Positions 1 through 64,000 of a stretch of DNA of 64,000 nt are shown piece by piece. This stretch comes from Sneathiella sp. (lineage in GTDB: Bacteria > Pseudomonadota > Alphaproteobacteria > Sneathiellales > Sneathiellaceae), in assembly GCF_002694385.1 (NCBI RefSeq), contig NZ_NZMB01000005.1, positions 174,938 through 238,937 of the forward strand, written 5' to 3'. Below the pieces are notes generated by a model. It saw only the letters and a program-made list of their open reading frames with translations. It made no database searches and was not told the DNA's origin. Positions within the stretch are counted from its first letter, which is position 1. Every line of letters begins with the position of its first letter. The position numbers and the translations under genes were made by a program.

Positions 1-176
1 GCGGATTGCCAGATCAGCGACAGCGACATGGTGCCATGGGCGATGACATCGCCGAAGGGCGTATTTTTCGCAAATTCCGGGTCCATATGGATGGGGTTGA
101 AGTCATTGGTGATGGCCGCATATTTGGCGATGGCGGCCGGATCGACCGCGAGACTGCTTTCAATGAGTTTTCGCAT
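1..176 (-). CDS. MaoC-like dehydratase, partial (3' end outside window)
   Basis: The first 58 codons of a leftward gene that runs off the left edge. The protein carries the MaoC hot-dog hydratase signature: D-F-N-P-I-H-M-D followed by F-A-K-N-T-P-F-G and I-A-H-G-T-M. The Asp and His of this block are the catalytic pair in (R)-specific enoyl-CoA hydratases. It starts 4 bases after the stop of the upstream hot-dog-type gene, so the two are probably translated together and may form a heterodimeric hydratase, as seen in steroid side-chain operons. Its substrate cannot be read from sequence. Confidence 0.82.
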   Translation of the reverse strand, partial: MRKLIESSLAVDPAAIAKYAAITNDFNPIHMDPEFAKNTPFGDVIAHGTMSLSLIWQS

Positions 177-180
177 ATTC

Positions 181-567
181 TCACCCTCCCCAGATGACGC
201 CCATAAGACCTGTGAACAGCAGAGTGCCGTTCTGGTCGCAGGACCGTGTTTCGAAATGGATCCATCTGTTATTCTTGCGCATTTCCTTCTGCTGACAGAT
301 CGTCGTGGTGATGATCTTGTCACCAAGTTTCGGGAGTTTATGCACCGTAAATTCCTGCGTACCGTGAATATTGCCCTTTGGTCGTGGCTCTACAGTGGCA
401 AGAAAAGCACGCATGGTGATGGCGGAAATCATGCCGGGGGGCAAATCCGGCAATTGATCCCTGTCATCGGGAAAGAGGTCAAGAAACTGCTCCATCACCT
501 CGTCATTGAAGTGCTGGATATTTTCGCCGATCATCTGGCCCGGCTGTAATGTGTCGAATGTGTACAT
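181..567 (-). CDS. MaoC / FAS1-type dehydratase-like protein (hot-dog fold)
   Basis: A 128-residue protein of single hot-dog size. It contains a P-P-G-M-I-S-A-I-T-M-R stretch (residues 43-53) and a T-V-H-K-L-P-K-L-G-D-K-I segment like the N-terminal half of MaoC and FAS1-type dehydratases. It lacks the catalytic D-x-N-P-I-H-x-D motif, which the next gene downstream has. Such inactive/active hot-dog pairs commonly assemble into one enoyl-CoA hydratase. It sits between the DUF35 gene (8 bases upstream) and the partial MaoC gene (4 bases downstream). A role as the structural half of a hydratase is inference; family assignment is moderate. Confidence 0.65.
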   Translation of the reverse strand: MYTFDTLQPGQMIGENIQHFNDEVMEQFLDLFPDDRDQLPDLPPGMISAITMRAFLATVEPRPKGNIHGTQEFTVHKLPKLGDKIITTTICQQKEMRKNNRWIHFETRSCDQNGTLLFTGLMGVIWGG

Positions 568-575
568 CCTGATGA

Positions 576-977
576 TTACCCCGCTGCCTTTGCCTGCGGG
601 ATTTTCTGATCACCGCGGGTTTCAAAGGTAAGCTCGATATCCATGCCGATATGAACGTCCTGCACATCGCAGTCGATGACATTCATCATCGTACGAACGC
701 CTTCTTCAAGGTCGATGAGCGCCAGGACATAAGGCAGGTCTTCCTTGAAGGCGGGGCTGGGCGCATGGTTGACCACCGTAAAGGTCGCGACTTTCCCGCG
801 ACCGCTGGCCTGCCGCCATTTCAAGTCGGAGCCATTGCAGTGTTTGCACAATGCGCGTGGATAGAATTGTGTCTTGCCGCAGGAATTGCATTCCTGAAGC
901 AAAAATTTCTCTTCATTACAGGCTTCCCAGAAGGCAACCGTGTCGGGATTGGGGGTTGGGATCGGTTTCATGGTCAT
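576..977 (-). CDS. DUF35 / OB-fold zinc-ribbon acyl-CoA-associated protein
   Basis: A 133-residue protein with an N-terminal rubredoxin-like zinc ribbon (C-N-S-C near residue 30 and C-K-H-C near residue 44) followed by an OB-fold of the DUF35 type (V-A-T-F-T-V-V-N-H-A and a Y-V-L-A-L-I-D-L-E-E-G strand). DUF35 proteins are obligate partners of SCP2-type thiolases and Ltp2 retro-aldolases. Here the gene lies 2 bases downstream of exactly such a thiolase gene. The start ATG-ACC-ATG leaves a choice of two methionines, and either gives an intact protein. It probably binds the thiolase and channels an acyl-CoA; the substrate is unknown. Confidence 0.85.
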   Translation of the reverse strand: MTMKPIPTPNPDTVAFWEACNEEKFLLQECNSCGKTQFYPRALCKHCNGSDLKWRQASGRGKVATFTVVNHAPSPAFKEDLPYVLALIDLEEGVRTMMNVIDCDVQDVHIGMDIELTFETRGDQKIPQAKAAG

Positions 978-979
978 TG

Positions 980-2131
980 TTATTGTCTCCCGAGGATGAT
1001 GGAACAGTGAGCGGATAGAATACCGCCATCACCATGGACAAAAGCGATTTCGCTATCCTCAACCTGACGGCCTGTGGCCTCCCGCCGAAGCTGACGGACC
1101 GCTTCGACCACATGGAACATGCCGCCCGCCGCCCCGGAATGGGCGTAGCTCATCAGGCCGCCATGGGTATTGCAGGGCAGTTTGCCGCCGAGTTTGAGGG
1201 CACCGTCCAGGCAGGCCGGTCCAGCTTCGCCTTTTTCGAAGAAACCTATAGATTCCAGCTCGACCAGCAGGGTGATGGTGAAGCTGTCATATATTTCCGC
1301 AACATCGACATCTTTTGCCGTAATTCCGGCACGCTCAAAGGCGTTGCGCGCCGCGCTTTTGCATCCGAAGTCGACAAGGGAGGGAGCCGCCATGATATGC
1401 TCATGGGTATGGCCCTGGCCGGTGCCCATGATCTCGATTGCCTTCTTGGGGCGGTCGGCGGCAGCATCTGCGGCACTTACCACAATGGCCGCGCCGCCAT
1501 CGGAAATCAGGCAGCAATCCATAACATGCAGAGGGGAGGCAATGATCCGGCTGTTGACCACATCATTGATGGTGATCGGTTCCTTGCGATGTGCCTTGCT
1601 GTTCATGATGGCATATTCACGGGCCGTCACAGCGATGGAAGCGAGATGTTCAGACGTTACGCCATACTCATGCATGTAATTTTGAGCGACCAGCGCATAG
1701 GCGGCCGGGACAGACATGCCATAAGGATGTTCGAACTGGGCATGGCCAACTTTGGCAAGGGTGGCAACCGCGCCGCCCTTTGGCATCCCGGTCATACGGT
1801 TGTCACCGGTAACCACCAGCACATGTTTGCACATGCCGCTTTCAACAAGAGCCGCCGCCTGCATGACCATGACGCAGGCGGTCGCACCGCCGACTTCAAT
1901 GGCGGCGTTAAACTTGGGCTGGATATTCATATATTCACAAAAGACCGAGCTCAGCATCAGATGCGGTTCGGTAAAGGAATAGGCGCAGAGAACGCCATCG
2001 ATATCCGCCTTGGTAAGACCCGCATCGGCAAGGGCGCCGAGCGCGGCCTCGGCATGCAGGGCCATGCAGCTACTGCCCGGAAGTGCACCGACATCCGTGT
2101 CGTACACACCGGTAATCATTGCTTTTTTCAT
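980..2131 (-). CDS. SCP2/Ltp2-like thiolase-family protein
   Basis: A 383-residue member of the non-decarboxylating thiolase superfamily, SCP-x/Ltp2 branch. Visible are the G-G-A-T-A-C-V-M-V-M helix cap (about residues 81-90), an A-E-I-Y-D-S-F-T block and an N-T-H-G-G-L block. The C-terminal motif, where biosynthetic thiolases have C-x-G, is H-G-D-G-G, so the second catalytic cysteine is missing. This pattern, with a DUF35 gene immediately downstream, matches proteins that cleave a beta-hydroxyacyl-CoA by retro-aldol chemistry or act as specialised lipid-transfer thiolases. The function is inferred; a plain thiolase role is less likely because the C-terminal Cys is absent. It is part of the leftward operon with the crotonase 13 bases upstream. 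Confidence 0.85.
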   Translation of the reverse strand: MKKAMITGVYDTDVGALPGSSCMALHAEAALGALADAGLTKADIDGVLCAYSFTEPHLMLSSVFCEYMNIQPKFNAAIEVGGATACVMVMQAAALVESGMCKHVLVVTGDNRMTGMPKGGAVATLAKVGHAQFEHPYGMSVPAAYALVAQNYMHEYGVTSEHLASIAVTAREYAIMNSKAHRKEPITINDVVNSRIIASPLHVMDCCLISDGGAAIVVSAADAAADRPKKAIEIMGTGQGHTHEHIMAAPSLVDFGCKSAARNAFERAGITAKDVDVAEIYDSFTITLLVELESIGFFEKGEAGPACLDGALKLGGKLPCNTHGGLMSYAHSGAAGGMFHVVEAVRQLRREATGRQVEDSEIAFVHGDGGILSAHCSIILGRQ

Positions 2132-2144
2132 ATATAGAGACCTC

Positions 2145-2960
2145 TTACTTTATTTGTTCTTTATCCCAATTGAAGGTGAGGGGTTTCTTATCAAGGAAGC
2201 GGGCGACGGCGTCGTGATGATACTGCGATTCCATGCACATCGCCTGCGCATAACTTTCCATTTCGGACAGGGCCCGCTGATCCAGCTCAAAGGATTTGTT
2301 GAGAATGGTCTTGGACATGCCGATTGCCTCACGCGACGCATTTCTGAACTGTCCGGCGAAGGCAAGGGCGTGATCAAGCAAGTCATTTTCGGGAATAATA
2401 TCCCGGATCATGCCGAGGGATTTGGCTTCCTCCGGCTCAAGGGTGCGTGCCGTGAAGATAATATCCTTTGCCGCCTGTAACCCGACAAGGCGGGGCAGGG
2501 TGAAGAAACCGCCAAGATCGGGGACGAGACCAATGCGTCCGAACACAGCGCAAAAGCGCGCCCGAGGGGAGGCGAAAATGAAATCCGCCGCAAGGGCAAG
2601 GTTGAAACCGGCGCCGAAGGCCGGGCCATCAACCGCCGCGATGACGGGAAGTTCCAGATCGACGAGCTCGCGGAACCACAGATGTAAATCCTGAATGCGG
2701 GTGCGGTTGTCAGTGATCGGGCGGCGGTTTTCGCTGAGCGACTTGAGGTCGCCGCCCGCACAGAAGGCGCCGCCTGAACCGGTGATTACCAGCGCCGCCA
2801 AATCCTTGTCCTGGCGGATTTCCAGGATGATTTCTGTCAGATCCGCCCGCATCTGCAAATTCAACGCATTTCGGGCATCCAGTCGACTCAAGGTTATGAG
2901 GCCAACCCTATCTTTGATTTCATAAGTCAGCGTTTCGAGTTTTTTTGTTTTCCCGCTCAT
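2145..2960 (-). CDS. Enoyl-CoA hydratase/isomerase family (crotonase), isomerase-like active site
   Basis: A 271-residue crotonase. The oxyanion-hole segment A-F-C-A-G-G-D-L-K is present. The first catalytic Glu of true hydratases is Asn (G-A-G-F-N-L-A-L-A), and the second Glu position reads G-R-I-G-L-V-P-D-L-G-G. The Asp in V-P-D is the residue used by PaaG-type and other enoyl-CoA isomerases, so isomerisation is more likely than hydration. It lies between the acyl-CoA dehydrogenase and the thiolase of the same leftward operon, where it could reposition a double bond produced by the dehydrogenase. Confidence 0.88.
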   Translation of the reverse strand: MSGKTKKLETLTYEIKDRVGLITLSRLDARNALNLQMRADLTEIILEIRQDKDLAALVITGSGGAFCAGGDLKSLSENRRPITDNRTRIQDLHLWFRELVDLELPVIAAVDGPAFGAGFNLALAADFIFASPRARFCAVFGRIGLVPDLGGFFTLPRLVGLQAAKDIIFTARTLEPEEAKSLGMIRDIIPENDLLDHALAFAGQFRNASREAIGMSKTILNKSFELDQRALSEMESYAQAMCMESQYHHDAVARFLDKKPLTFNWDKEQIK

Positions 2961-2995
2961 TTTCTTATACTCCCAGGATTTCTTTATGGTGTTTT

Positions 2996-4132
2996 TTATA
3001 GGTCGAGGCTACGGGCAATGATATTCCGCTGGATTTCGCTGGTTCCCTCGCCGATGACGTAGACGAAGGCGTCCCTGTGGAAGCGGCCGACAGGATACTC
3101 CCGCATGATACCGGCGCCGCCATGAATGCGGATGGCGTGTTCCGATGCCTTTAAGGCGACCTCGGAGGATATCAGCTTTGCCTTAGCGGCGATTGCGTTG
3201 GTCAGGGTTTCCTGATCGACGCACCAGGCGGCATGATAGACAATCCATTTCGCGGCTTCAATATTGGCCGCCATGTCGGCCAACTTGTGGGCGATGGCCT
3301 GAAAATCGCTGACTTTCCGGTTGCCGATCTTGCGATCGCGGGCATAGCTGACGGAGGCATCCAGCGCGGCGCGAGCAATTCCAAGCGAATTTGCGGCAAC
3401 CCCGACGCGATTTTCGGTCAATGATTCGAGGATAACCGGATAGGTGCCGGTCTCCCCGCCCAGTAAGCAGTCATCAGGGACAAAAGCATCATTAATGAAT
3501 ATGAGGCCGGTTTCAGAACTGCGGATCCCTTCTTTTTTCAGCTTGTGAATCTCGAAACCCTTGTTAGGCATTTCAACTATAAAGAGACTGATGGATTCAG
3601 GGCGCTGCTCCGGTGCGGTGCGGGCCGCCACCAGAATAAAATCGGCAATCGGGGCATTGGTGATATACATTTTGGAGCCGTTCAGCTTCCATCCGCCATC
3701 GACTTTTTCAGCCCGCGTTTTGAGGGCGCGAATATTCGAGCCAACATCCGGTTCGCTTAGTCCGAAAGCGGCAATCTTGTCCCCGCGGATTGCCGGCTTG
3801 AAGAATCGTTCTTTCTGTTCTTCGGTGCCGGTTTTCCAGATTGGCCAGATGCCAAGGTGGGAATGGGCGGACATGCTGGAGGCAAATGCCTGGCTGATGT
3901 AGCTGAGCTCCTCCCGGATGATGCAATCGCTGATTTTGTCCATGCCGGTTCCGCCGCTTTCTACCGGATACCGGGTTCCGAGGATACCAAGCTCTCCCCA
4001 TTTTTTGAACATTTCCCGGGGAAAAGATTCTGTCTCTTCCGCTTCAAATACGAGAGGTTTTATTTCTGTTTCGCAAAAACGCTTGATCGTTTCACGAATT
4101 TGTTGTTGTTCCTCTGTGAAGGTGAAGTCCAT
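2996..4132 (-). CDS. Acyl-CoA dehydrogenase
   Basis: A 378-residue FAD-dependent acyl-CoA dehydrogenase that forms a 2,3 double bond in an acyl-CoA. The N-terminal [10 protein letters not shown] start is preceded by GGGAG seven to eight bases upstream, which decides this start over an in-frame ATG 28 codons earlier. Visible family blocks are [10 protein letters not shown] in the flavin/substrate region, [11 protein letters not shown], and the C-terminal G-E-G-T-S-E-I-Q-R, whose Glu is the usual catalytic base. It is first gene of the leftward operon and divergent from the TRAP operon. The chain-length specificity cannot be read. Confidence 0.92.
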
Positions 4133-4317
4133 CAAGTGGCTCCCTTTGTTGCCGGAGTTATTAAAAAGGATATCAGATATCGTGTTGGACTGGTGCAATC
4201 CAAAAACATATTGCATTCTTTATAAAAAACGATATTCTGTAAAGAGAATTTTTGAGACGCTGCGGCACTTGTGAAACAGTGTCCTGATAATTTATAAAGT
4301 TCTATTCGGGAGGGTAG
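4133..4317. promoter_or_regulatory. Divergent control region, acyl-CoA operon / TRAP operon
   Basis: A 185-base AT-rich gap between divergent operons. It holds a GATATC-A-GATATC tandem at 4169-4181, an ACGATATTC element at 4229-4237 that recurs upstream of the CitE operon, and a rightward promoter candidate TTGTGA (4269-4274), 17 bases, TTATAA (4292-4297). The ribosome site GGGAGGG precedes the DctQ start. The repeats are seen directly; regulator binding, possibly by an IclR protein in this window, is inference. Confidence 0.45.
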
Positions 4318-4851
4318 ATGATAAAGCGGTTTCTCGATCGTATCACCTCGAGTTTTACAATACTGTCCGGCCTGGCGCTGATCTTTATGTTGTTGCAGAT
4401 CAGCGTGGACGTATTTTGTAAATATGTTTTCAACACTCCATTGCTGTGGACGATGGATGTGGTTGCCTCCTATATGATGGTGGCGATTGTATTCCTTCCG
4501 TTGGCGGAGGTGGAGCGTAAAAACAGTCATATTCGAGTTGAGCTGCTGATCCAGGGTATGAGTTACCCGGTTCGGCGTGTAATGGTGGCTTTCTCCACAA
4601 TTGTTTCAATTGTTTACTTTGCTGCGCTGACCTGGCGCACCTGGGGCGATGCCATCGATAAATTTCATATTGGCGAATATGTGATGGGTGAGGCGCAGGT
4701 AACTGTGTGGCCGAGTCGTTTCTTCTTGCCCATTGGCTGTGCCGTACTGGTGCTATTGCTGCTGTACAAGCTGTGGCGCTACATCACGGACAAAGAGTTT
4801 CTAGAAGAAGAAGAAAAGCTTGCAGCCTCGGGAGAACTTTTCGATGAGTGA
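4318..4851 (+). CDS. TRAP transporter small membrane subunit (DctQ-like)
   Basis: A 177-residue inner-membrane protein with four hydrophobic segments (about 15-40, 50-68, 90-110, 132-155), the usual DctQ size and layout. It contains the V-D-V-F-C-K-Y-V-F-N motif after the first helix and P-L-A-E-V-E-R-K-N-S-H-I, both typical of the family. DctQ links the periplasmic binding protein and the DctM channel in Na+-driven uptake of organic acids. The end overlaps the DctM start as ATGAGTGA, so translation is coupled. Expressed from the divergent promoter region upstream. Confidence 0.93.
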   Translation: MIKRFLDRITSSFTILSGLALIFMLLQISVDVFCKYVFNTPLLWTMDVVASYMMVAIVFLPLAEVERKNSHIRVELLIQGMSYPVRRVMVAFSTIVSIVYFAALTWRTWGDAIDKFHIGEYVMGEAQVTVWPSRFFLPIGCAVLVLLLLYKLWRYITDKEFLEEEEKLAASGELFDE

Positions 4852-6151
4852 TATTCAGATTGGTTTTCTTGGGCTGGCCATCATGGTCGTGCTCATGCTG
4901 CTCTATGTCCCGGTTGGTGTGGCATTGGGGCTTGTCGGGGCTGTCGGTATCTTTTTCGTGCTTGGCAGTGGCGCCATGTGGGGGATTATTACGGCAATTC
5001 CCTATGACTTTGCTGCTCACTGGACGTTGAGCTCGGTGCCGATGTTCCTGTTGATGGGATATGTGGCTTATCATGCGAACCTGACGGACGGACTGTTCCG
5101 GATGGCGCGTCTCTGGTTATCGGCTTTGCCGGGCGGACTTGCGATTGCTTCCATCGGCGGCGCTGCAGGTTTCTCCGCAGTGACGGGATCAAGCCTGGCT
5201 TGCGCGGCGGCGATGGGGCGGATTGCAGTTCCGGAAATGCTGCGCTACAACTATGATAAAGGGCTCGCTTCCGGTGTTGTTGCGGCGGCCGGTACGATCG
5301 GTTCGATGATCCCGCCCAGCATCATGCTGCTTATCTATGGCGTTTTTGCGGAAGTCCCCATCGGCAAGCTGTTTGTGGCCGGTGTTATCCCGGGTCTTCT
5401 GACGGCTCTCATGTTCGCCCTGATGGTTGTCGCGCGCGTCAAGATAAACCCGTCGCTTGCACCCTCACTTGATGCGCGGCCGACCTGGGGCGAACGGTTT
5501 ATGTCGCTCAGCGAAACCTGGCCGATTATGGTGATCATCATTTCGGTGATCGGCGGGTTGTTCCTGGGTGTCTTTACCCCGACGGAAGCGGGCGCCGCCG
5601 GTGCCTTCATGGCCTTTGTCGTTGCCGGGCTGCGGCGCAAGCTGAATGTCGATCTGATCAAGAAATCCGTATCGGAAACGCTGGTCAGTACGGCGTCAAT
5701 CTTTGTGATTGCAATCGGGGCGGCCATTCTGACGCGCTTCCTGGCGTTGACCGGCGTTCCGGACTTCCTGTCAGACTTTGTTCTGGATGCGGCGGTCAAT
5801 CCGTTCACTATTCTGATGGGAATGGCCGTTGTCTATCTGATCCTGGGGATGTTCCTGGATCCGATCGGCATCATGCTGCTGACACTGCCGATTTTCCTGC
5901 CGGTTGTCGAGGCGGCGGATATCAACCTGATCTGGTTCGGTATCCTGATTGCCAAATTCCTGGAAATCGCGCTGATCACGCCACCGGTCGGACTTAATGT
6001 TTTCGTTATCAAGGGGATTGTGGGTGACGCAATATCCACGGTAACGATCTTTAAGGGGATCGTGTGGTTCCTGGTTGCGGATCTGGTCACTATGACTTTG
6101 CTGATCGTGTTCCCGCAATTAAGCCTTTGGTTGCCGGCCCTGATGGATTAG
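4844..6151 (+). CDS. TRAP transporter large permease subunit (DctM-like)
   Basis: A 435-residue, strongly hydrophobic protein with roughly 12 membrane segments. Family landmarks are V-P-M-F-L-L-M-G-Y, the G-S-M-I-P-P-S-I-M-L-L-I-Y-G block, T-P-T-E-A-G-A-A-G-A, and the late T-P-P-V-G-L-N-V-F-V-I block. The start is chosen at the ATG overlapping the DctQ stop, with GGGAGAAC upstream, not the ATG eight codons earlier. It forms the Na+-coupled translocation path and works with the DctQ before it and the DctP genes after it. Confidence 0.95.
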   Translation: MSDIQIGFLGLAIMVVLMLLYVPVGVALGLVGAVGIFFVLGSGAMWGIITAIPYDFAAHWTLSSVPMFLLMGYVAYHANLTDGLFRMARLWLSALPGGLAIASIGGAAGFSAVTGSSLACAAAMGRIAVPEMLRYNYDKGLASGVVAAAGTIGSMIPPSIMLLIYGVFAEVPIGKLFVAGVIPGLLTALMFALMVVARVKINPSLAPSLDARPTWGERFMSLSETWPIMVIIISVIGGLFLGVFTPTEAGAAGAFMAFVVAGLRRKLNVDLIKKSVSETLVSTASIFVIAIGAAILTRFLALTGVPDFLSDFVLDAAVNPFTILMGMAVVYLILGMFLDPIGIMLLTLPIFLPVVEAADINLIWFGILIAKFLEIALITPPVGLNVFVIKGIVGDAISTVTIFKGIVWFLVADLVTMTLLIVFPQLSLWLPALMD

Positions 6152-6266
6152 ATACGGCGGTAGTATAAGAAGAAAAACGGCGGCCTGCAGGGTGTGTATT
6201 GCGACTGTGTCACAAGTTGATCCTGCGGGTCCAAAATAAAGAATCAAAAAGGAGAGGATGAATATC

Positions 6267-7406
6267 ATGAAAATTGAATTTTCTAAAGTTTCACTGGTTG
6301 CGGGACTGGCGCTGGCTGCGTCGGTATCCTTTACCAGTGTGTCGTCGGCGGACGAAGGGCGCTTTGCGTCGTTCGTTTCTCCGAAAAACCCGGTCGTTGA
6401 ATATGGCGCGGTTCCGTTTATTGAGCGGGTTAGCAAGGAAACCAATGGTGAGCTGACCTACAAGATGTTCTCGGGCGGCTCCCTGCTGGGCGGCAAGAAC
6501 ATGGTTAGCGGGCTTGCCGATGGTGTGGCCGATATCGGTCAGATCGTGTTCGGTTACTATCCGGCAGAGTTTCCCTATGCCAGCCTGATCGCCGATATGG
6601 CCATCTATGGTAAATATGCACCGGCTGTGGCCGCTGCAGTCACGGAATTCAACTTCCTTAACTGCGCCGGATGTCTGGAAGACTACAAGCGTAACAGCCT
6701 TGTTATCCTTGGCTCCACCAGCACCTCGGCCTACCAGCTGCTGGCCAAGGAAGATGTGAGCTCGGTTGAGTCTCTGAAGGGCAAGAAGATCCGCACGGCG
6801 GGTGCCCTGTGGTCGCGTTGGGCAACCTCTGTGGGTGCCGTTCCGGTTTCCGCACCGTCCAGCGAAATGTATGAGCAGATGTCCCGCGGCATGGTGGAAA
6901 TTGCTATTCAGCCGACAGGCGCCCTGAAAAGCCACAGCATCTGGGATATTGGCAAAGATGTTGTCATGCTGAACCTCGGTACCTATCCATCATGGGGTGT
7001 CTTCTCTGTCAGCGCCAAACATTGGGCCTCGCTCTCGAATGAATATCGTTCAATTCTGATGAAGAATGCGGCGATTGGCGTGATTGATTCCGCTCTCGGT
7101 TACATGGCCCTCGATGAGGAAGTGGAAGCCGTAGCGGCAGAGAAGGGTGTTAACCTGATTGAACCGTCTGAAGGCCTCAAGAACTCCGTTACCGAGTTCC
7201 TCAAGAATGACCGGGCAACCGTGATTGAGATGGCGAAGACCAAGTACAAAATCGCCGATCCCGAGCCGTTGATGGACAAGTATGTCGAGCTCATCAACAA
7301 GTGGGAAGCGAAGTTCGAGCCGATCCGCGGCGACCGCGACGCCATGGCACAGATGCTTTGGGACGAAGTGATGTCCAAGGTTGATGTGGCAACCCTCGGC
7401 AAATAA
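6267..7406 (+). CDS. TRAP transporter substrate-binding protein (DctP-like), copy 1
   Basis: A 379-residue secreted binding protein. A signal peptide spans about residues 1-28 (K-I-E-F-S-K, hydrophobic core, A-D-E after the cut). The mature part has the DctP fold, with G-K-K-I-R-T-A-G-A-L-W-S-R-W around residues 172-185, whose Arg normally binds the substrate carboxylate. Two cysteines spaced C-x-x-C sit at residues 133 and 136. AGGAGAGG stands nine bases before the chosen ATG; an ATG three codons earlier is too close to it. A strong terminator follows. The next gene is a same-length paralogue. The ligand is unknown, probably a carboxylate. Confidence 0.93.
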   Translation: MKIEFSKVSLVAGLALAASVSFTSVSSADEGRFASFVSPKNPVVEYGAVPFIERVSKETNGELTYKMFSGGSLLGGKNMVSGLADGVADIGQIVFGYYPAEFPYASLIADMAIYGKYAPAVAAAVTEFNFLNCAGCLEDYKRNSLVILGSTSTSAYQLLAKEDVSSVESLKGKKIRTAGALWSRWATSVGAVPVSAPSSEMYEQMSRGMVEIAIQPTGALKSHSIWDIGKDVVMLNLGTYPSWGVFSVSAKHWASLSNEYRSILMKNAAIGVIDSALGYMALDEEVEAVAAEKGVNLIEPSEGLKNSVTEFLKNDRATVIEMAKTKYKIADPEPLMDKYVELINKWEAKFEPIRGDRDAMAQMLWDEVMSKVDVATLGK

Positions 7407-7739
7407 AGCGAAATGAAGAGCCGGGCAAATTGTCCGGCTCTTTTCTTTTTTCCTGCGATCTCCGGGAGGTGCTCGAAAGAGCAGGGATCAATCCGTATCG
7501 GGAAAAATGAAGGAAGGCGTCGGCTTTCGTCGGCACAGGAATACGGAATGAAGATCTGATCGGCGGGCTCGCCCGACCGAACATGATCGGCGACATTGTT
7601 TTTTATCACAAGGAATAACAGGCACAAACGGCGAGGTCGTCTCGCGGTACGGGATCCGCTGTGCGGATAAGGCAAGCAAACATGGTTTCTTGCGCAGCTT
7701 GAAAAAGCTGATTTTACTCACAATAAAAAAGGGAAGAAA
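7407..7739 (+). other. Intergenic stretch between the two DctP genes
   Basis: A 333-base non-coding gap. Its first part is the terminator at 7417-7450. The remainder shows no convincing gene; short reading frames there lack ribosome sites. A run AAAAAAGGGAAGAAA directly before 7740 supplies the Shine-Dalgarno for DctP copy 2. A separate promoter for copy 2 is likely because of the terminator, but I cannot place one with confidence. Confidence 0.5.
7417..7450 (+). terminator. Rho-independent terminator after DctP copy 1
   Basis: A perfect 8-base stem AGAGCCGG / CCGGCTCT (7417-7424 and 7434-7441) with a nine-base loop, followed by a T-rich run TTTCTTTTTT. It closes the TRAP operon, or limits read-through into the second binding-protein gene. 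Confidence 0.85.
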
Positions 7740-8879
7740 ATGCGAAAATTACGAACAATGGCACCAGTTGTTGCGGCATTTACGCTCATTGCATCAGTGG
7801 CTGTTTCAGGAAATGCAACAGCGGAGGAGGCACGCTACGCCACGTTTCTGCCGCCGAAAAATCCGGCTGTCGAATATGGCGCGGTTCCGTTCATGGAGCG
7901 TGTTGAAAAGGATTCGAACGGGGAAATGAGCTACAAGCTCTTTGCCGGCGCCTCCTTGCTCGGCGGCAAAAACATGCTGCATGGACTACGGGATGGCGTT
8001 GCGGATATCGGCCAGATTATCTTCGGTTATTTCCCCTCTGAACTTCCTTATGCGGCCCTTGTTGCCGATATGGCCATTTATGGCAGCTTCCCTCCGGCCG
8101 TGACGGCGGCTGTGACAGAATTCAATTTTCTCCACTGTCAGGGCTGTCTGGATGGATATAAGGAAAATGGCATTGTCGTTCTTGGCTCGGTCAGCACATC
8201 TCCTTATCAGCTTCTTGGCAAGGAAGACCTGAGCACCGTTGAAAGCCTGAAGGGCAAGAAAATCAGGACAGCGGGCGCCTTGTGGTCACGCTGGGCCAGC
8301 TATGTGGGCGCCGTTCCGGTCTCCATTGCCGGTGATGGGATGTATGAAGCCCTTTCACGCGGCCAGGTGGATGTGATCATGCAGCCGGTTGGCGCGCTGC
8401 GCAGTTACAGCTTCTGGGATATAGCCCGCAAGGCAACGCTGCTGAACCTCGGCACCTATCGGTCCTGGGGTATTTATTCCATCAGTTTGAAATACTGGAA
8501 CAGTCTGACAGTCCCGCAACGTGAAATCCTGATGCGGAATGCCGCTATCGGCCTGATCCAGACATCCAAGGGCTATATGAAGGCAGATGAAGAGGTTACG
8601 GCGCTGGCCGATGAAAAGAAGCTTGAGTTCTATGAGCCATCAGACGAGTTGAAAAAGTCGGTTGAAGAATTCCTCAAGGCGGACCGGGCAACCGTTGTCG
8701 AAACCGCTAAAATCAAATATCAGATCGCCGATCCTGAGCCGCTCATGGACAAGCTGGTCGAACTGATCGGCAAGTGGGAAAAGCAGTTTGAACCCATCAA
8801 GAATGACGAGGCGGCCATGGCCGACATGCTGTGGGATCAGGTTCTCTCTAAGGTTGATGTCCGGACACTCGGGCAGTAA
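7740..8879 (+). CDS. TRAP transporter substrate-binding protein (DctP-like), copy 2
   Basis: A 379-residue paralogue of the preceding binding protein. It has the same length and aligns without gaps through at least residue 180, including Cys133 and Cys136 (L-H-C-Q-G-C-L) and the G-K-K-I-R-T-A-G-A-L-W-S-R-W ligand region with Arg176. A signal peptide (M-R-K-L-R-T, hydrophobic core, N-A-T-A before E-E-A) covers about residues 1-28. Differences cluster at V-S-I-A-G-D-G-M-Y-E versus V-S-A-P-S-S-E-M-Y-E, close to where DctP proteins contact the ligand. Both may serve the same DctQM. Duplication and divergence in ligand range is inference. Confidence 0.93.
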   Translation: MRKLRTMAPVVAAFTLIASVAVSGNATAEEARYATFLPPKNPAVEYGAVPFMERVEKDSNGEMSYKLFAGASLLGGKNMLHGLRDGVADIGQIIFGYFPSELPYAALVADMAIYGSFPPAVTAAVTEFNFLHCQGCLDGYKENGIVVLGSVSTSPYQLLGKEDLSTVESLKGKKIRTAGALWSRWASYVGAVPVSIAGDGMYEALSRGQVDVIMQPVGALRSYSFWDIARKATLLNLGTYRSWGIYSISLKYWNSLTVPQREILMRNAAIGLIQTSKGYMKADEEVTALADEKKLEFYEPSDELKKSVEEFLKADRATVVETAKIKYQIADPEPLMDKLVELIGKWEKQFEPIKNDEAAMADMLWDQVLSKVDVRTLGQ

Positions 8880-8888
8880 GGCGCAAGG

Positions 8889-8921
8889 GGTGGACGGCGC
8901 GGCGCGTCGTCCACCTTTTTT
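8889..8921 (+). terminator. Terminator between DctP copy 2 and the IclR gene
   Basis: The stem GGTGGACG (8889-8896) pairs with CGTCCACC (8908-8915) around a GC-rich loop and runs into TTTTTT. It lies in the convergent junction and its tail overlaps the last codons of the leftward IclR gene. Confidence 0.8.
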
Positions 8922-9735
8922 AAGCCGCCGTGCCGTCCGCGCGTGTGCCCTGTATGGCGGCGGTCACCGTTGCCGCGGCTTTGATGACGGAATTGATGAC
9001 CCTTTCGCGCTTGGCTGGGTCGAGCTGGGCTGAAACCGCAACGGCGCTGATGGTCATCAGCGGCATCCCGTCCGCTCCGAATACCGGGGATGAGATGGTC
9101 GTAAATCCTCTTGAAAAATTTCCTTCATCAACCGCGCACTTGCTCTTGCGGACTTCTTCCAGGCTTTCATACCATTCGTCGAAGGGGGCGGGATTTTCAA
9201 TGCGTATTCTTGAATAGGCGGATTTGAGCTGTTGCTTCGACATGCCCGAAAAGGCCGCAAAGCAGCGTCCGAGAGCACCCACAAAATAGGGCAGGCGCTG
9301 GCCGATGCTCATATGAATGCTGATCACGCCGCCAGATCCGGCATTGGCGATCAGCATGACGCGCTCCCCGGGAATCTTGTGCCACAGCGTCATAGTGACC
9401 TGATTTTCCTTGGAAATATCGTCAAGAAGCGGCTGGATCATACGCACAAGGCTGGCGCTGTTCAGCGCGGAATGGGCAATCTCCACCAGGCCGAGCCCGA
9501 TCTGATAGGTTTTTGTTTCCGGTGTGAAGACAACCAGCCCTTCATGAACCAGGGTACGCAGCAGATTGAAGCAGGTGCTCGGGTTGATATTGAGGTCGCG
9601 GGCAACCTGTGTAACCCCGAGAGGGGACTTGTTTGCACTTAAGTATCTGAGGACACTAATACCGCTAACCAGTGCGCCCACGAGCTTGGGCTGAGTGTTG
9701 GAATCGCTCTCCATATGATGTCGCTGACTATCCAT
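8920..9735 (-). CDS. IclR-family transcriptional regulator
   Basis: A 271-residue IclR protein. A winged helix-turn-helix occupies about residues 25-90 (V-L-R-Y-L-S, L-G-V-T-Q-V-A-R-D-L, N-P-S-T-C-F-N-L-L-R-T-L). An effector-binding domain follows (about 105-265), with F-S-R-G-F-T-T-I-S-S-P-V-F near residue 215. IclR proteins usually bind a small organic acid and control the adjacent catabolic or transport genes. It is convergent with the TRAP operon and divergent from the 2-oxoacid dehydrogenase operon, so either may be its target. No good ribosome site is seen for the first ATG; a second ATG seven codons in is possible. Confidence 0.93.
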   Translation of the reverse strand: MDSQRHHMESDSNTQPKLVGALVSGISVLRYLSANKSPLGVTQVARDLNINPSTCFNLLRTLVHEGLVVFTPETKTYQIGLGLVEIAHSALNSASLVRMIQPLLDDISKENQVTMTLWHKIPGERVMLIANAGSGGVISIHMSIGQRLPYFVGALGRCFAAFSGMSKQQLKSAYSRIRIENPAPFDEWYESLEEVRKSKCAVDEGNFSRGFTTISSPVFGADGMPLMTISAVAVSAQLDPAKRERVINSVIKAAATVTAAIQGTRADGTAA

Positions 9736-10093
9736 TCATCAAAAATACGATCTGCCCGAAACAGCTGTCCGCCGGGCGGAGAAACAGACATGTAAACCCT
9801 TTATTTCTCGTGAATGGCTCATTATAGCATAACGCCCAAGCAGTGAAACACCAAAGGCTCTATTCCTTGAAATGTTTTGTCAGAACAAAATATTCCCATG
9901 TTCTGTTGCTCCTTCGAGAATTTACGCTTAACGTTCAACAGATGCTTTGAAAGCGTCGGAATACGCGACAGGCCAGACGATCTTCGGGGTTGTTTGCCTC
10001 TCATGAAATGGTTCGTAATTCTCTTGACAGAAAAGTATTCTCATATAGAAATATATGCAAGATAATTATTGCAGCCCCTACACTCAGGATGGC
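9736..10093. promoter_or_regulatory. Divergent control region, IclR gene / 2-oxoacid dehydrogenase operon
   Basis: A 358-base AT-rich gap without a supportable gene. It contains a perfect inverted repeat with arms CAGAACA (9881-9887) and TGTTCTG (9899-9905) around 11 bases, a candidate operator. A promoter-like TTGACA lies at 10024-10029 with TAGAAA/TATAGA about 15 bases on. The right edge carries the weak AGGA before the E1 alpha start. The repeat is seen directly; IclR binding is inference. Confidence 0.5.
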
Positions 10094-11086
10094 ATGATGA
10101 AATCAAGAAAAGCGGGAAATACAGCCGCCAAATCACAGTTGCTGGAATTTTATGAGCGGATGCTTCTGGTGCGGGAGGCGGAAAACAAGTTGTCGGCCCT
10201 TTTTGCCGATGGTGAAGTGCCGGGATTTATCCATCTTAGCGTTGGGCAGGAAGCGGTATGTGTCGGTATTACCTCGGCGCTGGAGGCGCGGGATACGCTG
10301 GCCTCGAACCACCGGGGACATGGCCATGCCCTGTCCAAGGGAGTTGATCTGGAGACATTTTTCCTTGAGATCATGGGCAAGGAAGAGGGTATCTGTGGCG
10401 GCCGCGGCGGTTCCATGCATGTGGCGGATATGTCCGTTGGCATGCTGGGCGCGAATGGGATCGTCGGCGCGGGCATCCCGCTCGCGGTTGGCAGTGCATT
10501 GGCTCATCAGGTGCGGCAGAATGATGCTGTTGCCGTTGTTTTTTTCGGGGATGGCGCGCTGGCCGAAGGCGTTCTGCACGAAAGCCTCAATCTTGCCGCC
10601 CTTTGGAAACTGCCGGTGCTGTTCGTTTGTGAAAATAACGGATGGTCGGAATTCTCCCCGGCCAGCAAGCAATTCATCGCCAATGTCCGGGATTTGGCGA
10701 CGGCCTTTTCCATTCCCTCAAAAAAGGTGGATGGCAATGCGGTTCTTGAGGTTCATGACGCAGCGGTCGGGCTTGTGAATGCGGCTCGAAATGGTGAGGG
10801 ACCGCAGCTTCTTGAATGCATCACGCATCGCTGGCGCGGGCATTTTGAAGGCGATCCCCAGAAATATCGCAGCGAGGACGAGATGTCCGGCCTGGCCGAT
10901 CATGATCCCATCGCCGCTTTCGAGGCGCTGCTGGAAAAGAAAAAAGTCAGCAAGGCCGATATGCAGGAAGTACGCGACAGGATTGAGGAACAGATTACCC
11001 GCGCCGTCGAGGCGGGCAGGGCAGGCAGCGCCCCGGATTTTGAGCGGGCAAAAACCGATGTATACACCGTGCGGGAGGCTGTCTGA
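10094..11086 (+). CDS. Thiamine-diphosphate 2-oxoacid dehydrogenase E1 component, alpha subunit
   Basis: A 330-residue E1 alpha of the pyruvate/acetoin dehydrogenase type. It catalyses decarboxylation of a 2-oxoacid (or cleavage of acetoin) on thiamine diphosphate. Visible are S-V-G-Q-E-A, S-N-H-R-G-H-G-H, G-G-R-G-G-S-M-H, and the thiamine-binding G-D-G-A-L-A-E-G...E-N-N span (about residues 152-182). The start is the ATG pair preceded by AGGA; an ATG 13 codons earlier lacks a ribosome site. The beta gene starts two bases after its stop. The substrate is unknown: pyruvate, acetoin or a branched 2-oxoacid are all possible. Confidence 0.92.
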   Translation: MMKSRKAGNTAAKSQLLEFYERMLLVREAENKLSALFADGEVPGFIHLSVGQEAVCVGITSALEARDTLASNHRGHGHALSKGVDLETFFLEIMGKEEGICGGRGGSMHVADMSVGMLGANGIVGAGIPLAVGSALAHQVRQNDAVAVVFFGDGALAEGVLHESLNLAALWKLPVLFVCENNGWSEFSPASKQFIANVRDLATAFSIPSKKVDGNAVLEVHDAAVGLVNAARNGEGPQLLECITHRWRGHFEGDPQKYRSEDEMSGLADHDPIAAFEALLEKKKVSKADMQEVRDRIEEQITRAVEAGRAGSAPDFERAKTDVYTVREAV

Positions 11087-11088
11087 AT

Positions 11089-12063
11089 ATGGCTGAAGTG
11101 AGATTTGCCAAGGCCATCAACATGGCGCTGGACGAGACTCTGACGAAGGATCCGTCCGTTGTCGTTTTTGGGGAAGATGTGGCTCATGCGGGGGGTCCGT
11201 TCGGGGTGACTCGCGGACTGCTGGATACCCACGGCGAATTGCGGGTCCGGGATACTCCCATTTCGGAGGCAACCATCGTCAGTGCCGCCGTTGGCGCCGC
11301 GATGAGCGGCCTCAAACCGGTTGTCGAGATCATGTTTATGGACTTCGTGGCGATTGCTATGGATGGTCTCGTCAATCAGGCGGCGAAAGCCCGTTTCATG
11401 TTTGGCGGACAATGCTCCGTGCCGATGGTCCTGCGTACGCCCCATGGCGGCGGGGTCAATGCCGGGCCGCAGCATTCGCAATGTCTGGAAGCCTGGTTTG
11501 CCCATATTCCGGGACTGAAAGTTGTTGTGCCCAGCAATCCATCGGATGCCTATCAGCTTTTGAAGGCGGCCATTCTGGATCCCGATCCCGTTATTTTTAT
11601 CGAGAACAAGGCAATGTACTCGATGAAGGGCGATCTGGATGAAGCAGCCCCGGCGATCGAGATCGGTAAAGCCCATATCGCGCGTGCCGGGGATGATGTG
11701 ACCATCGTTTCCTATGGCGCGGCTGTCAATACGGCGCTTGCGGCGGCCGCCACCCTGGCGGAGCGGGATATCGAGGCGGAAGTCGTTGATCTCAGGTCCA
11801 TTCAGCCGTGGGATGAGGAAACGGTCCTGCAATCGTTGTCCCGGACCCATCGTCTGGTTATCCTGCATGAGGCCGTGACGAATTTTGGTGTCGGGGCGGA
11901 AATTGCGGCCCGCATGGCGGATATCGGCTTTGATGAGTTGGATGCGCCGATTATTCGCGTTGGCGCGCCCTTTATGCCGGTACCTTTTGCGAAATCCCTT
12001 GAAAGCCGTTATCTGCCGGATGCCGATGATGTCATCGCCGCCGTAGAGAAGGTTCTAGCCTGA
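11089..12063 (+). CDS. 2-oxoacid dehydrogenase E1 component, beta subunit
   Basis: A 324-residue transketolase-like beta subunit that pairs with the alpha subunit to form the E1 heterotetramer. Landmarks are V-F-G-E-D-V-A-H-A-G-G-P-F-G-V-T-R-G-L near the start, D-T-P-I-S-E-A-T-I, T-P-H-G-G-G-V-N-A-G-P-Q-H-S-Q and the late E-V-V-D-L-R-S-I-Q-P-W-D. Length is usual for the family. It lies directly after E1 alpha, and a crotonase gene 16 bases downstream separates it from E2. Confidence 0.94.
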   Translation: MAEVRFAKAINMALDETLTKDPSVVVFGEDVAHAGGPFGVTRGLLDTHGELRVRDTPISEATIVSAAVGAAMSGLKPVVEIMFMDFVAIAMDGLVNQAAKARFMFGGQCSVPMVLRTPHGGGVNAGPQHSQCLEAWFAHIPGLKVVVPSNPSDAYQLLKAAILDPDPVIFIENKAMYSMKGDLDEAAPAIEIGKAHIARAGDDVTIVSYGAAVNTALAAAATLAERDIEAEVVDLRSIQPWDEETVLQSLSRTHRLVILHEAVTNFGVGAEIAARMADIGFDELDAPIIRVGAPFMPVPFAKSLESRYLPDADDVIAAVEKVLA

Positions 12064-12079
12064 TAATTGGAGAAATAAA

Positions 12080-12865
12080 ATGGCCGAGAAATCTATCCTG
12101 ATTGACAAGGACGGACCCGTTGCAACGCTCACGATCAATCGTCCCGAAACGCTGAATGCGCTGGATGTTCCAACCCTGCTGGAAATGGAAAAGGCGCTGG
12201 GCGAGCTGGAGCGGGATGACGATGTCCGGGTGATCGTCTTTACCGGCGCCGGTGAGCGGGCCTTTGTCGCGGGCGGGGATATCAGTGACCTCAATTCCCG
12301 TCAGGGGCTTGCCCATTATCAGGAATTCGCGGAAATAATCCACCGGGTCTTCCGGCGGATTGAATCCTGTGACAAGCCGACCATTGCGGCAGTCAATGGC
12401 TGGGCGCTGGGCGGTGGAACGGAGCTGATCCTTGCTCTCGATATTCGCATCCTTTCCGAAAAGGCCCGCCTTGGCCTTCCGGAAATCACGCTTGGTCTGT
12501 TTCCGGGGGCAGGTGGTACACAACGTATCATCCGGCAGATCCCGCTTTGCCGGGCGAAGGAGATCATGTTCACGGGCGACCAGATCACGGCGCAGGAAGC
12601 TGTCGATTATGGTCTTGCCAATAAGGTGGTTCCGGCGGATGAACTGAAAAGCCACGTCAAGGAACTGGCCGATAAAATTGCCCATAAATCACCGCTTGTC
12701 CTGAAGCTTCTGAAACGGGGGCTGCTGCATGGTGCGGATATGCCGCTTTCAGCGGCGCTCCCCTATGAACAGAGCCTCATCGGGCTGGTGCTGGATGCCG
12801 AGGATTCCCATGAAGGCTGCACCGCCTTTCTGGAAAAACGCCCCGCCAGTTTCAAAGGGAAATAA
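12080..12865 (+). CDS. Enoyl-CoA hydratase (crotonase)
   Basis: A 261-residue crotonase that hydrates a trans-2-enoyl-CoA. Both catalytic Glu residues are in place: A-L-G-G-G-T-E-L-I-L-A-L-D-I and L-P-E-I-T-L-G-L-F-P-G-A-G-G-T-Q-R. The oxyanion-hole block A-F-V-A-G-G-D-I-S is intact. It is inserted between E1 beta and E2 genes (two bases before E2), which ties beta-oxidation chemistry to the 2-oxoacid dehydrogenase. The natural substrate is unknown. Confidence 0.93.
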   Translation: MAEKSILIDKDGPVATLTINRPETLNALDVPTLLEMEKALGELERDDDVRVIVFTGAGERAFVAGGDISDLNSRQGLAHYQEFAEIIHRVFRRIESCDKPTIAAVNGWALGGGTELILALDIRILSEKARLGLPEITLGLFPGAGGTQRIIRQIPLCRAKEIMFTGDQITAQEAVDYGLANKVVPADELKSHVKELADKIAHKSPLVLKLLKRGLLHGADMPLSAALPYEQSLIGLVLDAEDSHEGCTAFLEKRPASFKGK

Positions 12866-12867
12866 GC

Positions 12868-14100
12868 ATGTCAAACGGCACCGAGCTGATCATGCCGAAG
12901 CTGGGCCTGACCATGACGGAGGGAACCATCTCCGAATGGGTCGTCGCGCCCGGCGATAAGTTCAGCAAAGGCGATGTCATTCTGGTGGTTGAAACGGAAA
13001 AGATCGCCAACGAGGTAGAGGCGCCTGCCGATGGTGTCTTTGAAGACATTCTTGTCCCCGCCGGCGAGACGGTCCCCGTAGGGGCCGCCATCGCCCGCTG
13101 GAATATTGGCGCGGCTGGGGCGACGGATAAAATGCCGAAGGAGGGCTCCCCGGTGACGTCAGAAACACCGGAAAAACAGCTGGCTCCCGCCGCTCCGGCG
13201 GCGTCTGCTTCCGCACCCATTGCACCTCCGGCGCGTGAGGCGGGAACCCGCATTGTCGCAACGCCGCTTGCGCGGCGTATCGCCCGGCAGAATAGCATTG
13301 ATCTGGGGCAGGTGGATGGCTCCGGTCCGCGCGGGCGGATCAAGGCGGATGATGTCCGCGCTGCCATTCCGGCCCTTGCCGCAATGCCGCGAGAGGGTGC
13401 AAGACAGATTGCCAATCCGGCACGGCGCGCGCCCACCTCATATGAGGCCACTGTCGCCCGCCGTCTGAGCGAAGCAAAGCGGGAAACACCGCATTTTTAT
13501 CTGGCAACGGAAGTGGACGCAGGCCGTCTGCTGGACCTCAAGGACCAGCTTAATGATGAGATTTCGGGCGTTAAAATCAGCGTTAATCACCTGATTATCG
13601 CCGCGGTTGCCAAGGCGCTTGCCGAAAATGAAAAGGCAAATTCCGTCTGGCAGGAGGGCGAGATTGTCACATATGACAGCGTCGATATCGGCGTTGCGGT
13701 TAATACGGACAACGGGCTTTTTGCGCCGGTCCTGAAAAATCTGGGCGGGCTTGATATCGTCTCGATCGCGGCAGCCGCAAAAGCGATGGTGGAAAAAGCG
13801 CGCAGCGGCAAGCTTGCCGGTGATGACCTGGCGGGCGGGGCAACGACCATTTCCAATGCGGGGATGTTCGATGTCACCTATATGAGTTCCATTATCAACC
13901 CGGGGCAGTCTTCCATCCTCGGAGTGGGCAGTATCCGCGAGACATTCCGGCCCAATAAAAAGGGCAAACCCGTTTTGAAACAGGAAATGGGGCTGGTTCT
14001 CTCCTGCGATCACCGCATTTTCGATGGTGTCAGCGGCCTTACCTTCCTGAACGCCATCAAATCATATCTTGAAAAACCGCTTAAGCTGCTGGTCAAATAG
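12868..14100 (+). CDS. Dihydrolipoamide acyltransferase (E2) of a 2-oxoacid dehydrogenase complex
   Basis: A 410-residue E2. Domain order: a lipoyl domain (about residues 5-80) with the lipoylated Lys45 in E-T-E-K-I-A, an Ala/Pro-rich linker, an E1/E3-binding peripheral domain (about 129-165, T-P-L-A-R-R-I-A-R), a second linker, and the catalytic domain (about 185-410) with the H-R-I-F-D-G active site (His382, Asp386). It transfers the acyl group from E1 to CoA. No E3 (lipoamide dehydrogenase) gene is in the operon or window, so E3 must be shared with another complex. Confidence 0.94.
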   Translation: MSNGTELIMPKLGLTMTEGTISEWVVAPGDKFSKGDVILVVETEKIANEVEAPADGVFEDILVPAGETVPVGAAIARWNIGAAGATDKMPKEGSPVTSETPEKQLAPAAPAASASAPIAPPAREAGTRIVATPLARRIARQNSIDLGQVDGSGPRGRIKADDVRAAIPALAAMPREGARQIANPARRAPTSYEATVARRLSEAKRETPHFYLATEVDAGRLLDLKDQLNDEISGVKISVNHLIIAAVAKALAENEKANSVWQEGEIVTYDSVDIGVAVNTDNGLFAPVLKNLGGLDIVSIAAAAKAMVEKARSGKLAGDDLAGGATTISNAGMFDVTYMSSIINPGQSSILGVGSIRETFRPNKKGKPVLKQEMGLVLSCDHRIFDGVSGLTFLNAIKSYLEKPLKLLVK

Positions 14101-14114
14101 AAAAGGGAAAGAAA

Positions 14115-15287
14115 ATGGATTTCCGGCTAACTGAAGAGCAAAGGATGATTGCCGAAACCGCCTTTAAGATTGGCGATGAATTCGGGTTGGACTACTGGCG
14201 GGAGCTGGACGCCAAGAAGGAATTTCCGAAGGAACTGTGGAAAGCCGTCTGTGATGCCGGACTTGCGGGCGTTGCGCTTCCCGAAGAATACGGCGGGGCC
14301 GGGTCGGGCATGCTGGAAATGGCGCTGATTGTCGAAAATCTGGCGGCCAGCGGCGGCGGATCAACTCTCGGCCAGCTTTTCATGATCAACCCGATTTTCG
14401 GCGGCGTGACCATTTCAAAATATGGCACGGACAAGATGAAGAAAGAGCTGCTGCCGCGCCTGATCAGCGGGGAAATCAATTTCTGCATGGCCTTGACCGA
14501 GGCGCGGGCAGGCAGCAACAGCCTTGAACTCAAGACATTCGCCGCGGAAGATGGCGATGGCTGGCGGTTGAATGGTGAAAAAATCTGGATCACCGCCGTC
14601 GATCAGGCCGAAAAGATGCTGGTCATTGCCCGCACCAAGAAGGTTGAGGATGTGCAGAAGCGCACGGACGGCCTGTCCATGTTCATGATTGATGTGAAGC
14701 GGGAAGGCCTCACCTATCATCCTATTGAGAAGGTGGGCACGAAGACACTGTCGTCCTGCACCGTCTTTTTCGATGATGTCCGGATCGAGCCGGAGGAGCT
14801 CGTCGGCACGCTGCATGGCGGCTGGAGGGAACTTCTGGATACGCTGAATACGGAACGGATTGTGACGACGGCGGGTCTGGTCGGGGCGGGGGATCTGGCC
14901 CTTCGTCTTGCCGTGAATTACGCCAATGACCGTAAGGTTTTCGGGGATCGTCCGGTGGGTTCCTATCAGGGCATCCAGTTTCCGCTGGCCCAGGCCAAGG
15001 CGGAAATCGAATGTGCGCGGCTTATGAATTACAAGGCGGCGGCGCAGTTCGATGCGGGGGAATCGTTCGGCAGTGAATCCAATGCCGCCAAGCTGATCGC
15101 GGCGCAAGCCGTCGCCGATGCGACGGAGCGGTCCATGCAGGCTATGGGCGGAATGGGCTACGCGACCGAATCCCATCTGGAGCGGCTCTGGCGGGATGCG
15201 CGGCTGTTCCGTTTCGCGCCGGTTTCCGAAGAAATGATCCTCAATTTCATCGCGATCCATGATCTCGGGATGCCGCGCTCCTACTGA
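14115..15287 (+). CDS. Acyl-CoA dehydrogenase
   Basis: A 390-residue acyl-CoA dehydrogenase with the N-terminal M-D-F-R-L-T-E-E-Q-R-M-I, L-T-E-A-R-A-G-S-N in the flavin region, and M-G-G-M-G-Y-A-T-E-S-H-L-E-R-L-W-R-D near the end. The C-terminal segment reads V-S-E-E-M-I where G-T-S-E-I is common. GGGAAAG precedes the start. It lies between E2 and the acyl-CoA synthetase, and would supply the enoyl-CoA used by the crotonase two genes upstream. Confidence 0.92.
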   Translation: MDFRLTEEQRMIAETAFKIGDEFGLDYWRELDAKKEFPKELWKAVCDAGLAGVALPEEYGGAGSGMLEMALIVENLAASGGGSTLGQLFMINPIFGGVTISKYGTDKMKKELLPRLISGEINFCMALTEARAGSNSLELKTFAAEDGDGWRLNGEKIWITAVDQAEKMLVIARTKKVEDVQKRTDGLSMFMIDVKREGLTYHPIEKVGTKTLSSCTVFFDDVRIEPEELVGTLHGGWRELLDTLNTERIVTTAGLVGAGDLALRLAVNYANDRKVFGDRPVGSYQGIQFPLAQAKAEIECARLMNYKAAAQFDAGESFGSESNAAKLIAAQAVADATERSMQAMGGMGYATESHLERLWRDARLFRFAPVSEEMILNFIAIHDLGMPRSY

Positions 15288-15316
15288 TCGTTGCGGGAGA
15301 AAAAAGGAGGAAGAGG

Positions 15317-16807
15317 ATGGTCAATCTCGGCAGTTTCCTGAAATATCACGCAACACGCTGGCCGGAGAATACCGCCATCGTCTATGAAGATGTCCGCATC
15401 AGCTATGGCGAGCTGTGGGAACGTGTGCGACAGCTCGCCCGATTTTTGAAAGAGCAGGGCATCGGCAAGGGCGATGTGGTCGCCGTCTTCATGAAGAACA
15501 GCCCGGCATTTATAGAAGTGGCCTGCGCCACCAGTTACCTTGGCGGCGTCTTCCTGCCGATAAATTATCGGCTGGCGAGGGACGAGATTGCCTATATCAC
15601 CGGCAATGCCAAGGCGAAGCTGCTGGTTGGAGATGAGGAGTTTTCACCTATCCTGAAACTGGATATGCCGATCATCCTGCTCAATGAGGCGATGCAGAAA
15701 AATCCGCTTGTCCTGACGGGCGGGAATAAAGCCGTTCCATCGCCTGAATTCATGCGCCCGGATGATCTTTTCCGCCTGATGTATACGTCCGGCACGACCG
15801 ACCGGCCAAAGGGCGTCATGCATAGCTATGATAATTTTTACTGGAAATGCATGGAGCATGTGGTGGTCCTCGGGCTGTCGCAGCAGACCCGCCTGCTGGT
15901 CACGGGCCCGCTCTATCATGTGGGAGCGTTTGATCTGCCGGGGGTGGCCGTCCTGTGGCTTGGCGGGATGCTGAAAATTCATCGCGACTTTGATCCGGCA
16001 GACGTGCTGCAGGCGATCGAGGCGGAAAAGCTGACCGGCGCCTGGCTGGCCCCGATCATGATGGCAGGTGTGCTGAGCTATCCGGAACGGGATAAATTCG
16101 ATGTCAGCAGCCTTGAATGGTGCATCGGCGGCGGCGAGAAAACGCCAGAGGGGCGGATCGTCGAATTTCAGGAATACTTCACCAACGGTCGCTATATCGA
16201 CGCCTATGGGCTGACCGAATCCTGTAGCGGGGATACCTTTATGGAACCGGGCTGGGAAATTGAGAAGATCGGCTCCACGGGGCGCGCCACTCCCCATGTT
16301 TCTATCGCCATCGCCAATGACGAAGGCGCCTTCCTTGAACCGGGGGAAGAGGGGGAGATATGCCTGCGCGGCCCGAAGGTCACGGAAGGCTACTGGAATG
16401 ATCCGCAAAAGACGGCGGATACCCGGTTCGGAGACTGGTTCCGCACCGGCGATGTGGGATATCTCGATGAGGATGGCTTTCTCTATCTGACCGATCGCAA
16501 GAAGGATATGATTATCTCCGGCGGGGAGAATATTGCCTCTTCCGAGATTGAACGCGTTATCTATCAGATGCCGGGGGTCATGGAGGCCGCCGTCATCGGC
16601 ATGCCGGACAATCGCTGGGGCGAAGTCCCCGTTGCGATTGTCGTGCCGAAGGAGGGGATAACAATCGATGAGGCCGCGTTTGAGGCTCATTGCCGCAAGC
16701 ATCTGGCAGGCTTCAAGGTTCCAAAACGCCTGATTTTACGGGACAGCCTGCCAAGAAATCCATCCGGAAAAATTCTGAAGCGGGTGCTGCGCGAAGAGAT
16801 CGTCTGA
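15317..16807 (+). CDS. AMP-forming acyl-CoA synthetase
   Basis: A 496-residue ANL-superfamily ligase that activates a carboxylic acid to its CoA thioester. Seen are the P-loop Y-T-S-G-T-T-D-R-P-K-G (about residue 157), the Y-G-L-T-E-S block, the hinge region Y-L-T-D-R-K-K-D-M-I-I-S-G-G-E-N, and the C-terminal P-S-G-K-I-L-K-R, whose Lys is needed for adenylation. AAAAAGGAGGAAGAGG precedes the start. As last gene of the operon it probably provides the entry step for the acid handled by the dehydrogenase and crotonase. Confidence 0.93.
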   Translation: MVNLGSFLKYHATRWPENTAIVYEDVRISYGELWERVRQLARFLKEQGIGKGDVVAVFMKNSPAFIEVACATSYLGGVFLPINYRLARDEIAYITGNAKAKLLVGDEEFSPILKLDMPIILLNEAMQKNPLVLTGGNKAVPSPEFMRPDDLFRLMYTSGTTDRPKGVMHSYDNFYWKCMEHVVVLGLSQQTRLLVTGPLYHVGAFDLPGVAVLWLGGMLKIHRDFDPADVLQAIEAEKLTGAWLAPIMMAGVLSYPERDKFDVSSLEWCIGGGEKTPEGRIVEFQEYFTNGRYIDAYGLTESCSGDTFMEPGWEIEKIGSTGRATPHVSIAIANDEGAFLEPGEEGEICLRGPKVTEGYWNDPQKTADTRFGDWFRTGDVGYLDEDGFLYLTDRKKDMIISGGENIASSEIERVIYQMPGVMEAAVIGMPDNRWGEVPVAIVVPKEGITIDEAAFEAHCRKHLAGFKVPKRLILRDSLPRNPSGKILKRVLREEIV

Positions 16808-16989
16808 CCCGTCTTAGAGCAGGGGTAACGCGGGCTTTGAAGATGGATCGTTTCTGCTTCCGGACGGGCTGCGCTTTAAAAGTCACAGGGACAATAACCT
16901 GTATTGCCTTCAATCTGACATAGTTTGCAATGACACTATATTTATGAAAATCATATAATGTTGGTGTTTACTTTTGAGGAGGACTTAAC
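16808..16989 (+). promoter_or_regulatory. Promoter region of the GlsB-like gene
   Basis: A 182-base gap. A promoter fits well: ATGACA (16930-16935), 18-base spacer, TATAAT (16954-16959). GAGGAGG lies nine bases before the ATG. The preceding part of the gap shows no recognisable terminator. Confidence 0.6.
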
Positions 16990-17241
16990 ATGGGCGAAGC
17001 AGGAATAGGCTGGTTAGCAGCCATTATCATCGGGGGAGTAGCCGGCTGGATTGCCTCAATTCTGATGAAAGCGAATACCGGGATATTCTTCAATATTATT
17101 CTGGGGGTTATTGGCGCCGCAGTGGCGAGCTTTCTGTTCGGCTTGCTCGGGATCTCCTTTGGCGGCTGGCTTGGGTATCTGGTGGCGGGCATCATTGGCG
17201 CCTGCATTCTTGTCGGGATCGTCAGGGCAGTTAAAAATTAG
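16990..17241 (+). CDS. GlsB/YeaQ/YmgE-family stress-associated membrane protein
   Basis: An 83-residue, almost wholly hydrophobic protein with three predicted membrane helices. It has the family pattern G-W-L-A-A-I-I-I-G-G-V-A-G-W-I-A-S, then N-I-I-L-G-V-I-G-A, then G-G-W-L-G-Y-L-V-A-G-I-I-G-A. The family is often induced by general stress or stationary phase; its molecular role is not established. The gene stands alone, with its own consensus-like promoter and a strong terminator. Confidence 0.88.
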   Translation: MGEAGIGWLAAIIIGGVAGWIASILMKANTGIFFNIILGVIGAAVASFLFGLLGISFGGWLGYLVAGIIGACILVGIVRAVKN

Positions 17242-17261
17242 CAGTCAGATGACAGAATAGC

Positions 17262-17291
17262 CAAAACGGGAGGGATAACCCTCCCGTTTTG
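17262..17291 (+). terminator. Terminator after the GlsB-like gene
   Basis: A 12-base perfect stem: AAAACGGGAGGG (17263-17274), loop ATAA, CCCTCCCGTTTT (17279-17290). The tail is short on the rightward strand, but the A-run/T-run symmetry lets it act in both directions. Confidence 0.85.
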
Positions 17292-17311
17292 CATTTGCAG
17301 ATGGCCATAGA

Positions 17312-17343
17312 AAAACCCGCCGGTAGACTTACCGGCGGGTTTT
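17312..17343. terminator. Second bidirectional terminator
   Basis: Arms AAAACCCGCCGGT (17312-17324) and ACCGGCGGGTTTT (17331-17343) around a six-base loop. It is placed to stop leftward transcription from the DctP gene that ends at 17385, and rightward transcription from the GlsB-like gene. Confidence 0.85.
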
Positions 17344-17384
17344 CTGTTGCAGATAACAGGGTATCTTATCCTGCTATTTGTGTA

Positions 17385-18416
17385 TTACTGCTTGGCGAGC
17401 GCATCCCGGAACTGCTTCAGGACTTCGCTGCCGGGCTTGCCGCGGCCATCGAGGTCTTTCGCCCATTCATCCGCGACTTCATCAGAATGTTTCGCGAAGG
17501 TTGCGAGGTCTGACTCGCTGAGCGTATAATATTCAACGCCTTCCGCTGTCATTTCCGCAACGGCCTTGTCAACGCCTTCATCGATGTTGTTGCACATGGT
17601 CGTGACCATTTCCTCGCTGGTTTTGGTCATCACGTCCTTAACGTCATCCGGCAGTTTCGCCCAGGAAGCTTCATTGATCACGAAGCTGACAATGAAGCTG
17701 CCGAAGTTGCCGCCACGTGTGCCGTACTTCAGCAGGGAAACAAGGTCATAGGAGATCACGCTCTGGTTCGGGAAGATCAGCCCATCCAGAGTGCCGCGGG
17801 AGAGGGATTCACGGACTTCCGTTGCCGTCATGCGAACCGGAACCACACCGATCTTGCGGGAAAAGATATCCATGGCGCCGCCGGTGCTGCGCAGCTTGAG
17901 ACCGCTTGCATCCGCCGCCGTCTGAACTTTCTTGTTGGCGGTGTAGATCTGATAGGGCTCAAGCACAAAGGCAAACAGAAGATGAACATTGTTGGCCGCA
18001 AACTCTTGGCTCTTGATCGGGTCCTGATTGGCGACTTCCCAGAAGGCTTTTGTCCCAATACAGGAGGTCGGGAAGCTGCCCGGAAGCTGAGCCACACCGG
18101 CCAGCGGCATTTTGTCAGAGACATAGGAAACGCCGACATAACCGATATCCGTCACGCCATTCTGGGTGAGGGTCAGCATGTCTTTTGCCTTGCCGAGCTG
18201 TTCTGCCGGAAAATGCTCAAAAGTGACGCGACCATCAGTGCGTTCGGTCACCTGCGCCATCCAGGGTTCAACGGCCTGAACCTGAATGAAATGCGCCGTG
18301 GGGAAGGAATGGGCAAGCCGGAGCTTGATCGCGTCCTGCGCCAGTGTTGTTGCCGGTAAACCGGCAACAAGTGCTGCCACAGCTGTAAGTACTAATTTTG
18401 AAATGGTTTTTTTCAT
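17385..18416 (-). CDS. TRAP transporter substrate-binding protein (DctP-like), third copy
   Basis: A 343-residue periplasmic binding protein. The signal peptide covers about residues 1-25 (M-K-K-T-I-S-K-L-V, hydrophobic core, T-L-A before Q-D-A). The DctP body has a conserved L-K-L-R-S-T-G-G-A-M-D ligand region whose Arg should hold a carboxylate. GGGAGAGAA precedes the chosen ATG, ruling out an upstream in-frame ATG. It belongs to a different subgroup from the two DctP copies at 6-9 kb. No DctQM adjoins it; the nearest is at 24.0-25.8 kb beyond the divergent IclR gene and its operon, which is its likely partner. Confidence 0.92.
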   Translation of the reverse strand: MKKTISKLVLTAVAALVAGLPATTLAQDAIKLRLAHSFPTAHFIQVQAVEPWMAQVTERTDGRVTFEHFPAEQLGKAKDMLTLTQNGVTDIGYVGVSYVSDKMPLAGVAQLPGSFPTSCIGTKAFWEVANQDPIKSQEFAANNVHLLFAFVLEPYQIYTANKKVQTAADASGLKLRSTGGAMDIFSRKIGVVPVRMTATEVRESLSRGTLDGLIFPNQSVISYDLVSLLKYGTRGGNFGSFIVSFVINEASWAKLPDDVKDVMTKTSEEMVTTMCNNIDEGVDKAVAEMTAEGVEYYTLSESDLATFAKHSDEVADEWAKDLDGRGKPGSEVLKQFRDALAKQ

Positions 18417-18564
18417 TTCTCTCCCTTTCTGTTGCGCCCGGGTTCTTATTGAATGTGTTTGAAACACAGAGATATACTGGCGCGACGTATCCTGTTACTT
18501 TTTACTTGTTCCGTTATGAGTATGATATACCATATTAAGAACATATCAAGTCAAAGGGAGGGCT
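18417..18564. promoter_or_regulatory. Divergent control region, third DctP / IclR
   Basis: A 148-base gap. For the leftward gene a promoter TTGATA (18544-18549 on the complementary strand), 16 bases, TATCAT (18522-18527) is plausible. A palindrome GTGTTT-G-AAACAC lies near 18453-18465, and an AAGAACATATC element at 18537-18547 overlaps the leftward -35. The element resembles one upstream of the CitE operon. GGGAGGG precedes the IclR start. Autoregulation is inference. Confidence 0.45.
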
Positions 18565-19368
18565 ATGACAAAAAATAATCCGAAAGGGCCGCGGTCTCCT
18601 GCGCGGGTGATGCAATTGCTGGAAGTGCTGGCATCAAGTACGGAAGGATTGACGCTGGCCAAGCTGAGCGCGACGCTGGAAACACCTAAAACCAGCCTGC
18701 TCAGCCTGTTGCGGTCACTGGAAGCCGAGGATTATATCGAGGTTCAGAACAAGGCTTATCAGCTCGGCGCCAGGGCGTATCGCCTTGGCAATATGATCAA
18801 TGCCCGAATGAAGGCGCAATCCTCCTTTCCTTCCGCGGTCCGTCCGTTCCTGCTGGCCCTGTCGAAGGAGAGCGGGGAAACCATTTTCTCCGGCGTGCTG
18901 GCAGAGGAAGGCACGCATGGTGTGTTCATTGATATGGTTGAAGGAAACGGTGTACTGTATCTTTCATCTGTGATCGGGGCGCAGCGGCCGCTATTCTGTT
19001 CTTCATTCGGCAAGTGCCTCTTGGCATTTCAAAGCGTCAACTTCATCCAGAGCTATCTTGAAAAAGTCGATCCTGTTTCGCCGCTGACCGGCGAAAGATT
19101 TGAAAAAAGCGCCATCCTGCATGATCTGGAGCATATCCGCAGAACCGGCGTCAGCGTCACCATGGGAGATACGGTGGAAGAGGCCGGCGGGGTGAGCGTC
19201 CCCGTGTTTGGGGCGGAAGGACGGCTGACGGGCAGCATCACTCTCGCGGCGCCGCTGGGGCGTCTCAAACTTCATTTGCCAAGATATTGCGAACTCGCCC
19301 ATGCAGTGGGGGAACGGGCGTCCCAGTTTATGGGGTATGCCCTGCCGTATCCCGGATCAAAGGAATAG
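18565..19368 (+). CDS. IclR-family transcriptional regulator
   Basis: A 267-residue IclR protein with an N-terminal winged helix (about 10-75: V-M-Q-L-L-E-V-L, L-T-L-A-K-L-S-A-T-L, P-K-T-S-L-L-S-L-L-R-S-L) and a C-terminal ligand domain (about 90-255). Its place between a divergent DctP gene and the downstream lyase/CoA-transferase/TRAP operon makes it the probable local regulator of both. It is distinct in sequence from the IclR gene at 9 kb. Confidence 0.93.
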   Translation: MTKNNPKGPRSPARVMQLLEVLASSTEGLTLAKLSATLETPKTSLLSLLRSLEAEDYIEVQNKAYQLGARAYRLGNMINARMKAQSSFPSAVRPFLLALSKESGETIFSGVLAEEGTHGVFIDMVEGNGVLYLSSVIGAQRPLFCSSFGKCLLAFQSVNFIQSYLEKVDPVSPLTGERFEKSAILHDLEHIRRTGVSVTMGDTVEEAGGVSVPVFGAEGRLTGSITLAAPLGRLKLHLPRYCELAHAVGERASQFMGYALPYPGSKE

Positions 19369-19771
19369 GAAGGCCCAACCAACCCACGCACCGTTTTATG
19401 GCTGCTTGCCATCTGATGAGCATTTCAAAGCCCTCTTGTGCAGGGCAGTCATTCTGATCCCTGCCGATTGCCTGTGACCTTATTTTGCGTATTTGATTGA
19501 TGCGCCCCATGTTTTTCTTAACCAGGTCCGACGTCTAACTATCTTGTGATCGGGCGGACGGCTTTCTTCTGAAAATTGCGGCTTGACACATAAATAGCGC
19601 CCCGATATTTTGGTCTTAAATAAGAACGATATTCAAATATCGGAACAAAAAGGCATCAAGACGCAAAATCTGACCCGAACTTATCAAACGATCTGCCTTT
19701 AAGGGGGCGGGGTCGGTTTTGCATATGGTGCCTGCTTTTCCGCCAGGACTTAAGAACTGGGAGGTTCAATC
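19369..19771 (+). promoter_or_regulatory. Promoter and operator region of the CitE/CoA-transferase operon
   Basis: A 403-base gap without a supportable gene. It has the best promoter of the window: TTGACA (19583-19588), 17-base spacer, TATTTT (19606-19611). Just downstream are the palindromes TCTTA-AA-TAAGA (19614-19625) and CGATATTCAAATATCG (19627-19642), placed where a repressor would block transcription. GGGAGG precedes the ATG at 19772. The first 200 bases show nothing recognisable. Confidence 0.6.
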
Positions 19772-20653
19772 ATGTTGTTTAGAAGTCTCTTTTTTGCTCC
19801 CGCCAACCGGCCCGACTTGCTTTCCAAATTTCCGCGTTTCTCTGCCGATTGCTATGTGATTGATCTGGAGGATGGCACGCCGCCCGGCGACAAGATTGCC
19901 GCGCGTGAGGCGCTCGCCGGGAATATGGACATGTTGCGCAAGGCGGAGGTAAAGGGGCTCCTTTATGTCCGGGTTAATGAACCGGGGTCGGAATTCTATC
20001 TGGATGACATCGCCGCGGCTGTTGCCTGCGATATTGATGGCATTGTGATCCCCAAGCTGGAAACGCCGGATCAATGTGAACCGATCATTTCCGCCGTGAA
20101 GGAAGCAAACGGCAAAAACCCGGGCAAGCGCCCGGTTCGCATTCTGGGCGGAATCGAATCCATGCTGGGTGTCGTGAATGTGAATGAACTGTGCCGGGCA
20201 AACGATCTGATGAGCGCGGTCTTCTTCGGGGCGGAGGATCTTGCCTCCGATATGGGCGCACGCCGCACCAAAGAGGGGGACGAGGTGCTTTATGCCCGCT
20301 CCCGCGTCGTGCTCGGGGCAAAGCTGGCCGGGATTGTCGCCATTGACCAGGCCGTAATTGACGTGCGCGATGACGAACAGTGCCGCCGCGATGCGAACAA
20401 GGGGCGGGACCTTGGCTATGAGGGCAAGATCTGCGTCATCCCGCGCCAGATTGATATCTGCAACAGCGTGTACGCACCGACAGAAGATGAAATCACCGAG
20501 GCTGCGGAGGTTGTGGCCGTTTACAATGAAGCGATGTCGAAGGGCATCGGCACCATCGACTTCAAAGGCAAGATGATTGACGGTCCGCTGCTCAAACGGG
20601 CCGAGCAAACCCTTGCCGTCGCCGAAGTGATCCGTCAGAGGGAGAAGGGTTGA
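19772..20653 (+). CDS. CoA ester lyase of the CitE/HpcH family
   Basis: A 293-residue TIM-barrel lyase. It has D-L-E-D-G-T-P-P-G-D-K near residue 30, the metal-binding I-E-S-M-L-G-V block near residue 128, and F-G-A-E-D-L-A-S-D near residue 152. Members cleave or form malyl-CoA, citramalyl-CoA or similar beta-hydroxyacyl-CoAs with Mg2+. It is the first gene of an operon with two CoA-transferase-type genes, which suggests cleavage of a hydroxy-dicarboxyl-CoA. Its stop overlaps the next start (TGATG). The exact substrate is not readable. Confidence 0.88.
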   Translation: MLFRSLFFAPANRPDLLSKFPRFSADCYVIDLEDGTPPGDKIAAREALAGNMDMLRKAEVKGLLYVRVNEPGSEFYLDDIAAAVACDIDGIVIPKLETPDQCEPIISAVKEANGKNPGKRPVRILGGIESMLGVVNVNELCRANDLMSAVFFGAEDLASDMGARRTKEGDEVLYARSRVVLGAKLAGIVAIDQAVIDVRDDEQCRRDANKGRDLGYEGKICVIPRQIDICNSVYAPTEDEITEAAEVVAVYNEAMSKGIGTIDFKGKMIDGPLLKRAEQTLAVAEVIRQREKG

Positions 20654-21924
20654 TGAAAGAACTGGATATTACCGAGCTGGACCTTGCCAGCCTGATTAAA
20701 AAATCGGAAACGGTGACCTGGGGCAATGCCTGTGCGGAGCCGCTGACCCTGACGGAAGCCCTCGTCGCGCAGCGTAAAAAACTGGATGATGTTCATGTCT
20801 TCTTTGGTTCGGCTTTCTCCAAAACATTCTCGCCGGAACATGCGGAAGATCTGACCTTCATGTCCACAGGGGGGGTCGGCACGGCGGGCGTCCTCACCAA
20901 GGCAGGGGTGTGCGATGTCATCCCCTGCCATGTGTCCCAGGTGGCCGGATATATTGCGGCGGGCCGGATTCCCTGCGATGTCGTGTTTGTGCAGGTCAGC
21001 CCGCCGAATGAGCGGGGCGAATACAGCCTTGGTGTGACCAGCGACTTTATCTACACCGCCGTCAAGAAGGCACGGCTTGTGATCGCGGAAATCAATAGCC
21101 AGACACCGCGCAGCTTCTGTTCAGAGCCGCTGACGGCGGCGGATATCGACTATTGCATTTATTCCGACCGGCCGGTCGTTGAATTGCAGGCTGCGCCGAT
21201 TACGGATATCGACCGCACGATCTCCTCTTTCGCGGAAGGCTTCATTCCCGACCGGGCAACCTTGCAGGTCGGGATCGGCGGTGTGCCGGAGGCCTTGATG
21301 GCGGAACTCAAATCCCGCAAGGGGCTTGGCATTCATTCGGGGATGATCGGGGATAGCGTGGTTGATCTCGCCGAATCCGGCGCGTTGACCAACGAATTCA
21401 AGGAAACCGATCCAGGCATCACCATCACGGGCGCGCTGATCGGCACCAAAAGGCTTTATGATTTTGCTCATGATAATCCGGCGCTGCGTATGGATCCCGC
21501 ATCGGTGACCCATGACATCCGCGTGCTGGCGGAGCTGTCCAACTTCATTTCCCTCAATTCGGCGCTTGAAGTGGATATCACCGGTCAGGTGAATGCAGAA
21601 GGCATCGGCCCCAATTATTTCGGCAGCGTTGGCGGTCAGGTCGATTATGTGCGGGCGGCCGGTCTTTCAAAGGGTGGTTGCTCCCTGATCGCGCTGCGCA
21701 GTTCCGCCAAGGGCGGAGAGGTCAGCAAGATTGTCTCCAAACTCTCCGGCCCCGTCACGACCGCCCGCAGTGATGTGGGGGTCGTGGTAACCGAATTCGG
21801 CGCCGCCGATCTGCGCGGTCTGCCCCTCACCAAAAGGGTGAAGGCCATGATTGATATCGCGCCGCCGGAACATCGCGAGCGGCTGGAACGCGAAGCCCAT
21901 GACGTTGTGAGAATGGTTTCCTAG
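20653..21924 (+). CDS. Acetyl-CoA hydrolase/CoA-transferase family protein
   Basis: A 423-residue protein of the class I acetyl-CoA hydrolase/4-hydroxybutyrate-CoA-transferase family. It shows F-G-S-A-F-S near residue 55, the G-I-G-G-V-P-E-A-L-M block (about 207), G-M-I-G-D-S-V-V-D-L, and the C-terminal E-F-G-A-A-D-L-R-G motif. It moves CoA between carboxylic acids through a glutamyl-CoA intermediate. The ATG overlapping the upstream stop is preferred over a TTG one codon earlier. With the lyase it may form an activation and cleavage pair. Confidence 0.88.
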   Translation: MKELDITELDLASLIKKSETVTWGNACAEPLTLTEALVAQRKKLDDVHVFFGSAFSKTFSPEHAEDLTFMSTGGVGTAGVLTKAGVCDVIPCHVSQVAGYIAAGRIPCDVVFVQVSPPNERGEYSLGVTSDFIYTAVKKARLVIAEINSQTPRSFCSEPLTAADIDYCIYSDRPVVELQAAPITDIDRTISSFAEGFIPDRATLQVGIGGVPEALMAELKSRKGLGIHSGMIGDSVVDLAESGALTNEFKETDPGITITGALIGTKRLYDFAHDNPALRMDPASVTHDIRVLAELSNFISLNSALEVDITGQVNAEGIGPNYFGSVGGQVDYVRAAGLSKGGCSLIALRSSAKGGEVSKIVSKLSGPVTTARSDVGVVVTEFGAADLRGLPLTKRVKAMIDIAPPEHRERLEREAHDVVRMVS

Positions 21925-21943
21925 TAAACTATCTGTTGGTGAG

Positions 21944-23179
21944 ATGATGGACCCGTCGCAAAGTAAAAAGTCAGGCCCGCTTTCGGGTATGCGGATCATT
22001 GATCTGACATCCGTCGTGATGGGACCTTACTGCACGCAGATCCTCTGCGACCTTGGTGCGGAAGTGATCAAGATCGAGAATGCCGATGGCGATCCGACCC
22101 GTCATCTCGGCCCGACGCGCCGTCCGCTGCAAAGCGGCATGTTCATCAATATCAATCGGGGCAAGAAAAGCGTTGTCATTGATCTGAAGCAGGAAGAGGG
22201 GCGGGCGCTCTGCCTCAGGCTGATGACAACGGCGGATGCGGTCGTGCATTCCATGCGGCCCGCGGCCATAAAGCGTCTTGGCCTCACCTATGAGGATGTC
22301 CGCCAGCATAACCCTGAAGTTATCTACGCCAATCTCTATGGCTTTGGCCGGAAGGGACGCTATGCCAACCTCCCCGCCTATGACGATACCATTCAAGCGG
22401 TCAGCGGCATGTCGATGCTGCAATCCCATATGGTGGGGGAGCCGCAATATACGGCGACGGTGATCGGCGACAAGCTGTGCGGCGTGGCGGGCGCCTATGC
22501 GATCATGGCGGCGATGATCTTCAGGCTGCAAAGCGGCAAGGGGCAGGAAGTCGAAATCCCGATGTTTGAGACGATGGCATCCTTCCTGCTGGTCGAGCAT
22601 ATGTCAGGCGCGGTGTTCAATCCGCCCCTGGGCCCGCCCATGTATGAGCGGGTGATCCTGCCCGACCGCAAGCCATTCAAGACGCAGACAGGATATCTTG
22701 CGGTGATCATCCATAACGACAAGCAGTGGCGGAATTTCACGAAAGCCCTGAACCGGGATGATCTTGCGAATGACGAACGGTTCAGGACGCAGTCGGGGCG
22801 GAGCAAAAATACCCGCGCCTTTTACGAAATTACCTCGGCTCTCTTCCTTGAGAAGACCGCGGAGGAATGGAAAGACCTTCTGGAAAAGGCGGAGGTGCCG
22901 GTCGCCGAGCTTAACAGCCTCGAAGATCTGTTCAGCGATCCACACATGGAAGATGTTGGTTTTTTCCGGGAGGTTGATGATCATCCCGACGGACCGGTGC
23001 GTCTGCCTGTATTTCCGATTACTTTCTCTGAGAGCCCTGCTACATTCAACGCCATCGCGCCGGAGCTGGGCCAGCATACCCGCGAGCTGCTGGATGAGCT
23101 CAAAATAAACAATGAAGAAATAACGGCCCTGAGCCAGAAAAACATCATTCAGTTCGGCCATCTCAATGCGGCTGAATAA
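21944..23179 (+). CDS. CaiB/BaiF family (class III) CoA-transferase
   Basis: A 411-residue class III CoA-transferase. It begins with G-M-R-I-I-D-L-T-S-V-V-M-G-P-Y-C and continues D-L-G-A-E-V-I-K-I-E, then N-I-N-R-G-K-K-S-V-V-I-D-L-K. The catalytic Asp lies in Y-D-D-T-I-Q-A-V-S-G (about residue 148). It transfers CoA between acids, e.g. from succinyl-CoA. A second transferase of another class stands immediately upstream, so two acids or two directions may be served. Two adjacent ATG codons offer alternative starts. Confidence 0.92.
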   Translation: MMDPSQSKKSGPLSGMRIIDLTSVVMGPYCTQILCDLGAEVIKIENADGDPTRHLGPTRRPLQSGMFININRGKKSVVIDLKQEEGRALCLRLMTTADAVVHSMRPAAIKRLGLTYEDVRQHNPEVIYANLYGFGRKGRYANLPAYDDTIQAVSGMSMLQSHMVGEPQYTATVIGDKLCGVAGAYAIMAAMIFRLQSGKGQEVEIPMFETMASFLLVEHMSGAVFNPPLGPPMYERVILPDRKPFKTQTGYLAVIIHNDKQWRNFTKALNRDDLANDERFRTQSGRSKNTRAFYEITSALFLEKTAEEWKDLLEKAEVPVAELNSLEDLFSDPHMEDVGFFREVDDHPDGPVRLPVFPITFSESPATFNAIAPELGQHTRELLDELKINNEEITALSQKNIIQFGHLNAAE

Positions 23180-23199
23180 ACCGGAAAGGGAGTCCACAT

Positions 23200-23964
23200 A
23201 TGACAGACGCCATTTTGTTTGATGTCCAGGATGACATCGTCATCATCACCATCAATCGGCCTGACAAGCTCAATTCAATCAACAAGGATGTGCGCGAAGG
23301 CTTGCGCGCGGCACTGGAACGGTTTGAGGCAACGCCGGAGCTGAAAGTCGCTATTCTGACGGGCGCCGGGGAGAAGGCATTTTGCGCCGGAATGGACCTG
23401 AAAGAGGCGGCGGACAGCATGCTCGGCGTTCCGGCCCGTGATTTTATTCCCGTCGTTGGCGACAGCGTGACGCTCACCAAACCCATTATTGCGGCGGTCA
23501 ACGGGTTCGCTTTCGCGGGCGGCTGGCTGTTTGCCCAGATGTGCGATATCTGCCTTGCCTCAGATAATGCGGTTTTCGGCATTACCGAGGCCAAGGTCGG
23601 GCGCGGCATGCCCTGGGCGGCGCCGCTCGGCAACATGATCCCGCCGCGGGTGATGATGGAACTGCTGCTGACGGGCGATTCACTATCGGCGCAGCGGGCG
23701 CTGGAAATCGGCTTTGTCAACAAGGTGCTGCCGCAGGCGGAACTGCTTCCAGAAGCGATCAGCATGGCGAAGAAAATTGCGGGCAATGCGCCCCTGACGG
23801 TCAAGGCAGCGAAGGAGCTTGTCTATCTGTCATCGGAAATGGGCCGGTCTGCGGCATTGCGGGCCGCCTATCACCTGTTTGAACCGGTTTATAAAAGCGA
23901 AGATGCGCTGGAGGGGCCATTGTCCTTCCGGGAAAAGCGGCCGCCGAAATGGCAAGGTAAGTAA
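23200..23964 (+). CDS. Enoyl-CoA hydratase/isomerase family protein (crotonase)
   Basis: A 254-residue crotonase with A-F-C-A-G-M-D-L-K as the oxyanion-hole loop. The first catalytic Glu is replaced (F-A-G-G-W-L-F-A-Q-M-C-D), while the second position keeps Glu (G-I-T-E-A-K-V-G-R-G). This variant active site fits an unusual hydratase, lyase or isomerase, not the standard water-addition enzyme. It lies 20 bases after the CaiB-type gene in the same operon. Confidence 0.9.
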   Translation: MTDAILFDVQDDIVIITINRPDKLNSINKDVREGLRAALERFEATPELKVAILTGAGEKAFCAGMDLKEAADSMLGVPARDFIPVVGDSVTLTKPIIAAVNGFAFAGGWLFAQMCDICLASDNAVFGITEAKVGRGMPWAAPLGNMIPPRVMMELLLTGDSLSAQRALEIGFVNKVLPQAELLPEAISMAKKIAGNAPLTVKAAKELVYLSSEMGRSAALRAAYHLFEPVYKSEDALEGPLSFREKRPPKWQGK

Positions 23965-23999
23965 CCCGTATAAGAATTCATTGGGAGGGACTGAACATA

Positions 24000-24527
24000 A
24001 TGGAGAAGATAGACAAGGTCATAACCCTTGTTGAGAAAGCGGTGATATCGCTTTCCGGGGTTTGTCTGACGGCCATCATGCTGATTGTCACGGTAGACGT
24101 GGTGATGCGGTATCTTTTTGCATCGCCGCTGAGCTGGTCTTTCGACCTGATATCCATGTATCTGGCGACATTACTGTTCTTCGCCGCCGTTTCGGACACT
24201 TTCCGGCGCGGCAGCCATGTGAAGATTGATCTGTTCGACAAGCTCGGGTCCGTCCGGATACGCGCCGTCATGGAGAGTATCGGCTATATTGGCGCGCTTG
24301 TGCTTTTTTTCATCATGTTCCGGGTGAGTTGGGAAGATGGCATTAAAAGCCTCATGGCCGGCGACGTGATCGCCGGGGCCATCCCCTGGCCGACCTGGAT
24401 TCCCTATATCATCGCGGCGATTGGCTATGGTCTTCTCACCGTCAGGATCCTGTTCACGGTTTACGAACGGATCAGGGTCGTTATTACGGGCGTTGCGAGC
24501 GAGCGCGTCGTCGAGCATCTGGAATAG
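24000..24527 (+). CDS. TRAP transporter small membrane subunit (DctQ-like)
   Basis: A 175-residue membrane protein with four hydrophobic segments and the family motif V-D-V-V-M-R-Y-L-F after the first helix. R-R-G-S-H-V-K-I-D-L follows the second helix. It has GGGAGGG upstream. The DctM gene begins 12 bases after its end. No binding-protein gene is within this operon; the third DctP at 17.4-18.4 kb is the probable partner. Confidence 0.93.
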   Translation: MEKIDKVITLVEKAVISLSGVCLTAIMLIVTVDVVMRYLFASPLSWSFDLISMYLATLLFFAAVSDTFRRGSHVKIDLFDKLGSVRIRAVMESIGYIGALVLFFIMFRVSWEDGIKSLMAGDVIAGAIPWPTWIPYIIAAIGYGLLTVRILFTVYERIRVVITGVASERVVEHLE

Positions 24528-24539
24528 GGAGAGCAGATT

Positions 24540-25823
24540 ATGATGTTTCTTGGTGTAGTTGTTCTGCTGCTGATGCTCGTATTCGGGATGCCGGTGGCCT
24601 TTGCGCTGGGTATTTCCGGGATGGTCGGTCTTTATACGATTGGCGGCCTGCCGATGGTGGAGGGGATCCTGAGGACGGTCTCGCTCTCGACTACGGCGTC
24701 CTATGAGCTGTTGACCATTCCCATGTTCATTTTGATGGCGGAATTCATTATCGTCAGCCGCATTGCCAATGAACTCTTCGACAGCGCGAAAACCTGGGTG
24801 GGGCGCACTCCGGCGGGGCTTGCCATTTCAACGGCACTGGCCGGTGCAGGGTTCGGCGCCATTTCCGGCTCCAGCACCGCCTCCGCCGCGACCCTTTCGG
24901 CAACGACCATTCCGGCGATGCTGGAAAATAACTATAATCCGCGTTTTGCCTCCGGCGTTGTGGCGATATCCGGACCGCTCGCCATGCTGATCCCGCCCAG
25001 TATTGCGCTGATCCTGTATGGCCTGATTGCCGATATCAGCATCGGCAAGCTGCTGATTGCCGGTATTGTCCCCGGCATTCTGGTGACCTGCGTCATCATT
25101 CTGACGTCGGTCGGTCTGGTGACGGTATTCCCTAATCTGGCGCCGCCCGGACGGGCCTACAGCATGGGGGAGAAAATCCGTTCGCTGAAGGTGATCGGGC
25201 CGATGCTCATTCTGATCACCCTGGTGACCGGCTGTATCTATCTCGGTATTGCGACGCCGACAGAATCCGCCAGCCTTGGGGCCTTCGGGGCGTTCTGTAT
25301 TGCCGTTTTCCGTCGGCGTATGACGCTGGAGACATTCTATACCGCCCTGCGCAAGGCCGCCGCGACAAGCTGTATGATTGTGCTGATCATCATCTGCGCC
25401 CATATCTTCAGCTATTACTTTACCCTGACAGGCGTGACGCAGGCGCTGGTTGCCATGGTGGGTGATCTTGAGGTTGATCGCTGGGTCATCCTGATGCTGA
25501 TTATCATCATGTATCTGATTCTGGGCTGCTTCATGGATCAGATTGCCATCCTGTTCCTGACGGTTCCCATCACCCTGCCGATCATCCTGCATCTTGGATA
25601 TGATCCGTTCTGGTTTGGTGTCGTTGTTATCATTACGGCGGAAATCGGTCTTGTAACGCCGCCCATCGGGCTGAATGTGTTCGTTGTTTCCGCCTATTCC
25701 AATGTGAAGGTGCAGGACATTTTCATCGGCGTCTCGCCGCATGTGGTGGCGCATATTCTGGTGATTATCCTGCTTGCCATTTTCCCGGCAATCGTCACCT
25801 GGCTGCCGGAAACCGTCCGATGA
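24540..25823 (+). CDS. TRAP transporter large permease subunit (DctM-like)
   Basis: A 427-residue polytopic membrane protein of about 12 helices. It has T-I-P-M-F-I-L-M-A-E-F, G-A-I-S-G-S-S-T-A-S-A-A, I-P-P-S-I-A-L-I-L-Y-G, and the closing T-P-P-I-G-L-N-V-F-V-V block. It imports an organic acid with Na+. It follows CoA-transferase and lyase genes, so transport and activation of the same acid are probably linked. Confidence 0.94.
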   Translation: MMFLGVVVLLLMLVFGMPVAFALGISGMVGLYTIGGLPMVEGILRTVSLSTTASYELLTIPMFILMAEFIIVSRIANELFDSAKTWVGRTPAGLAISTALAGAGFGAISGSSTASAATLSATTIPAMLENNYNPRFASGVVAISGPLAMLIPPSIALILYGLIADISIGKLLIAGIVPGILVTCVIILTSVGLVTVFPNLAPPGRAYSMGEKIRSLKVIGPMLILITLVTGCIYLGIATPTESASLGAFGAFCIAVFRRRMTLETFYTALRKAAATSCMIVLIIICAHIFSYYFTLTGVTQALVAMVGDLEVDRWVILMLIIIMYLILGCFMDQIAILFLTVPITLPIILHLGYDPFWFGVVVIITAEIGLVTPPIGLNVFVVSAYSNVKVQDIFIGVSPHVVAHILVIILLAIFPAIVTWLPETVR

Positions 25824-25887
25824 CGCTCATCATTGAAACCCGGCGGATGAAGTGAAAATTTCTTAAAGTTAGGAAGGAAGGTCTAAA

Positions 25888-27003
25888 ATGAAAAACAAAC
25901 TTTGCGAAATGTTCGGTATTGATGTGCCCATATTTGCATTTTCGCATTGTCGGGATGTCGTGGTGGAAGTCTCCAAGGCGGGCGGCATGGGCGTGCTCGG
26001 CATGGCGCGCATGGATCCGGACCGCCTGGAGGAAGAACTCAACTGGATTGATGAGCATATCGAGGGCAAGCCCTACGGCATTGACGTTCTGATGTCCGGT
26101 AATGTGACGGATTCCGGCGATCTGAAATATGAGCCGGAAAAGCTTCTGCCGAAGGAGCATGTTGATTTTGTCCGCCGCATGCTCGATGAGGCAGGCGTTC
26201 CGCCGCTTCCCGAAGGGGAGGAGGAGACAATCCGCCGCGAGATTGTGAAAGGCATGAACTTCACGCCCCGTGAAAGCCTTGACATGATCAATCGCGCCAT
26301 GAAGCATCCGATCAAGCTGATCGTCAATGCCCTTGGCACGCCTCCTGCGGCTCTGATTGAGGAAGCGCACAGCAAGGGGATCAAGGTGGCGGCGCTGGCC
26401 GGTAAGCCGCGTCATGCCATCAAGCACAAGGAAGCGGGCTGTGACTTCGTGATTGCGGTCGGCACGGAAGCGGGCGGTCATACGGGCGACATCTCCTCCC
26501 TTGTTCTGTGGCCGAGCATTGTCGATGCGGTCGATCCGATGCCGGTTCTGGGCGGCGGCGGCGTCGGCCGGGGCCGTCAGCTCGCCGCGGCGCTGGCGCT
26601 CGGCTGTGAAGGGGTGTGGTGCGGCTCCATTTGGCTCAAAACCGTTCAGAGCGAAGTGCCGCCGGAAATCAAGCAGAAGATGTTTGAGGCCGAAGCAGGC
26701 GATGCCATCCTCACGCGCAGCGTAACGGGCAAGCCGTGCCGGACGCTGAACAACAAATTCTCCCAGGCCTGGAATGCGCCGGGCGCGCCGGACTGCCTGC
26801 CCGCGCCGCTACAGAATTATCTGTGGTGGCAGGAAGGGCGCTCCCGCGTTGAACGGGTGCGGGCCAAGGACTTCCTGACCTATCCGGTCGGCCAGATCGT
26901 CGGCCAGATGCAGGAGGAAACCAGCGTCAAGGAAGTGGTTTATGATTTTATCAACGAACTTCTTGAATCGAAAGAGCGCATGGACAGCATGCTCAACGAA
27001 TAG
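25888..27003 (+). CDS. Nitronate monooxygenase-like FMN-dependent enzyme
   Basis: A 371-residue TIM-barrel flavoprotein of the nitronate monooxygenase/2-nitropropane dioxygenase family. It starts with F-G-I-D-V-P-I-F and has S-K-A-G-G-M-G-V-L-G near residue 30, the G-T-E-A-G-G-H-T-G FMN/catalytic segment (His near residue 197), and the phosphate-binding G-G-G-G-V-G-R-G-R-Q-L block (about 222). Many family members act on substrates other than nitronates, including enoyl-CoA-like compounds, and this operon context points that way. GGAAGG precedes the start. Three stem-loops follow its stop. Confidence 0.85.
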   Translation: MKNKLCEMFGIDVPIFAFSHCRDVVVEVSKAGGMGVLGMARMDPDRLEEELNWIDEHIEGKPYGIDVLMSGNVTDSGDLKYEPEKLLPKEHVDFVRRMLDEAGVPPLPEGEEETIRREIVKGMNFTPRESLDMINRAMKHPIKLIVNALGTPPAALIEEAHSKGIKVAALAGKPRHAIKHKEAGCDFVIAVGTEAGGHTGDISSLVLWPSIVDAVDPMPVLGGGGVGRGRQLAAALALGCEGVWCGSIWLKTVQSEVPPEIKQKMFEAEAGDAILTRSVTGKPCRTLNNKFSQAWNAPGAPDCLPAPLQNYLWWQEGRSRVERVRAKDFLTYPVGQIVGQMQEETSVKEVVYDFINELLESKERMDSMLNE

Positions 27004-27128
27004 CATTGGCGCTTTATGGCTCCAATGCCAGTCCCCTGCAACTCGTCAATCTCCCTCCCACTGATTGCGGATTGCAGGGGACAACTTTTCAAAAAGAAAA
27101 GGCCCGGACAAATCCGGGCCTTTTTGAT
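27003..27128. terminator. Triple stem-loop convergent terminator region
   Basis: The whole gap consists of three hairpins. The first has arms GCATTGG (27003-27009) and CCAATGC (27022-27028). The second has 11-base arms GTCCCCTGCAA (27031-27041) and TTGCAGGGGAC (27072-27082). The third is a classical terminator AAAGGCCCGGA / TCCGGGCCTTT (27098-27123) with a T tail. The last serves both converging operons. Confidence 0.85.
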
Positions 27129-27147
27129 TTAGCGAATACCGCCGGGA

Positions 27148-28398
27148 TCAGCGGTTCAGATTTTCGACGATAATTGCCGGGGCCATGCCACCAGCCGCGC
27201 ACATGGTGACGAGACCGTAGCGTTTGCCCTGCCGTTCCAGCTCATCAACAATGGTGCCGATCAGGACGGAGCCTGTCGCTCCGATCGGATGGCCGAGGGC
27301 CATGGCGCCGCCATTCACATTGACCTTGTCGCGATCGAGCTTCAGATCACGGATGAATTTTTCCGCAACAATCGAAAAGGCTTCGTTGATTTCCCACAGA
27401 TCAATGTCATCGGTTGTCAGCCCGGCGCGGGCCAGAACCTTCTTTGCGGCCGGAACCGGGGCATTCAGCATCAGTGTCGGGCAATCGCCGATATTCGCGG
27501 TCGCGACGATGCGGGCGCGCGGCTTCAGATTATGCTTCTTCACATAATCGGCGGAGGCAAGCAGCACTGCTGCCGAACCATCGACGACGCCGGAGGAATT
27601 GCCGGCATGATGCACATGGTTGAATTCCTTGATCTGGGGATATTTGTTCTTGATCAGGCTGCCATAGGTATCGCCCGTCTCCGTATCAATGACAATATCA
27701 CTGAACATGTTGAAAACGGTCTTGAGACCGGCGAGGCTTTCCATGGTCGTGCCGGGGCGGGGGAATTCCTCCTTATCGAGGGCGATGGAGCCGTCCGGAT
27801 TTTTAACCGGAATGAGGGAGCGGTCGAAACGCCCTTCGCGGATTGCCTTGTCCGCCCGTTTCTGGCTTTCGACGGCGAGGGCATCGACGGCCTGCCGGTC
27901 AATCCCCTCAAGGGTGGCGATGGCGTCGGCGCAGACGCCCTGATGCGCCTGAGGGTGTTTTTCGCGAAGTTCGAGGTTGCCCTGATCGAACAGGTTGGGA
28001 ACCGGTGGCGTCGGCAGAGAACCGGTAAAACTCATCATTTCCGTGCCGCCTGCAATGACCAGATCCTCCATGCCGGACATAATCTGCGCTGCGCCGAGGC
28101 TGACAGAGCTGATACCGGAACCGCAGAAGCGGTCAATGGTGATGCCGGAAGCCCGGATGTCATAGCCTGCCGTCAGGGCGGACATGCGGCCAAGGTCGGA
28201 GGATTGCTTGCCGACCTGTGTCGAGGTGCCCCAGATGATATCATCCACTTCCGAGGTATCTAAGCTGTTCCGTTCAGCAAGGGCTTTGAGCACGGTGGCG
28301 CCAAGCTGCTGCGGATGAATATGGGCGAGGGATCCTTTGCCCACCTTGCCAACGCCGCGCGGGGTGCGGCAGGCGTCAATTATAAATGCGTTAGACAT
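27148..28398 (-). CDS. Thiolase (acetyl-CoA C-acyltransferase)
   Basis: A 416-residue thiolase that cleaves 3-oxoacyl-CoA with CoA, or condenses acetyl-CoA. The nucleophile Cys is in I-D-R-F-C-G-S-G-I (about residue 91). The H-P-I-G-A-T-G-S block holds the catalytic His, and the C-terminal M-C-A-A-G-G-M-A carries the second Cys, so the triad is complete. It lies 20 bases downstream of the SDR gene in a leftward two-gene operon, giving the last two steps of a beta-oxidation spiral. Confidence 0.94.
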   Translation of the reverse strand: MSNAFIIDACRTPRGVGKVGKGSLAHIHPQQLGATVLKALAERNSLDTSEVDDIIWGTSTQVGKQSSDLGRMSALTAGYDIRASGITIDRFCGSGISSVSLGAAQIMSGMEDLVIAGGTEMMSFTGSLPTPPVPNLFDQGNLELREKHPQAHQGVCADAIATLEGIDRQAVDALAVESQKRADKAIREGRFDRSLIPVKNPDGSIALDKEEFPRPGTTMESLAGLKTVFNMFSDIVIDTETGDTYGSLIKNKYPQIKEFNHVHHAGNSSGVVDGSAAVLLASADYVKKHNLKPRARIVATANIGDCPTLMLNAPVPAAKKVLARAGLTTDDIDLWEINEAFSIVAEKFIRDLKLDRDKVNVNGGAMALGHPIGATGSVLIGTIVDELERQGKRYGLVTMCAAGGMAPAIIVENLNR

Positions 28399-28418
28399 GT
28401 TGTTTCCTTTGTTTTCTG

Positions 28419-29195
28419 TTAGCGGGGCGCCATGCGGATGGCGCCATCGAGGCGGACATCCTCACCGTTGAAATAGCCGTTGCGGATCATTTCCAAGGCA
28501 AGGGAGGCGTACTCCTCCGGCTGTCCAAGGCGGGACGGGTTGGGCACCTGCGCGGCGAGAGCGGCCTTCACCTTTTCCGGTGCGCGTTGCAGCAGCGGGG
28601 TGTCAAAAATGCCGGGGAGGATGGTGTTCACGCGGATCAGTTCCTGCGCGAGGTCGCGGGCGACGGGAAGCGTCATGCCGACCACGCCGCCCTTGGACGA
28701 GGCATAGGCCGCCTGACCGACCTGGCCATCTTCCGCCGCGACAGAGGCTGTATTGATGATGGCGCCGCGTTCCCCATCAATGGGGTCAAGGGTCAGCATC
28801 CCGGCCGCCGATTTGGCAATACAGCGGAAGGTGCCGATCAGATTGATCTGGATGATCATTTCATAATCGGCAAGCGGATAGTGCTTGATTTCGCCTGTTT
28901 CGCGGTCGCGGCTCACTGTCTTGCCCGCCTTGCCGGTCCCGGCGCAATTGACGAGGATTCGTTCCTGTCCCAATTTCTCGCGGATCGCGGCGAAACCCGC
29001 GTCGACCTCGGCTTCGGAGGTGACGTTAACCTTTGCAAAAGCGCCGCCGATTTCCTTGGCAACGGCCGTCCCCAATTCCTCATTCAGATCAAAAATGCCG
29101 ACCTTGACGCCATTTTCCGCCAGTTTGCGCGCTGTCGCGGCGCCAAGGCCCGATGCGCCGCCCGTGATGATGGCGGTTACTCCGTCCAGTTTCAT
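28419..29195 (-). CDS. Short-chain dehydrogenase, 3-hydroxyacyl-CoA dehydrogenase type 2-like
   Basis: A 258-residue SDR. The NAD-binding T-G-G-A-S-G-L-G-A-A-T is at about residues 11-21, N-C-A-G at about 86, and the catalytic Ser plus Y-A-S-S-K near residue 164-168. The V-D-A-G-F-A-A-I block and Y-F-N-G-E-D-V-R-L-D-G-A near the C-terminus resemble the HSD17B10/HadD-type 3-hydroxyacyl-CoA dehydrogenases. Pairing with the downstream thiolase supports oxidation of a 3-hydroxyacyl-CoA. Confidence 0.9.
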   Translation of the reverse strand: MKLDGVTAIITGGASGLGAATARKLAENGVKVGIFDLNEELGTAVAKEIGGAFAKVNVTSEAEVDAGFAAIREKLGQERILVNCAGTGKAGKTVSRDRETGEIKHYPLADYEMIIQINLIGTFRCIAKSAAGMLTLDPIDGERGAIINTASVAAEDGQVGQAAYASSKGGVVGMTLPVARDLAQELIRVNTILPGIFDTPLLQRAPEKVKAALAAQVPNPSRLGQPEEYASLALEMIRNGYFNGEDVRLDGAIRMAPR

Positions 29196-29497
29196 TGTCT
29201 GTGTCTCCTTCTCAATCCCGTGGTTGGTTTTATTATTTCCCGGTCTGGTTCTTCAGGGAGCGGGGTGAATGTTTGGTCTGTTTTTAGCCATTAATATCGC
29301 TTTTCGCGCCATTTCAAGGCGGGCCGGTCACAATGACAGGCCGTTTTTTCAAATAATATGGCGTGTAACGACGCTGTTGGCAAAGGCTAATATCGGGCGC
29401 GGTTAAACCCCTGTCCGCATTTCATTTTCTATTGAGTTCTGCGTCGATCAGTTTAGTCTGATATACAATCAATAAGATAAAAATGAAGGGGAGGGGC
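29196..29497. promoter_or_regulatory. Divergent region, SDR-thiolase / acyl-CoA dehydrogenase-kinase operons
   Basis: A 302-base gap with no supportable gene. It contains a terminator-like imperfect hairpin GGCCGGTC / GACAGGCC with a T6 tail at 29322-29349, on the rightward strand. An inverted repeat ATCAG (29447-29451) and CTGAT (29458-29462) abuts TATACA (29462-29467), a possible -10. AAGGGGAGGGG lies just before the ATG. The hairpin in a divergent gap could attenuate the rightward transcript; this is speculative. Confidence 0.4.
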
Positions 29498-30781
29498 ATG
29501 GCGGGAACAACCAACTTCAATCTGCCGCAGGATCTGCTGGATTATCTGAAAGTGCTGGATGATTTTATTGAAACGGAGATCCGCCCGCTGGAGCGTCAGG
29601 ACGACAATATCCGGTTTTTCGATCATCGGCGGGAGGATGCGCGGACGGACTGGGATCGAGACGGTCTGCCGAACGAGGAGTGGGAGGAGTTGCTGTTCGA
29701 AGCCAAGCGCCGCGCCGATCGGGCCGGGCACTTCCGTTATCCGCTGCCGAAGGAATTTGGCGGGCAGAATGGCTCCAATCTCAGCATGGCAGTGATCCGG
29801 GAACATTTCGCCACCAAGGGACTCGGCCTGCATAATGATCTGCAAAATGAGCATTCCATCGTCGGCAACAATGTCGGCGTTCTGCTGATGCTGGCCTATG
29901 GCACGGAAGCGCAGAAGGCCGACTGGGTGGAAGATCTGCTGCAGGGGCGGAAACGTTTCTCCTTCGGAATTACGGAACCCGATCATGGCTCCGACGCCAC
30001 CCATATGGAGACAACCGCCGTTCGGGAGGGGGATGACTGGATCATCAATGGCGAAAAGACATGGAATACGGGCATTCACAAGGCAAGCCATGATCTGATT
30101 TTCGCCCGCACATCAGGCAAGGCGGGCGATGGCTTTGGCATCACCTGTTTTCTGGTGCCGACCGAGACGGCGGGCTTCAAGGTGGAGGAATATCTCTGGA
30201 CCTTCAATATGCCGACGGATCACGCGCATATCTCCCTTAAAGATGTCCGGGTGCCGCATTCCACGATCCTCGGAGAAGAGGGGCGCGGGCTTCAGGTGGT
30301 GCAGCATTTCTTTAACGAGAATCGTATCCGGCAGGCCGCCTCCAGCCTGGGCGCAGCGCAGTATTGCATTAACGAGGCGGTTCAATATGCGAAGGAGCGC
30401 AAACCCTTCGGCAAGGCGCTCGCTAGCAATCAGGGGATCCAGTTTCCGTTGGTGGAATTGCAGACGCAGTGTGAAATGCTGCGGGCGCTGATCTATAAAA
30501 CCGCCTGGATGATGGACGAATATGGCGCCTTCAGCGTGTCCGACAAGGTATCCATGTGTAACTACTGGGCGAACCGGCTGTGCTGCAACGCTGCCGATCA
30601 GGCGATGCAGGTTCATGGCGGGATCGGCTATTCCCGCTACAAGGCGTTCGAGCATATCTACCGCCATCATCGCCGCTACCGTATCACCGAAGGGGCGGAG
30701 GAAATCCAGATGCGGCGGGTCGCGGGCTATATGTTCGGCTTCATGTCGCAGAAAGCGCCAAAGGGTGTCCGCGAAGACTGA
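29498..30781 (+). CDS. Acyl-CoA dehydrogenase, ACAD10/11- or LvaC-like
   Basis: A 427-residue acyl-CoA dehydrogenase, longer than the usual 380. GGGGAGGGGC stands before the chosen ATG, five codons after an alternative. Visible blocks are F-G-I-T-E-P-D-H-G-S-D-A-T, H-G-G-I-G-Y-S-R-Y-K-A-F-E-H-I-Y-R (with the position of the catalytic Glu) and R-Y-R-I-T-E-G-A-E-E-I-Q. The next gene is an APH-type kinase. The same pairing occurs in mammalian ACAD10/ACAD11 and in the levulinate-pathway LvaA/LvaC enzymes, where the dehydrogenase-family partner removes phosphate from a 4-phosphoacyl-CoA. A role in 4-hydroxyacid catabolism is inference from this context. Confidence 0.88.
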   Translation: MAGTTNFNLPQDLLDYLKVLDDFIETEIRPLERQDDNIRFFDHRREDARTDWDRDGLPNEEWEELLFEAKRRADRAGHFRYPLPKEFGGQNGSNLSMAVIREHFATKGLGLHNDLQNEHSIVGNNVGVLLMLAYGTEAQKADWVEDLLQGRKRFSFGITEPDHGSDATHMETTAVREGDDWIINGEKTWNTGIHKASHDLIFARTSGKAGDGFGITCFLVPTETAGFKVEEYLWTFNMPTDHAHISLKDVRVPHSTILGEEGRGLQVVQHFFNENRIRQAASSLGAAQYCINEAVQYAKERKPFGKALASNQGIQFPLVELQTQCEMLRALIYKTAWMMDEYGAFSVSDKVSMCNYWANRLCCNAADQAMQVHGGIGYSRYKAFEHIYRHHRRYRITEGAEEIQMRRVAGYMFGFMSQKAPKGVRED

Positions 30782-30804
30782 GGACGGAGCGAGAGGAGGG
30801 AGCC

Positions 30805-32226
30805 GTGGAGGAGACGTCGCCCGCGACATTTCACGCCTTGCTTGAGACCGCTCTGGGACGGCATATCGAGGGATTCAAGCGTCTCAAAGCGGCCGAACGG
30901 CTGTCCGGTGGGGCCAGCCAGGAAACCTATCGCCTGACCATCGAGACGGCAGCGGGCGCTGAAACGCTCGCCCTGCGCCGAGCGCCTCCCGGTGTCGGTG
31001 AAAATGACACCGGCCCCGGTCTGGCAATAGAGGCGGAGTTGTTTCGGGTCGCGCGCTCCGTCGGTGTGCCGGGCCCGGAAATTCATTATGTACTGGAGGC
31101 CGAAGATGGCCTTGGCGCGGGCTTCATCATGGAATGGATTGATGGCGAGACATTGGGGGCGAAAATCGCCCGCAGTGAAGACTTTGCCGAGATCCGCCCC
31201 CGGCTTGCCTATCAGTGCGGCCAGATCCTCGCCCGCATCCACGGCATGGATGTTTCTGCCTGTGGCCTTGACCGGCATTTGACGCGCCTGACGCCGGAGG
31301 CCTATATCCACCAGACATGGGATAATTACAAAAAGCTGGACGCGGCGGAGCCGATGATCGATTACACGGCGCGCTGGCTGCTTGAAAATCTGCCGCCGGA
31401 ACTGACGCCGCAGCTTGTCCATAATGATTTCCGCAATGGCAACCTGATCGTCTCGAAAACGCAAGGGGTGGTTGCTGTGCTGGACTGGGAGATTGCCCAT
31501 ATCGGTGATCCAATGCGGGATTTGGGCTGGATCTGTACCGGCTCCTGGCGGTTTGGGCAGAATGACCATCCCGTCGGCGGTTTTGGGAGGCGGGAGGACC
31601 TTTTCGCCGGCTATGAAGCGGAAAGCGGCCGAAAAATTGACCCCGATCATGTGCGGTTCTGGGAGGTGTTCGGCTCCTTCTGGTGGGCGGTTGGCTGTCT
31701 CCGGATGGGGGAACGTTACCGACAGAATCCATCCGTGGGCGTCGAATATCCGGCCATCGGGCGGCGCAGTTCGGAATGCCAGGTCGATTGTGTCAATCTG
31801 CTTATCCCGGGTCCGGTCAGCGTTCCCGAAGCGGATGTTCGCAGCCTCACCGCCGATCTGCCGGGAACGGATGAGATTTTGAAGAGTGTGCGCGATTTTC
31901 TGCGCCAGGATGTCATGGCCGTTACGGAAGGCCGCAACCGGTTTCTGGCCCGCGTCGGGGCGAATGCGCTTGATATTGTTCTCAGGGAAGTCACGCTGGG
32001 GGAGCGGCACCGGTTGGAAATGCAGCAGAGGCTTGCCTTTCTACTTGGATGTGAAGGCGCTCTCGGGGAGCTCAAAAAACGTCTGGTTGACGCGTTGAGA
32101 CAGGGAAAAATGCCTCTCAATACGCCGGGCCTCGCCGAATATCTGCGTGATAGCGTTGTCTGGCAGGCGGCCATTGACCAGCCCTCCTACCCGGGATATC
32201 GGCAGGCAATAGCCTTTCACGACTGA
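30805..32226 (+). CDS. APH-family phosphotransferase fused to a DUF6285-like C-terminal domain
   Basis: A 473-residue protein starting with GTG behind an excellent GAGGAGGG site 24 bases after the dehydrogenase stop. Upstream in-frame ATGs lie inside the dehydrogenase gene and are rejected. Residues about 20-300 form an aminoglycoside-phosphotransferase-like kinase with the Brenner motif H-N-D-F-R-N-G-N (His206-Asn213) and the metal-binding L-D-W-E (Asp227). Residues about 355-470 look like DUF6285 (I-L-K-S-V-R-D-F-L-R, F-L-A-R-V-G-A-N-A-L-D-I-V-L-R-E). Such kinases phosphorylate a 4-hydroxyacyl-CoA in the Lva and ACAD10/11 systems. The substrate here is inferred from the neighbour. Confidence 0.85.
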   Translation: MEETSPATFHALLETALGRHIEGFKRLKAAERLSGGASQETYRLTIETAAGAETLALRRAPPGVGENDTGPGLAIEAELFRVARSVGVPGPEIHYVLEAEDGLGAGFIMEWIDGETLGAKIARSEDFAEIRPRLAYQCGQILARIHGMDVSACGLDRHLTRLTPEAYIHQTWDNYKKLDAAEPMIDYTARWLLENLPPELTPQLVHNDFRNGNLIVSKTQGVVAVLDWEIAHIGDPMRDLGWICTGSWRFGQNDHPVGGFGRREDLFAGYEAESGRKIDPDHVRFWEVFGSFWWAVGCLRMGERYRQNPSVGVEYPAIGRRSSECQVDCVNLLIPGPVSVPEADVRSLTADLPGTDEILKSVRDFLRQDVMAVTEGRNRFLARVGANALDIVLREVTLGERHRLEMQQRLAFLLGCEGALGELKKRLVDALRQGKMPLNTPGLAEYLRDSVVWQAAIDQPSYPGYRQAIAFHD

Positions 32227-32287
32227 TCCGCCGCAGTCTCCACGCAGGCATTCCCGGGTGTATCCAGAGAGCCACTTATTTTCTTTC

Positions 32288-32345
32288 AATGATAATCATT
32301 CGCAAAATGCTGGTTGACAGTATACGGCGCTATTGATAATCACTA
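32288..32345 (+). promoter_or_regulatory. Fur-box-like iron operators and promoter of the haem operon
   Basis: AATGATAATCATT at 32288-32300 is a near-perfect core Fur box, and a second partial copy ATTGATAATCACTA lies at 32332-32345. A -35-like TTGACA (32314-32319) falls between them, with GATAAT overlapping the second copy as -10. The layout predicts iron-repressed transcription of hemP and the following haem genes. The binding protein could be Fur or another family member; this is inference. Confidence 0.7.
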
Positions 32346-32396
32346 CCAAAAGGTAGCCAATTTATTGTAAATACTCATCTAAAGAATGGTCCGAGA

Positions 32397-32570
32397 ATGT
32401 TGGATAATCAGCCCGGCGGCAAAAGCAGCAAACGGATGATTATGCTGGAAGATGAAACCTTGCAGAGTAGCGATCTGTTCACGCAGGGCAAGGAACTGAC
32501 GATCATTCACAACAGTGAGGCTTACAAGTTACGGCTGACCGGTAATGGAAAACTGATTCTAACAAAATAA
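32397..32570 (+). CDS. hemP: Hemin uptake protein HemP
   Basis: A 57-residue protein in the short gap between the phosphotransferase and the receptor gene. Its second half, D-L-F-T-Q-G-K-E-L-T-I-I-H-N-S-E-A-Y-K-L followed by R-L-T and K-L-I-L-T-K, is the HemP domain signature. HemP proteins are tiny cytoplasmic factors encoded next to haem receptors; in some bacteria they are needed for full expression of haem uptake genes. The Fur-like sites lie 50-110 bases upstream. The weak ribosome site (CCGAGA) is the only unusual point. Confidence 0.85.
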   Translation: MLDNQPGGKSSKRMIMLEDETLQSSDLFTQGKELTIIHNSEAYKLRLTGNGKLILTK

Positions 32571-32652
32571 GCTATTAGCCCGCCACCCAGCCAACAGGTC
32601 ATCCTGAGAGCCAGGCAGCAAGCAAACGCGTTCACGAATAGAAAGTGTTGAA

Positions 32653-34686
32653 ATGCGTCGAATTCTGCCGCTCGCCTGTACGAGCCTGCTTCTGTCAAGC
32701 ACGTTCCTGACCCCTGCCTTTGCCCAAGAGGCAAATGAACAGCCGAGTGTTTCCCTGGATGCCATAACTGTTTACGCGACGCGGACGCCGCAGTCATCGT
32801 TTGAGGTTCCGGCCTCAACATCCAGCATTGATACGGAGGCGCCAGGCAATGCACTGGCAGGAGATACGAGCGATTTGCTGAAATACACGCCGGGCGTTGA
32901 AGTGGCCAACGGGCCGCGCCGCAACGGCCAGACGGTGTCGATCCGCGGGTTTGACAATGACGCCATCATCACCCTGATGGATGGCCGTCGGCAGAATTTT
33001 GAAGCGGCGCATGACGGACGCTTCTATATTGATCCGTCTCTGCTGAAGCGTGTTGAAGTCGTGCGTGGTGCGTCTTCCGCTGTTTATGGCGGGGGTGGAA
33101 TTGGCGGCGTTCTGGCGTTCGACACGAAAGATGCGGCGGATATGCTGGCGCCGGGCGATGACTTCGGCGTTTACAGCGCGATGGGCTATCGCTCCGGCAA
33201 TGAAGAATATGCGCCGGTGGTTTCCGCTTTTGGACGGACCGGGGCGTTCGATGTTATCGGGATTGCCTCCTACCGCAATGCCGGGAATATTCGTCAGGGC
33301 GGTGGATCAGAATTGCAGACGGATGACGAGCTGCTTTCGGGCCTTTTCAAGGTCGGTTATAATTTCAACGATTTCAATAACCTGAAATTCATCTATCAGG
33401 GTCTTCGCAATGACGGGTCGGAACCAAACAACGGCGGTGGCGCCGTTACAACGTCGAACCCGATTGTGCAGAAGAAGGTGACGGATAACCAGTTCGGCCT
33501 GAAGTATGAATTTGAAAACCCGGCCAACGATTGGCTGAAGCCCAAGCTGCATGTCTATTACAATAACACCGATGTGCGGGAAACGGATATTTCCGGCTCC
33601 AACACAGGGCGAGTTCAGGTTCGTGAAATTGAAACTATTGGCTTCAATGCCGATAACCAGACGATCCTGAACGTCAATGAAAATCAGAAGCATACGCTGT
33701 CCTATGGTTTTGAAATCTATCATGATGAGCAGACCGGATCGACCACCAACGGTGGCACGCGGCCGGGCGTCCCGAATGCCGATGCGACTAACTATGGCGT
33801 GTATGTGCAGAATGAGTTTGACTGGCGGACAGATTATGGCCGCTTCCTGATCATTCCGGCGGCCCGTTTCGATTCCTATCGCAGCAGTGACGATGCCGGT
33901 AATTCGCAGGATGAAAGCCAGGTTTCGCCGAAATTTTCCGTCAGCTACATGCCGAATGACAATTTCATGGTCTATGGTAGCTATGCGCAGGCTTTCCGGG
34001 CGCCGAACCTGACGGAACTGTATTCGTCCGGCCAGCATTTCCCGGCTGTGCCGCCTATGTTCCCAGCCAACTTTTTTACGCCCAATCCGAACCTGAAGCC
34101 GGAAACGGTCACCACCTATGAAATCGGCGCGGGCTTCGATTTTGCCGGTATTCCCGGTCCCCATGACCGTGCATATATGAAGGGGTCCTGGTTCCTCAGC
34201 TATGGCGATGATTTCATCACCCAGAATGTTGATATTTTCGGCGGCACCACGACCATGACCAACGTGCCGGAAGCCCGCCTGAGCGGTTTCGAAATTGAGG
34301 CGCTTTACCAGATCAATCCGGTGACGGCGAAGCTCGGCCTTTCCTATGTCGAGGCAGAGGATGAAACCACCGGTGCCTATCTTGATAACAACGTGCCGAT
34401 GACGCTGGTTGCCGACCTTTCCTACGATGCCACCTCGATCGAGAGCATTTTTGGTGTCCGCGGCCGTTTCGCGACTGAAAATGACAAAAACAGCACAGGT
34501 GTGGCAACGTCGGGCTATTCCGTTTTCGATCTTTACTATCGCTGGATGCCGAGCATGAAGCCGCTTGACACCCTGACGGTTGACTTCGGCGTATCCAATA
34601 TTTTCGACAAGGAATACACGACGGCTTATTCCGGCCTGTATGAAGAAGGCCGCAGCGTCAATGTAAGGGTGGCATATCAATGGTAG
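32653..34686 (+). CDS. hmuR: TonB-dependent haem/haemoglobin receptor
   Basis: A 677-residue outer-membrane receptor. The signal peptide is about residues 1-24 (cleaved after A-F-A). A TonB-box-like D-A-I-T-V-Y-A-T follows at about 35-43. A plug domain spans about 50-165 (V-S-I-R-G-F-D-N-D, V-R-G-A-S-S-A-V-Y-G-G-G) and the rest is a barrel. The haem-receptor hallmarks F-R-A-P-N-L and N-P-N-L-K-P-E-T are present (residues about 447-485), and the last residue is aromatic. It imports haem into the periplasm. The stop overlaps the tonB start. Confidence 0.92.
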   Translation: MRRILPLACTSLLLSSTFLTPAFAQEANEQPSVSLDAITVYATRTPQSSFEVPASTSSIDTEAPGNALAGDTSDLLKYTPGVEVANGPRRNGQTVSIRGFDNDAIITLMDGRRQNFEAAHDGRFYIDPSLLKRVEVVRGASSAVYGGGGIGGVLAFDTKDAADMLAPGDDFGVYSAMGYRSGNEEYAPVVSAFGRTGAFDVIGIASYRNAGNIRQGGGSELQTDDELLSGLFKVGYNFNDFNNLKFIYQGLRNDGSEPNNGGGAVTTSNPIVQKKVTDNQFGLKYEFENPANDWLKPKLHVYYNNTDVRETDISGSNTGRVQVREIETIGFNADNQTILNVNENQKHTLSYGFEIYHDEQTGSTTNGGTRPGVPNADATNYGVYVQNEFDWRTDYGRFLIIPAARFDSYRSSDDAGNSQDESQVSPKFSVSYMPNDNFMVYGSYAQAFRAPNLTELYSSGQHFPAVPPMFPANFFTPNPNLKPETVTTYEIGAGFDFAGIPGPHDRAYMKGSWFLSYGDDFITQNVDIFGGTTTMTNVPEARLSGFEIEALYQINPVTAKLGLSYVEAEDETTGAYLDNNVPMTLVADLSYDATSIESIFGVRGRFATENDKNSTGVATSGYSVFDLYYRWMPSMKPLDTLTVDFGVSNIFDKEYTTAYSGLYEEGRSVNVRVAYQW

Positions 34687-35522
34687 GGGCGGCGTTCGCA
34701 CATCCGATAGATCATGGCAAGAGAAAATGGTTGATGTATCTTGCCCTGTCGGTCTGTGCGAACGCCATTCTCCTGTCCATGGTCCAGCTCAATCCAAATG
34801 TGGACCAGATACTGGAGATGCCGGTTATCAAGGTTAACCTGATGTCGATGGCCCGACCGGCCCCGAAGGCGCCGCCGCAGATTGTGAAGGCGGAGGCCGC
34901 GCCGCAGGCGGCGACGCCCGCATATATTACGCCGGTTGAAACAGCTGCGGTCGCGCCGAGAAAAATGACGACCATTGCCGAAAAGGTAATGAAGCCCGAG
35001 CCCGAGCCGGTGGTCATGGCAAATGTGAAGCCCGCGCCGAAACCTGCTGTTCGCCCGGTGAAGCCGCTCGCCGTTCCGCCGAAACCAACGCCGGTGCCGC
35101 AGCCCATAGAGCAAATAGCGAAAGCCGAGCCGGAGCCTGTTAAGGAGACGGTGGTTCAAAAGACAACAGAGCCGCAGCCGACCGCTGATGTGAAGCAGGT
35201 GGCCTCCGAGCCAGTCGTTGCCGAAAATGCGGGGGAGGATGACTCAACCGTTGTTTATGATGCGCAGTACCGTTCCCAGATCGCGCCAGTCTATCCGCGT
35301 CGTTCGCTGGAGATGGGGCAGCAGGGCATGGTAACGCTGCATGCTGAGGTTTTGCCGAATGGCGATCCGCGTGAACTGAAAATCGCGCAGTCTTCCGGCT
35401 ATCGCTTGCTTGACATGGCCGCGCTTGCCGCCGTCAAAAAATGGAAATTCGAGCCGAGGAATGTTGACGGGAATGCCGTTGTGAGCTGGGTCCGTGTCCC
35501 CGTCAATTTCGTCATCCAATAA
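34680..35522 (+). CDS. tonB: TonB energy-transducing protein
   Basis: A 280-residue TonB. One N-terminal membrane helix (about 19-37) is followed by a long Pro/Lys/Glu-rich spacer (about 55-180) that spans the periplasm. The C-terminal TonB domain (about 195-280) carries A-P-V-Y-P-R-R-S-L-E-M-G-Q-Q-G and W-K-F-E-P. It couples the proton motive force from ExbBD, encoded two genes downstream, to the receptor before it. The start overlaps the receptor stop by seven bases. Confidence 0.93.
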   Translation: MVGAAFAHPIDHGKRKWLMYLALSVCANAILLSMVQLNPNVDQILEMPVIKVNLMSMARPAPKAPPQIVKAEAAPQAATPAYITPVETAAVAPRKMTTIAEKVMKPEPEPVVMANVKPAPKPAVRPVKPLAVPPKPTPVPQPIEQIAKAEPEPVKETVVQKTTEPQPTADVKQVASEPVVAENAGEDDSTVVYDAQYRSQIAPVYPRRSLEMGQQGMVTLHAEVLPNGDPRELKIAQSSGYRLLDMAALAAVKKWKFEPRNVDGNAVVSWVRVPVNFVIQ

Positions 35523-35554
35523 CAACTATCCAATGTAACGGACAGGAAATAGCA

Positions 35555-36646
35555 ATGAATGAATCCACCTCTTTGAAATCATCCCTTTCTCCCGAAGAGA
35601 TCCGGGCGCGATATGAAGCGATCCTGGCTGAAGGAGGAATGCGTGCCCGCAACGCAGCGGAAAAGATCGGCGTCACTGAAGGGGAGCTTCTGGCCGCGCG
35701 GGTGGGGAGTAATATCATTCGTCTGAAAAATGACCCGGAAGCCATTTTGAAAGAAGTTGAAGGCTTGGGCGAAGTGATAGCGCTGACGCGGAACGAGTCT
35801 TGCGTGCATGAGCGCAAGGGCGTTTACCTCAATGCCAGCTTCTTCTCTCATGGGCCGGTCCGGACCGGCATTCTCGTTAATCCCGACATTGATCTTCGTC
35901 TGTTTATGGGCAACTGGAAATTCGCCTTTGCGGAAATGGTGCCGACGGAAAATGGCACCCGCAAAAGCCTGCAATTCTTTGATGCCACAGGCCAGGCGGT
36001 GCACAAGATCTACCTGACCAACCACTCGACGGAGGCCGCCTATGATGATCTGGTTGCAAAGTATCGCGATGCTGAACAAACAGCGGGAATTGAAGTCGCA
36101 GACGCAGCGCCGCCAGCAGAGGACCTCCCGGATTCAGAAATTGACTGGGACGGATTCCGGGCAGCCTGGGAAAACCTCAAGGACACCCACGCCTTCTTCC
36201 CCATGCTCCGCAAATTCAAAGTCGGACGCGTCCAGGCGCTGAGAAAGATCGGCGCGGATTTCGCGGCCGAACTTGATAATACGGCCGCCCGCCGGGTGCT
36301 GGAGCTGGCGCGGGACAAGGAAGCCGAGATCATGGTTTTTGTCGGCAACAAGGGATGTATCCAGATTCATACCGGCCCGGTGAAAAAGCTGGTGGAGATG
36401 GGCGACTGGTACAACGTCCTTGATCCGAAGTTCAACCTTCATCTGAATGAAGCAGGGATCAGCCGCAGCTTTGTCACGCGCAAGCCGACGGCCGACGGTA
36501 TCGTTACGGCGGTTGAAGTTTTCGATGAAAATGACGAAATGATCATGACTTTCTTTGGCAAGCGTAAGCCCGGCGCGCCGGAGAATGAAACATGGCGGGA
36601 GATTGTTGACGCCCTGCCGCAGAAGGAGATGGCGAATGTCGCCTGA
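35555..36646 (+). CDS. hmuS: Haem-degrading/haem-binding cytoplasmic protein HmuS
   Basis: A 363-residue HemS/HmuS/ChuX-family protein with two repeated halves (about 25-180 and 205-350). The second half shows N-K-G-C-I-Q-I-H-T-G-P-V-K-K-L and N-V-L-D-P-K-F-N-L-H-L; the first has the parallel F-S-H-G-P-V and N-P-D-I-D-L-R-L-F. In other bacteria the protein receives haem from HmuTUV and releases iron or passes haem on. AGGAAATAGCA precedes the start. The exbB gene begins inside its last codons. Confidence 0.92.
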   Translation: MNESTSLKSSLSPEEIRARYEAILAEGGMRARNAAEKIGVTEGELLAARVGSNIIRLKNDPEAILKEVEGLGEVIALTRNESCVHERKGVYLNASFFSHGPVRTGILVNPDIDLRLFMGNWKFAFAEMVPTENGTRKSLQFFDATGQAVHKIYLTNHSTEAAYDDLVAKYRDAEQTAGIEVADAAPPAEDLPDSEIDWDGFRAAWENLKDTHAFFPMLRKFKVGRVQALRKIGADFAAELDNTAARRVLELARDKEAEIMVFVGNKGCIQIHTGPVKKLVEMGDWYNVLDPKFNLHLNEAGISRSFVTRKPTADGIVTAVEVFDENDEMIMTFFGKRKPGAPENETWREIVDALPQKEMANVA

Positions 36647-37244
36647 CGTTATGTCAGGGTTGCTTCCCGACTGGTTCACGCAGATGGGGCTGATGGCATG
36701 GCCATTGGCCCTCTGCTCCATTCTGGCGCTGGCCATCGGTTTTGAACGGCTGGTGTTCATGGTGCGGTCGATATCCGGTGCCAAGGAGCGTTACGGCCAG
36801 CTTGCCGGATATCTGAAGGACAATCAGAATCAGCCGAAAGCCGTGCGTGACGAACTGGTTGGCGTTGCATTGAATGATCTGCGCAGGCCTTACTATAATG
36901 GGATCAAGATGCTGCGGCTGATCGGCATGATCAGTCCGATCCTCGGCCTTTTGGGAACGATCCTCGGAATTATCGCCGCGTTCAAGGTGATTGCCGTTCA
37001 GACGGGCCCGGTTTCCCCGGCGCTGATCGCCGACGGGCTGTGGGAGGCGATGCTGACAACAGCGGCCGGGCTGATCATTGCCTTGCCGGCCCTGTTGATG
37101 GCGCATCTGTTCAGCAGCTTCAGTGACCGGCAGCTCGAAGGCTTCTGTCAGGAGCTCAATCGTCTATCACTTACTTTCGAGATCGCCAAAAATGACATCA
37201 AGGCGAATGTTATCGGAATGACGCCCGAGGCGCGCCGCTCATGA
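36636..37244 (+). CDS. exbB: ExbB/MotA/TolQ-type proton channel subunit
   Basis: A 202-residue inner-membrane protein with three helices (about 18-35, 98-120, 137-160). It has the conserved I-G-M-I-S-P-I-L-G-L-L-G-T-I-L-G-I and L-T-T-A-A-G-L-I-I-A-L-P blocks. Start chosen at the ATG with GGAG eight bases upstream; it overlaps the hmuS stop by 11 bases. With ExbD it harvests the proton gradient for TonB. Confidence 0.92.
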   Translation: MSPDVMSGLLPDWFTQMGLMAWPLALCSILALAIGFERLVFMVRSISGAKERYGQLAGYLKDNQNQPKAVRDELVGVALNDLRRPYYNGIKMLRLIGMISPILGLLGTILGIIAAFKVIAVQTGPVSPALIADGLWEAMLTTAAGLIIALPALLMAHLFSSFSDRQLEGFCQELNRLSLTFEIAKNDIKANVIGMTPEARRS

Positions 37245-37672
37245 TCAAGCTCGACCATGATGATCCGCACAGCGGTACGCTGCGCGATCTGGCGCCGGAC
37301 CTCACGCCGATGCTGGACATCCTGTTTATCCTGATCGTCTTTTTCCTGCTGACGGTGGGGACAGTGTTGCGGTCTCTCGACCTGCAGCTCCCCTCGACGG
37401 TGGAGGAGGAGACGGCACAGGTCAACACGCCGAAGCATATCATGCTGGAAATCAGGGAAGGCTCCTATGCCATTGATGGCAGAACATTTTCCAGCTTTGA
37501 AGATTTTAAGGCCGGGCTGCATGATAGTATCACCGCCAAGCCGGGCCATGATGTCATCGTAGCGGGAGATCGTCGGATTTCCATTGAAGAGCTGCTGAAA
37601 GTACTGACCTATCTGCAATCGCAGGGGGTCGATGCCGCAAATATCCTTATGCATAAAGAACAGACACAATGA
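37241..37672 (+). CDS. exbD: ExbD-type biopolymer transport protein
   Basis: A 143-residue protein with one N-terminal membrane helix holding the essential Asp in D-L-T-P-M-L-D-I-L-F-I-L-I-V-F-F (about residues 20-35), followed by a periplasmic domain ending about residue 140. It overlaps exbB by four bases and hmuT by four bases. It completes the local TonB-ExbBD motor of the haem receptor. Confidence 0.93.
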   Translation: MIKLDHDDPHSGTLRDLAPDLTPMLDILFILIVFFLLTVGTVLRSLDLQLPSTVEEETAQVNTPKHIMLEIREGSYAIDGRTFSSFEDFKAGLHDSITAKPGHDVIVAGDRRISIEELLKVLTYLQSQGVDAANILMHKEQTQ

Positions 37673-38505
37673 TCAGAATTCTCTCCGTTGCTTTCCTCCT
37701 ACTCACGGGCGCTGCCCAGGCGGCGGACGCCCCGGCCCGGGTTATTTCCGTGGGCGGCGCGATTACAGAAATTATATACGCTCTTGGCGCTGGTGATCTT
37801 GTTGTTGCCAGCGATACAACAAGCTATTACCCGCCCGAAGCCGCCGAAACCCCGAAAGTCGGGTATATGCGCGCGTTGAGCGCGGAAGGGGTCCTGTCCA
37901 TGAGCCCCGATCTCGTTATCCTTGCCGCTGATGCCGGTCCGCCGCCGGTGATCGAACAGCTGGATACGGCGGGTGTTAATCTTTTGAAAATCGGTCCTGC
38001 CCGCACGATAGAGGATGTCAAATCCCACATCGAAATTGTTGCCAAAGCCCTGCACAGGCAAGCGGAAGGGACTGCGCTGATTGAGCAAATCACTGCACAG
38101 GAAGAAAAGCTGAAAGAACGTATCGCGGGTCAAGGAGAGGCAAAGCGCGTCCTGTTCATTCTTCAACATGGCGGCGGTGCGCCGATGGTGGCGGGAAATC
38201 TGACGTCTGCTGACAGTATTATTAAACTGGCGGGGGCGGTCAATGTCGTGGATGAGTATGACGGGTACAAGCCGTTGTCCCCGGAAAGCGCCATCAGCCT
38301 CGCCCCGGATGTCATTCTGGCAACCGATCAGGGAGTGCAGCAGGCAGGGGGGGAGGCATCCTTCCTGTCGGCGCCCGGCATTGCGCTTACCCCGGCAGGC
38401 AAGAACGGCCAGCTTATCGCGATGGATGCGTTGCTGCTTCTCGGGTTTGGTCCGCGCGCGGTTGATGCGGCGTTGGAGCTGAACGACCGATTGAACACGC
38501 AATGA
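37669..38505 (+). CDS. hmuT: Haem ABC transporter periplasmic binding protein
   Basis: A 278-residue protein. The signal peptide spans about residues 1-18 (ends A-A-Q-A). The helical-backbone binding fold shows V-G-G-A-I-T-E-I-I-Y-A-L-G near residue 28, Y-Y-P-P-E-A, and V-G-Y-M-R-A-L-S-A-E-G near residue 64, all typical of HmuT. It passes haem to HmuUV. Overlaps exbD and hmuU genes by four bases each. Confidence 0.92.
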   Translation: MIRILSVAFLLLTGAAQAADAPARVISVGGAITEIIYALGAGDLVVASDTTSYYPPEAAETPKVGYMRALSAEGVLSMSPDLVILAADAGPPPVIEQLDTAGVNLLKIGPARTIEDVKSHIEIVAKALHRQAEGTALIEQITAQEEKLKERIAGQGEAKRVLFILQHGGGAPMVAGNLTSADSIIKLAGAVNVVDEYDGYKPLSPESAISLAPDVILATDQGVQQAGGEASFLSAPGIALTPAGKNGQLIAMDALLLLGFGPRAVDAALELNDRLNTQ

Positions 38506-39545
38506 CGGTTATTCGAAAATCTGTTTCCGTGCCGGTATTTCGCAGGCGTGTGAATATACCGGCCTTGTTTTTATTGGCGGTTCTTTTGGTTATGGCTGCC
38601 TTGACGGCCGCGTCCATTGGCGCCGTTTCCATTCCGCTTGGCGATATCCTCAGCTTCAATTTGTCAGAACAACAGCAGGCGGTGCTGTCTTCCATCCGGT
38701 TTCCGCGCGTTCTGCTGGCGGTGATCGTCGGCGCATCGCTCGCCATTTCCGGTTCTGCCATGCAGGGGCTGTTTCGCAACCCGCTGGCCGACCCTGGCTT
38801 GATCGGAATTGCCGCGAGTGCGGCACTTGCCGTTGCCATTGTTATTGTCCTGGCCGGTCCTATCTCCGGATTCTTCGGTTTATATGGTCTCAGCTTTGCC
38901 GCATTTGCCGGGGCGCTGATCGCCTGTTTTCTGATTTTCCGGCTGGCCCGCCTGACCGGCGGTTTTTCGGTCACCTATATGCTGCTGACCGGGATTGCCA
39001 TTAATGCGCTGGCCGGGGCAGGGGTTGGTGTTCTCACCTTCCTGAGCGATGACCAGCAGCTCCGCACCCTGACATTCTGGACCATGGGCAGCCTCGGCGG
39101 GGCGCTTTGGCCATCCGTAATTGTTGTTTCCACCATTGTCGTTCCGGCGAGCATCATCCTGATCCGCAACGCGCGGGAATTGAATGTCCTGCTGCTGGGG
39201 GAGAATGAGGCGAAGTATCTCGGGGTCGATGCGGAACGGCTGAAGCGGACCATTGTCATCTGTACGGCGCTGTCGGTGGGCGCGGCCATTTCGGTGAGCG
39301 GGATCATCGGCTTTGTCGGGCTGGTGGTGCCGCATCTGATCCGTCTGACGCTGGGGCCGGATCATCGGTTGCTGATTCCGGCATCGGCCCTGCTCGGCGC
39401 CATATTGCTGCTGCTGGCGGATACGCTGGCCCGCACCGTCGTTGCTCCGGCAGAGATGCCCGTCGGCGTCCTGACCAGCCTGATTGGCGGGCCGTTTTTC
39501 CTCTGGCTCCTGATCAAGCAATATTCGGGGAGGTTCGGTCTGTGA
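38502..39545 (+). CDS. hmuU: Haem ABC transporter permease
   Basis: A 347-residue FecCD/BtuC-type permease with about ten membrane helices. Family blocks are R-F-P-R-V-L-L-A-V-I-V-G-A-S-L-A-I-S-G, M-Q-G-L-F-R-N-P-L-A-D-P, and V-S-G-I-I-G-F-V-G-L-V-V-P-H-L-I-R. It overlaps the next gene by four bases, so HmuTUV translation is coupled. Confidence 0.94.
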   Translation: MTVIRKSVSVPVFRRRVNIPALFLLAVLLVMAALTAASIGAVSIPLGDILSFNLSEQQQAVLSSIRFPRVLLAVIVGASLAISGSAMQGLFRNPLADPGLIGIAASAALAVAIVIVLAGPISGFFGLYGLSFAAFAGALIACFLIFRLARLTGGFSVTYMLLTGIAINALAGAGVGVLTFLSDDQQLRTLTFWTMGSLGGALWPSVIVVSTIVVPASIILIRNARELNVLLLGENEAKYLGVDAERLKRTIVICTALSVGAAISVSGIIGFVGLVVPHLIRLTLGPDHRLLIPASALLGAILLLLADTLARTVVAPAEMPVGVLTSLIGGPFFLWLLIKQYSGRFGL

Positions 39546-40306
39546 TTGACGCGGAAAATATCACTTACGTCATCGGCGGAAAACATATCCTGGCGAATGT
39601 GCATGCCTCATTCGAGGCGGGCAGGATCACGACCATTCTGGGTCCCAACGGGGCGGGGAAATCCACCCTTCTCAAATGCCTGACAGGGGCCATCAACCCG
39701 ACGGAAGGCCGTGTGTTGATCGACGGGCGGGACCTTGGCGAGTATACGCTGGATGAGCTGGCGCGCTGCCGCGCCGTGCTGTCGCAGGCGACGCCGATCA
39801 GCTTTCCCTTTACCGCCCATGAAATTGTCGCGATGGGCCGTAATCCCTATTCGAATAACGAGAGTGTCGCGCGCAATTCTCATATTGCTGATGAGGCGCT
39901 CAAACTGGTGGACGCCTGGCATCTCAGGGATCGTTCCTTTCCCACCCTGTCCGGCGGGGAGCAGCAGCGGATCCAGTTTGCGCGGGTCATCACGCAAATC
40001 TGGGAGACGGATGGCGCCAGCCTGCTGCTGGATGAGCCGACCTCTGCCCTTGATCTGAAACATCAGCATCAGCTTCTTGACCTTGTGCGTGATCTTTGCA
40101 CGGCGCGGCGACTGACGGTAATTATTGTCATGCATGATCTCAATCTCGCCTATCACTGCACCGACAATTGCTATTTCATCAGGGAAGGCCGCATTGAGGG
40201 AGGCGGGGCCAGCCGCGATTTGCTGACGCCCAAGAAAATTGCGGAAATCTTCGACCTGCCCGAGAAGTATGCCGCCCAGAGGTTTGGCGTATCCCTGCCG
40301 GGCTGA
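39542..40306 (+). CDS. hmuV: Haem ABC transporter ATP-binding protein
   Basis: A 254-residue ATPase with Walker A G-P-N-G-A-G-K-S-T (about residues 35-43), signature L-S-G-G-E-Q-Q-R (about 137), Walker B L-L-L-D-E-P-T-S-A-L-D and switch His in M-H-D-L-N. It powers haem import through HmuU. It is the last gene of the haem operon; no clear terminator follows in the 100-base gap. Confidence 0.94.
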   Translation: MIDAENITYVIGGKHILANVHASFEAGRITTILGPNGAGKSTLLKCLTGAINPTEGRVLIDGRDLGEYTLDELARCRAVLSQATPISFPFTAHEIVAMGRNPYSNNESVARNSHIADEALKLVDAWHLRDRSFPTLSGGEQQRIQFARVITQIWETDGASLLLDEPTSALDLKHQHQLLDLVRDLCTARRLTVIIVMHDLNLAYHCTDNCYFIREGRIEGGGASRDLLTPKKIAEIFDLPEKYAAQRFGVSLPG

Positions 40307-40408
40307 GATCCATCAAATGCCAGGCGTTCCTGCTGCCGATATGAAATTGTTGCGATAGCCCAATGATGGATTAAGATGTTCTCGTCTTATCTTTACCAGG
40401 GCGGGGCG

Positions 40409-41677
40409 ATGAGCAAACAATCTGACAACCGGATGGACGGCCCGGATATCGTCGTAATCGGTGCGGGCATTATCGGGATCACGGCAGCGATTGAACTGCT
40501 CTCGCGCGGCGCGCGGGTGACGGTGATGGACCGCACTGGTGTTGCAGCCGGTGCCTCGCAGGGAAATGCGGGCGCCTTCGCCTTTTCCGATGCCTCGCCT
40601 CTCGCTTCTCCCGGGATCATACGCAAGGCGCCGAAGTGGTTGTTTGACCCTCTCGGCCCGCTTTCCATTCCATTGCCTTACGCCGTCAGGATCGCCCCCT
40701 GGATGTATCGTTTCTGGAGAGCGAGCCGTGCGGATCAGGTGGCGCGAGGAACAGAGGCATTGACTGCTCTCATGCGGGTTTCGCGCGATCATCTGGAAAA
40801 TTTTATGGAACGGACGGGCACCCGGCATATGCTCCACCATCACGGCAATCTGCAGCTTTATGAAGACAAGGCCGCATTCAAGGCCGTTCTCCCCCTTTGG
40901 CAGCGACGGGCGGAACATGGCGTTGACTATACGGCACTTGAAAGCGTTGATGCCATCAAAGAGGCGCAAGCGGGCATTCATCCGCGCTTTTCCCGCGCGA
41001 TCCTGACGCCTGCGTGGCTCGGTATCTCTGATCCGAAGGATTATACCATGGCACTCGGACGGTATTTCGAGGGGGCAGGGGGGCGGATCGAGATTTCAGG
41101 TGTGAAGGCCCTTGAGGTTGCAGGGGACCGGGTATCCCTGCTGCGCGATGATGGCATGCGACGGGAAGCTGATCATATCGTGGTGGCCGCCGGGGCCTGG
41201 TCGCATTATCTGGCCCGCACACTTGGCGACCATATCCCACTGGAGACGGAGCGCGGTTACAATACGACGCTGCCCATTGGGGCTTTCGATCTGAAACGGC
41301 AGCTTTCCTTTGAGGAGCATGGATTTATCGTCTCACCGCTGACAACCGGAATTCGCGTCGGCGGGGCGGTGGAGCTTGGCGGGCTTAAACTGCCACCCAA
41401 TTATTCCCGTGCGGATGCCATGTTACGCAAGGCCAAGATGTTCCTTCCCAAGCTTAAAATTGCCAATGGCCGACAATGGATGGGGTTTCGTCCCTCGCTT
41501 CCTGATTCGGTGCCTGTTATCGGCCCCGCTACGCAGTCGAGCCGTGTCACCTATGCCTTCGGCCATGGTCATCTTGGCCTGACCCAATCTGCTGGGACGG
41601 CGAAGCTGGTGGCGCAGCATGTGATGGGAGAGACGCCGGAGGTTGACCTTTTCCCTTACCGGGCGCAACGCTTCTAG
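40409..41677 (+). CDS. FAD-dependent D-amino-acid/D-hydroxyproline dehydrogenase (DadA-like)
   Basis: A 422-residue DAO-family flavoprotein. Its FAD-binding V-V-I-G-A-G-I-I-G-I-T-A-A is near residue 14-26, and T-E-R-G-Y and G-F-R-P-S-L-P-D-S-V-P-V-I-G are conserved late blocks. Enzymes of this type oxidise cis-4-hydroxy-D-proline made by the epimerase encoded next door. The start after GGGCGGGG is uncertain; an in-frame ATG 11 codons upstream is possible. Function is inferred from family and neighbours. Confidence 0.85.
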   Translation: MSKQSDNRMDGPDIVVIGAGIIGITAAIELLSRGARVTVMDRTGVAAGASQGNAGAFAFSDASPLASPGIIRKAPKWLFDPLGPLSIPLPYAVRIAPWMYRFWRASRADQVARGTEALTALMRVSRDHLENFMERTGTRHMLHHHGNLQLYEDKAAFKAVLPLWQRRAEHGVDYTALESVDAIKEAQAGIHPRFSRAILTPAWLGISDPKDYTMALGRYFEGAGGRIEISGVKALEVAGDRVSLLRDDGMRREADHIVVAAGAWSHYLARTLGDHIPLETERGYNTTLPIGAFDLKRQLSFEEHGFIVSPLTTGIRVGGAVELGGLKLPPNYSRADAMLRKAKMFLPKLKIANGRQWMGFRPSLPDSVPVIGPATQSSRVTYAFGHGHLGLTQSAGTAKLVAQHVMGETPEVDLFPYRAQRF

Positions 41678-41687
41678 GAGACCCGGT

Positions 41688-42689
41688 ATGGCGCGCCATG
41701 AATTTCATTGTATTGACGGGCATACGGCCGGAAACCCGGTGCGGGTGGTGACCTGCGGCGGCCCTGATCTCAACGGGGCGACGATGCTGGAAAAGCGGGC
41801 GTATTTTCTCGCCCATTTTGATTGGGTCCGTACCGGCCTGATGTTTGAACCGCGCGGTCATGACCAGATGTCTGGCAGTATCCTCTATCCGCCAACACGG
41901 GCCGATTGCGATCTTGGTATCCTGTTTATTGAGACCTCCGGCTGTTTGCCCATGTGCGGGCATGGCACGATCGGCACGGTGACGCTTGCCATTGAAAGCG
42001 GGCAGGTCACCCCGAAGGAGCCGGGACGTCTCCGTCTGGATACGCCTGCCGGGGTGGTAATCGCCGATTATGTTGAGAAAGACGGCTTCGTGACCGAAGT
42101 GCGGATTACCAATGTGCCTTCCTTTCTGCTGGCAAGCGGGCTCAGTGCCTATTGTGAAGGGCTTGGGGAAATCACTGTCGATGTGGCCTATGGCGGGAAT
42201 TTTTATGCGATTATCGAGGCGCAGCAGACTTTCAGCGATATGGATGAGTATGCCGTCCAGGATCTTTTGACATGGAGCCCGCGTCTTCGCACTGCCCTTA
42301 ATGAGAAATATGAATTTACACATCCGGAGCAGCCGGGTATCCGGGGACTGACCCATATCATGTGGACGGGAGCAGCGAAAACGCCCGGGGCGACGGCCCG
42401 CAATGCGGTCTTTTACGGGGACAAGGCCATCGATCGTTCGCCTTGCGGCACAGGCACTTCGGCGCGGATGGCGCAGTGGCAGGCGCGGGGACAGTTTTTA
42501 CCCGGGGATGAGTTTATCCATGAAAGCATTATCGGTTCCTGCTTCACGGGAAAAATCGAATCCATGACAAGGGTTGGCGAAAGGCAGGCAATAGTCCCCT
42601 CCATCGGGGGCGCGGCCTATCTGACCGGATTTAACCGGATTATCATTGACGAACGCGATCCCTTTGCCCATGGTTTTGTTGTGCAATAA
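41688..42689 (+). CDS. 4-hydroxyproline 2-epimerase / proline racemase family
   Basis: A 333-residue proline-racemase-fold enzyme. Both catalytic cysteines are present: L-P-M-C-G-H-G-T (about residue 88) and S-P-C-G-T-G-T-S (about 251). Two Cys residues fit an epimerase or racemase. The related 3-hydroxyproline dehydratases have Thr in place of one. GGAG lies seven bases before the chosen ATG, and an upstream ATG inside the previous gene is rejected. It would convert trans-4-hydroxy-L-proline to the cis-D isomer for the upstream dehydrogenase. Confidence 0.88.
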
Positions 42690-42697
42690 GGAGTGAT

Positions 42698-43801
42698 ATG
42701 AAAATCACGGCGATAAATGTCTGGCAGGCCGACCTGCCCCTGAAAGAGGGGCGCTATAGCTGGTCCAACGGCAATTATGTCGAGGTTTTTGATAGTACCA
42801 TCGTCGGCATTGAAACGGATGAAGGGCTCTCCGGTTATGCGGAATGCTGTCCGCTCGGCTCGGCCTATCTGCCGTCATTTGCCAAGGGCGTCCGGGCGGG
42901 ATTGCAGGAAATAGCCCCGCATCTGATTGGCGCCAATCCACTGGCCCTTCATGACATCAATCAGCGTATGGATCGCGCCCTGAAGGGGCACCCATATGCC
43001 AAGGCGCCGGTCGATATCGCCTGCTGGGACGTGCTGGGCAAGGCGACGGGACAGCCAGTCTATATGCTTCTGGGCGGGGCGATGCAGAAGGATATCGCCC
43101 TTTACCGCGCCATTTCACAAGAAAGCGCGGAGGAAATGGCGGCGCGTGTCTCCCGATACCGCGCGGAAGGATACCGCAAATTCCAGCTTAAAGTCGGTGG
43201 CGATGCCAATGAGGACATTGACAGGATCATCGCTGCGCGGGAGGTTCTATCGCCTGAAGATATTCTGATTGCCGATGCCAACACGGGCTGGACCCGGCAT
43301 GAGGCAGCGCGGGTTGTGGCCGCAGTCGCGCATCTGGATGTCTATATCGAACAGCCCTGTCCGACATTCGATGAATGCCTGTCGATCCGGCGACGCACCG
43401 CGCGCCCCTTTATTCTGGATGAAACCATCGACGGCACGGAAATGCTGGTCCGTGGCATCAATGAGGATGCGATGGATGTCATCAATCTCAAAATCTCGAA
43501 AGTGGGAGGGCTAACGCGGGCGCGGCTGATGCGCGATCTTTGCGTGGCCTCCGGTATTCCCATGACCATTGAAGATACCTGGGGAGGGGATATTACGACA
43601 GCGGCAATTGCCCATCTTGCGCTTTCCACGCCGGAAGAATTCTGTTTTTCCGCCACGGATTTCAATTCCTATGGCACGAAATCCATCGCCCATGGCGCCC
43701 CGCATCGAGTGGATGGCCGTATGACCGCTTCTGACGCGCCGGGGCTTGGGATCACGCCGGATTTTGACATTCTGGGCGAGCCGTTATTCATCATTTGCTA
43801 G
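42698..43801 (+). CDS. Enolase-superfamily cis-3-hydroxy-L-proline dehydratase
   Basis: A 367-residue mandelate racemase/muconate-lactonising-type enzyme. It has F-Q-L-K-V-G-G (KxK-like base, about residue 165), metal ligands in A-D-A-N-T-G-W, Y-I-E-Q-P-C and L-D-E-T-I-D-G, and the second Lys in [10 protein letters not shown]. The opening [14 protein letters not shown] and the D-T-W-G-G-D-I block strongly resemble the described cis-3-hydroxy-L-proline dehydratase from marine alphaproteobacteria. A hydroxyproline-betaine epimerase is the main alternative. Nine bases after the epimerase gene. Confidence 0.85.
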
Positions 43802-43913
43802 GAGAAGGGGCTTGCGCGGTTCGCGCTTTCCCTGTCAGATAGGGAGAGAGTGCTGTCGGCTATGGCTGGGCAGAATAAACAAGAAAAATCAATGCACATC
43901 GGGATAAAGCAAC

Positions 43914-44807
43914 ATGACAAAAATTTCCGCAAACGGAATTGAGTTTGAATATGAGACCAGGGGCGATAAAGCCGGCGAACCTCTTGCCCTGATCGGGGGG
44001 ATCGGTGTGCAGCTTACCTCTTGGAATGAGGTATTCGTGGATGCGCTGGCCGATGCCGGGTTTTATGTCATCCTCTTTGATAACCGGGATAGCGGCAAAT
44101 CGACCAAATTTGACGACTGGGGCCCGGCAGACATTCCCGCCGCCTTTGGGCAGGCGCGGGCCAAGGAAAAAATCTCCGCGCCCTATACGCTTGAGGATAT
44201 GGCCGATGATGCGGCGGAGTTGATCCGCGCCCTTGGTTTCAAGGCAGCCCATTTTATCGGCAGTTCCAATGGTGGTGCCATTGCCCAAACGCTCGCCTGG
44301 CGTCGGCCGGAATGTGTCAAATCCCTTGTTTCCATTATGGCAACATCAGCCCGGCGCGGCCTACCACGTCCGGAAGGGGCCGCCGCCAAGTGGTTGACCA
44401 GCCCGCGTAATCCGGCAGGCACCCGCGAAGGAGCGATGGCGGAGGCGGTGGAAACCGCAAAAATCATCGGCAGCCCGGCCTTCCCGGTGTCTGAGGCCAT
44501 CCTGCGGGAGAAAGGAGCGGCCCTTTATGATCGCTCATTCTGTCCAGATGGCAACAGCCGCCATCTGCTGGCGAGCCTCGCCTCGGGGGATGCCCGTGTT
44601 GCGCATCTTGGGGAGATTACGGCGCCGACCCTCGTCATCCACGGTCGGAATGATCCGCTGGTCCCGCTTGGCTGCGGGGAGGATGTGAAGAATTCCATTC
44701 CGGGGGCGGACATACTCGTGATCGATGGCATGGGCCATGATATCCCGAGTGAGGCAGTCCCGGAAATGGTGGCCGCCATTGTCAAAAATGCAAGGCGGGC
44801 AGGGTGA
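43914..44807 (+). CDS. Alpha/beta hydrolase
   Basis: A 297-residue hydrolase with a complete triad: Ser in G-S-S-N-G-G (about residue 119), Asp in H-G-R-N-D-P (about 249), His in G-M-G-H-D-I-P (about 279). The oxyanion region reads G-G-I-G-V-Q-L-T-S-W. An N-terminal F-D-N-R-D-S-G-K-S block matches esterases and aclacinomycin-methylesterase-type members. The stop overlaps the next gene's start region. It probably cleaves an ester or lactone; the substrate is unknown. Confidence 0.9.
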   Translation: MTKISANGIEFEYETRGDKAGEPLALIGGIGVQLTSWNEVFVDALADAGFYVILFDNRDSGKSTKFDDWGPADIPAAFGQARAKEKISAPYTLEDMADDAAELIRALGFKAAHFIGSSNGGAIAQTLAWRRPECVKSLVSIMATSARRGLPRPEGAAAKWLTSPRNPAGTREGAMAEAVETAKIIGSPAFPVSEAILREKGAALYDRSFCPDGNSRHLLASLASGDARVAHLGEITAPTLVIHGRNDPLVPLGCGEDVKNSIPGADILVIDGMGHDIPSEAVPEMVAAIVKNARRAG

Positions 44808-44809
44808 TC

Positions 44810-45484
44810 ATGATGATGCAGGATTATCTCACTCCCGGGCCGATGGTGGATAGCGATAATCCGGATATAGTCGCCTTCACAGAGGCCAACAAAGGCAGCG
44901 GCAAAACGGAAAAGGAAAAGGCGATCCGCCTCTATTTCGCGATCCGGGATGGCGTGCGCTATGATCCATATTCATCGACCCTGGAGCCGGACAGGCTGAA
45001 GGCAAGCCATACGTTGAGCGAGGGGCGCGGTTATTGCGTGGCCAAGGCGGTTCTGCTGGCGGCGGCCTGCCGGGCCGCCGGAATACCGGCCCGTCTCGGA
45101 TTTGCCGATGTCCGTAATCATATGTCGACCGAGAAAATGCGCGAACGCATGCAGACGGATATCTTCTACTGGCATGGCTATACGGATATCTATCTTGAAG
45201 GCAAATGGGTCAAGGCAACGCCGGCTTTCAATGTTGAGCTCTGCGATAAGTTTGGCCTGAAAGCCCTTGATTTTAATGGGGAAGAGGATTCCATTTACCA
45301 CCCATTCGATACATCAGGTAACCGGCATATGGAATATATCCTGTATCGCGGAGAATATGCCGAGCCGCCGGTCGAAGAGATTATGAAAACCTATGTCACT
45401 CACTATCCGCACTGGCGGGACCGGCGTAATTCGGCCACCGGCAATTTCGATGCCGAAGTGGCGGCGGAAACCGCAAAAAGCTGA
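44810..45484 (+). CDS. Transglutaminase-like (cysteine-protease fold) protein
   Basis: A 224-residue protein with the transglutaminase-like core: the nucleophile Cys in S-E-G-R-G-Y-C-V-A-K-A (about residue 76), R-A-A-G-I-P-A-R-L-G, and the His in Y-W-H-G-Y-T-D-I-Y-L (about residue 124). Bacterial members hydrolyse or transfer peptide or amide bonds. No signal peptide is seen. Several consecutive start codons (GTG, then three ATG) follow the hydrolase, and the first ATG is used here. Translation is probably coupled to the hydrolase. Confidence 0.85.
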   Translation: MMMQDYLTPGPMVDSDNPDIVAFTEANKGSGKTEKEKAIRLYFAIRDGVRYDPYSSTLEPDRLKASHTLSEGRGYCVAKAVLLAAACRAAGIPARLGFADVRNHMSTEKMRERMQTDIFYWHGYTDIYLEGKWVKATPAFNVELCDKFGLKALDFNGEEDSIYHPFDTSGNRHMEYILYRGEYAEPPVEEIMKTYVTHYPHWRDRRNSATGNFDAEVAAETAKS

Positions 45485-45490
45485 GCGGCC

Positions 45491-46303
45491 CTAACCGAAC
45501 TGGTAGGCCGAGATGGGTGCCCCCATGGCAATATCCCGGAATGTTTCGCGCCCCTGATCAGTATTCGCCGCCCCGGCCACCACATGCAGCGGGATGAGAT
45601 GCTCCTCCCGTGGATGGGCGAAGCGGGCGCCGGGGGCGGCATCCCAGCCCGCCAGCAAGCGGTTGCGAACCTCCGGATCGGGATGAGTGGCGGCGTCCCG
45701 CAGCCAATCATCGAACAGGCTCATCTCCGGAAGCGGACGGCCGCCGCGCTCACGGGAACTCATCAACATGCGCATATTGTGAAAACTCATGCCACTGCCA
45801 ATGATCAGCACATTTTCATCGCGAAGCGGGGCAAGGGCCTGGCCTGCCGCCAGATGCGCGGCGGGATCGAGATCACTTCGAAGTGAAAGCTGCACAATGG
45901 GGATATTGGCATCCGGATAGGAGAGCAGGAGCGGAATGAACACACCATGATCGAAATCACGGCTGCTGTCTTCTGCGGTGTCGATGCCATTTGATTGCAA
46001 CAGCATCTTTATGCGTGCCGCCAGTTCCGGGGCGCCGGGCGCGGGATATGTCAGTTGGTAAGTATGCGGCGGAAACCCGTAATAATCGAACAGAAGATCG
46101 GGCGCTGGCGTGCTCTGGACGGTTATTCTCTTCTCTTCCCAATGGGCGGAGACGAGGATGATAGCTGCGGGCGTCTTGCCAATATCCTCACGGAGATTAC
46201 GGAGATACGCCGCCATCCGGTCCCATTCATGCGGGGGATCCCAGTCCATGAAGAAGCAGGGACCGCCGCCATGTGGAATATAGACAGTCGGCATTCTTTT
46301 CAT
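45491..46303 (-). CDS. DODA-type extradiol dioxygenase (LigB fold)
   Basis: A 270-residue protein similar to 4,5-DOPA dioxygenases and YgiD. Metal ligands are visible as I-P-H-G-G-G (His11), S-A-H-W-E (about 53), F-D-H-G-V-F-I-P-L (about 115) and S-F-H-N-M (about 173). It opens a catechol ring. Convergent with the transglutaminase-like gene (6 bases between stops) and divergent from the acyl-CoA synthetase. The substrate is unknown. Confidence 0.9.
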   Translation of the reverse strand: MKRMPTVYIPHGGGPCFFMDWDPPHEWDRMAAYLRNLREDIGKTPAAIILVSAHWEEKRITVQSTPAPDLLFDYYGFPPHTYQLTYPAPGAPELAARIKMLLQSNGIDTAEDSSRDFDHGVFIPLLLSYPDANIPIVQLSLRSDLDPAAHLAAGQALAPLRDENVLIIGSGMSFHNMRMLMSSRERGGRPLPEMSLFDDWLRDAATHPDPEVRNRLLAGWDAAPGARFAHPREEHLIPLHVVAGAANTDQGRETFRDIAMGAPISAYQFG

Positions 46304-46453
46304 AATCGATCTCGCGCTTGCGATAACAATGGTTCAGGAGCTATTTTTCTTTAAATAATGCAATGTTGGTAAATGACCATGGGGAAAATGATTTTATGTG
46401 ACAAAAGTGCTGCGCTGACGTAAAACGAGAATAGCAGGATTTTGGAGGAAGCG

Positions 46454-48187
46454 ATGTCATCTGCATCTGAAAAAGACGCGCAAGGGCGTGTTCCGCCGCG
46501 GGTCGCGCCGGTTGGAAATCGTTCCTATGTCGCAGGTGAGACTCACGCAGCGCTTAGGCGGCAGACAATACCGCAAATGCTGAAGGAAACTGTCGCTCAC
46601 TACGGGTCGCAGGATGCGGTGATTTTCCCGTTAAACGGGATTAGACTTACCTATTCGGAGTTTGATCGGCGTGTTGACAGGCTCGCGGCGGGTCTGCTCT
46701 CTCTCGGCCTGGAGAAGGGGGATCGGATCGGGATCTGGTCGCCGAATAATCTGGGCTGGGTGCTGGCACAATATGCAACCGCGCGGATCGGTCTGATTCT
46801 GGTCAATATCAATCCGGCCTACCGCCTGTCGGAGCTGGAGTATGCGCTGAACAAATCGGGATGTCGGGCGCTCATTCTTGCAGACAGCTTCAAGACCTCG
46901 GATTATCTGGCGATGATCCGCAGCCTTGCGCCCGAGCTGGAGACGGCGGAACCGGGAAAACTCAAATCCGCAAAACTGCCGCAGCTTGAAATCGTTATCG
47001 GCATTACGGATAACCCGGGCTCGGGCATTTATCCATTCGCCGAAGTGGAGGCGATGGGCAAGTCAGCGGACCTGGCGAGACTGGATGAAATCACGGCCTC
47101 CCTCTCCCCGGATGATCCGATCAATATCCAGTTTACATCCGGAACCACGGGCGCGCCGAAAGGGGCAACGCTAACCCATTACAACATTGTCAACAACGCC
47201 GCCCACACGGTCGGGCGCATGAACTTTACCGAACAGGATCGTCTCTGCATTCCGGTGCCGCTCTATCATTGTTTTGGTATGGTGATGGGATCGCTCGGCT
47301 GTGTCAGCACCGGATCGGCGATGATTTTTCCGGGAGAGGCTTTCGATCCCGATGACACCCTGAAAGCCGCGGCGCTCGGTCGTTGTACCGGTCTTTACGG
47401 CGTGCCGACCATGTTTGTTGCCATGGTTGATAACCCGTTGCTGAAAGAGCTTGACCTGTCCAGTCTGAGAACGGGGGTTATGGCCGGAGCGCCCTGTCCG
47501 ATCGAGGTGATGCGGAAGGTGATTGATCGCCTTCATATGTCGGAGGTGACGATCTGCTATGGCATGACGGAGACAGCACCTGTTTCCTTCCAGAGCAATG
47601 TGGATGATCCGCTGGAAAAGCGGGTGTCCACGGTCGGGCGCATACATCCGCATGTGGAGGTGCGTATTGTCGATGAGAATGGAGAGGATGTTCCCGTCGG
47701 CGGACAGGGAGAGCTGTGGACGCGCGGCTATTCCGTCATGCGCGGCTATTGGGAGGATGAGGAAAGAACCCGCGACGCGATCACGGAAGACGGCTGGATG
47801 CGCACGGGGGATCTTGCCGTGCTGGATGAGGAAGGTTATTGCCGGATTGTCGGGCGTCTCAAGGATATGATTATTCGCGGCGGAGAGAATATCTATCCGC
47901 GCGAGATCGAGGAATTTCTCTTCACCCATCCGGATATTCAGGAAGTGCAGGTGTTTGGTGTTCCTCATGAAAAATTCGGAGAGGAAGTCTGCAGCTGGAT
48001 TGTCCGCCGGGCAGGTTCCAGTCTTGATGAGGAGGGGGTGAAGGCCTATTGCCGGGACCAGATCGCCCATTACAAGGTCCCGCGTCATATCCGGTTTGTG
48101 GACAGCCTGCCGATGACGGTCACCGGAAAGCCGCAGAAATTCATCATGCGGGATGAAATGATCAAAACTCTGAATAAATCAAATTAA
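46454..48187 (+). CDS. AMP-forming acyl-CoA synthetase
   Basis: A 577-residue fatty-acyl-CoA synthetase of the medium/long-chain type. It has F-T-S-G-T-T-G-A-P-K-G (about residue 218), Y-G-M-T-E-T, R-L-K-D-M-I-I-R-G-G-E-N-I-Y-P, and the C-terminal T-G-K-P-Q-K-F with the adenylation Lys. GGAGGAAGCG precedes the chosen ATG; a TTG four codons earlier is rejected. It stands alone. It activates a free fatty or aromatic acid to the CoA ester. Confidence 0.92.
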   Translation: MSSASEKDAQGRVPPRVAPVGNRSYVAGETHAALRRQTIPQMLKETVAHYGSQDAVIFPLNGIRLTYSEFDRRVDRLAAGLLSLGLEKGDRIGIWSPNNLGWVLAQYATARIGLILVNINPAYRLSELEYALNKSGCRALILADSFKTSDYLAMIRSLAPELETAEPGKLKSAKLPQLEIVIGITDNPGSGIYPFAEVEAMGKSADLARLDEITASLSPDDPINIQFTSGTTGAPKGATLTHYNIVNNAAHTVGRMNFTEQDRLCIPVPLYHCFGMVMGSLGCVSTGSAMIFPGEAFDPDDTLKAAALGRCTGLYGVPTMFVAMVDNPLLKELDLSSLRTGVMAGAPCPIEVMRKVIDRLHMSEVTICYGMTETAPVSFQSNVDDPLEKRVSTVGRIHPHVEVRIVDENGEDVPVGGQGELWTRGYSVMRGYWEDEERTRDAITEDGWMRTGDLAVLDEEGYCRIVGRLKDMIIRGGENIYPREIEEFLFTHPDIQEVQVFGVPHEKFGEEVCSWIVRRAGSSLDEEGVKAYCRDQIAHYKVPRHIRFVDSLPMTVTGKPQKFIMRDEMIKTLNKSN

Positions 48188-48260
48188 CCGGTTAAATAAA
48201 GAAGATGTTTGTTCGCGCATTAGGTTTGCTTTGTAATCTAACAGTTTGATATATAATAAA

Positions 48261-49334
48261 TCATAGTGCCGATATGTGGGTGTCGTAAATCTCTTTGGCG
48301 CGGCCCCAGACACCGCTTTCCATATCCTGAAGGGTGAGAAGCGACGGAAGAAGCTGGGCCGCATAGTCTTCGCTGCTTTCCACCGGCAGCATGGAGGGCA
48401 GATTGTCGATAGCCATGACATCAAGCGGCGGCGGGCCGCCCACCACTCGGATCACCGGATCATCGAAGGAGGTGGCGTGATCATAGAGCGGCACTGGATT
48501 GAACGGACTGCTCGGATCACAGGACACATCGGCGATGACGGACAGGCGGCGCGACGCAGTCAGCGCCGATTTTGGAACAAAAACGGGAACCCCGTCCTGT
48601 GCCAGGATGCAGTTGACAAACAGGCTGTGGGTGAGAATTTCCGGAAACGGTCCACCATGGGCGGTTTCGGCCAGATCCCATCGGGTTACATTGAGCCCTA
48701 ATGATTGCAGGCAATCACAGGCACCGCTGCCCACCCGGCCGAGGGCGCCAATTACAATGGCGTTGGGGAATGCCGCACCAGCCTCACTGGCTTTATCGAG
48801 CCCGGCCTTCAGTTCCTTGACCAATACATCCCGCCCCGGATAGACGCCGACGGACTGCGGCCCCGGCCCGCGCCCTGTCTGCTGCGCGATCCAGACCATC
48901 AGCCCCACGGCGGCCCCGGCAAATCCGGCCCAGTAACCGAAGGCGGCAACGCGCCGCCCGGTCTCATCCGTCAGATACTCAAGATCATAAAGAGCCCCGC
49001 CTCCCGCCTTGAAGCGGCGCAGCAGGGCAGGCCCGTCGGCCTGGCCCTTAAAGGCATGGCCGAACATGATGTGACGATGCGGCAGCGGGCTGTCACTTAT
49101 GGGGAGTTCCTTGAGGCCGAAGATGATGGCGTCGCGAGGCGCATCCGGCCAGCTTCCTTCCGGTGCAATGGTGCAGCCCGTCTCGCGATAGGCGGCAATA
49201 GGCAGCGCACGACAGGACGAGTCTTCCACCGTGACGGTCATGCCTTTGGCCATCAGGGCCTTGACTCCTTCAGGCGTAATGCCGACGCGCTGTTCATGCT
49301 CGCGCTGTTCGGCGCGGACCCAGACATGTGTCAT
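48261..49334 (-). CDS. Saccharopine dehydrogenase (NAD+, L-lysine-forming), LYS1-like
   Basis: A 357-residue protein of the alanine/saccharopine dehydrogenase family. The opening R-A-E-Q-R-E-H-E-Q-R-V-G-I-T-P, the F-G-H-A-F-K-G-Q block, and Y-D-L-E-Y-L followed by G-R-R-V-A-A-F-G-Y-W-A-G-F-A-G-A match yeast LYS1 closely; G-A-L-G-R-V-G-S-G-A is the NAD loop. LYS1 interconverts saccharopine and lysine plus 2-oxoglutarate. No other lysine gene is nearby. It lies convergent to the acyl-CoA synthetase. Confidence 0.88.
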   Translation of the reverse strand: MTHVWVRAEQREHEQRVGITPEGVKALMAKGMTVTVEDSSCRALPIAAYRETGCTIAPEGSWPDAPRDAIIFGLKELPISDSPLPHRHIMFGHAFKGQADGPALLRRFKAGGGALYDLEYLTDETGRRVAAFGYWAGFAGAAVGLMVWIAQQTGRGPGPQSVGVYPGRDVLVKELKAGLDKASEAGAAFPNAIVIGALGRVGSGACDCLQSLGLNVTRWDLAETAHGGPFPEILTHSLFVNCILAQDGVPVFVPKSALTASRRLSVIADVSCDPSSPFNPVPLYDHATSFDDPVIRVVGGPPPLDVMAIDNLPSMLPVESSEDYAAQLLPSLLTLQDMESGVWGRAKEIYDTHISAL

Positions 49335-49435
49335 TTCTTAATCCTTACGGGCAGGCCGTTCCAAAGAGATAAAAGCACCCTTTTTCTAGCGTTATTTTCG
49401 CGCGGTGAAAAGGGCAGGCCGACCACCTGACCGTA

Positions 49436-50380
49436 TCAGGTGGGATTATTCCCTTGGCGGCAGATACGATCCGTGATGACGGCGGCCGAGGTCCGGTTGT
49501 CGACGCCGAGTTTCTGGAAAATCTGTTCCAGGTGCTTGTTGACGGTGCGGGCGCTGATGGACAGGATATCCCCGATATCCCGATTGGTCTTGCCGCGAGA
49601 GAGCCAGATGAGGATTTCCGCCTCCCTTGCGGTGAGGGAGAAGGCCGCCATCAAGTGCTTCTTCGGATCTGCATTCGTGAGCTTTTCGATGGAGAGCAGG
49701 ATTTCCCGATCGGGATGGATGCCAAGCGGACTGATCACATGCTGGTTATCGTTCGTGCCGAGCCGAAAGGGTGCGGCTTCGGACAACGGTGTTTTGACCA
49801 GACCCGCGATCCATTCACATATTTTCACATCGGTGAGATGGCTGTGCGCATCCAGTATGTCCGGATGCTGGTCCAGCAGTTTGCGCGCCTCGGGCGAGGA
49901 CCAGATCAGACTGCCATCCGGTGTGACGGCCATGACCGGCCGCCCGCCCGCATCGAGGGCGTTTCTGGCGCTTTCAATCAGCCGGGCATTGGTCAGATGG
50001 ATGGAAAGGCGGGCAATCAACTCATCAGGATTGACCGGTTTCGTCACATAATCCACACCGCCCACTTCCAGCCCTTTCAGGATATGCTCTGAAGAGCTGA
50101 GGCCGGTCATGAAAATCACGGGGGCGGCAATCATGCCGGGCCCCGATTTGAGGCGGGCGCAGGTTTCAAACCCGTCGAGACCGGGCATGACGGCATCCAT
50201 CAGGATCGCATCCGGTTGCAGCCGTTTGACGAGATCGAGCGCCGTCTGCCCATCGCGCGCGACGAGAACGGTCATGCCGGCTTCCTCGATTGCGGTAGCG
50301 ACCATGGAAAGTGATTCCGGGCTGTCATCGACAACCAGAACGATCTGCCGCCGCGTGTCGAAATCAGACGGCTGCATCAT
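49436..50380 (-). CDS. LuxR-type response regulator partner of the NCS1 hybrid kinase
   Basis: A 314-residue regulator. A receiver domain (about residues 12-130) has the acidic pocket D-D (18-19), the phospho-acceptor Asp62 in L-M-D-A-V-M-P-G and Lys114 in V-T-K-P. A middle segment (about 140-235, P-D-G-S-L-I-W-S-S-P-E-A) looks PAS-like. A LuxR helix-turn-helix closes it (about 247-310: S-L-T-A-R-E-A-E-I-L, N-R-D-I-G-D-I-L, R-T-V-N-K-H-L). Its start overlaps the kinase stop by 17 bases, so the two form one cotranscribed two-component system. Confidence 0.92.
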   Translation of the reverse strand: MMQPSDFDTRRQIVLVVDDSPESLSMVATAIEEAGMTVLVARDGQTALDLVKRLQPDAILMDAVMPGLDGFETCARLKSGPGMIAAPVIFMTGLSSSEHILKGLEVGGVDYVTKPVNPDELIARLSIHLTNARLIESARNALDAGGRPVMAVTPDGSLIWSSPEARKLLDQHPDILDAHSHLTDVKICEWIAGLVKTPLSEAAPFRLGTNDNQHVISPLGIHPDREILLSIEKLTNADPKKHLMAAFSLTAREAEILIWLSRGKTNRDIGDILSISARTVNKHLEQIFQKLGVDNRTSAAVITDRICRQGNNPT

Positions 50381-53300
50381 GCGTTTCCTCCAGTTCCCGG
50401 ATCAGGCCGGGCAGGTCAAATTCCGACAGCCGGTGACGTAGCGGTTTCAGACTTGCTTTGAGGTCCGGTCGTGCCATCTCCAGTGCATCGAGACGGCGAC
50501 GGATTTCACTTGCATTGCCGATCCGTGCGAGAGAGATGATGTCATGACGGTCTGTGTCGGAGAGCGGCGGACCAACCCGTTCCGCCTGTGGTTGCCGGAT
50601 ATCTTTCGTCCAGTCGATTTTCAGCAAATTGCGGACCTGTTCCAGCAGGATTGAAAAGCTGACCGGTTTGGCGATGAAGGCATCATGCAGCGCATCTTCG
50701 GGGCCGCTGCTCTGGTTCCGGCCTTCAAGAGCATGGGCGGAAACCATCACAATCGGTGTCGCGCGATGGACATCACGGCGGAGCTGGGCGGCAAATTCCC
50801 AGCCTGAAATATCCGGCAGATCGATATCCAGAAGGAACAGGTCCGGCTTTGCGATCTGCAGCATTTCATTGGCAACAATGTGATTAGATGCCAGATAGAG
50901 CTTGAAGCCCAGCGGGGCCAGCAGGGTTTCCATCAACTGCAGATGATCCGTTTCGTCATCCAGAATCAGGATGCTTTTGCGCGGACCGGCATAGCCGGTG
51001 ATGCGCGCCTCTGCCATCTCATCGGGGCGGCTTGCCCGATGCAGGGAGGGGAGCATCATGCGTAGGTTGAAGTGACTGCCCTGACCATAGACGCTGTCCA
51101 CCTTGATCTCCCCGCCCATCATTTCAACAAGCAGCTTTGTGATGGTGAGGCCGAGGCCGGTGCCGCGCACGGTTTTCATGCCCGCCCGTTCGAACGGCTG
51201 CCAGATTTTGTCGATCTGTTCCGCCGGAATGCCGACGCCGGTATCGCTGACCTCGAAATGGGCGACTTCATTGCGATAGGAGAGGGTGAGGCGGACTTCG
51301 CCCCGTTCCGTGTAGCGGATGGCGTTGGAGAGCAGGTTCATCAGGATTTGCCGCAAGCGCTTTTCATCCGTGGTGATCCAGGAGGGGAGGGTGGAGGTTG
51401 CCTCATAGATGAATGTGAGGCCCTTTTCCGCCGCCTGCATTTCAAAAATCCCGGCAAGCTGCGCCATGAAAACGGGAAAATCGACGCGGTCGCGATAAAT
51501 TTCAATTCGCCCGGCCTCAATCTTGGAAATATCCAGCAGCCCTTCGATAAGGCCGGAGAGATGTTCAGCCGAACGGCGAATGGTGGCGACGGCTTCCTTG
51601 CGATTGGGCGGGGTGTTCGGATCCTTGTAGAGAATCTGCGCATAACCGAAAATAGCGTTGAGCGGGGTGCGGAGTTCGTGGCTGAGACCGATCATGTAGC
51701 GGCTTTTCGCCTGACTGGCCGCTTCGGCCTTATCGCGGGCATCCTGAAGCTCCGCATCGGTCCGCTGATGGGCGCGAACCTCCCGCATCAGCCGTTGCGA
51801 TTGCAGGTTTGATTCCCGCCACGCGGCCCGCTGACTTTCATGGGCCAGAATGAACAGCCAGACCGATACCCCGACAATGAACAGCAGGCCGGAGAAGATC
51901 AACGTCAGCGTAATTTCAAAATGGTTCGTGCCAGCCTGTTCATAAATGATCCACAGAAGTATGCCGATCAGCCCCGAAATCAGCGATGTCAGGAGGAGAA
52001 ACTGTACCATCCGGCTTTGCAGAATCTGCACCATATGGGCAGGAAGCAGCCATTTCAGGAAATGGCTGGTTTGCGCATCGATACGGGCGAAGGGCTTGCA
52101 GGCATCGCGACAGACGGAATCGAGTGAGCAGCAGAGAGAACAGATAGGCCCTTCATAAAAGGGGCAATCGGCCATGTCTTCGGGATCGAAACGGTATTCG
52201 CAGACACAGCAGGTGCCCAGAGCTTTCGGCATTTCGGGCGCTGTCCGGGCGATGTAATACCGCCCCTTTGTGCCATAGGCGATCAGCGGTGCCGCCAGCA
52301 TGGCGGTAAACAGCGCGATAAAGGAGGAGAGAGACATGGCCGTCTCACCAAACAGTCCGAAGTAGGCAAGGAAGGAGACGATGCAGGCGGCGCCCATAGC
52401 GCCAAGCCCGACGGGATTGATGTCATAAAGATAGGCACGGCGGAACTCGATATGCGGCGGGCTGAGGCCGAGCGGCTTGTTGATGACAAGATCGGAGACA
52501 ATGGCGCCGATCCAGGCAAGGGCGACATGGGAATAAAAGGCGAGAGTGGCCTCGAGCGCGCCGAACACGCCGAGATTCATCAGCATCAGCGCAATTGCCA
52601 CATTGAACACCATCCAGACAACGCGGCCGGGATGACTATGGGTCAAGCGGGAAAAGAAGTTCGACCAGGCGATGGAACCGGCATAGGCGTTAGTGACATT
52701 GATCTTGAGCTGGCTGAGGATCACGAAGGCACCGGTCAGCGACAGCACGAAAACCGGGTTGTCAATCACTTGGCTGAAGGCGGCGAAATACATCTGGTTG
52801 GGGTCGGCCGCCGTCTCGGGCGCAATGCCCGCGCCAATGGCGATGGTCAGCAGAAAAGATCCCAGCAGCATCTTGCCCGCGCCGATAACAGACCAGCCCG
52901 GTCCGGCGCACATCAGGGATGTCCACCATTTGACCCGCTCGCCACTGGTTTTCGGCTCCGGCAGAAAGCGAATGAAATCAACCTGTTCGCCAATTTGCGC
53001 AATGAGGGAAAAGGCAACGCCCGCCGCCGCGCCCAGCATGATCAGGGTCATGCCGCCGGCCTCCTGCGGGCCGATACCTTCAAATGCCTGCCAGTCGGTG
53101 ATGCCATATCCTGCGAAGGCCAGCAGCACAAAAGGCAGGATATGCAGGATAACCCAGAAGGGCTGCGTCCAGGCCTGGAACTTTGAAATCTTGGTAAAGC
53201 CGTGGGTGGCAAGCGGGATCACCACCAGCGCATTCAGCAGATAACCGAGCCAGACGGGAATGCCGAAACAAAGCTCCAGGGCGAAACTCAGAATGGCCGC

Positions 53301-53699
53301 TTCCAGCGCGAAGAAGATAAAGGTGAAGCTGGCATAAATGAGAGAGGTCACCGTCGATCCGATATAACCGAAGCCCGCGCCACGGGTCAGCAGATCAATA
53401 TCAACGCCATATTTTGCCGCATAATAGGTGATGGGGATGCCCGTCAGGAATAGCAGCAGGCCGACCAGCATGATGGCGGTGATGGCGGTATCGAAGCCGT
53501 AGCGCAGGGTGATTGCCCCGCCGATCGCCTCGAGGGCGAGAAAGGAAATGGAACCGAGAGCGGTATTCGTGACCCGCAGATAGGACCAGCGGCGCGCGCG
53601 CCGGGCGGTGAAGCGAAGCGCGAAATCCTCCAGAGTTTCATTCGCGACCCATTGATTGTACCGCCGACGCTCTCTCATGACGCCAAAAATCGGTTTCAT
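50364..53699 (-). CDS. Hybrid sensor histidine kinase with an N-terminal NCS1 transporter-like domain
   Basis: A 1111-residue hybrid kinase. Residues about 30-480 are a polytopic domain resembling nucleobase:cation symporter-1 (cytosine/purine permease) proteins, with about 12 helices and conserved-looking A-L-E-A-I-G-G-A-I and A-Y-A-G-S-I-A-W-S-N-F-F. A cysteine-rich segment follows (497-534, nine or more Cys). Two more helices lie at about 565-620, then a coiled coil (625-668). HisKA has His674 in S-H-E-L-R-T-P-L, and HATPase has N-L-L-S-N-A, D-T-G-V-G and G-T-G-L-G-L. A receiver domain has Asp958 (L-L-D-I-D), and a helical tail spans 1045-1111. Divergent from the amide/urea ABC operon. The transporter part probably senses or carries the ligand; this is inference. 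Confidence 0.92.
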   Translation of the reverse strand: MKPIFGVMRERRRYNQWVANETLEDFALRFTARRARRWSYLRVTNTALGSISFLALEAIGGAITLRYGFDTAITAIMLVGLLLFLTGIPITYYAAKYGVDIDLLTRGAGFGYIGSTVTSLIYASFTFIFFALEAAILSFALELCFGIPVWLGYLLNALVVIPLATHGFTKISKFQAWTQPFWVILHILPFVLLAFAGYGITDWQAFEGIGPQEAGGMTLIMLGAAAGVAFSLIAQIGEQVDFIRFLPEPKTSGERVKWWTSLMCAGPGWSVIGAGKMLLGSFLLTIAIGAGIAPETAADPNQMYFAAFSQVIDNPVFVLSLTGAFVILSQLKINVTNAYAGSIAWSNFFSRLTHSHPGRVVWMVFNVAIALMLMNLGVFGALEATLAFYSHVALAWIGAIVSDLVINKPLGLSPPHIEFRRAYLYDINPVGLGAMGAACIVSFLAYFGLFGETAMSLSSFIALFTAMLAAPLIAYGTKGRYYIARTAPEMPKALGTCCVCEYRFDPEDMADCPFYEGPICSLCCSLDSVCRDACKPFARIDAQTSHFLKWLLPAHMVQILQSRMVQFLLLTSLISGLIGILLWIIYEQAGTNHFEITLTLIFSGLLFIVGVSVWLFILAHESQRAAWRESNLQSQRLMREVRAHQRTDAELQDARDKAEAASQAKSRYMIGLSHELRTPLNAIFGYAQILYKDPNTPPNRKEAVATIRRSAEHLSGLIEGLLDISKIEAGRIEIYRDRVDFPVFMAQLAGIFEMQAAEKGLTFIYEATSTLPSWITTDEKRLRQILMNLLSNAIRYTERGEVRLTLSYRNEVAHFEVSDTGVGIPAEQIDKIWQPFERAGMKTVRGTGLGLTITKLLVEMMGGEIKVDSVYGQGSHFNLRMMLPSLHRASRPDEMAEARITGYAGPRKSILILDDETDHLQLMETLLAPLGFKLYLASNHIVANEMLQIAKPDLFLLDIDLPDISGWEFAAQLRRDVHRATPIVMVSAHALEGRNQSSGPEDALHDAFIAKPVSFSILLEQVRNLLKIDWTKDIRQPQAERVGPPLSDTDRHDIISLARIGNASEIRRRLDALEMARPDLKASLKPLRHRLSEFDLPGLIRELEETHDAAV

Positions 53700-53934
53700 C
53701 CGGTGTGTCCTGCAGCAAAGGCCAATGTCATTGTTAAATCCTTGTTGCGCCCCGTAATCCGTTGTTTCCCTTTTACTGCCTCCTGCTTGTTCCGTTTTTA
53801 TGCACCGTCAAAAGGCGCATGCACATACGTTAAACGACGTATGTTGCAATGCAACATTTTTCTCCAGTCTTTTTTGCGAAGCAGCGATATGCGCTGTGAT
53901 CTGGGAAAGACAGGCAGGTTCAAAGGAGAAAGCA
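53700..53934. promoter_or_regulatory. Divergent kinase / ABC-operon control region with two palindromes
   Basis: A 235-base gap. ACATACGT (53823-53830) and ACGTATGT (53837-53844) form an 8-base inverted repeat around six bases. Overlapping it, ATGTTGC (53841-53847) and GCAACAT (53851-53857) form a 7-base repeat around AAT. LuxR-family dimers bind such short-spaced repeats, so the adjacent regulator is the prime candidate. AAAGGAG precedes the binding-protein start. Promoter hexamers are not clear. Confidence 0.6.
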
Positions 53935-55203
53935 ATGTCCGATACACCAAAGAAACCCTCACTCTCAATGGAAGCGTCACGCCGCTCGTTTCTGATGGGT
54001 GGAACGGCGCTTGCCGCCACGCTTTTTGCCCCCAAATTTCTGCGGGCGGCGGATTACCCGACTGCGGCGGTCAATACAACCGGTCTCGCCGTGACTGATA
54101 CCGACGTAACGGTCGGTATCCTGCATTCGGTCACCGGCACCATGGCGATTTCGGAAACCGGATCGGTGCAGGCCGAAAAGCTTGCGATTGAGCAGATCAA
54201 TGCGCAGGGCGGGGTTCTAGGGCGCCAGATCAAATTCATTCAGGAAGACGGCGCCTCTGACTGGCCGACTTTTGCCGAAAAGGCCAAGAAGCTGCTGGTC
54301 AACGACAAGGTCGCCTCGGTCATGGGTTGCTGGACATCGGCGAGCCGCAAAGCCGTTCTGCCGGTGTTCGAGCAGTATAACGGCTTCCTCTACTACCCGA
54401 CCTTCTATGAAGGGCTGGAAGAATCTCCCAATGTCATCTACACCGGTCAGGAAGCAACGCAGCAGATTATCGCCGGTATCGACTGGGTGACCCAGACCAA
54501 GGGGGCGAAATCCTTCTATCTCCTCGGCTCCGACTATATCTGGCCGCGTACCTCCAACAAGATCGCCCGCAAGCATATCGAGAAGCTGGGCCTCAAGGTG
54601 GTTGGTGAGGAATATTACCCGCTTGGCCACACGCAGTTCAACTCCGTCATTAACAAGATCCGCCTCTCCAAGCCCGATGTGATCTATGCCATCGTCGTGG
54701 GCGGTTCCAACGTTGCATTCTACAAGCAGCTGAAGGCGGCCGGTATCGATATGACGAAGGAAAAACCGCTGCTACTGACCATTTCGGTGACCGAGGACGA
54801 AATCCGCGGTATCGGCGGTGAAAACATCGTCGGCGCCTATGCCTGCATGAAATACTTCCAGAGTCTCGATAATCCCAACAACGTCGAATTTGTGAAAGAA
54901 TTCAAGAAGATGTGGGGCGATGACATGGTCATCGGCGACGTGACGCAGGCCGCCTATCTCGGCCCATGGCTGTGGAAGGCGGCGGTTGAAAAGGCCGGAT
55001 CCTTCGATGTGGACAAGGTACGGGAGGCGAGCCCCGGTATCGAACTCACCACCGCGCCGGAAGGTTACGTCAAGGTCCATGAAAACCACCATCTCTGGTC
55101 CAAGACCCGTGTCGGCCATGCCAAGGCGGACGGACAGTATGAAGTCGTCTTCGAAACGGCGGAGCTGGTCGAGCCGGATCCGTTCCCGGAAGGATACCAA
55201 TAG
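53935..55203 (+). CDS. urtA: Urea/short-chain amide ABC transporter binding protein (UrtA/FmdD-like)
   Basis: A 422-residue binding protein. The N-terminal R-R-S-F-L-M-G twin-arginine motif (about residue 16) with the hydrophobic A-L-A-A-T-L-F-A segment indicates Tat export. The mature part starts D-Y-P-T and has V-G-I-L-H-S-V-T-G-T-M-A and the A-I-E-Q-I-N-A-Q-G-G-V-L-G-R block of UrtA-type proteins. GGAG before the chosen ATG rejects an ATG 45 codons upstream. Homologues bind urea; close relatives in formamidase clusters bind short amides. The downstream FmdA favours amide as at least one ligand. Confidence 0.92.
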   Translation: MSDTPKKPSLSMEASRRSFLMGGTALAATLFAPKFLRAADYPTAAVNTTGLAVTDTDVTVGILHSVTGTMAISETGSVQAEKLAIEQINAQGGVLGRQIKFIQEDGASDWPTFAEKAKKLLVNDKVASVMGCWTSASRKAVLPVFEQYNGFLYYPTFYEGLEESPNVIYTGQEATQQIIAGIDWVTQTKGAKSFYLLGSDYIWPRTSNKIARKHIEKLGLKVVGEEYYPLGHTQFNSVINKIRLSKPDVIYAIVVGGSNVAFYKQLKAAGIDMTKEKPLLLTISVTEDEIRGIGGENIVGAYACMKYFQSLDNPNNVEFVKEFKKMWGDDMVIGDVTQAAYLGPWLWKAAVEKAGSFDVDKVREASPGIELTTAPEGYVKVHENHHLWSKTRVGHAKADGQYEVVFETAELVEPDPFPEGYQ

Positions 55204-55217
55204 GCTTTGCGTAGGAG

Positions 55218-55255
55218 GTCGGTCGCAAACCGTCACCGGGGAGCGGCCGACCGAC
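55218..55255 (+). other. Stem-loop between urtA and urtB
   Basis: Arms GTCGGTCG (55218-55225) and CGACCGAC (55248-55255) form an 8-base stem with a 22-base loop. No T-run follows, so it is not a classical terminator. It may stabilise the binding-protein part of the transcript. Regulatory meaning is inferred. Confidence 0.5.
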
Positions 55256-55301
55256 ATCAACTCTTTCATGGCATTGAAATACAAGAGGCAGGAGACAGCA
55301 T

Positions 55302-56228
55302 ATGTTTGCCGATTATACGATGGGAGAGCTTGGGGCCATTTTCGCCATGCAGGGTTTTGCCGGTCTCATTCTTTTCTCGGTTTTTGTTCTCATGGCGCTC
55401 GGGCTGGCCATCATTTTTGGTCAGATGGGGGTGATCAACATGGCGCATGGCGAGTTTATGATTCTCGGCGCCTATGTCACATATATTACCTCCAACCTGT
55501 TCGCCGATTACCTGCCATCGCTGTTCAGCATCTATTTCTTTATTGCGATGATCCTCGCGTTTTTCGTAACGGCGGCCCTCGGTATGCTGGTGGAATGGAG
55601 TCTGATCCGGCATCTCTATAAACGCCCGCTGGATACCTTGCTGGCTACCTGGGGGCTCAGCCTTATCCTGCAGCAGATATATCGCTCCGTTTTCGGCGCG
55701 CGCGAGGTGGGGGTGACCATCCCGGACTGGATGATGGGGTCTTTGCCACTCACCGATTTGATCGAAGTTCCCATTAACGGTATTTTCGTGATGGTCCTGG
55801 CCATCAGTATTTCCGTCGCTGTCTATTTCATGATGTATCGCTCCTCCTGGGGCAAGCAGGTGCGCGCGGTGACGCAGAACCGGGTCATGGCGGGCGCGGT
55901 CGGCATTAATACGGAACGAACGGACCGTCTCACCTTCGGGATCGGCTGCGGCGTTGCCGGTGTGGCTGGTTCCGCCTTTACGATGATCGGTTCCACCGGC
56001 CCGACGGCAGGTCAGCTTTACATCGTGGACACCTTCCTTGTCGTCGTCTTTGGCGGCGCGGCCAGCCTGCTCGGAACGATTGCTTCGGCCTTTTCGATCT
56101 CGCAGGCGCAATCGATCATGGAATTTTTCCTCTCCGGCTCCATGGCCAAGGTGCTCACGCTCCTCACCGTTGTCGGCATTCTGATGCTGCGTCCCCAGGG
56201 GCTGTTCGCCCTCAAACTCAGGAAGTGA
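55302..56228 (+). CDS. urtB: Urea/amide ABC transporter permease 1 (UrtB-like)
   Basis: A 308-residue permease of the branched-chain-amino-acid/urea type with about eight helices. It has G-L-A-I-I-F-G-Q-M-G-V-I-N-M-A-H-G-E-F-M near residue 35 and R-A-V-T-Q-N-R-V-M-A-G-A-V-G-I-N. It lacks the N-terminal periplasmic extension of some proteobacterial UrtB proteins. AGGAGACAGCAT precedes the ATG. Confidence 0.92.
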   Translation: MFADYTMGELGAIFAMQGFAGLILFSVFVLMALGLAIIFGQMGVINMAHGEFMILGAYVTYITSNLFADYLPSLFSIYFFIAMILAFFVTAALGMLVEWSLIRHLYKRPLDTLLATWGLSLILQQIYRSVFGAREVGVTIPDWMMGSLPLTDLIEVPINGIFVMVLAISISVAVYFMMYRSSWGKQVRAVTQNRVMAGAVGINTERTDRLTFGIGCGVAGVAGSAFTMIGSTGPTAGQLYIVDTFLVVVFGGAASLLGTIASAFSISQAQSIMEFFLSGSMAKVLTLLTVVGILMLRPQGLFALKLRK

Positions 56229-56238
56229 GGTGACCGAG

Positions 56239-57381
56239 ATGTTTGCAAAAGATAACAAGCTTTTCTCCACGGGCGATATCGTTGGCTTTGTCGTCCTGGC
56301 CGTGCTGATCTTCATCGTCCTGCCGGCCGGCCTGGATACCTTCCGTCTCAATCTGTTCGGCAAATATCTGACCTATGCTTTCGTGGCGATCGGTCTGGTC
56401 CTCTGCTGGGGCGCGGGTGGTATCCTGAGCCTCGGGCAGGGGGTGTTCTTCGGCCTTGGCGGCTACTGCATGGCCATGTTCCTGAAGCTGGAAGCGTCAA
56501 CGCCGGAAGCGACCAAAATCCAGTCCACCCCCGGCATCCCGGATTTCATGGACTGGAACCAGATCACCGCGCTCCCCATGTGGTGGGAGCCCTTCAACAG
56601 CCTGACATTCAGCCTTATTGCCGTGGTGCTGGTGCCGGTCATCTTCGCCTTCATTATCGGGGTGGCCATGTTCCGGCGGCGGGTGGGTGGTGTTTATTTT
56701 GCAATCATCACACAGGCGATTGCCGCCATCATGACCATCCTGATTATCGGTCAACAGGGCTATACCGGCGGCGTCAACGGCATCACTGACCTGCGGACCC
56801 TGCTTGGATGGGATATCCGCACCGATGAAGCAAAGGTTATTCTCTATTTCGTGAATGCGGTGCTGCTGTTCGTTTGTCTCTTTGTGGCCCAGTTCATCCG
56901 CAAATCGAAGCTTGGCCGAATTCTGATTGCCATGCGCGATCAGGAAGACCGGGTCCGCTTCTCCGGATATGACGTGGCCAATTTCAAGATTTTCGTCTTC
57001 TGCGCCGGGGCGGCTTTCGCGGCCATTGGCGGGGCTATGTTCACGCTGCAGGTGGGGTTCATGTCCCCCAGCTTTGTCGGCATCGTGCCATCCATCGAAA
57101 TGGTCATTTTCTGCGCCGTCGGCGGGCGGCTCTCGATCCTCGGGGCGGTTTATGGCGCGCTGCTTGTCAATCTGGCGAAAACCACCTTCTCCGAAATGTT
57201 CCCGGAACTCTGGCTGCTGGGTCTCGGCGCCCTCTTTATCGCGGTGGTGCTGGCGTTCCCGAACGGCCTTGCCGGTCTCTACAAGGATTATGTGGAGCCG
57301 CGGCTGATGGCCCTGTTCAAAAAGAAGGCCGATGACGGGGGCGGACGTAATTTCGATAGCATCAAGGCCCCGGCTGAATAG
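56239..57381 (+). CDS. urtC: Urea/amide ABC transporter permease 2 (UrtC-like)
   Basis: A 380-residue permease with about nine helices. It shows L-C-W-G-A-G-G-I-L-S-L-G-Q-G-V-F-F-G-L-G-G-Y, characteristic of UrtC/LivM. GAGG lies upstream of the chosen ATG; a GTG three codons earlier also reads in frame. It pairs with UrtB in the membrane. Confidence 0.92.
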   Translation: MFAKDNKLFSTGDIVGFVVLAVLIFIVLPAGLDTFRLNLFGKYLTYAFVAIGLVLCWGAGGILSLGQGVFFGLGGYCMAMFLKLEASTPEATKIQSTPGIPDFMDWNQITALPMWWEPFNSLTFSLIAVVLVPVIFAFIIGVAMFRRRVGGVYFAIITQAIAAIMTILIIGQQGYTGGVNGITDLRTLLGWDIRTDEAKVILYFVNAVLLFVCLFVAQFIRKSKLGRILIAMRDQEDRVRFSGYDVANFKIFVFCAGAAFAAIGGAMFTLQVGFMSPSFVGIVPSIEMVIFCAVGGRLSILGAVYGALLVNLAKTTFSEMFPELWLLGLGALFIAVVLAFPNGLAGLYKDYVEPRLMALFKKKADDGGGRNFDSIKAPAE

Positions 57382-57392
57382 GAGGAAAAAAG

Positions 57393-58139
57393 ATGAACGC
57401 AAGACCTGATTTCCTGCTGACCGTTGAAAATCTGACTGTTTCCTTCGACGGGTTCAAGGCGGTCAATGGCCTCAGCTTCTATGTAGAACCCAATGAGTGC
57501 CGGGTGATCATCGGCCCCAACGGAGCGGGGAAGACAACCGTTCTCGATCTGATCTGCGGCCGCACCAGGGCGACCGATGGCAAGGTCGAATTCAAGGGGC
57601 AGGATCTTCTCAAGATGCGGGAAGACCAGATCGTTCATGCCGGGGTAGGGCGCAAGTTCCAGACGCCCACCGTTTATGAAGATCTGACTGTCTTTGAAAA
57701 TCTGGAGATTTCCTACCCTAAGGGACATGGCGTTTTTGGCGCCCTGATGTTCCGCCGCGATGATCCGGTGAAGGAGCGTATCCATGAAATTGCCAGCGTG
57801 GTTTTTCTCGACGATCTGCTGGATATGAAAGCGGCCTTTCTCAGCCATGGGCAGAAGCAATGGCTGGAGATTGGCATGCTGCTCATCCAGGATCCGGAAT
57901 TGCTGATGCTGGATGAACCGGTTGCAGGCATGTCGGTGGCCGAGCGCAAGCAGACGGCGGAACTCTTAAATCGCATTATCCAGGACCGTTCGGTGATCGT
58001 GATCGAACATGACATGAAATTTGTCGAGGATATCGCGACCCGCGTCACCGTGCTGCACCAGGGCAAGGTTCTCTCCGAAGGGTCCATGGCGCATGTGCAG
58101 GCGGACCCTAAAGTCATTGAAGTTTATCTCGGCCACTAA
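57393..58139 (+). CDS. urtD: Urea/amide ABC transporter ATP-binding protein 1 (UrtD-like)
   Basis: A 248-residue ATPase with Walker A G-P-N-G-A-G-K-T-T (about residues 43-51), an unusual signature L-S-H-G-Q-K-Q-W-L-E-I-G, Walker B L-L-M-L-D-E-P-V-A-G-M and switch His in I-E-H-D-M. The S-H-G-Q-K-Q-W signature is the hallmark of UrtD. AGGAGGAAA precedes the start. Confidence 0.94.
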   Translation: MNARPDFLLTVENLTVSFDGFKAVNGLSFYVEPNECRVIIGPNGAGKTTVLDLICGRTRATDGKVEFKGQDLLKMREDQIVHAGVGRKFQTPTVYEDLTVFENLEISYPKGHGVFGALMFRRDDPVKERIHEIASVVFLDDLLDMKAAFLSHGQKQWLEIGMLLIQDPELLMLDEPVAGMSVAERKQTAELLNRIIQDRSVIVIEHDMKFVEDIATRVTVLHQGKVLSEGSMAHVQADPKVIEVYLGH

Positions 58140-58147
58140 GGGAGGAA

Positions 58148-58840
58148 ATGATGCTGAATGTAGACAATCTTCGTTCCGCTTACGGCGAATCCGAAGTGCT
58201 CCACGGCCTCGATTTTAGTATTAATCCGGGGGAGATCGTCGCCATCATGGGCCGCAATGGCATGGGCAAGACGACGCTCATGAAAACCCTGATGGGGGTG
58301 GTTCCGACCAAGTCGGGCCATGTGACGATCGATGGCAACTCGATCGAGGGGCTCAAATCATATGAGCGTGTGGCCAAAGGCCTCGCCTATGTGCCGCAGG
58401 GAAGGCAGATCTTCTCGACCATGACCGTAGAGGAAAATGTTGAGACCGGACTCATTGTCACGGGCGACAAGAAAGTCAGCCCCGATATCTATGAACTTTT
58501 TCCGGTTCTGGTTGAAATGAAATCCCGGCGCGGCGGTAATCTCTCTGGGGGTCAGCAGCAACAGCTTGCCATCGCCCGCGCTCTGGCATCCAAGCCAAAG
58601 GTCCTGCTGCTCGATGAGCCGACAGAGGGCATCCAGCCGTCCATCATCCGGGAAATGGCGCGCACCCTGCGCCGTATCCGCGATGAACGCGGGCTTTCGA
58701 TCATCGTATCGGAACAGGTTTTGAGTTTCGCCCTCGATGTTGCGGACCGCGTTCTGGTGCTGGAAAACGGCGAATTTGTTCATGAATCACCCCGCACCGG
58801 GATCGACGAAGCAAAAGTCTCGAAATTCCTGTCCGTCTGA
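58148..58840 (+). CDS. urtE: Urea/amide ABC transporter ATP-binding protein 2 (UrtE-like)
   Basis: A 230-residue ATPase with Walker A G-R-N-G-M-G-K-T-T, signature L-S-G-G-Q-Q-Q-Q-L-A-I-A-R-A-L and Walker B L-L-L-D-E-P-T-E-G-I-Q, the UrtE variant. GGAGG precedes two adjacent ATG codons; the second has the better spacing. It completes the transporter. Confidence 0.94.
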   Translation: MMLNVDNLRSAYGESEVLHGLDFSINPGEIVAIMGRNGMGKTTLMKTLMGVVPTKSGHVTIDGNSIEGLKSYERVAKGLAYVPQGRQIFSTMTVEENVETGLIVTGDKKVSPDIYELFPVLVEMKSRRGGNLSGGQQQQLAIARALASKPKVLLLDEPTEGIQPSIIREMARTLRRIRDERGLSIIVSEQVLSFALDVADRVLVLENGEFVHESPRTGIDEAKVSKFLSV

Positions 58841-58868
58841 CAATTCATTACTAGCTTGAGGAGGCAAA

Positions 58869-60101
58869 ATGACTGATACCCTTATTGAAGTGAATCTGGG
58901 CGAAAGCCCGCTCACGAACGAGAAAATTCACAATCGCTGGCATCCGGATATTCCGATTGCCGTCTGGGTCAAGCCGGGAGATGATTTCAAGGTGGAAACC
59001 TATGACTGGACCGGTGGCCAGATCAAGAATAACGATGATGCCTCCGATGTTCGCGATGTGGAGCTGGCGCAGGTTCATTATCTCTCCGGTCCGATCGGCA
59101 TTGAGGGGGCGGAGCCCGGCGATCTGCTGGTTGTTGATATTCTGGATATCGGCGCCAAGGAAGAGAGCATGTGGGGGTTCAACGGCTTCTTCTCCAAGCA
59201 GAATGGCGGCGGCTTTCTGACTGACCATTTCCCGGAAGCACAGAAATCCATCTGGGATTTTGAAGGCATGTTCACAAAGTCCCGCCATGTGCCGGGCGTC
59301 CGTTATGCCGGCCTGATCCATCCGGGGCTGATCGGGTGCCTGCCGGACAAGAAGATGCTGGATATGTGGAACACACGAGAGACGGAGCTGTTCAATACGG
59401 ACCCTGGCCGCGTTCCCGGCCTTGCCAACCTGCCGGATGGCGGCCCGACCGCGCATATGGGCAAGCTGACCGGGGAGGCCCGTGACAAGGCCGCCGCCGA
59501 AGCCGCCCGCACCGTGCCGCCGCGCGAACATGGCGGTAACTGCGATATCAAGGACCTGTCCCGTGGATCAAAAGTCTACTTCCCGGTCTATGTCGATGGG
59601 GCGGGGCTTTCCATGGGCGATCTGCATTTCAGTCAGGGGGATGGTGAAATCACCTTTTGCGGTGCCATTGAAATGGCGGGCTGGCTGCATATCAAGGTCG
59701 ATCTGATCAAGGGCGGGATGAGCAAATACGGGATCAAGAACCCGATTTTCCGGCCCTCTCCGATTGCGCCGAAATATGACGACTTCCTGATCTTTGAAGG
59801 CATCTCCGTCGATGAAGCAGGCAAGCAGTATTATCTGGATGTGCATATTGCCTATCGGCAGGCCTGCCTCAATGCCATCGAATATCTGAAGAAATTCGGA
59901 TACACCGGGGCGCAGGCCTACGCCATCCTTGGCACCGCGCCAGTGCAGGGGCATATCTCGGGCGTGGTAGACGTTCCGAATGCCTGTGCAACCCTGTGGT
60001 TGCCGACCGATGTGTTTGAATGGGATCTGATGCCGAATGCCGATGGGCCGACGAAATATCTCGACGGTTCCATTGATGTGCCGCTGGCGCCCGATCTCTG
60101 A
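58869..60101 (+). CDS. fmdA: Formamidase
   Basis: A 410-residue acetamidase/formamidase-family enzyme that hydrolyses formamide to formate and ammonia. Strong family blocks are H-N-R-W-H-P-D-I-P near residue 20, G-A-E-P-G-D-L-L-V-V-D-I-L-D-I, R-Y-A-G-L-I-H-P-G-L-I-G, R-E-H-G-G-N-C-D-I-K-D-L-S-R-G and F-S-Q-G-D-G-E-I. TGAGGAGGCAAA precedes the start. Location after the ABC genes links amide uptake to hydrolysis. No urease gene is present. Confidence 0.95.
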   Translation: MTDTLIEVNLGESPLTNEKIHNRWHPDIPIAVWVKPGDDFKVETYDWTGGQIKNNDDASDVRDVELAQVHYLSGPIGIEGAEPGDLLVVDILDIGAKEESMWGFNGFFSKQNGGGFLTDHFPEAQKSIWDFEGMFTKSRHVPGVRYAGLIHPGLIGCLPDKKMLDMWNTRETELFNTDPGRVPGLANLPDGGPTAHMGKLTGEARDKAAAEAARTVPPREHGGNCDIKDLSRGSKVYFPVYVDGAGLSMGDLHFSQGDGEITFCGAIEMAGWLHIKVDLIKGGMSKYGIKNPIFRPSPIAPKYDDFLIFEGISVDEAGKQYYLDVHIAYRQACLNAIEYLKKFGYTGAQAYAILGTAPVQGHISGVVDVPNACATLWLPTDVFEWDLMPNADGPTKYLDGSIDVPLAPDL

Positions 60102-60161
60102 TCTTTAATCTTGTTGCGAATTGGGCGGGGGGAACCCCGCCCGCCTCTAGAGGATACCCCG

Positions 60162-60497
60162 ATGCCGATCTATCAGTATTGTTGCGATGACTGCGGTCCG
60201 TTCAGCGAACTTGCGCCCATTTCAGAATATGCCGATCCCAAATGTTGTCCATCCTGTGGAGCGCAGGCGCCGCGGGCAATCGCCGCGCCGCGTCTGGCGG
60301 TGATGGACAGTTCTGCGCGTCAGGCGTATCAGACGAATGAACGCAGCGCACATGAGCCCAAAAAATCATCCCACGGCCATGGACCCGGCTGTGGCTGTTG
60401 CGGCGGCAGTTCGAAGAAAATCAATTCTGGCACACTGTATCGCCCCGATGGCTCGAAAAGCTTTCCGGCCAAGCGTCCGTGGATGATTTCCCACTGA
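60162..60497 (+). CDS. fmdB: FmdB-family zinc-ribbon protein
   Basis: A 111-residue protein with the N-terminal FmdB zinc ribbon M-P-I-Y-Q-Y-C-C-D-D-C-G and C-C-P-S-C-G-A-Q-A (ligand Cys about residues 7-11 and 27-30). A second cluster C-G-C-C-G-G lies near residue 85. FmdB was named for a regulatory role at the formamidase locus of Methylophilus; the mechanism is unclear. AGAGGA precedes the chosen ATG, and an upstream ATG is rejected. Confidence 0.9.
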   Translation: MPIYQYCCDDCGPFSELAPISEYADPKCCPSCGAQAPRAIAAPRLAVMDSSARQAYQTNERSAHEPKKSSHGHGPGCGCCGGSSKKINSGTLYRPDGSKSFPAKRPWMISH

Positions 60498-60514
60498 TCG
60501 CGACGGGCAGGCGG

Positions 60515-61546
60515 TCAGAACGGAACCGAGACACTGATGGCGCCAAACTCATCCTTGCCGTCCTGCCCTTCATATTCGCGGGAGCGGAAGACATGGGTAA
60601 AGGCAATGCGGGCATCGCGTATGGTGAGCGCAAGGCCGAGCTGGGCATCGCCGACGATTGGTTCCTTGTTGACGCTGCGGCTGTCGCGGAAACTGTTGCC
60701 ATCAAGAAAGATATTGCGGGCCACCGCGCGGGCGTCCAGCCCGGCGAAGAAGTATAGCCCGATATCGTCGGTCGGTTCGAAAAAGCCCGACCCGGGGAGC
60801 CCGGGCTGAATGCGCGGGGGTCCATAGTCATTGGGTAAATTCCATCCCATGCGCATAGTTGCCCCGGCATTGACATAGGTATGGACATTACCAAGCGCGC
60901 CACCCAGATGCGGCGTCATATCAATCGAAAAGCCGTTGAGTTTTGCTGATACCAGCGCCCGCCAGCTTCGCTGATAGGTGAGGACAAGGCCCGGCTCGTC
61001 TTTAAGCTGCGTATCCCAGCCTTGTGGCTTGGGGGAATCGATCACCTTGTGAACGAAGGTTTGCGACTGCTCGCCAAGGGCGGAGGGGCCAACGACGCCG
61101 AGTTGGAGCTGAAGCTGATCAAGCTGTTTCTCACCCGTTTCCACAACAATGCCGACCGCCCCGTAGAGCCAGCCCGCATAAGGCCGTTCATTTGTCGGCG
61201 GGGTGGGATCCTGAATATCATTGGGGGTATACATATTCTGTCCGATGGCATAGGTGGAACGGACCAGCCCGTCTTTCGGAAAGAAGGGCAGCAGCCGCGC
61301 AGCCCGCAGCGCCCAGGCGGGGGCATGATCGGGTTCCGACATCCAGGCGAGCATGATCCCATTGGTGTAATCCCGGTCGAGCCCGAAAAAGAGATCATTT
61401 TCAAGCACGAAGGTAAAGGTGCCGGTATCTTCTTCCTCAACCTCGACTTTTTCTGGGTCCGCCACGGCCGCCTCTTCCGCGACGGCGGGCGCAATAGAGA
61501 TGAAAGACGCCAATAGGGTCGCTGTAAAGGAAGGTCGGAAATTCAT
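60515..61546 (-). CDS. LpxR-like outer-membrane lipid A deacylase family protein
   Basis: A 343-residue outer-membrane beta-barrel. A signal peptide spans about residues 1-22 (ends A-V-A). The mature part has F-T-F-V-L-E-N-D-L-F-F-G-L-D-R-D-Y-T-N-G, a strong LpxR signature, and ends with an aromatic residue after V-S-V-P-F. LpxR removes the 3'-acyloxyacyl group of lipid A in enterobacteria; activity of alphaproteobacterial members is not established. Convergent to fmdB. Confidence 0.88.
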   Translation of the reverse strand: MNFRPSFTATLLASFISIAPAVAEEAAVADPEKVEVEEEDTGTFTFVLENDLFFGLDRDYTNGIMLAWMSEPDHAPAWALRAARLLPFFPKDGLVRSTYAIGQNMYTPNDIQDPTPPTNERPYAGWLYGAVGIVVETGEKQLDQLQLQLGVVGPSALGEQSQTFVHKVIDSPKPQGWDTQLKDEPGLVLTYQRSWRALVSAKLNGFSIDMTPHLGGALGNVHTYVNAGATMRMGWNLPNDYGPPRIQPGLPGSGFFEPTDDIGLYFFAGLDARAVARNIFLDGNSFRDSRSVNKEPIVGDAQLGLALTIRDARIAFTHVFRSREYEGQDGKDEFGAISVSVPF

Positions 61547-61753
61547 AATGCGGATATAACTCTTTGAAAATGACTTTAATTTGTTCTGAATACAGCAAAA
61601 ATTGGTGCGATCTCAAGAAATTGGAGTTTGTTGAATGAAACGGGCTGCAGGATGAGTGCCCTGATCCTGGTTGCGCCCCGTCCTCCATGATGAAAGGATA
61701 TGGGGAGGGTAAGGAGGCCGACAAGTAAAAACGACAAGGAAAGGGAGAGGGGA

Positions 61754-62569
61754 ATGGCACGATTGACAATGGAGCAACAGCAGGATGTTGCCATCATCCG
61801 TTTCAGCAATCCGCCGCATGGCTTTATGGACGGGGAGACGGAGGCGGAACTCGCGGCGGCGCTCGACCGCATAGAGGCGGATGACAGCATTCACGCGGTT
61901 ATCCTCACCGGCGGCGAGGCGGATGTTTTCATTCGTCATTATGATGTGGGCATTCTGTATGAACGGGGCAGGGCGTTGGCCGACCGCGGGATGGTGTTTG
62001 ATGCCGCGCGCCCGGTGCCGGAATCGCCCATTCATGTCTGCTTGCGGCGTATCGTTGAAATGCCGAAGCCCTTTATTGCTGCCATCAACGGCACTGCCAT
62101 GGGAGGCGGGTTTGAACTTGCGCTTGCCTGCGACATCCGCCTTGTCCAAGAGGGGGAATATGACCTCGGTCTGCCGGAAATTAATCTCGGTATCCTGCCG
62201 GGCGCGGGGGGCACGCAGCGCCTGACCCGGCTGATCGGAGAAGCGAAAGCACTGGAGCTGATGCTGCTGGGGCAGACAATGCGCCCGCGTGAGGCCGTTC
62301 GTCTGGGCCTCGCCAGTTTTCTTGTCGAGGGTGAGGTGATGGATAAGGCTCTGGAGGTTGCCCGTCGTCTTGCAGCCCGGTCGCCCCGCGCCGTTGGTCA
62401 CATTAAGGATCTGGTGCGCGGCATTCCTGATCGCTCGCCGGAGGAGGGCTTTGCGCGCGAACGCACGCTGTTCTGCGACCTGATGGTGAGCGAGCGCGGC
62501 CTGCAGGAAATGGGCGATATGGTCGTCGGCCGCCGCGATATCCTGCGCACGAACGGTGAGGGGGACTAG
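61754..62569 (+). CDS. Enoyl-CoA hydratase (crotonase)
   Basis: A 271-residue crotonase. Both catalytic Glu residues are present, M-G-G-G-F-E-L-A-L-A-C-D and L-P-E-I-N-L-G-I-L-P-G-A-G-G-T-Q-R. The oxyanion-hole loop is less usual (D-V-F-I-R-H-Y-D-V). GGGAGAGGGG before the chosen ATG decides the start, 18 codons after an upstream ATG. It faces the nitronate-monooxygenase-like gene tail to tail. Confidence 0.9.
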   Translation: MARLTMEQQQDVAIIRFSNPPHGFMDGETEAELAAALDRIEADDSIHAVILTGGEADVFIRHYDVGILYERGRALADRGMVFDAARPVPESPIHVCLRRIVEMPKPFIAAINGTAMGGGFELALACDIRLVQEGEYDLGLPEINLGILPGAGGTQRLTRLIGEAKALELMLLGQTMRPREAVRLGLASFLVEGEVMDKALEVARRLAARSPRAVGHIKDLVRGIPDRSPEEGFARERTLFCDLMVSERGLQEMGDMVVGRRDILRTNGEGD

Positions 62570-62578
62570 TCTGAGCCC

Positions 62579-63568
62579 TCAGCCGCAGTTCAATCGCGCC
62601 GTCGCCTCCATTCGGGCCTTGTCATATTCCGTCTGGATTTCATCAATCAGATCATCGACGCCGGTAATGGCGGAAACGCCGGACACGGAATGCCCGGCGG
62701 ACCAGATATCTTTCCAGCGTTTGGGGGCGTTCTTCTTTGCCTCCGGATTGATATCCTTGGCGATATCGATATCGCCGCGCAGGGGCAGGTTGTCAGGATC
62801 GAGACCGGCCCGCTCGATTGACGGGCGGAGCATGTTGGCATTCAGCCCGGTGAAAGCCTTTGTCAGCAGGATATCATCGGCGCGGGAGGTGATCAGCATC
62901 TCCTTGTAGGCATCCTTGGCGAGGCTTTCATCCGTCGCGATAAAGCGCGTGCCCATATAGCCGAGATCGCAGCCCAGCATTTCCGCCATCATCAGGCTGT
63001 GACCATCCATGACGCCACCCGCCAGCACGATGGGACCGTCAAAGAACCTGCGGACTTCCCGCACAAAGACAAACGGGTTGATCCAGCCGGTCTGCCCGCC
63101 AGCGCCCGCCGTCAGCAGGACAAGGCCATCCGCCCCCGCCGCAACCGCCTTTTCCGCATGAAGCACGGTGGCGACATCCGAGAAAACCAGCGCGCCGATA
63201 TCATGCAGCGGGGCGAGGACCGGCGTTGGCGGACCGACACTGGTGATCACGATTTCCGGTTTATGCCGAAGGAGAACGGCTACATCTTCCGCCAGCCGGG
63301 GATTGGATTTATGGACAATGAGATTGGGGCACCAGGGCGCGGGCTCTCTTTCGTTTTCCGCTTTCGCGGCGGCAAGCTGTGCGTCGATTGCCGCAATCCA
63401 GCCATCCAACTCCTCCGGGGATCGGCAGTTGGCGGTGGGAAAGGAGCCGATAATACCGGCGCGGCAACAGGCGGAGACCAGATCGACGCCGGAAACCAGA
63501 AACATCGGCGCCGCGATCAGCGGCAGGCGGAGACGGTTTTTAAGCTTTGTAAAATCATGTTGTGTCAT
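62579..63568 (-). CDS. Nitronate monooxygenase-like FMN-dependent enzyme
   Basis: A 329-residue TIM-barrel flavoprotein. It opens L-R-L-P-L-I-A-A-P-M-F-L-V-S-G and has L-L-T-A-G-A-G-G-Q-T-G near residue 150 and the phosphate loop V-L-A-G-G-V-M-D-G near residue 182. The usual His in G-G-H-x-G is Gln here (G-G-Q-T-G), so the nitronate mechanism may not apply. GGGAGG precedes the ATG, and an upstream ATG inside the previous gene is rejected. It lies two bases after the synthetase stop, in one leftward operon. Confidence 0.85.
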   Translation of the reverse strand: MTQHDFTKLKNRLRLPLIAAPMFLVSGVDLVSACCRAGIIGSFPTANCRSPEELDGWIAAIDAQLAAAKAENEREPAPWCPNLIVHKSNPRLAEDVAVLLRHKPEIVITSVGPPTPVLAPLHDIGALVFSDVATVLHAEKAVAAGADGLVLLTAGAGGQTGWINPFVFVREVRRFFDGPIVLAGGVMDGHSLMMAEMLGCDLGYMGTRFIATDESLAKDAYKEMLITSRADDILLTKAFTGLNANMLRPSIERAGLDPDNLPLRGDIDIAKDINPEAKKNAPKRWKDIWSAGHSVSGVSAITGVDDLIDEIQTEYDKARMEATARLNCG

Positions 63569-63569
63569 G

Positions 63570-64000
63570 TCAGATTCGTACCTCCCGGTCCTGCCAGTAT
63601 TTCGCCCGAAGTTCTTTTTTAAGAACCTTGCCGACCGGGCTGCGGGGGAGTTCAGCAATAAAATCAATGGATTTCGGTGCCATCACGCTGCCGAGCTGCG
63701 CCTTGCAGAGGGCAATAAGCTCGGCCTCCGACACGTCCTGACCGGGCGCGCGTTCAATAACGGCCTTGACGGCTTCACCCCATTTTTCATCCGGCACCCC
63801 GATCACTGCGCAATCCTGCACGGCGGAGTGCGTGACCAGAACCTGTTCAATTTCCAGCGGAAAGACGTTGAAGCCGCCACTGATGATCAGATCGCGCTTG
63901 CGGTCACTGATATAAACATAGCCATCCGCGTCGCGATAGCCGAGATCGCCCGTATGCTGCCAGCCGTTCTTGTGAATGGCGCTTGTCGCGTCCGGATCAT
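63570..64000 (-). CDS. AMP-forming acyl-CoA synthetase, partial (5' end outside window)
   Basis: The last 142 codons of a leftward ligase gene that enters from the right edge. Visible are H-T-G-D-L-G-Y, the hinge Y-I-S-D-R-K-R-D-L-I-I-S-G-G-F-N-V-F-P, and the C-terminal S-P-V-G-K-V-L-K-K-E-L-R with the adenylation Lys. The substrate cannot be predicted from this part. Confidence 0.9.
   Translation of the reverse strand, partial: DPDATSAIHKNGWQHTGDLGYRDADGYVYISDRKRDLIISGGFNVFPLEIEQVLVTHSAVQDCAVIGVPDEKWGEAVKAVIERAPGQDVSEAELIALCKAQLGSVMAPKSIDFIAELPRSPVGKVLKKELRAKYWQDREVRI

Follow-up and report, generated by a model that had tools for sequence, protein, structure and literature searches.

An NCS1-type transporter domain fused to a hybrid histidine kinase as a probable sensor of urea and short-chain amides

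Introduction

Induction of uptake and amidase operons by urea or formamide has been known for decades, and no named membrane sensor for it was found in the literature. In the 64,000-nucleotide stretch of Sneathiella sp. DNA analysed here (the window), a large hybrid histidine kinase gene is divergent from a urtABCDE-fmdA operon. An earlier note on this DNA had read the N-terminal half of the kinase as a complete cytosine/purine-permease-type (NCS1) membrane domain and had proposed that it perceives a nitrogenous nutrient. What, then, does a kinase recognise through a whole transporter domain, and do its relatives and their gene partners point to the ligand? As set out below, we consider that this protein is probably a transporter-derived sensor of urea and/or short-chain amides (formamide, acetamide), which induces uptake and hydrolysis genes together with a LuxR-type partner.

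Results

Organization of the locus

The kinase gene is a single unbroken frame encoding 1111 amino acids (Table 1). The parts required for a hybrid kinase are present, namely a HisKA domain with the H-box histidine, a HATPase domain, a receiver aspartate and a cognate response regulator, whose gene shares 17 nt with the 3' end of the kinase gene. The phospho-acceptor and receiver residues named in the earlier note were confirmed at positions 674 and 958, ahead of the helical tail, and the corresponding domains were found by Pfam. The note had not mentioned the Cys8 module, a pair of additional hydrophobic helices (peaks at residues 567-585 and 600-618), the overlapping LuxR-type regulator gene or the intergenic dyad. 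An Hpt domain was not matched by Pfam in the kinase or the regulator, and the kinase tail has no conserved histidine. The want of a recognisable Hpt partner in these two proteins makes the proposed phosphate route from kinase to regulator a tentative one.

On the other side of the intergenic region, UrtA, UrtB, UrtC, UrtD, UrtE and FmdA each scored above their NCBIfam cut-offs, which agrees with the divergent amide/urea ABC transporter and formamidase operon described before. For urtA, a start at 53935 is most likely, rather than one at 53800. The genome also has a urease, located at another place. To the 3' side of the regulator gene, positions 48261-49334 encode an alanine dehydrogenase/PNT-like protein that scored far under the NCBIfam alanine dehydrogenase cut-off; no homologue of it was found in 80 related loci.

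Table 1. Features of the kinase-urt-fmdA locus (positions in the window)
Feature	Positions	Strand	Basis or content
Partner response regulator	49436..50380	-	Pfam; receiver 14-125, LuxR-type HTH 248-302
Hybrid histidine kinase gene	50364..53699	-	NCS1-type domain, Cys8, 2 TM, coiled coil, HisKA, HATPase, receiver, helical tail
C-terminal helical tail, residues 1030-1111, poorly conserved	50367..50612	-	Alignment
Receiver domain, residues 910-1022; Asp958 codon 50826-50828	50634..50972	-	Pfam
HATPase_c, residues 777-882	51054..51371	-	Pfam
Coiled coil and HisKA (Pfam 671-730); phospho-acceptor His674, codon 51678-51680	51510..51839	-	Pfam
Extra transmembrane helix pair, residues 563-620, then long helix	51840..52013	-	AlphaFold2 model, hydrophobicity
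Cys8 module, residues 494-536	52092..52220	-	Conservation in fused homologues
NCS1-type membrane domain, residues 20-486	52242..53642	-	Profile comparison, AlphaFold2 model, alignment
Dyad ATACGTTAAACGACGTAT, proposed response-regulator site	53825..53842	.	Matrix match between kinase and urtA
urtA, substrate-binding protein	53935..55203	+	NCBIfam; start moved from 53800
urtB, permease	55302..56228	+	NCBIfam
urtC, permease	56230..57381	+	NCBIfam
urtD, ATPase	57393..58139	+	NCBIfam
urtE, ATPase	58148..58840	+	NCBIfam
fmdA, formamidase	58869..60101	+	NCBIfam, Pfam

The membrane domain is a divergent NCS1 domain

The N-terminal half of the kinase gave no Pfam match, PF02133 included, even at E <= 10, and its own-genome search was likewise negative. 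A Ribonuclease-III-like match in the Pfam/NCBIfam scans (E 0.04) was judged to be chance, and a PDB sequence search with an 11-member profile found no relative. When a family of 53 sequences, whose profile is shallow (Neff 2.2), was compared by hhalign with 30 NCS1 proteins, the match had a probability of 98.9% (E 1.7e-17), with 397 columns aligned and an identity of 16%; the control families reached probabilities of 1.1% (SSF/SLC5) and 0.2% (APC). The AlphaFold2 model (pLDDT 83.8, pTM 0.82) had as its top structural matches in the PDB the NCS1 transporters CodB (7qoa, E 2.4e-9) and Mhp1 (2jln, E 4.9e-9), with all other LeuT-fold families scoring behind them. In addition, a kinase-free Klebsiella homologue (L182; 40-43% identical) passed PF02133 with 37.7 bits against a cut-off of 23.5 over residues 36-438. 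Because the profile comparison, the structure search and this PF02133-positive relative agree, we regard it as settled that the membrane domain belongs to a divergent NCS1 branch with the CodB/Mhp1 fold. The idea of a full NCS1-type membrane domain was thus upheld by three routes, though PF02133 misses the protein itself, and no profile assigned this half to another family.

Conserved residues, sodium and the question of transport

Residues K332-I333 align with Thr278-Thr279 in TM8 of CodB, as mapped from the hhalign alignment and published residue numbers rather than from a direct CodB alignment; lysine is present in all 141 aligned relatives and isoleucine in 140. The two CodB threonines are hydroxyl ligands of Na+ at the Na2 site (PMC9379551). 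Because lysine replaces the first of them in every member, Na+ coupling of the sensor domain is unlikely, as judged from the alignment. Lysine was not a common residue at this position among the 30 NCS1 proteins sampled, several of which also lack the threonine pair, so that the pair is not strictly defining.

Other positions are invariant as well: E133 (TM3), Q235, E238, D241, Q330, K332, N334 and N337, among others, are the same in 141/141 sequences, sensors and kinase-free relatives alike. Such conservation is what would be expected if the domain still carries urea or an amide, probably without Na+ coupling, and the kinase reports turnover as a true transceptor; the SLC5 domain of the kinase CbrA can by itself mediate histidine uptake (PMC13022988). 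However, nearly every sensor has a distinct high-affinity importer, or some other permease, encoded next to it. Also, the TM1 break reads L56-E57-A58 in the sensors and D-F-S in the kinase-free relatives; given this difference, the ligand or transport behaviour of the sensors may have changed, and transport could have been lost. We therefore hold a flux sensor to be possible but doubtful, and it departs from the preferred reading, a sensor of urea or small amides, in the trigger only.

The Cys8 module

Between the NCS1-type domain and the extra helix pair lies a module with the pattern C497-x2-C500-x11-C512-x7-C520-x2-C523-C524-x5-C530-x3-C534, probably a metal-binding knuckle. A fold search with the module alone returned zinc-finger-like matches (PHD, RING, LIM) that were weak, the best at E 0.27, and the module was assigned to none of these families.

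On the one hand, since the eight cysteines are kept in 135/135 fused homologues and the weak fold matches are zinc fingers, the module might itself be the main input, for a metal such as Zn or Ni or for redox state, with the NCS1 domain serving mostly as an anchor. Urease requires nickel, which would suit this reading. On the other hand, kinase-free relatives have a four-cysteine tail (CxxC...CxxC) in place of the eight cysteines, and in one such permease (L184; the Arthrobacter U41 protein) the tail is mostly lost, so the module is not specific to sensors. Moreover, the NCS1 domain of the sensors is highly conserved, and formamidase-only contexts have no need for nickel. We consider a cysteine-based input improbable.

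Distribution and gene partners

A scan of genome contigs gave 542 relatives, of which 80 were taken, nearly all from Alpha-, Beta- and Gammaproteobacteria. As this set leans to near relatives, 398 evenly sampled Pseudomonadota genomes were also searched. The sensor domain was present in 52 of these genomes at 57 places, always fused, as judged by ORF length. Among the 56 loci fetched from this sample, 54 have genes for urtABCDE, formamidase or urease nearby: 35 have urtABCDE with fmdA as in the window, 2 have fmdA alone, 7 have urease and 10 have a urea-type urtABCDE (6 without and 4 with urease). The NCBIfam identity of the urea-type genes was checked on one locus (L073), which gave UrtA-E and urease alpha. 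The other two loci both end at contig boundaries. In this sample, homologous fusions are accordingly not found beside unrelated operons, and the view of the kinase as a dedicated sensor of a nitrogenous nutrient gains support from these partners.

In a tree of 67 rows, the context must have switched between formamidase and urease three times or more on well-supported branches, indicating that the link to small amides and urea was kept through independent rearrangements. Within the genus Sneathiella (25 genomes), 4 have both sensor and fmdA and 20 have neither; in a fifth genome with the sensor, which is fragmented, it lies on a 3.3-kb contig with a urtA match. At the thresholds used, formamidase-linked and urease-linked sensors could not be told apart at any residue, so the sensor sequence yields no ligand split.

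Counting against the link is a locus from Beijerinckia sp. L45 (L059) with full flanks: the sensor and regulator are there, but urt, fmd and urease genes are all absent for about 10 kb around them, and the genes nearby encode, among others, a sarcosine-oxidase-like protein and an acyl-CoA dehydrogenase.

Kinase-free relatives and an exchanged kinase

Relatives of about 535-575 amino acids without a kinase form a separate clade (support 100/100 in the 67-row tree). In K. pneumoniae, such a protein is encoded directly after ureG (L182:8980-10587) and is annotated as a cytosine permease, which is probably a misnomer. On Acinetobacter plasmids, one heads a ureEFG-J-D-ABC run under the annotation of allantoin permease or hypothetical protein; in another genome (G555) it is flanked by a urea-type urt operon and urease, and in Arthrobacter U41 it adjoins an aliphatic amidase. 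For two copies in Streptomyces and a further one in Arthrobacter, there were no telling genes among the listed neighbours. In A. baumannii (L280:5314-10590), a fused sensor and a kinase-free permease are divergent, with 165 bp between the ORF ends.

The cysteine-tailed permeases and the sensors thus share descent, and the permease would be the ancestral form. Two loci (L229:7921-10650 and L248:7939-10623) combine a membrane domain, Cys8 module and helix pair of the window type with another, shorter kinase without a receiver, 27-28% identical to the window kinase in this part. They have a different regulator, and fmdA is still near. This exchange indicates that the sensor part is a module.

The nature of the ligand

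Considering the repeated independent changes of context and the kinase-free relatives in urease operons, urea or short-chain amides are a well-supported candidate ligand, as far as gene content can tell. The earlier note had named the small amide or urea and also an allantoin- or nucleobase-related compound; the first part of this guess stands, and the second draws on the family name only. A nucleobase, hydantoin or allantoin as ligand, with the operon induced because such compounds break down to urea, would fit the fact that characterised NCS1 transporters mostly carry such compounds (PMC13390362), as well as the allantoin or cytosine permease annotation of some kinase-free relatives. However, the genes linked to the sensor are urea/amide importers, urease, formamidase and amidase, kinase-free relatives lie within urease operons, and no purine- or allantoin-pathway gene was seen among the annotated or profiled neighbours, part of the neighbouring ORFs having been profiled. 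We think it very improbable that the ligand is of this kind.

Gene neighbourhood does not tell urea from formamide or acetamide, nor substrate sensing from nitrogen-status sensing. A sensor that answers to nitrogen starvation or ammonium instead of the nutrient would be in line with the common nitrogen control of amide and urea genes: the Methylophilus fmd cluster is repressed at high concentrations of a repressing compound (PMC10781810), and transporter-fused ammonium sensors are known, as in the Amt kinase (PMC5764959). Nevertheless, the membrane domain here is NCS1, not Amt, and near-related permeases without a kinase in urease and amidase operons fit a carried substrate as the ligand. Nitrogen status is thus an unlikely signal. 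In Methylophilus, both urea and formamide induce the fmd cluster (PMC10781810), which fits a general sensor of small amides.

A conserved dyad in the intergenic region

Among the upstream regions of 95 formamidase-type kinases, word counting found TACGTCA in 59, against 19 for the best shuffled word, and gapped dyads built on TACGTCA also emerged. The dyad matrix has the family consensus ATACGTCA-ww-TGACGTAT, and the dyad of the window is a perfect match to it, the sole one at 0 mismatches in the 3.6-Mb genome. In 22 of 25 urease/urea-type loci outside the matrix set, the best site of the locus lies no more than 700 bp ahead of the kinase gene, urtA or fmdA; these regions make up 7.2% of the sequence, and the 25 loci are related, so they are not independent trials. 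Where urtA is 2-10 kb away from the kinase, the site accompanies urtA (L265, L256, L262, L266 and L231), and in L216 the site accompanying a distant urtA is the second-best of the locus. In A. baumannii L280 the best dyad lies between the fused sensor and the kinase-free permease, and in the kinase-swapped L229 and L248 the dyad is not present.

The region between the kinase and urtA showed no sigma-70-like promoter. A second palindrome at 53841-53857, ATGTTGCAATGCAACAT, perfect apart from its centre, touches the proposed regulator site.

A copy on Klebsiella plasmids

In a plasmid collection, 342 Klebsiella records hold homologues of the sensor domain. One of them, the IncFIB/IncFII conjugative plasmid NZ_LR890723.1 of Klebsiella pneumoniae (L161), has the sensor (15977-19357), the regulator, a strong dyad (15855) and urtABCDE-formamidase, with the fmdA slot taken by a nitrilase-type formamidase (AmiF/AmiE-like) instead of FmdA. 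RefSeq calls this sensor only 'ATP-binding protein'.

Discussion

Starting from the architecture, family, gene partners and dyad of the sensor, we infer the ligand, the signal path, the DNA binding of the regulator and the direction of the response as follows. Urea or a small amide would occupy the NCS1-type domain and shift its conformational equilibrium, and this shift would travel via the cytoplasmic Cys8 module, the extra helix pair and the coiled coil to His674. Phosphate would then reach the adjacent LuxR-type regulator, either by way of the receiver in the kinase itself or alongside it, and this regulator would bind the dyad and activate urtABCDE-fmdA and probably its own operon.

The sensor type is widespread and nameless: its relatives and their regulators appear in databases as 'ATP-binding protein', 'response regulator', 'ArcB' and, once, 'PotE'. 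We lean towards a wider picture in which the NCS1-fused proteins form an unnamed, widespread class of receptor kinases that recognise urea and short-chain amides. Beside them would stand an unrecognised branch of NCS1 urea/amide permeases, labelled cytosine or allantoin permease, to which the protein of the K. pneumoniae urease operon would belong; the sensor would have arisen from such a permease, its cysteine tail kept and doubled, and been joined to at least two kinase outputs. The family would thereby provide a candidate urea/amide sensor with its regulator and DNA site. It also points to what is likely to regulate the urea system that spreading Klebsiella plasmids carry, and to a possible ligand for a permease of urease operons whose name is probably wrong. 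The kinase-free sisters and the natural kinase swap offer material for how transporter motion becomes a signal.

The open-access literature searched contained nothing direct on an NCS1-kinase fusion or a regulator of urt/formamidase operons, an absence that is no proof; one genome paper records a hybrid kinase and a LuxR regulator next to a urtABCDE operon, with no further comment (PMC13296017). Uptake and formamidase operons of a similar kind are known from the Methylophilus fmd cluster (PMC10781810) and from the UTS of Klebsiella ST307 plasmids (PMC5506382, PMC13060141). The available portions of the UTS accounts name no regulator, whereas the L161 copy has both sensor and regulator; judged by gene content, the two would be one cluster.

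With regard to the membrane domain, CodB, Mhp1 and MetT share the fold and a distant sequence likeness, but here the domain is fused to a kinase. MetT is an example of an NCS1 member that can carry small non-ring guanidine compounds, and its transport does not depend on Na+ (PMC13390362). The Amt-histidine kinase of Kuenenia likewise reuses a transporter for sensing a nitrogen nutrient, although its transporter family is unrelated and its ligand is another (PMC5764959). A close likeness is to CbrA, CrbS and RpuS (SLC5-STAC proteins of Pseudomonas, Vibrio and Sinorhizobium), in which a whole LeuT-fold transporter is fused to a kinase with a response regulator partner and serves nutrient use; CbrA binds histidine and CrbS controls acetate use. 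In CbrA, motion of the SLC5 domain is believed to reach the kinase through the STAC domain (PMC13022988). In our sensor, residues 471-580 gave no Pfam match, to STAC or otherwise, and the Cys8 region is not a four-helix bundle in the model. Their membrane domain is SLC5 while ours is NCS1, and at the position of the STAC linker of CbrA lies the Cys8 module with two extra transmembrane helices. Thus, the NCS1-fused kinase resembles CbrA but forms a separate class, and it adds, beside SLC5, a second class of LeuT-fold transporter made into the input of a kinase.
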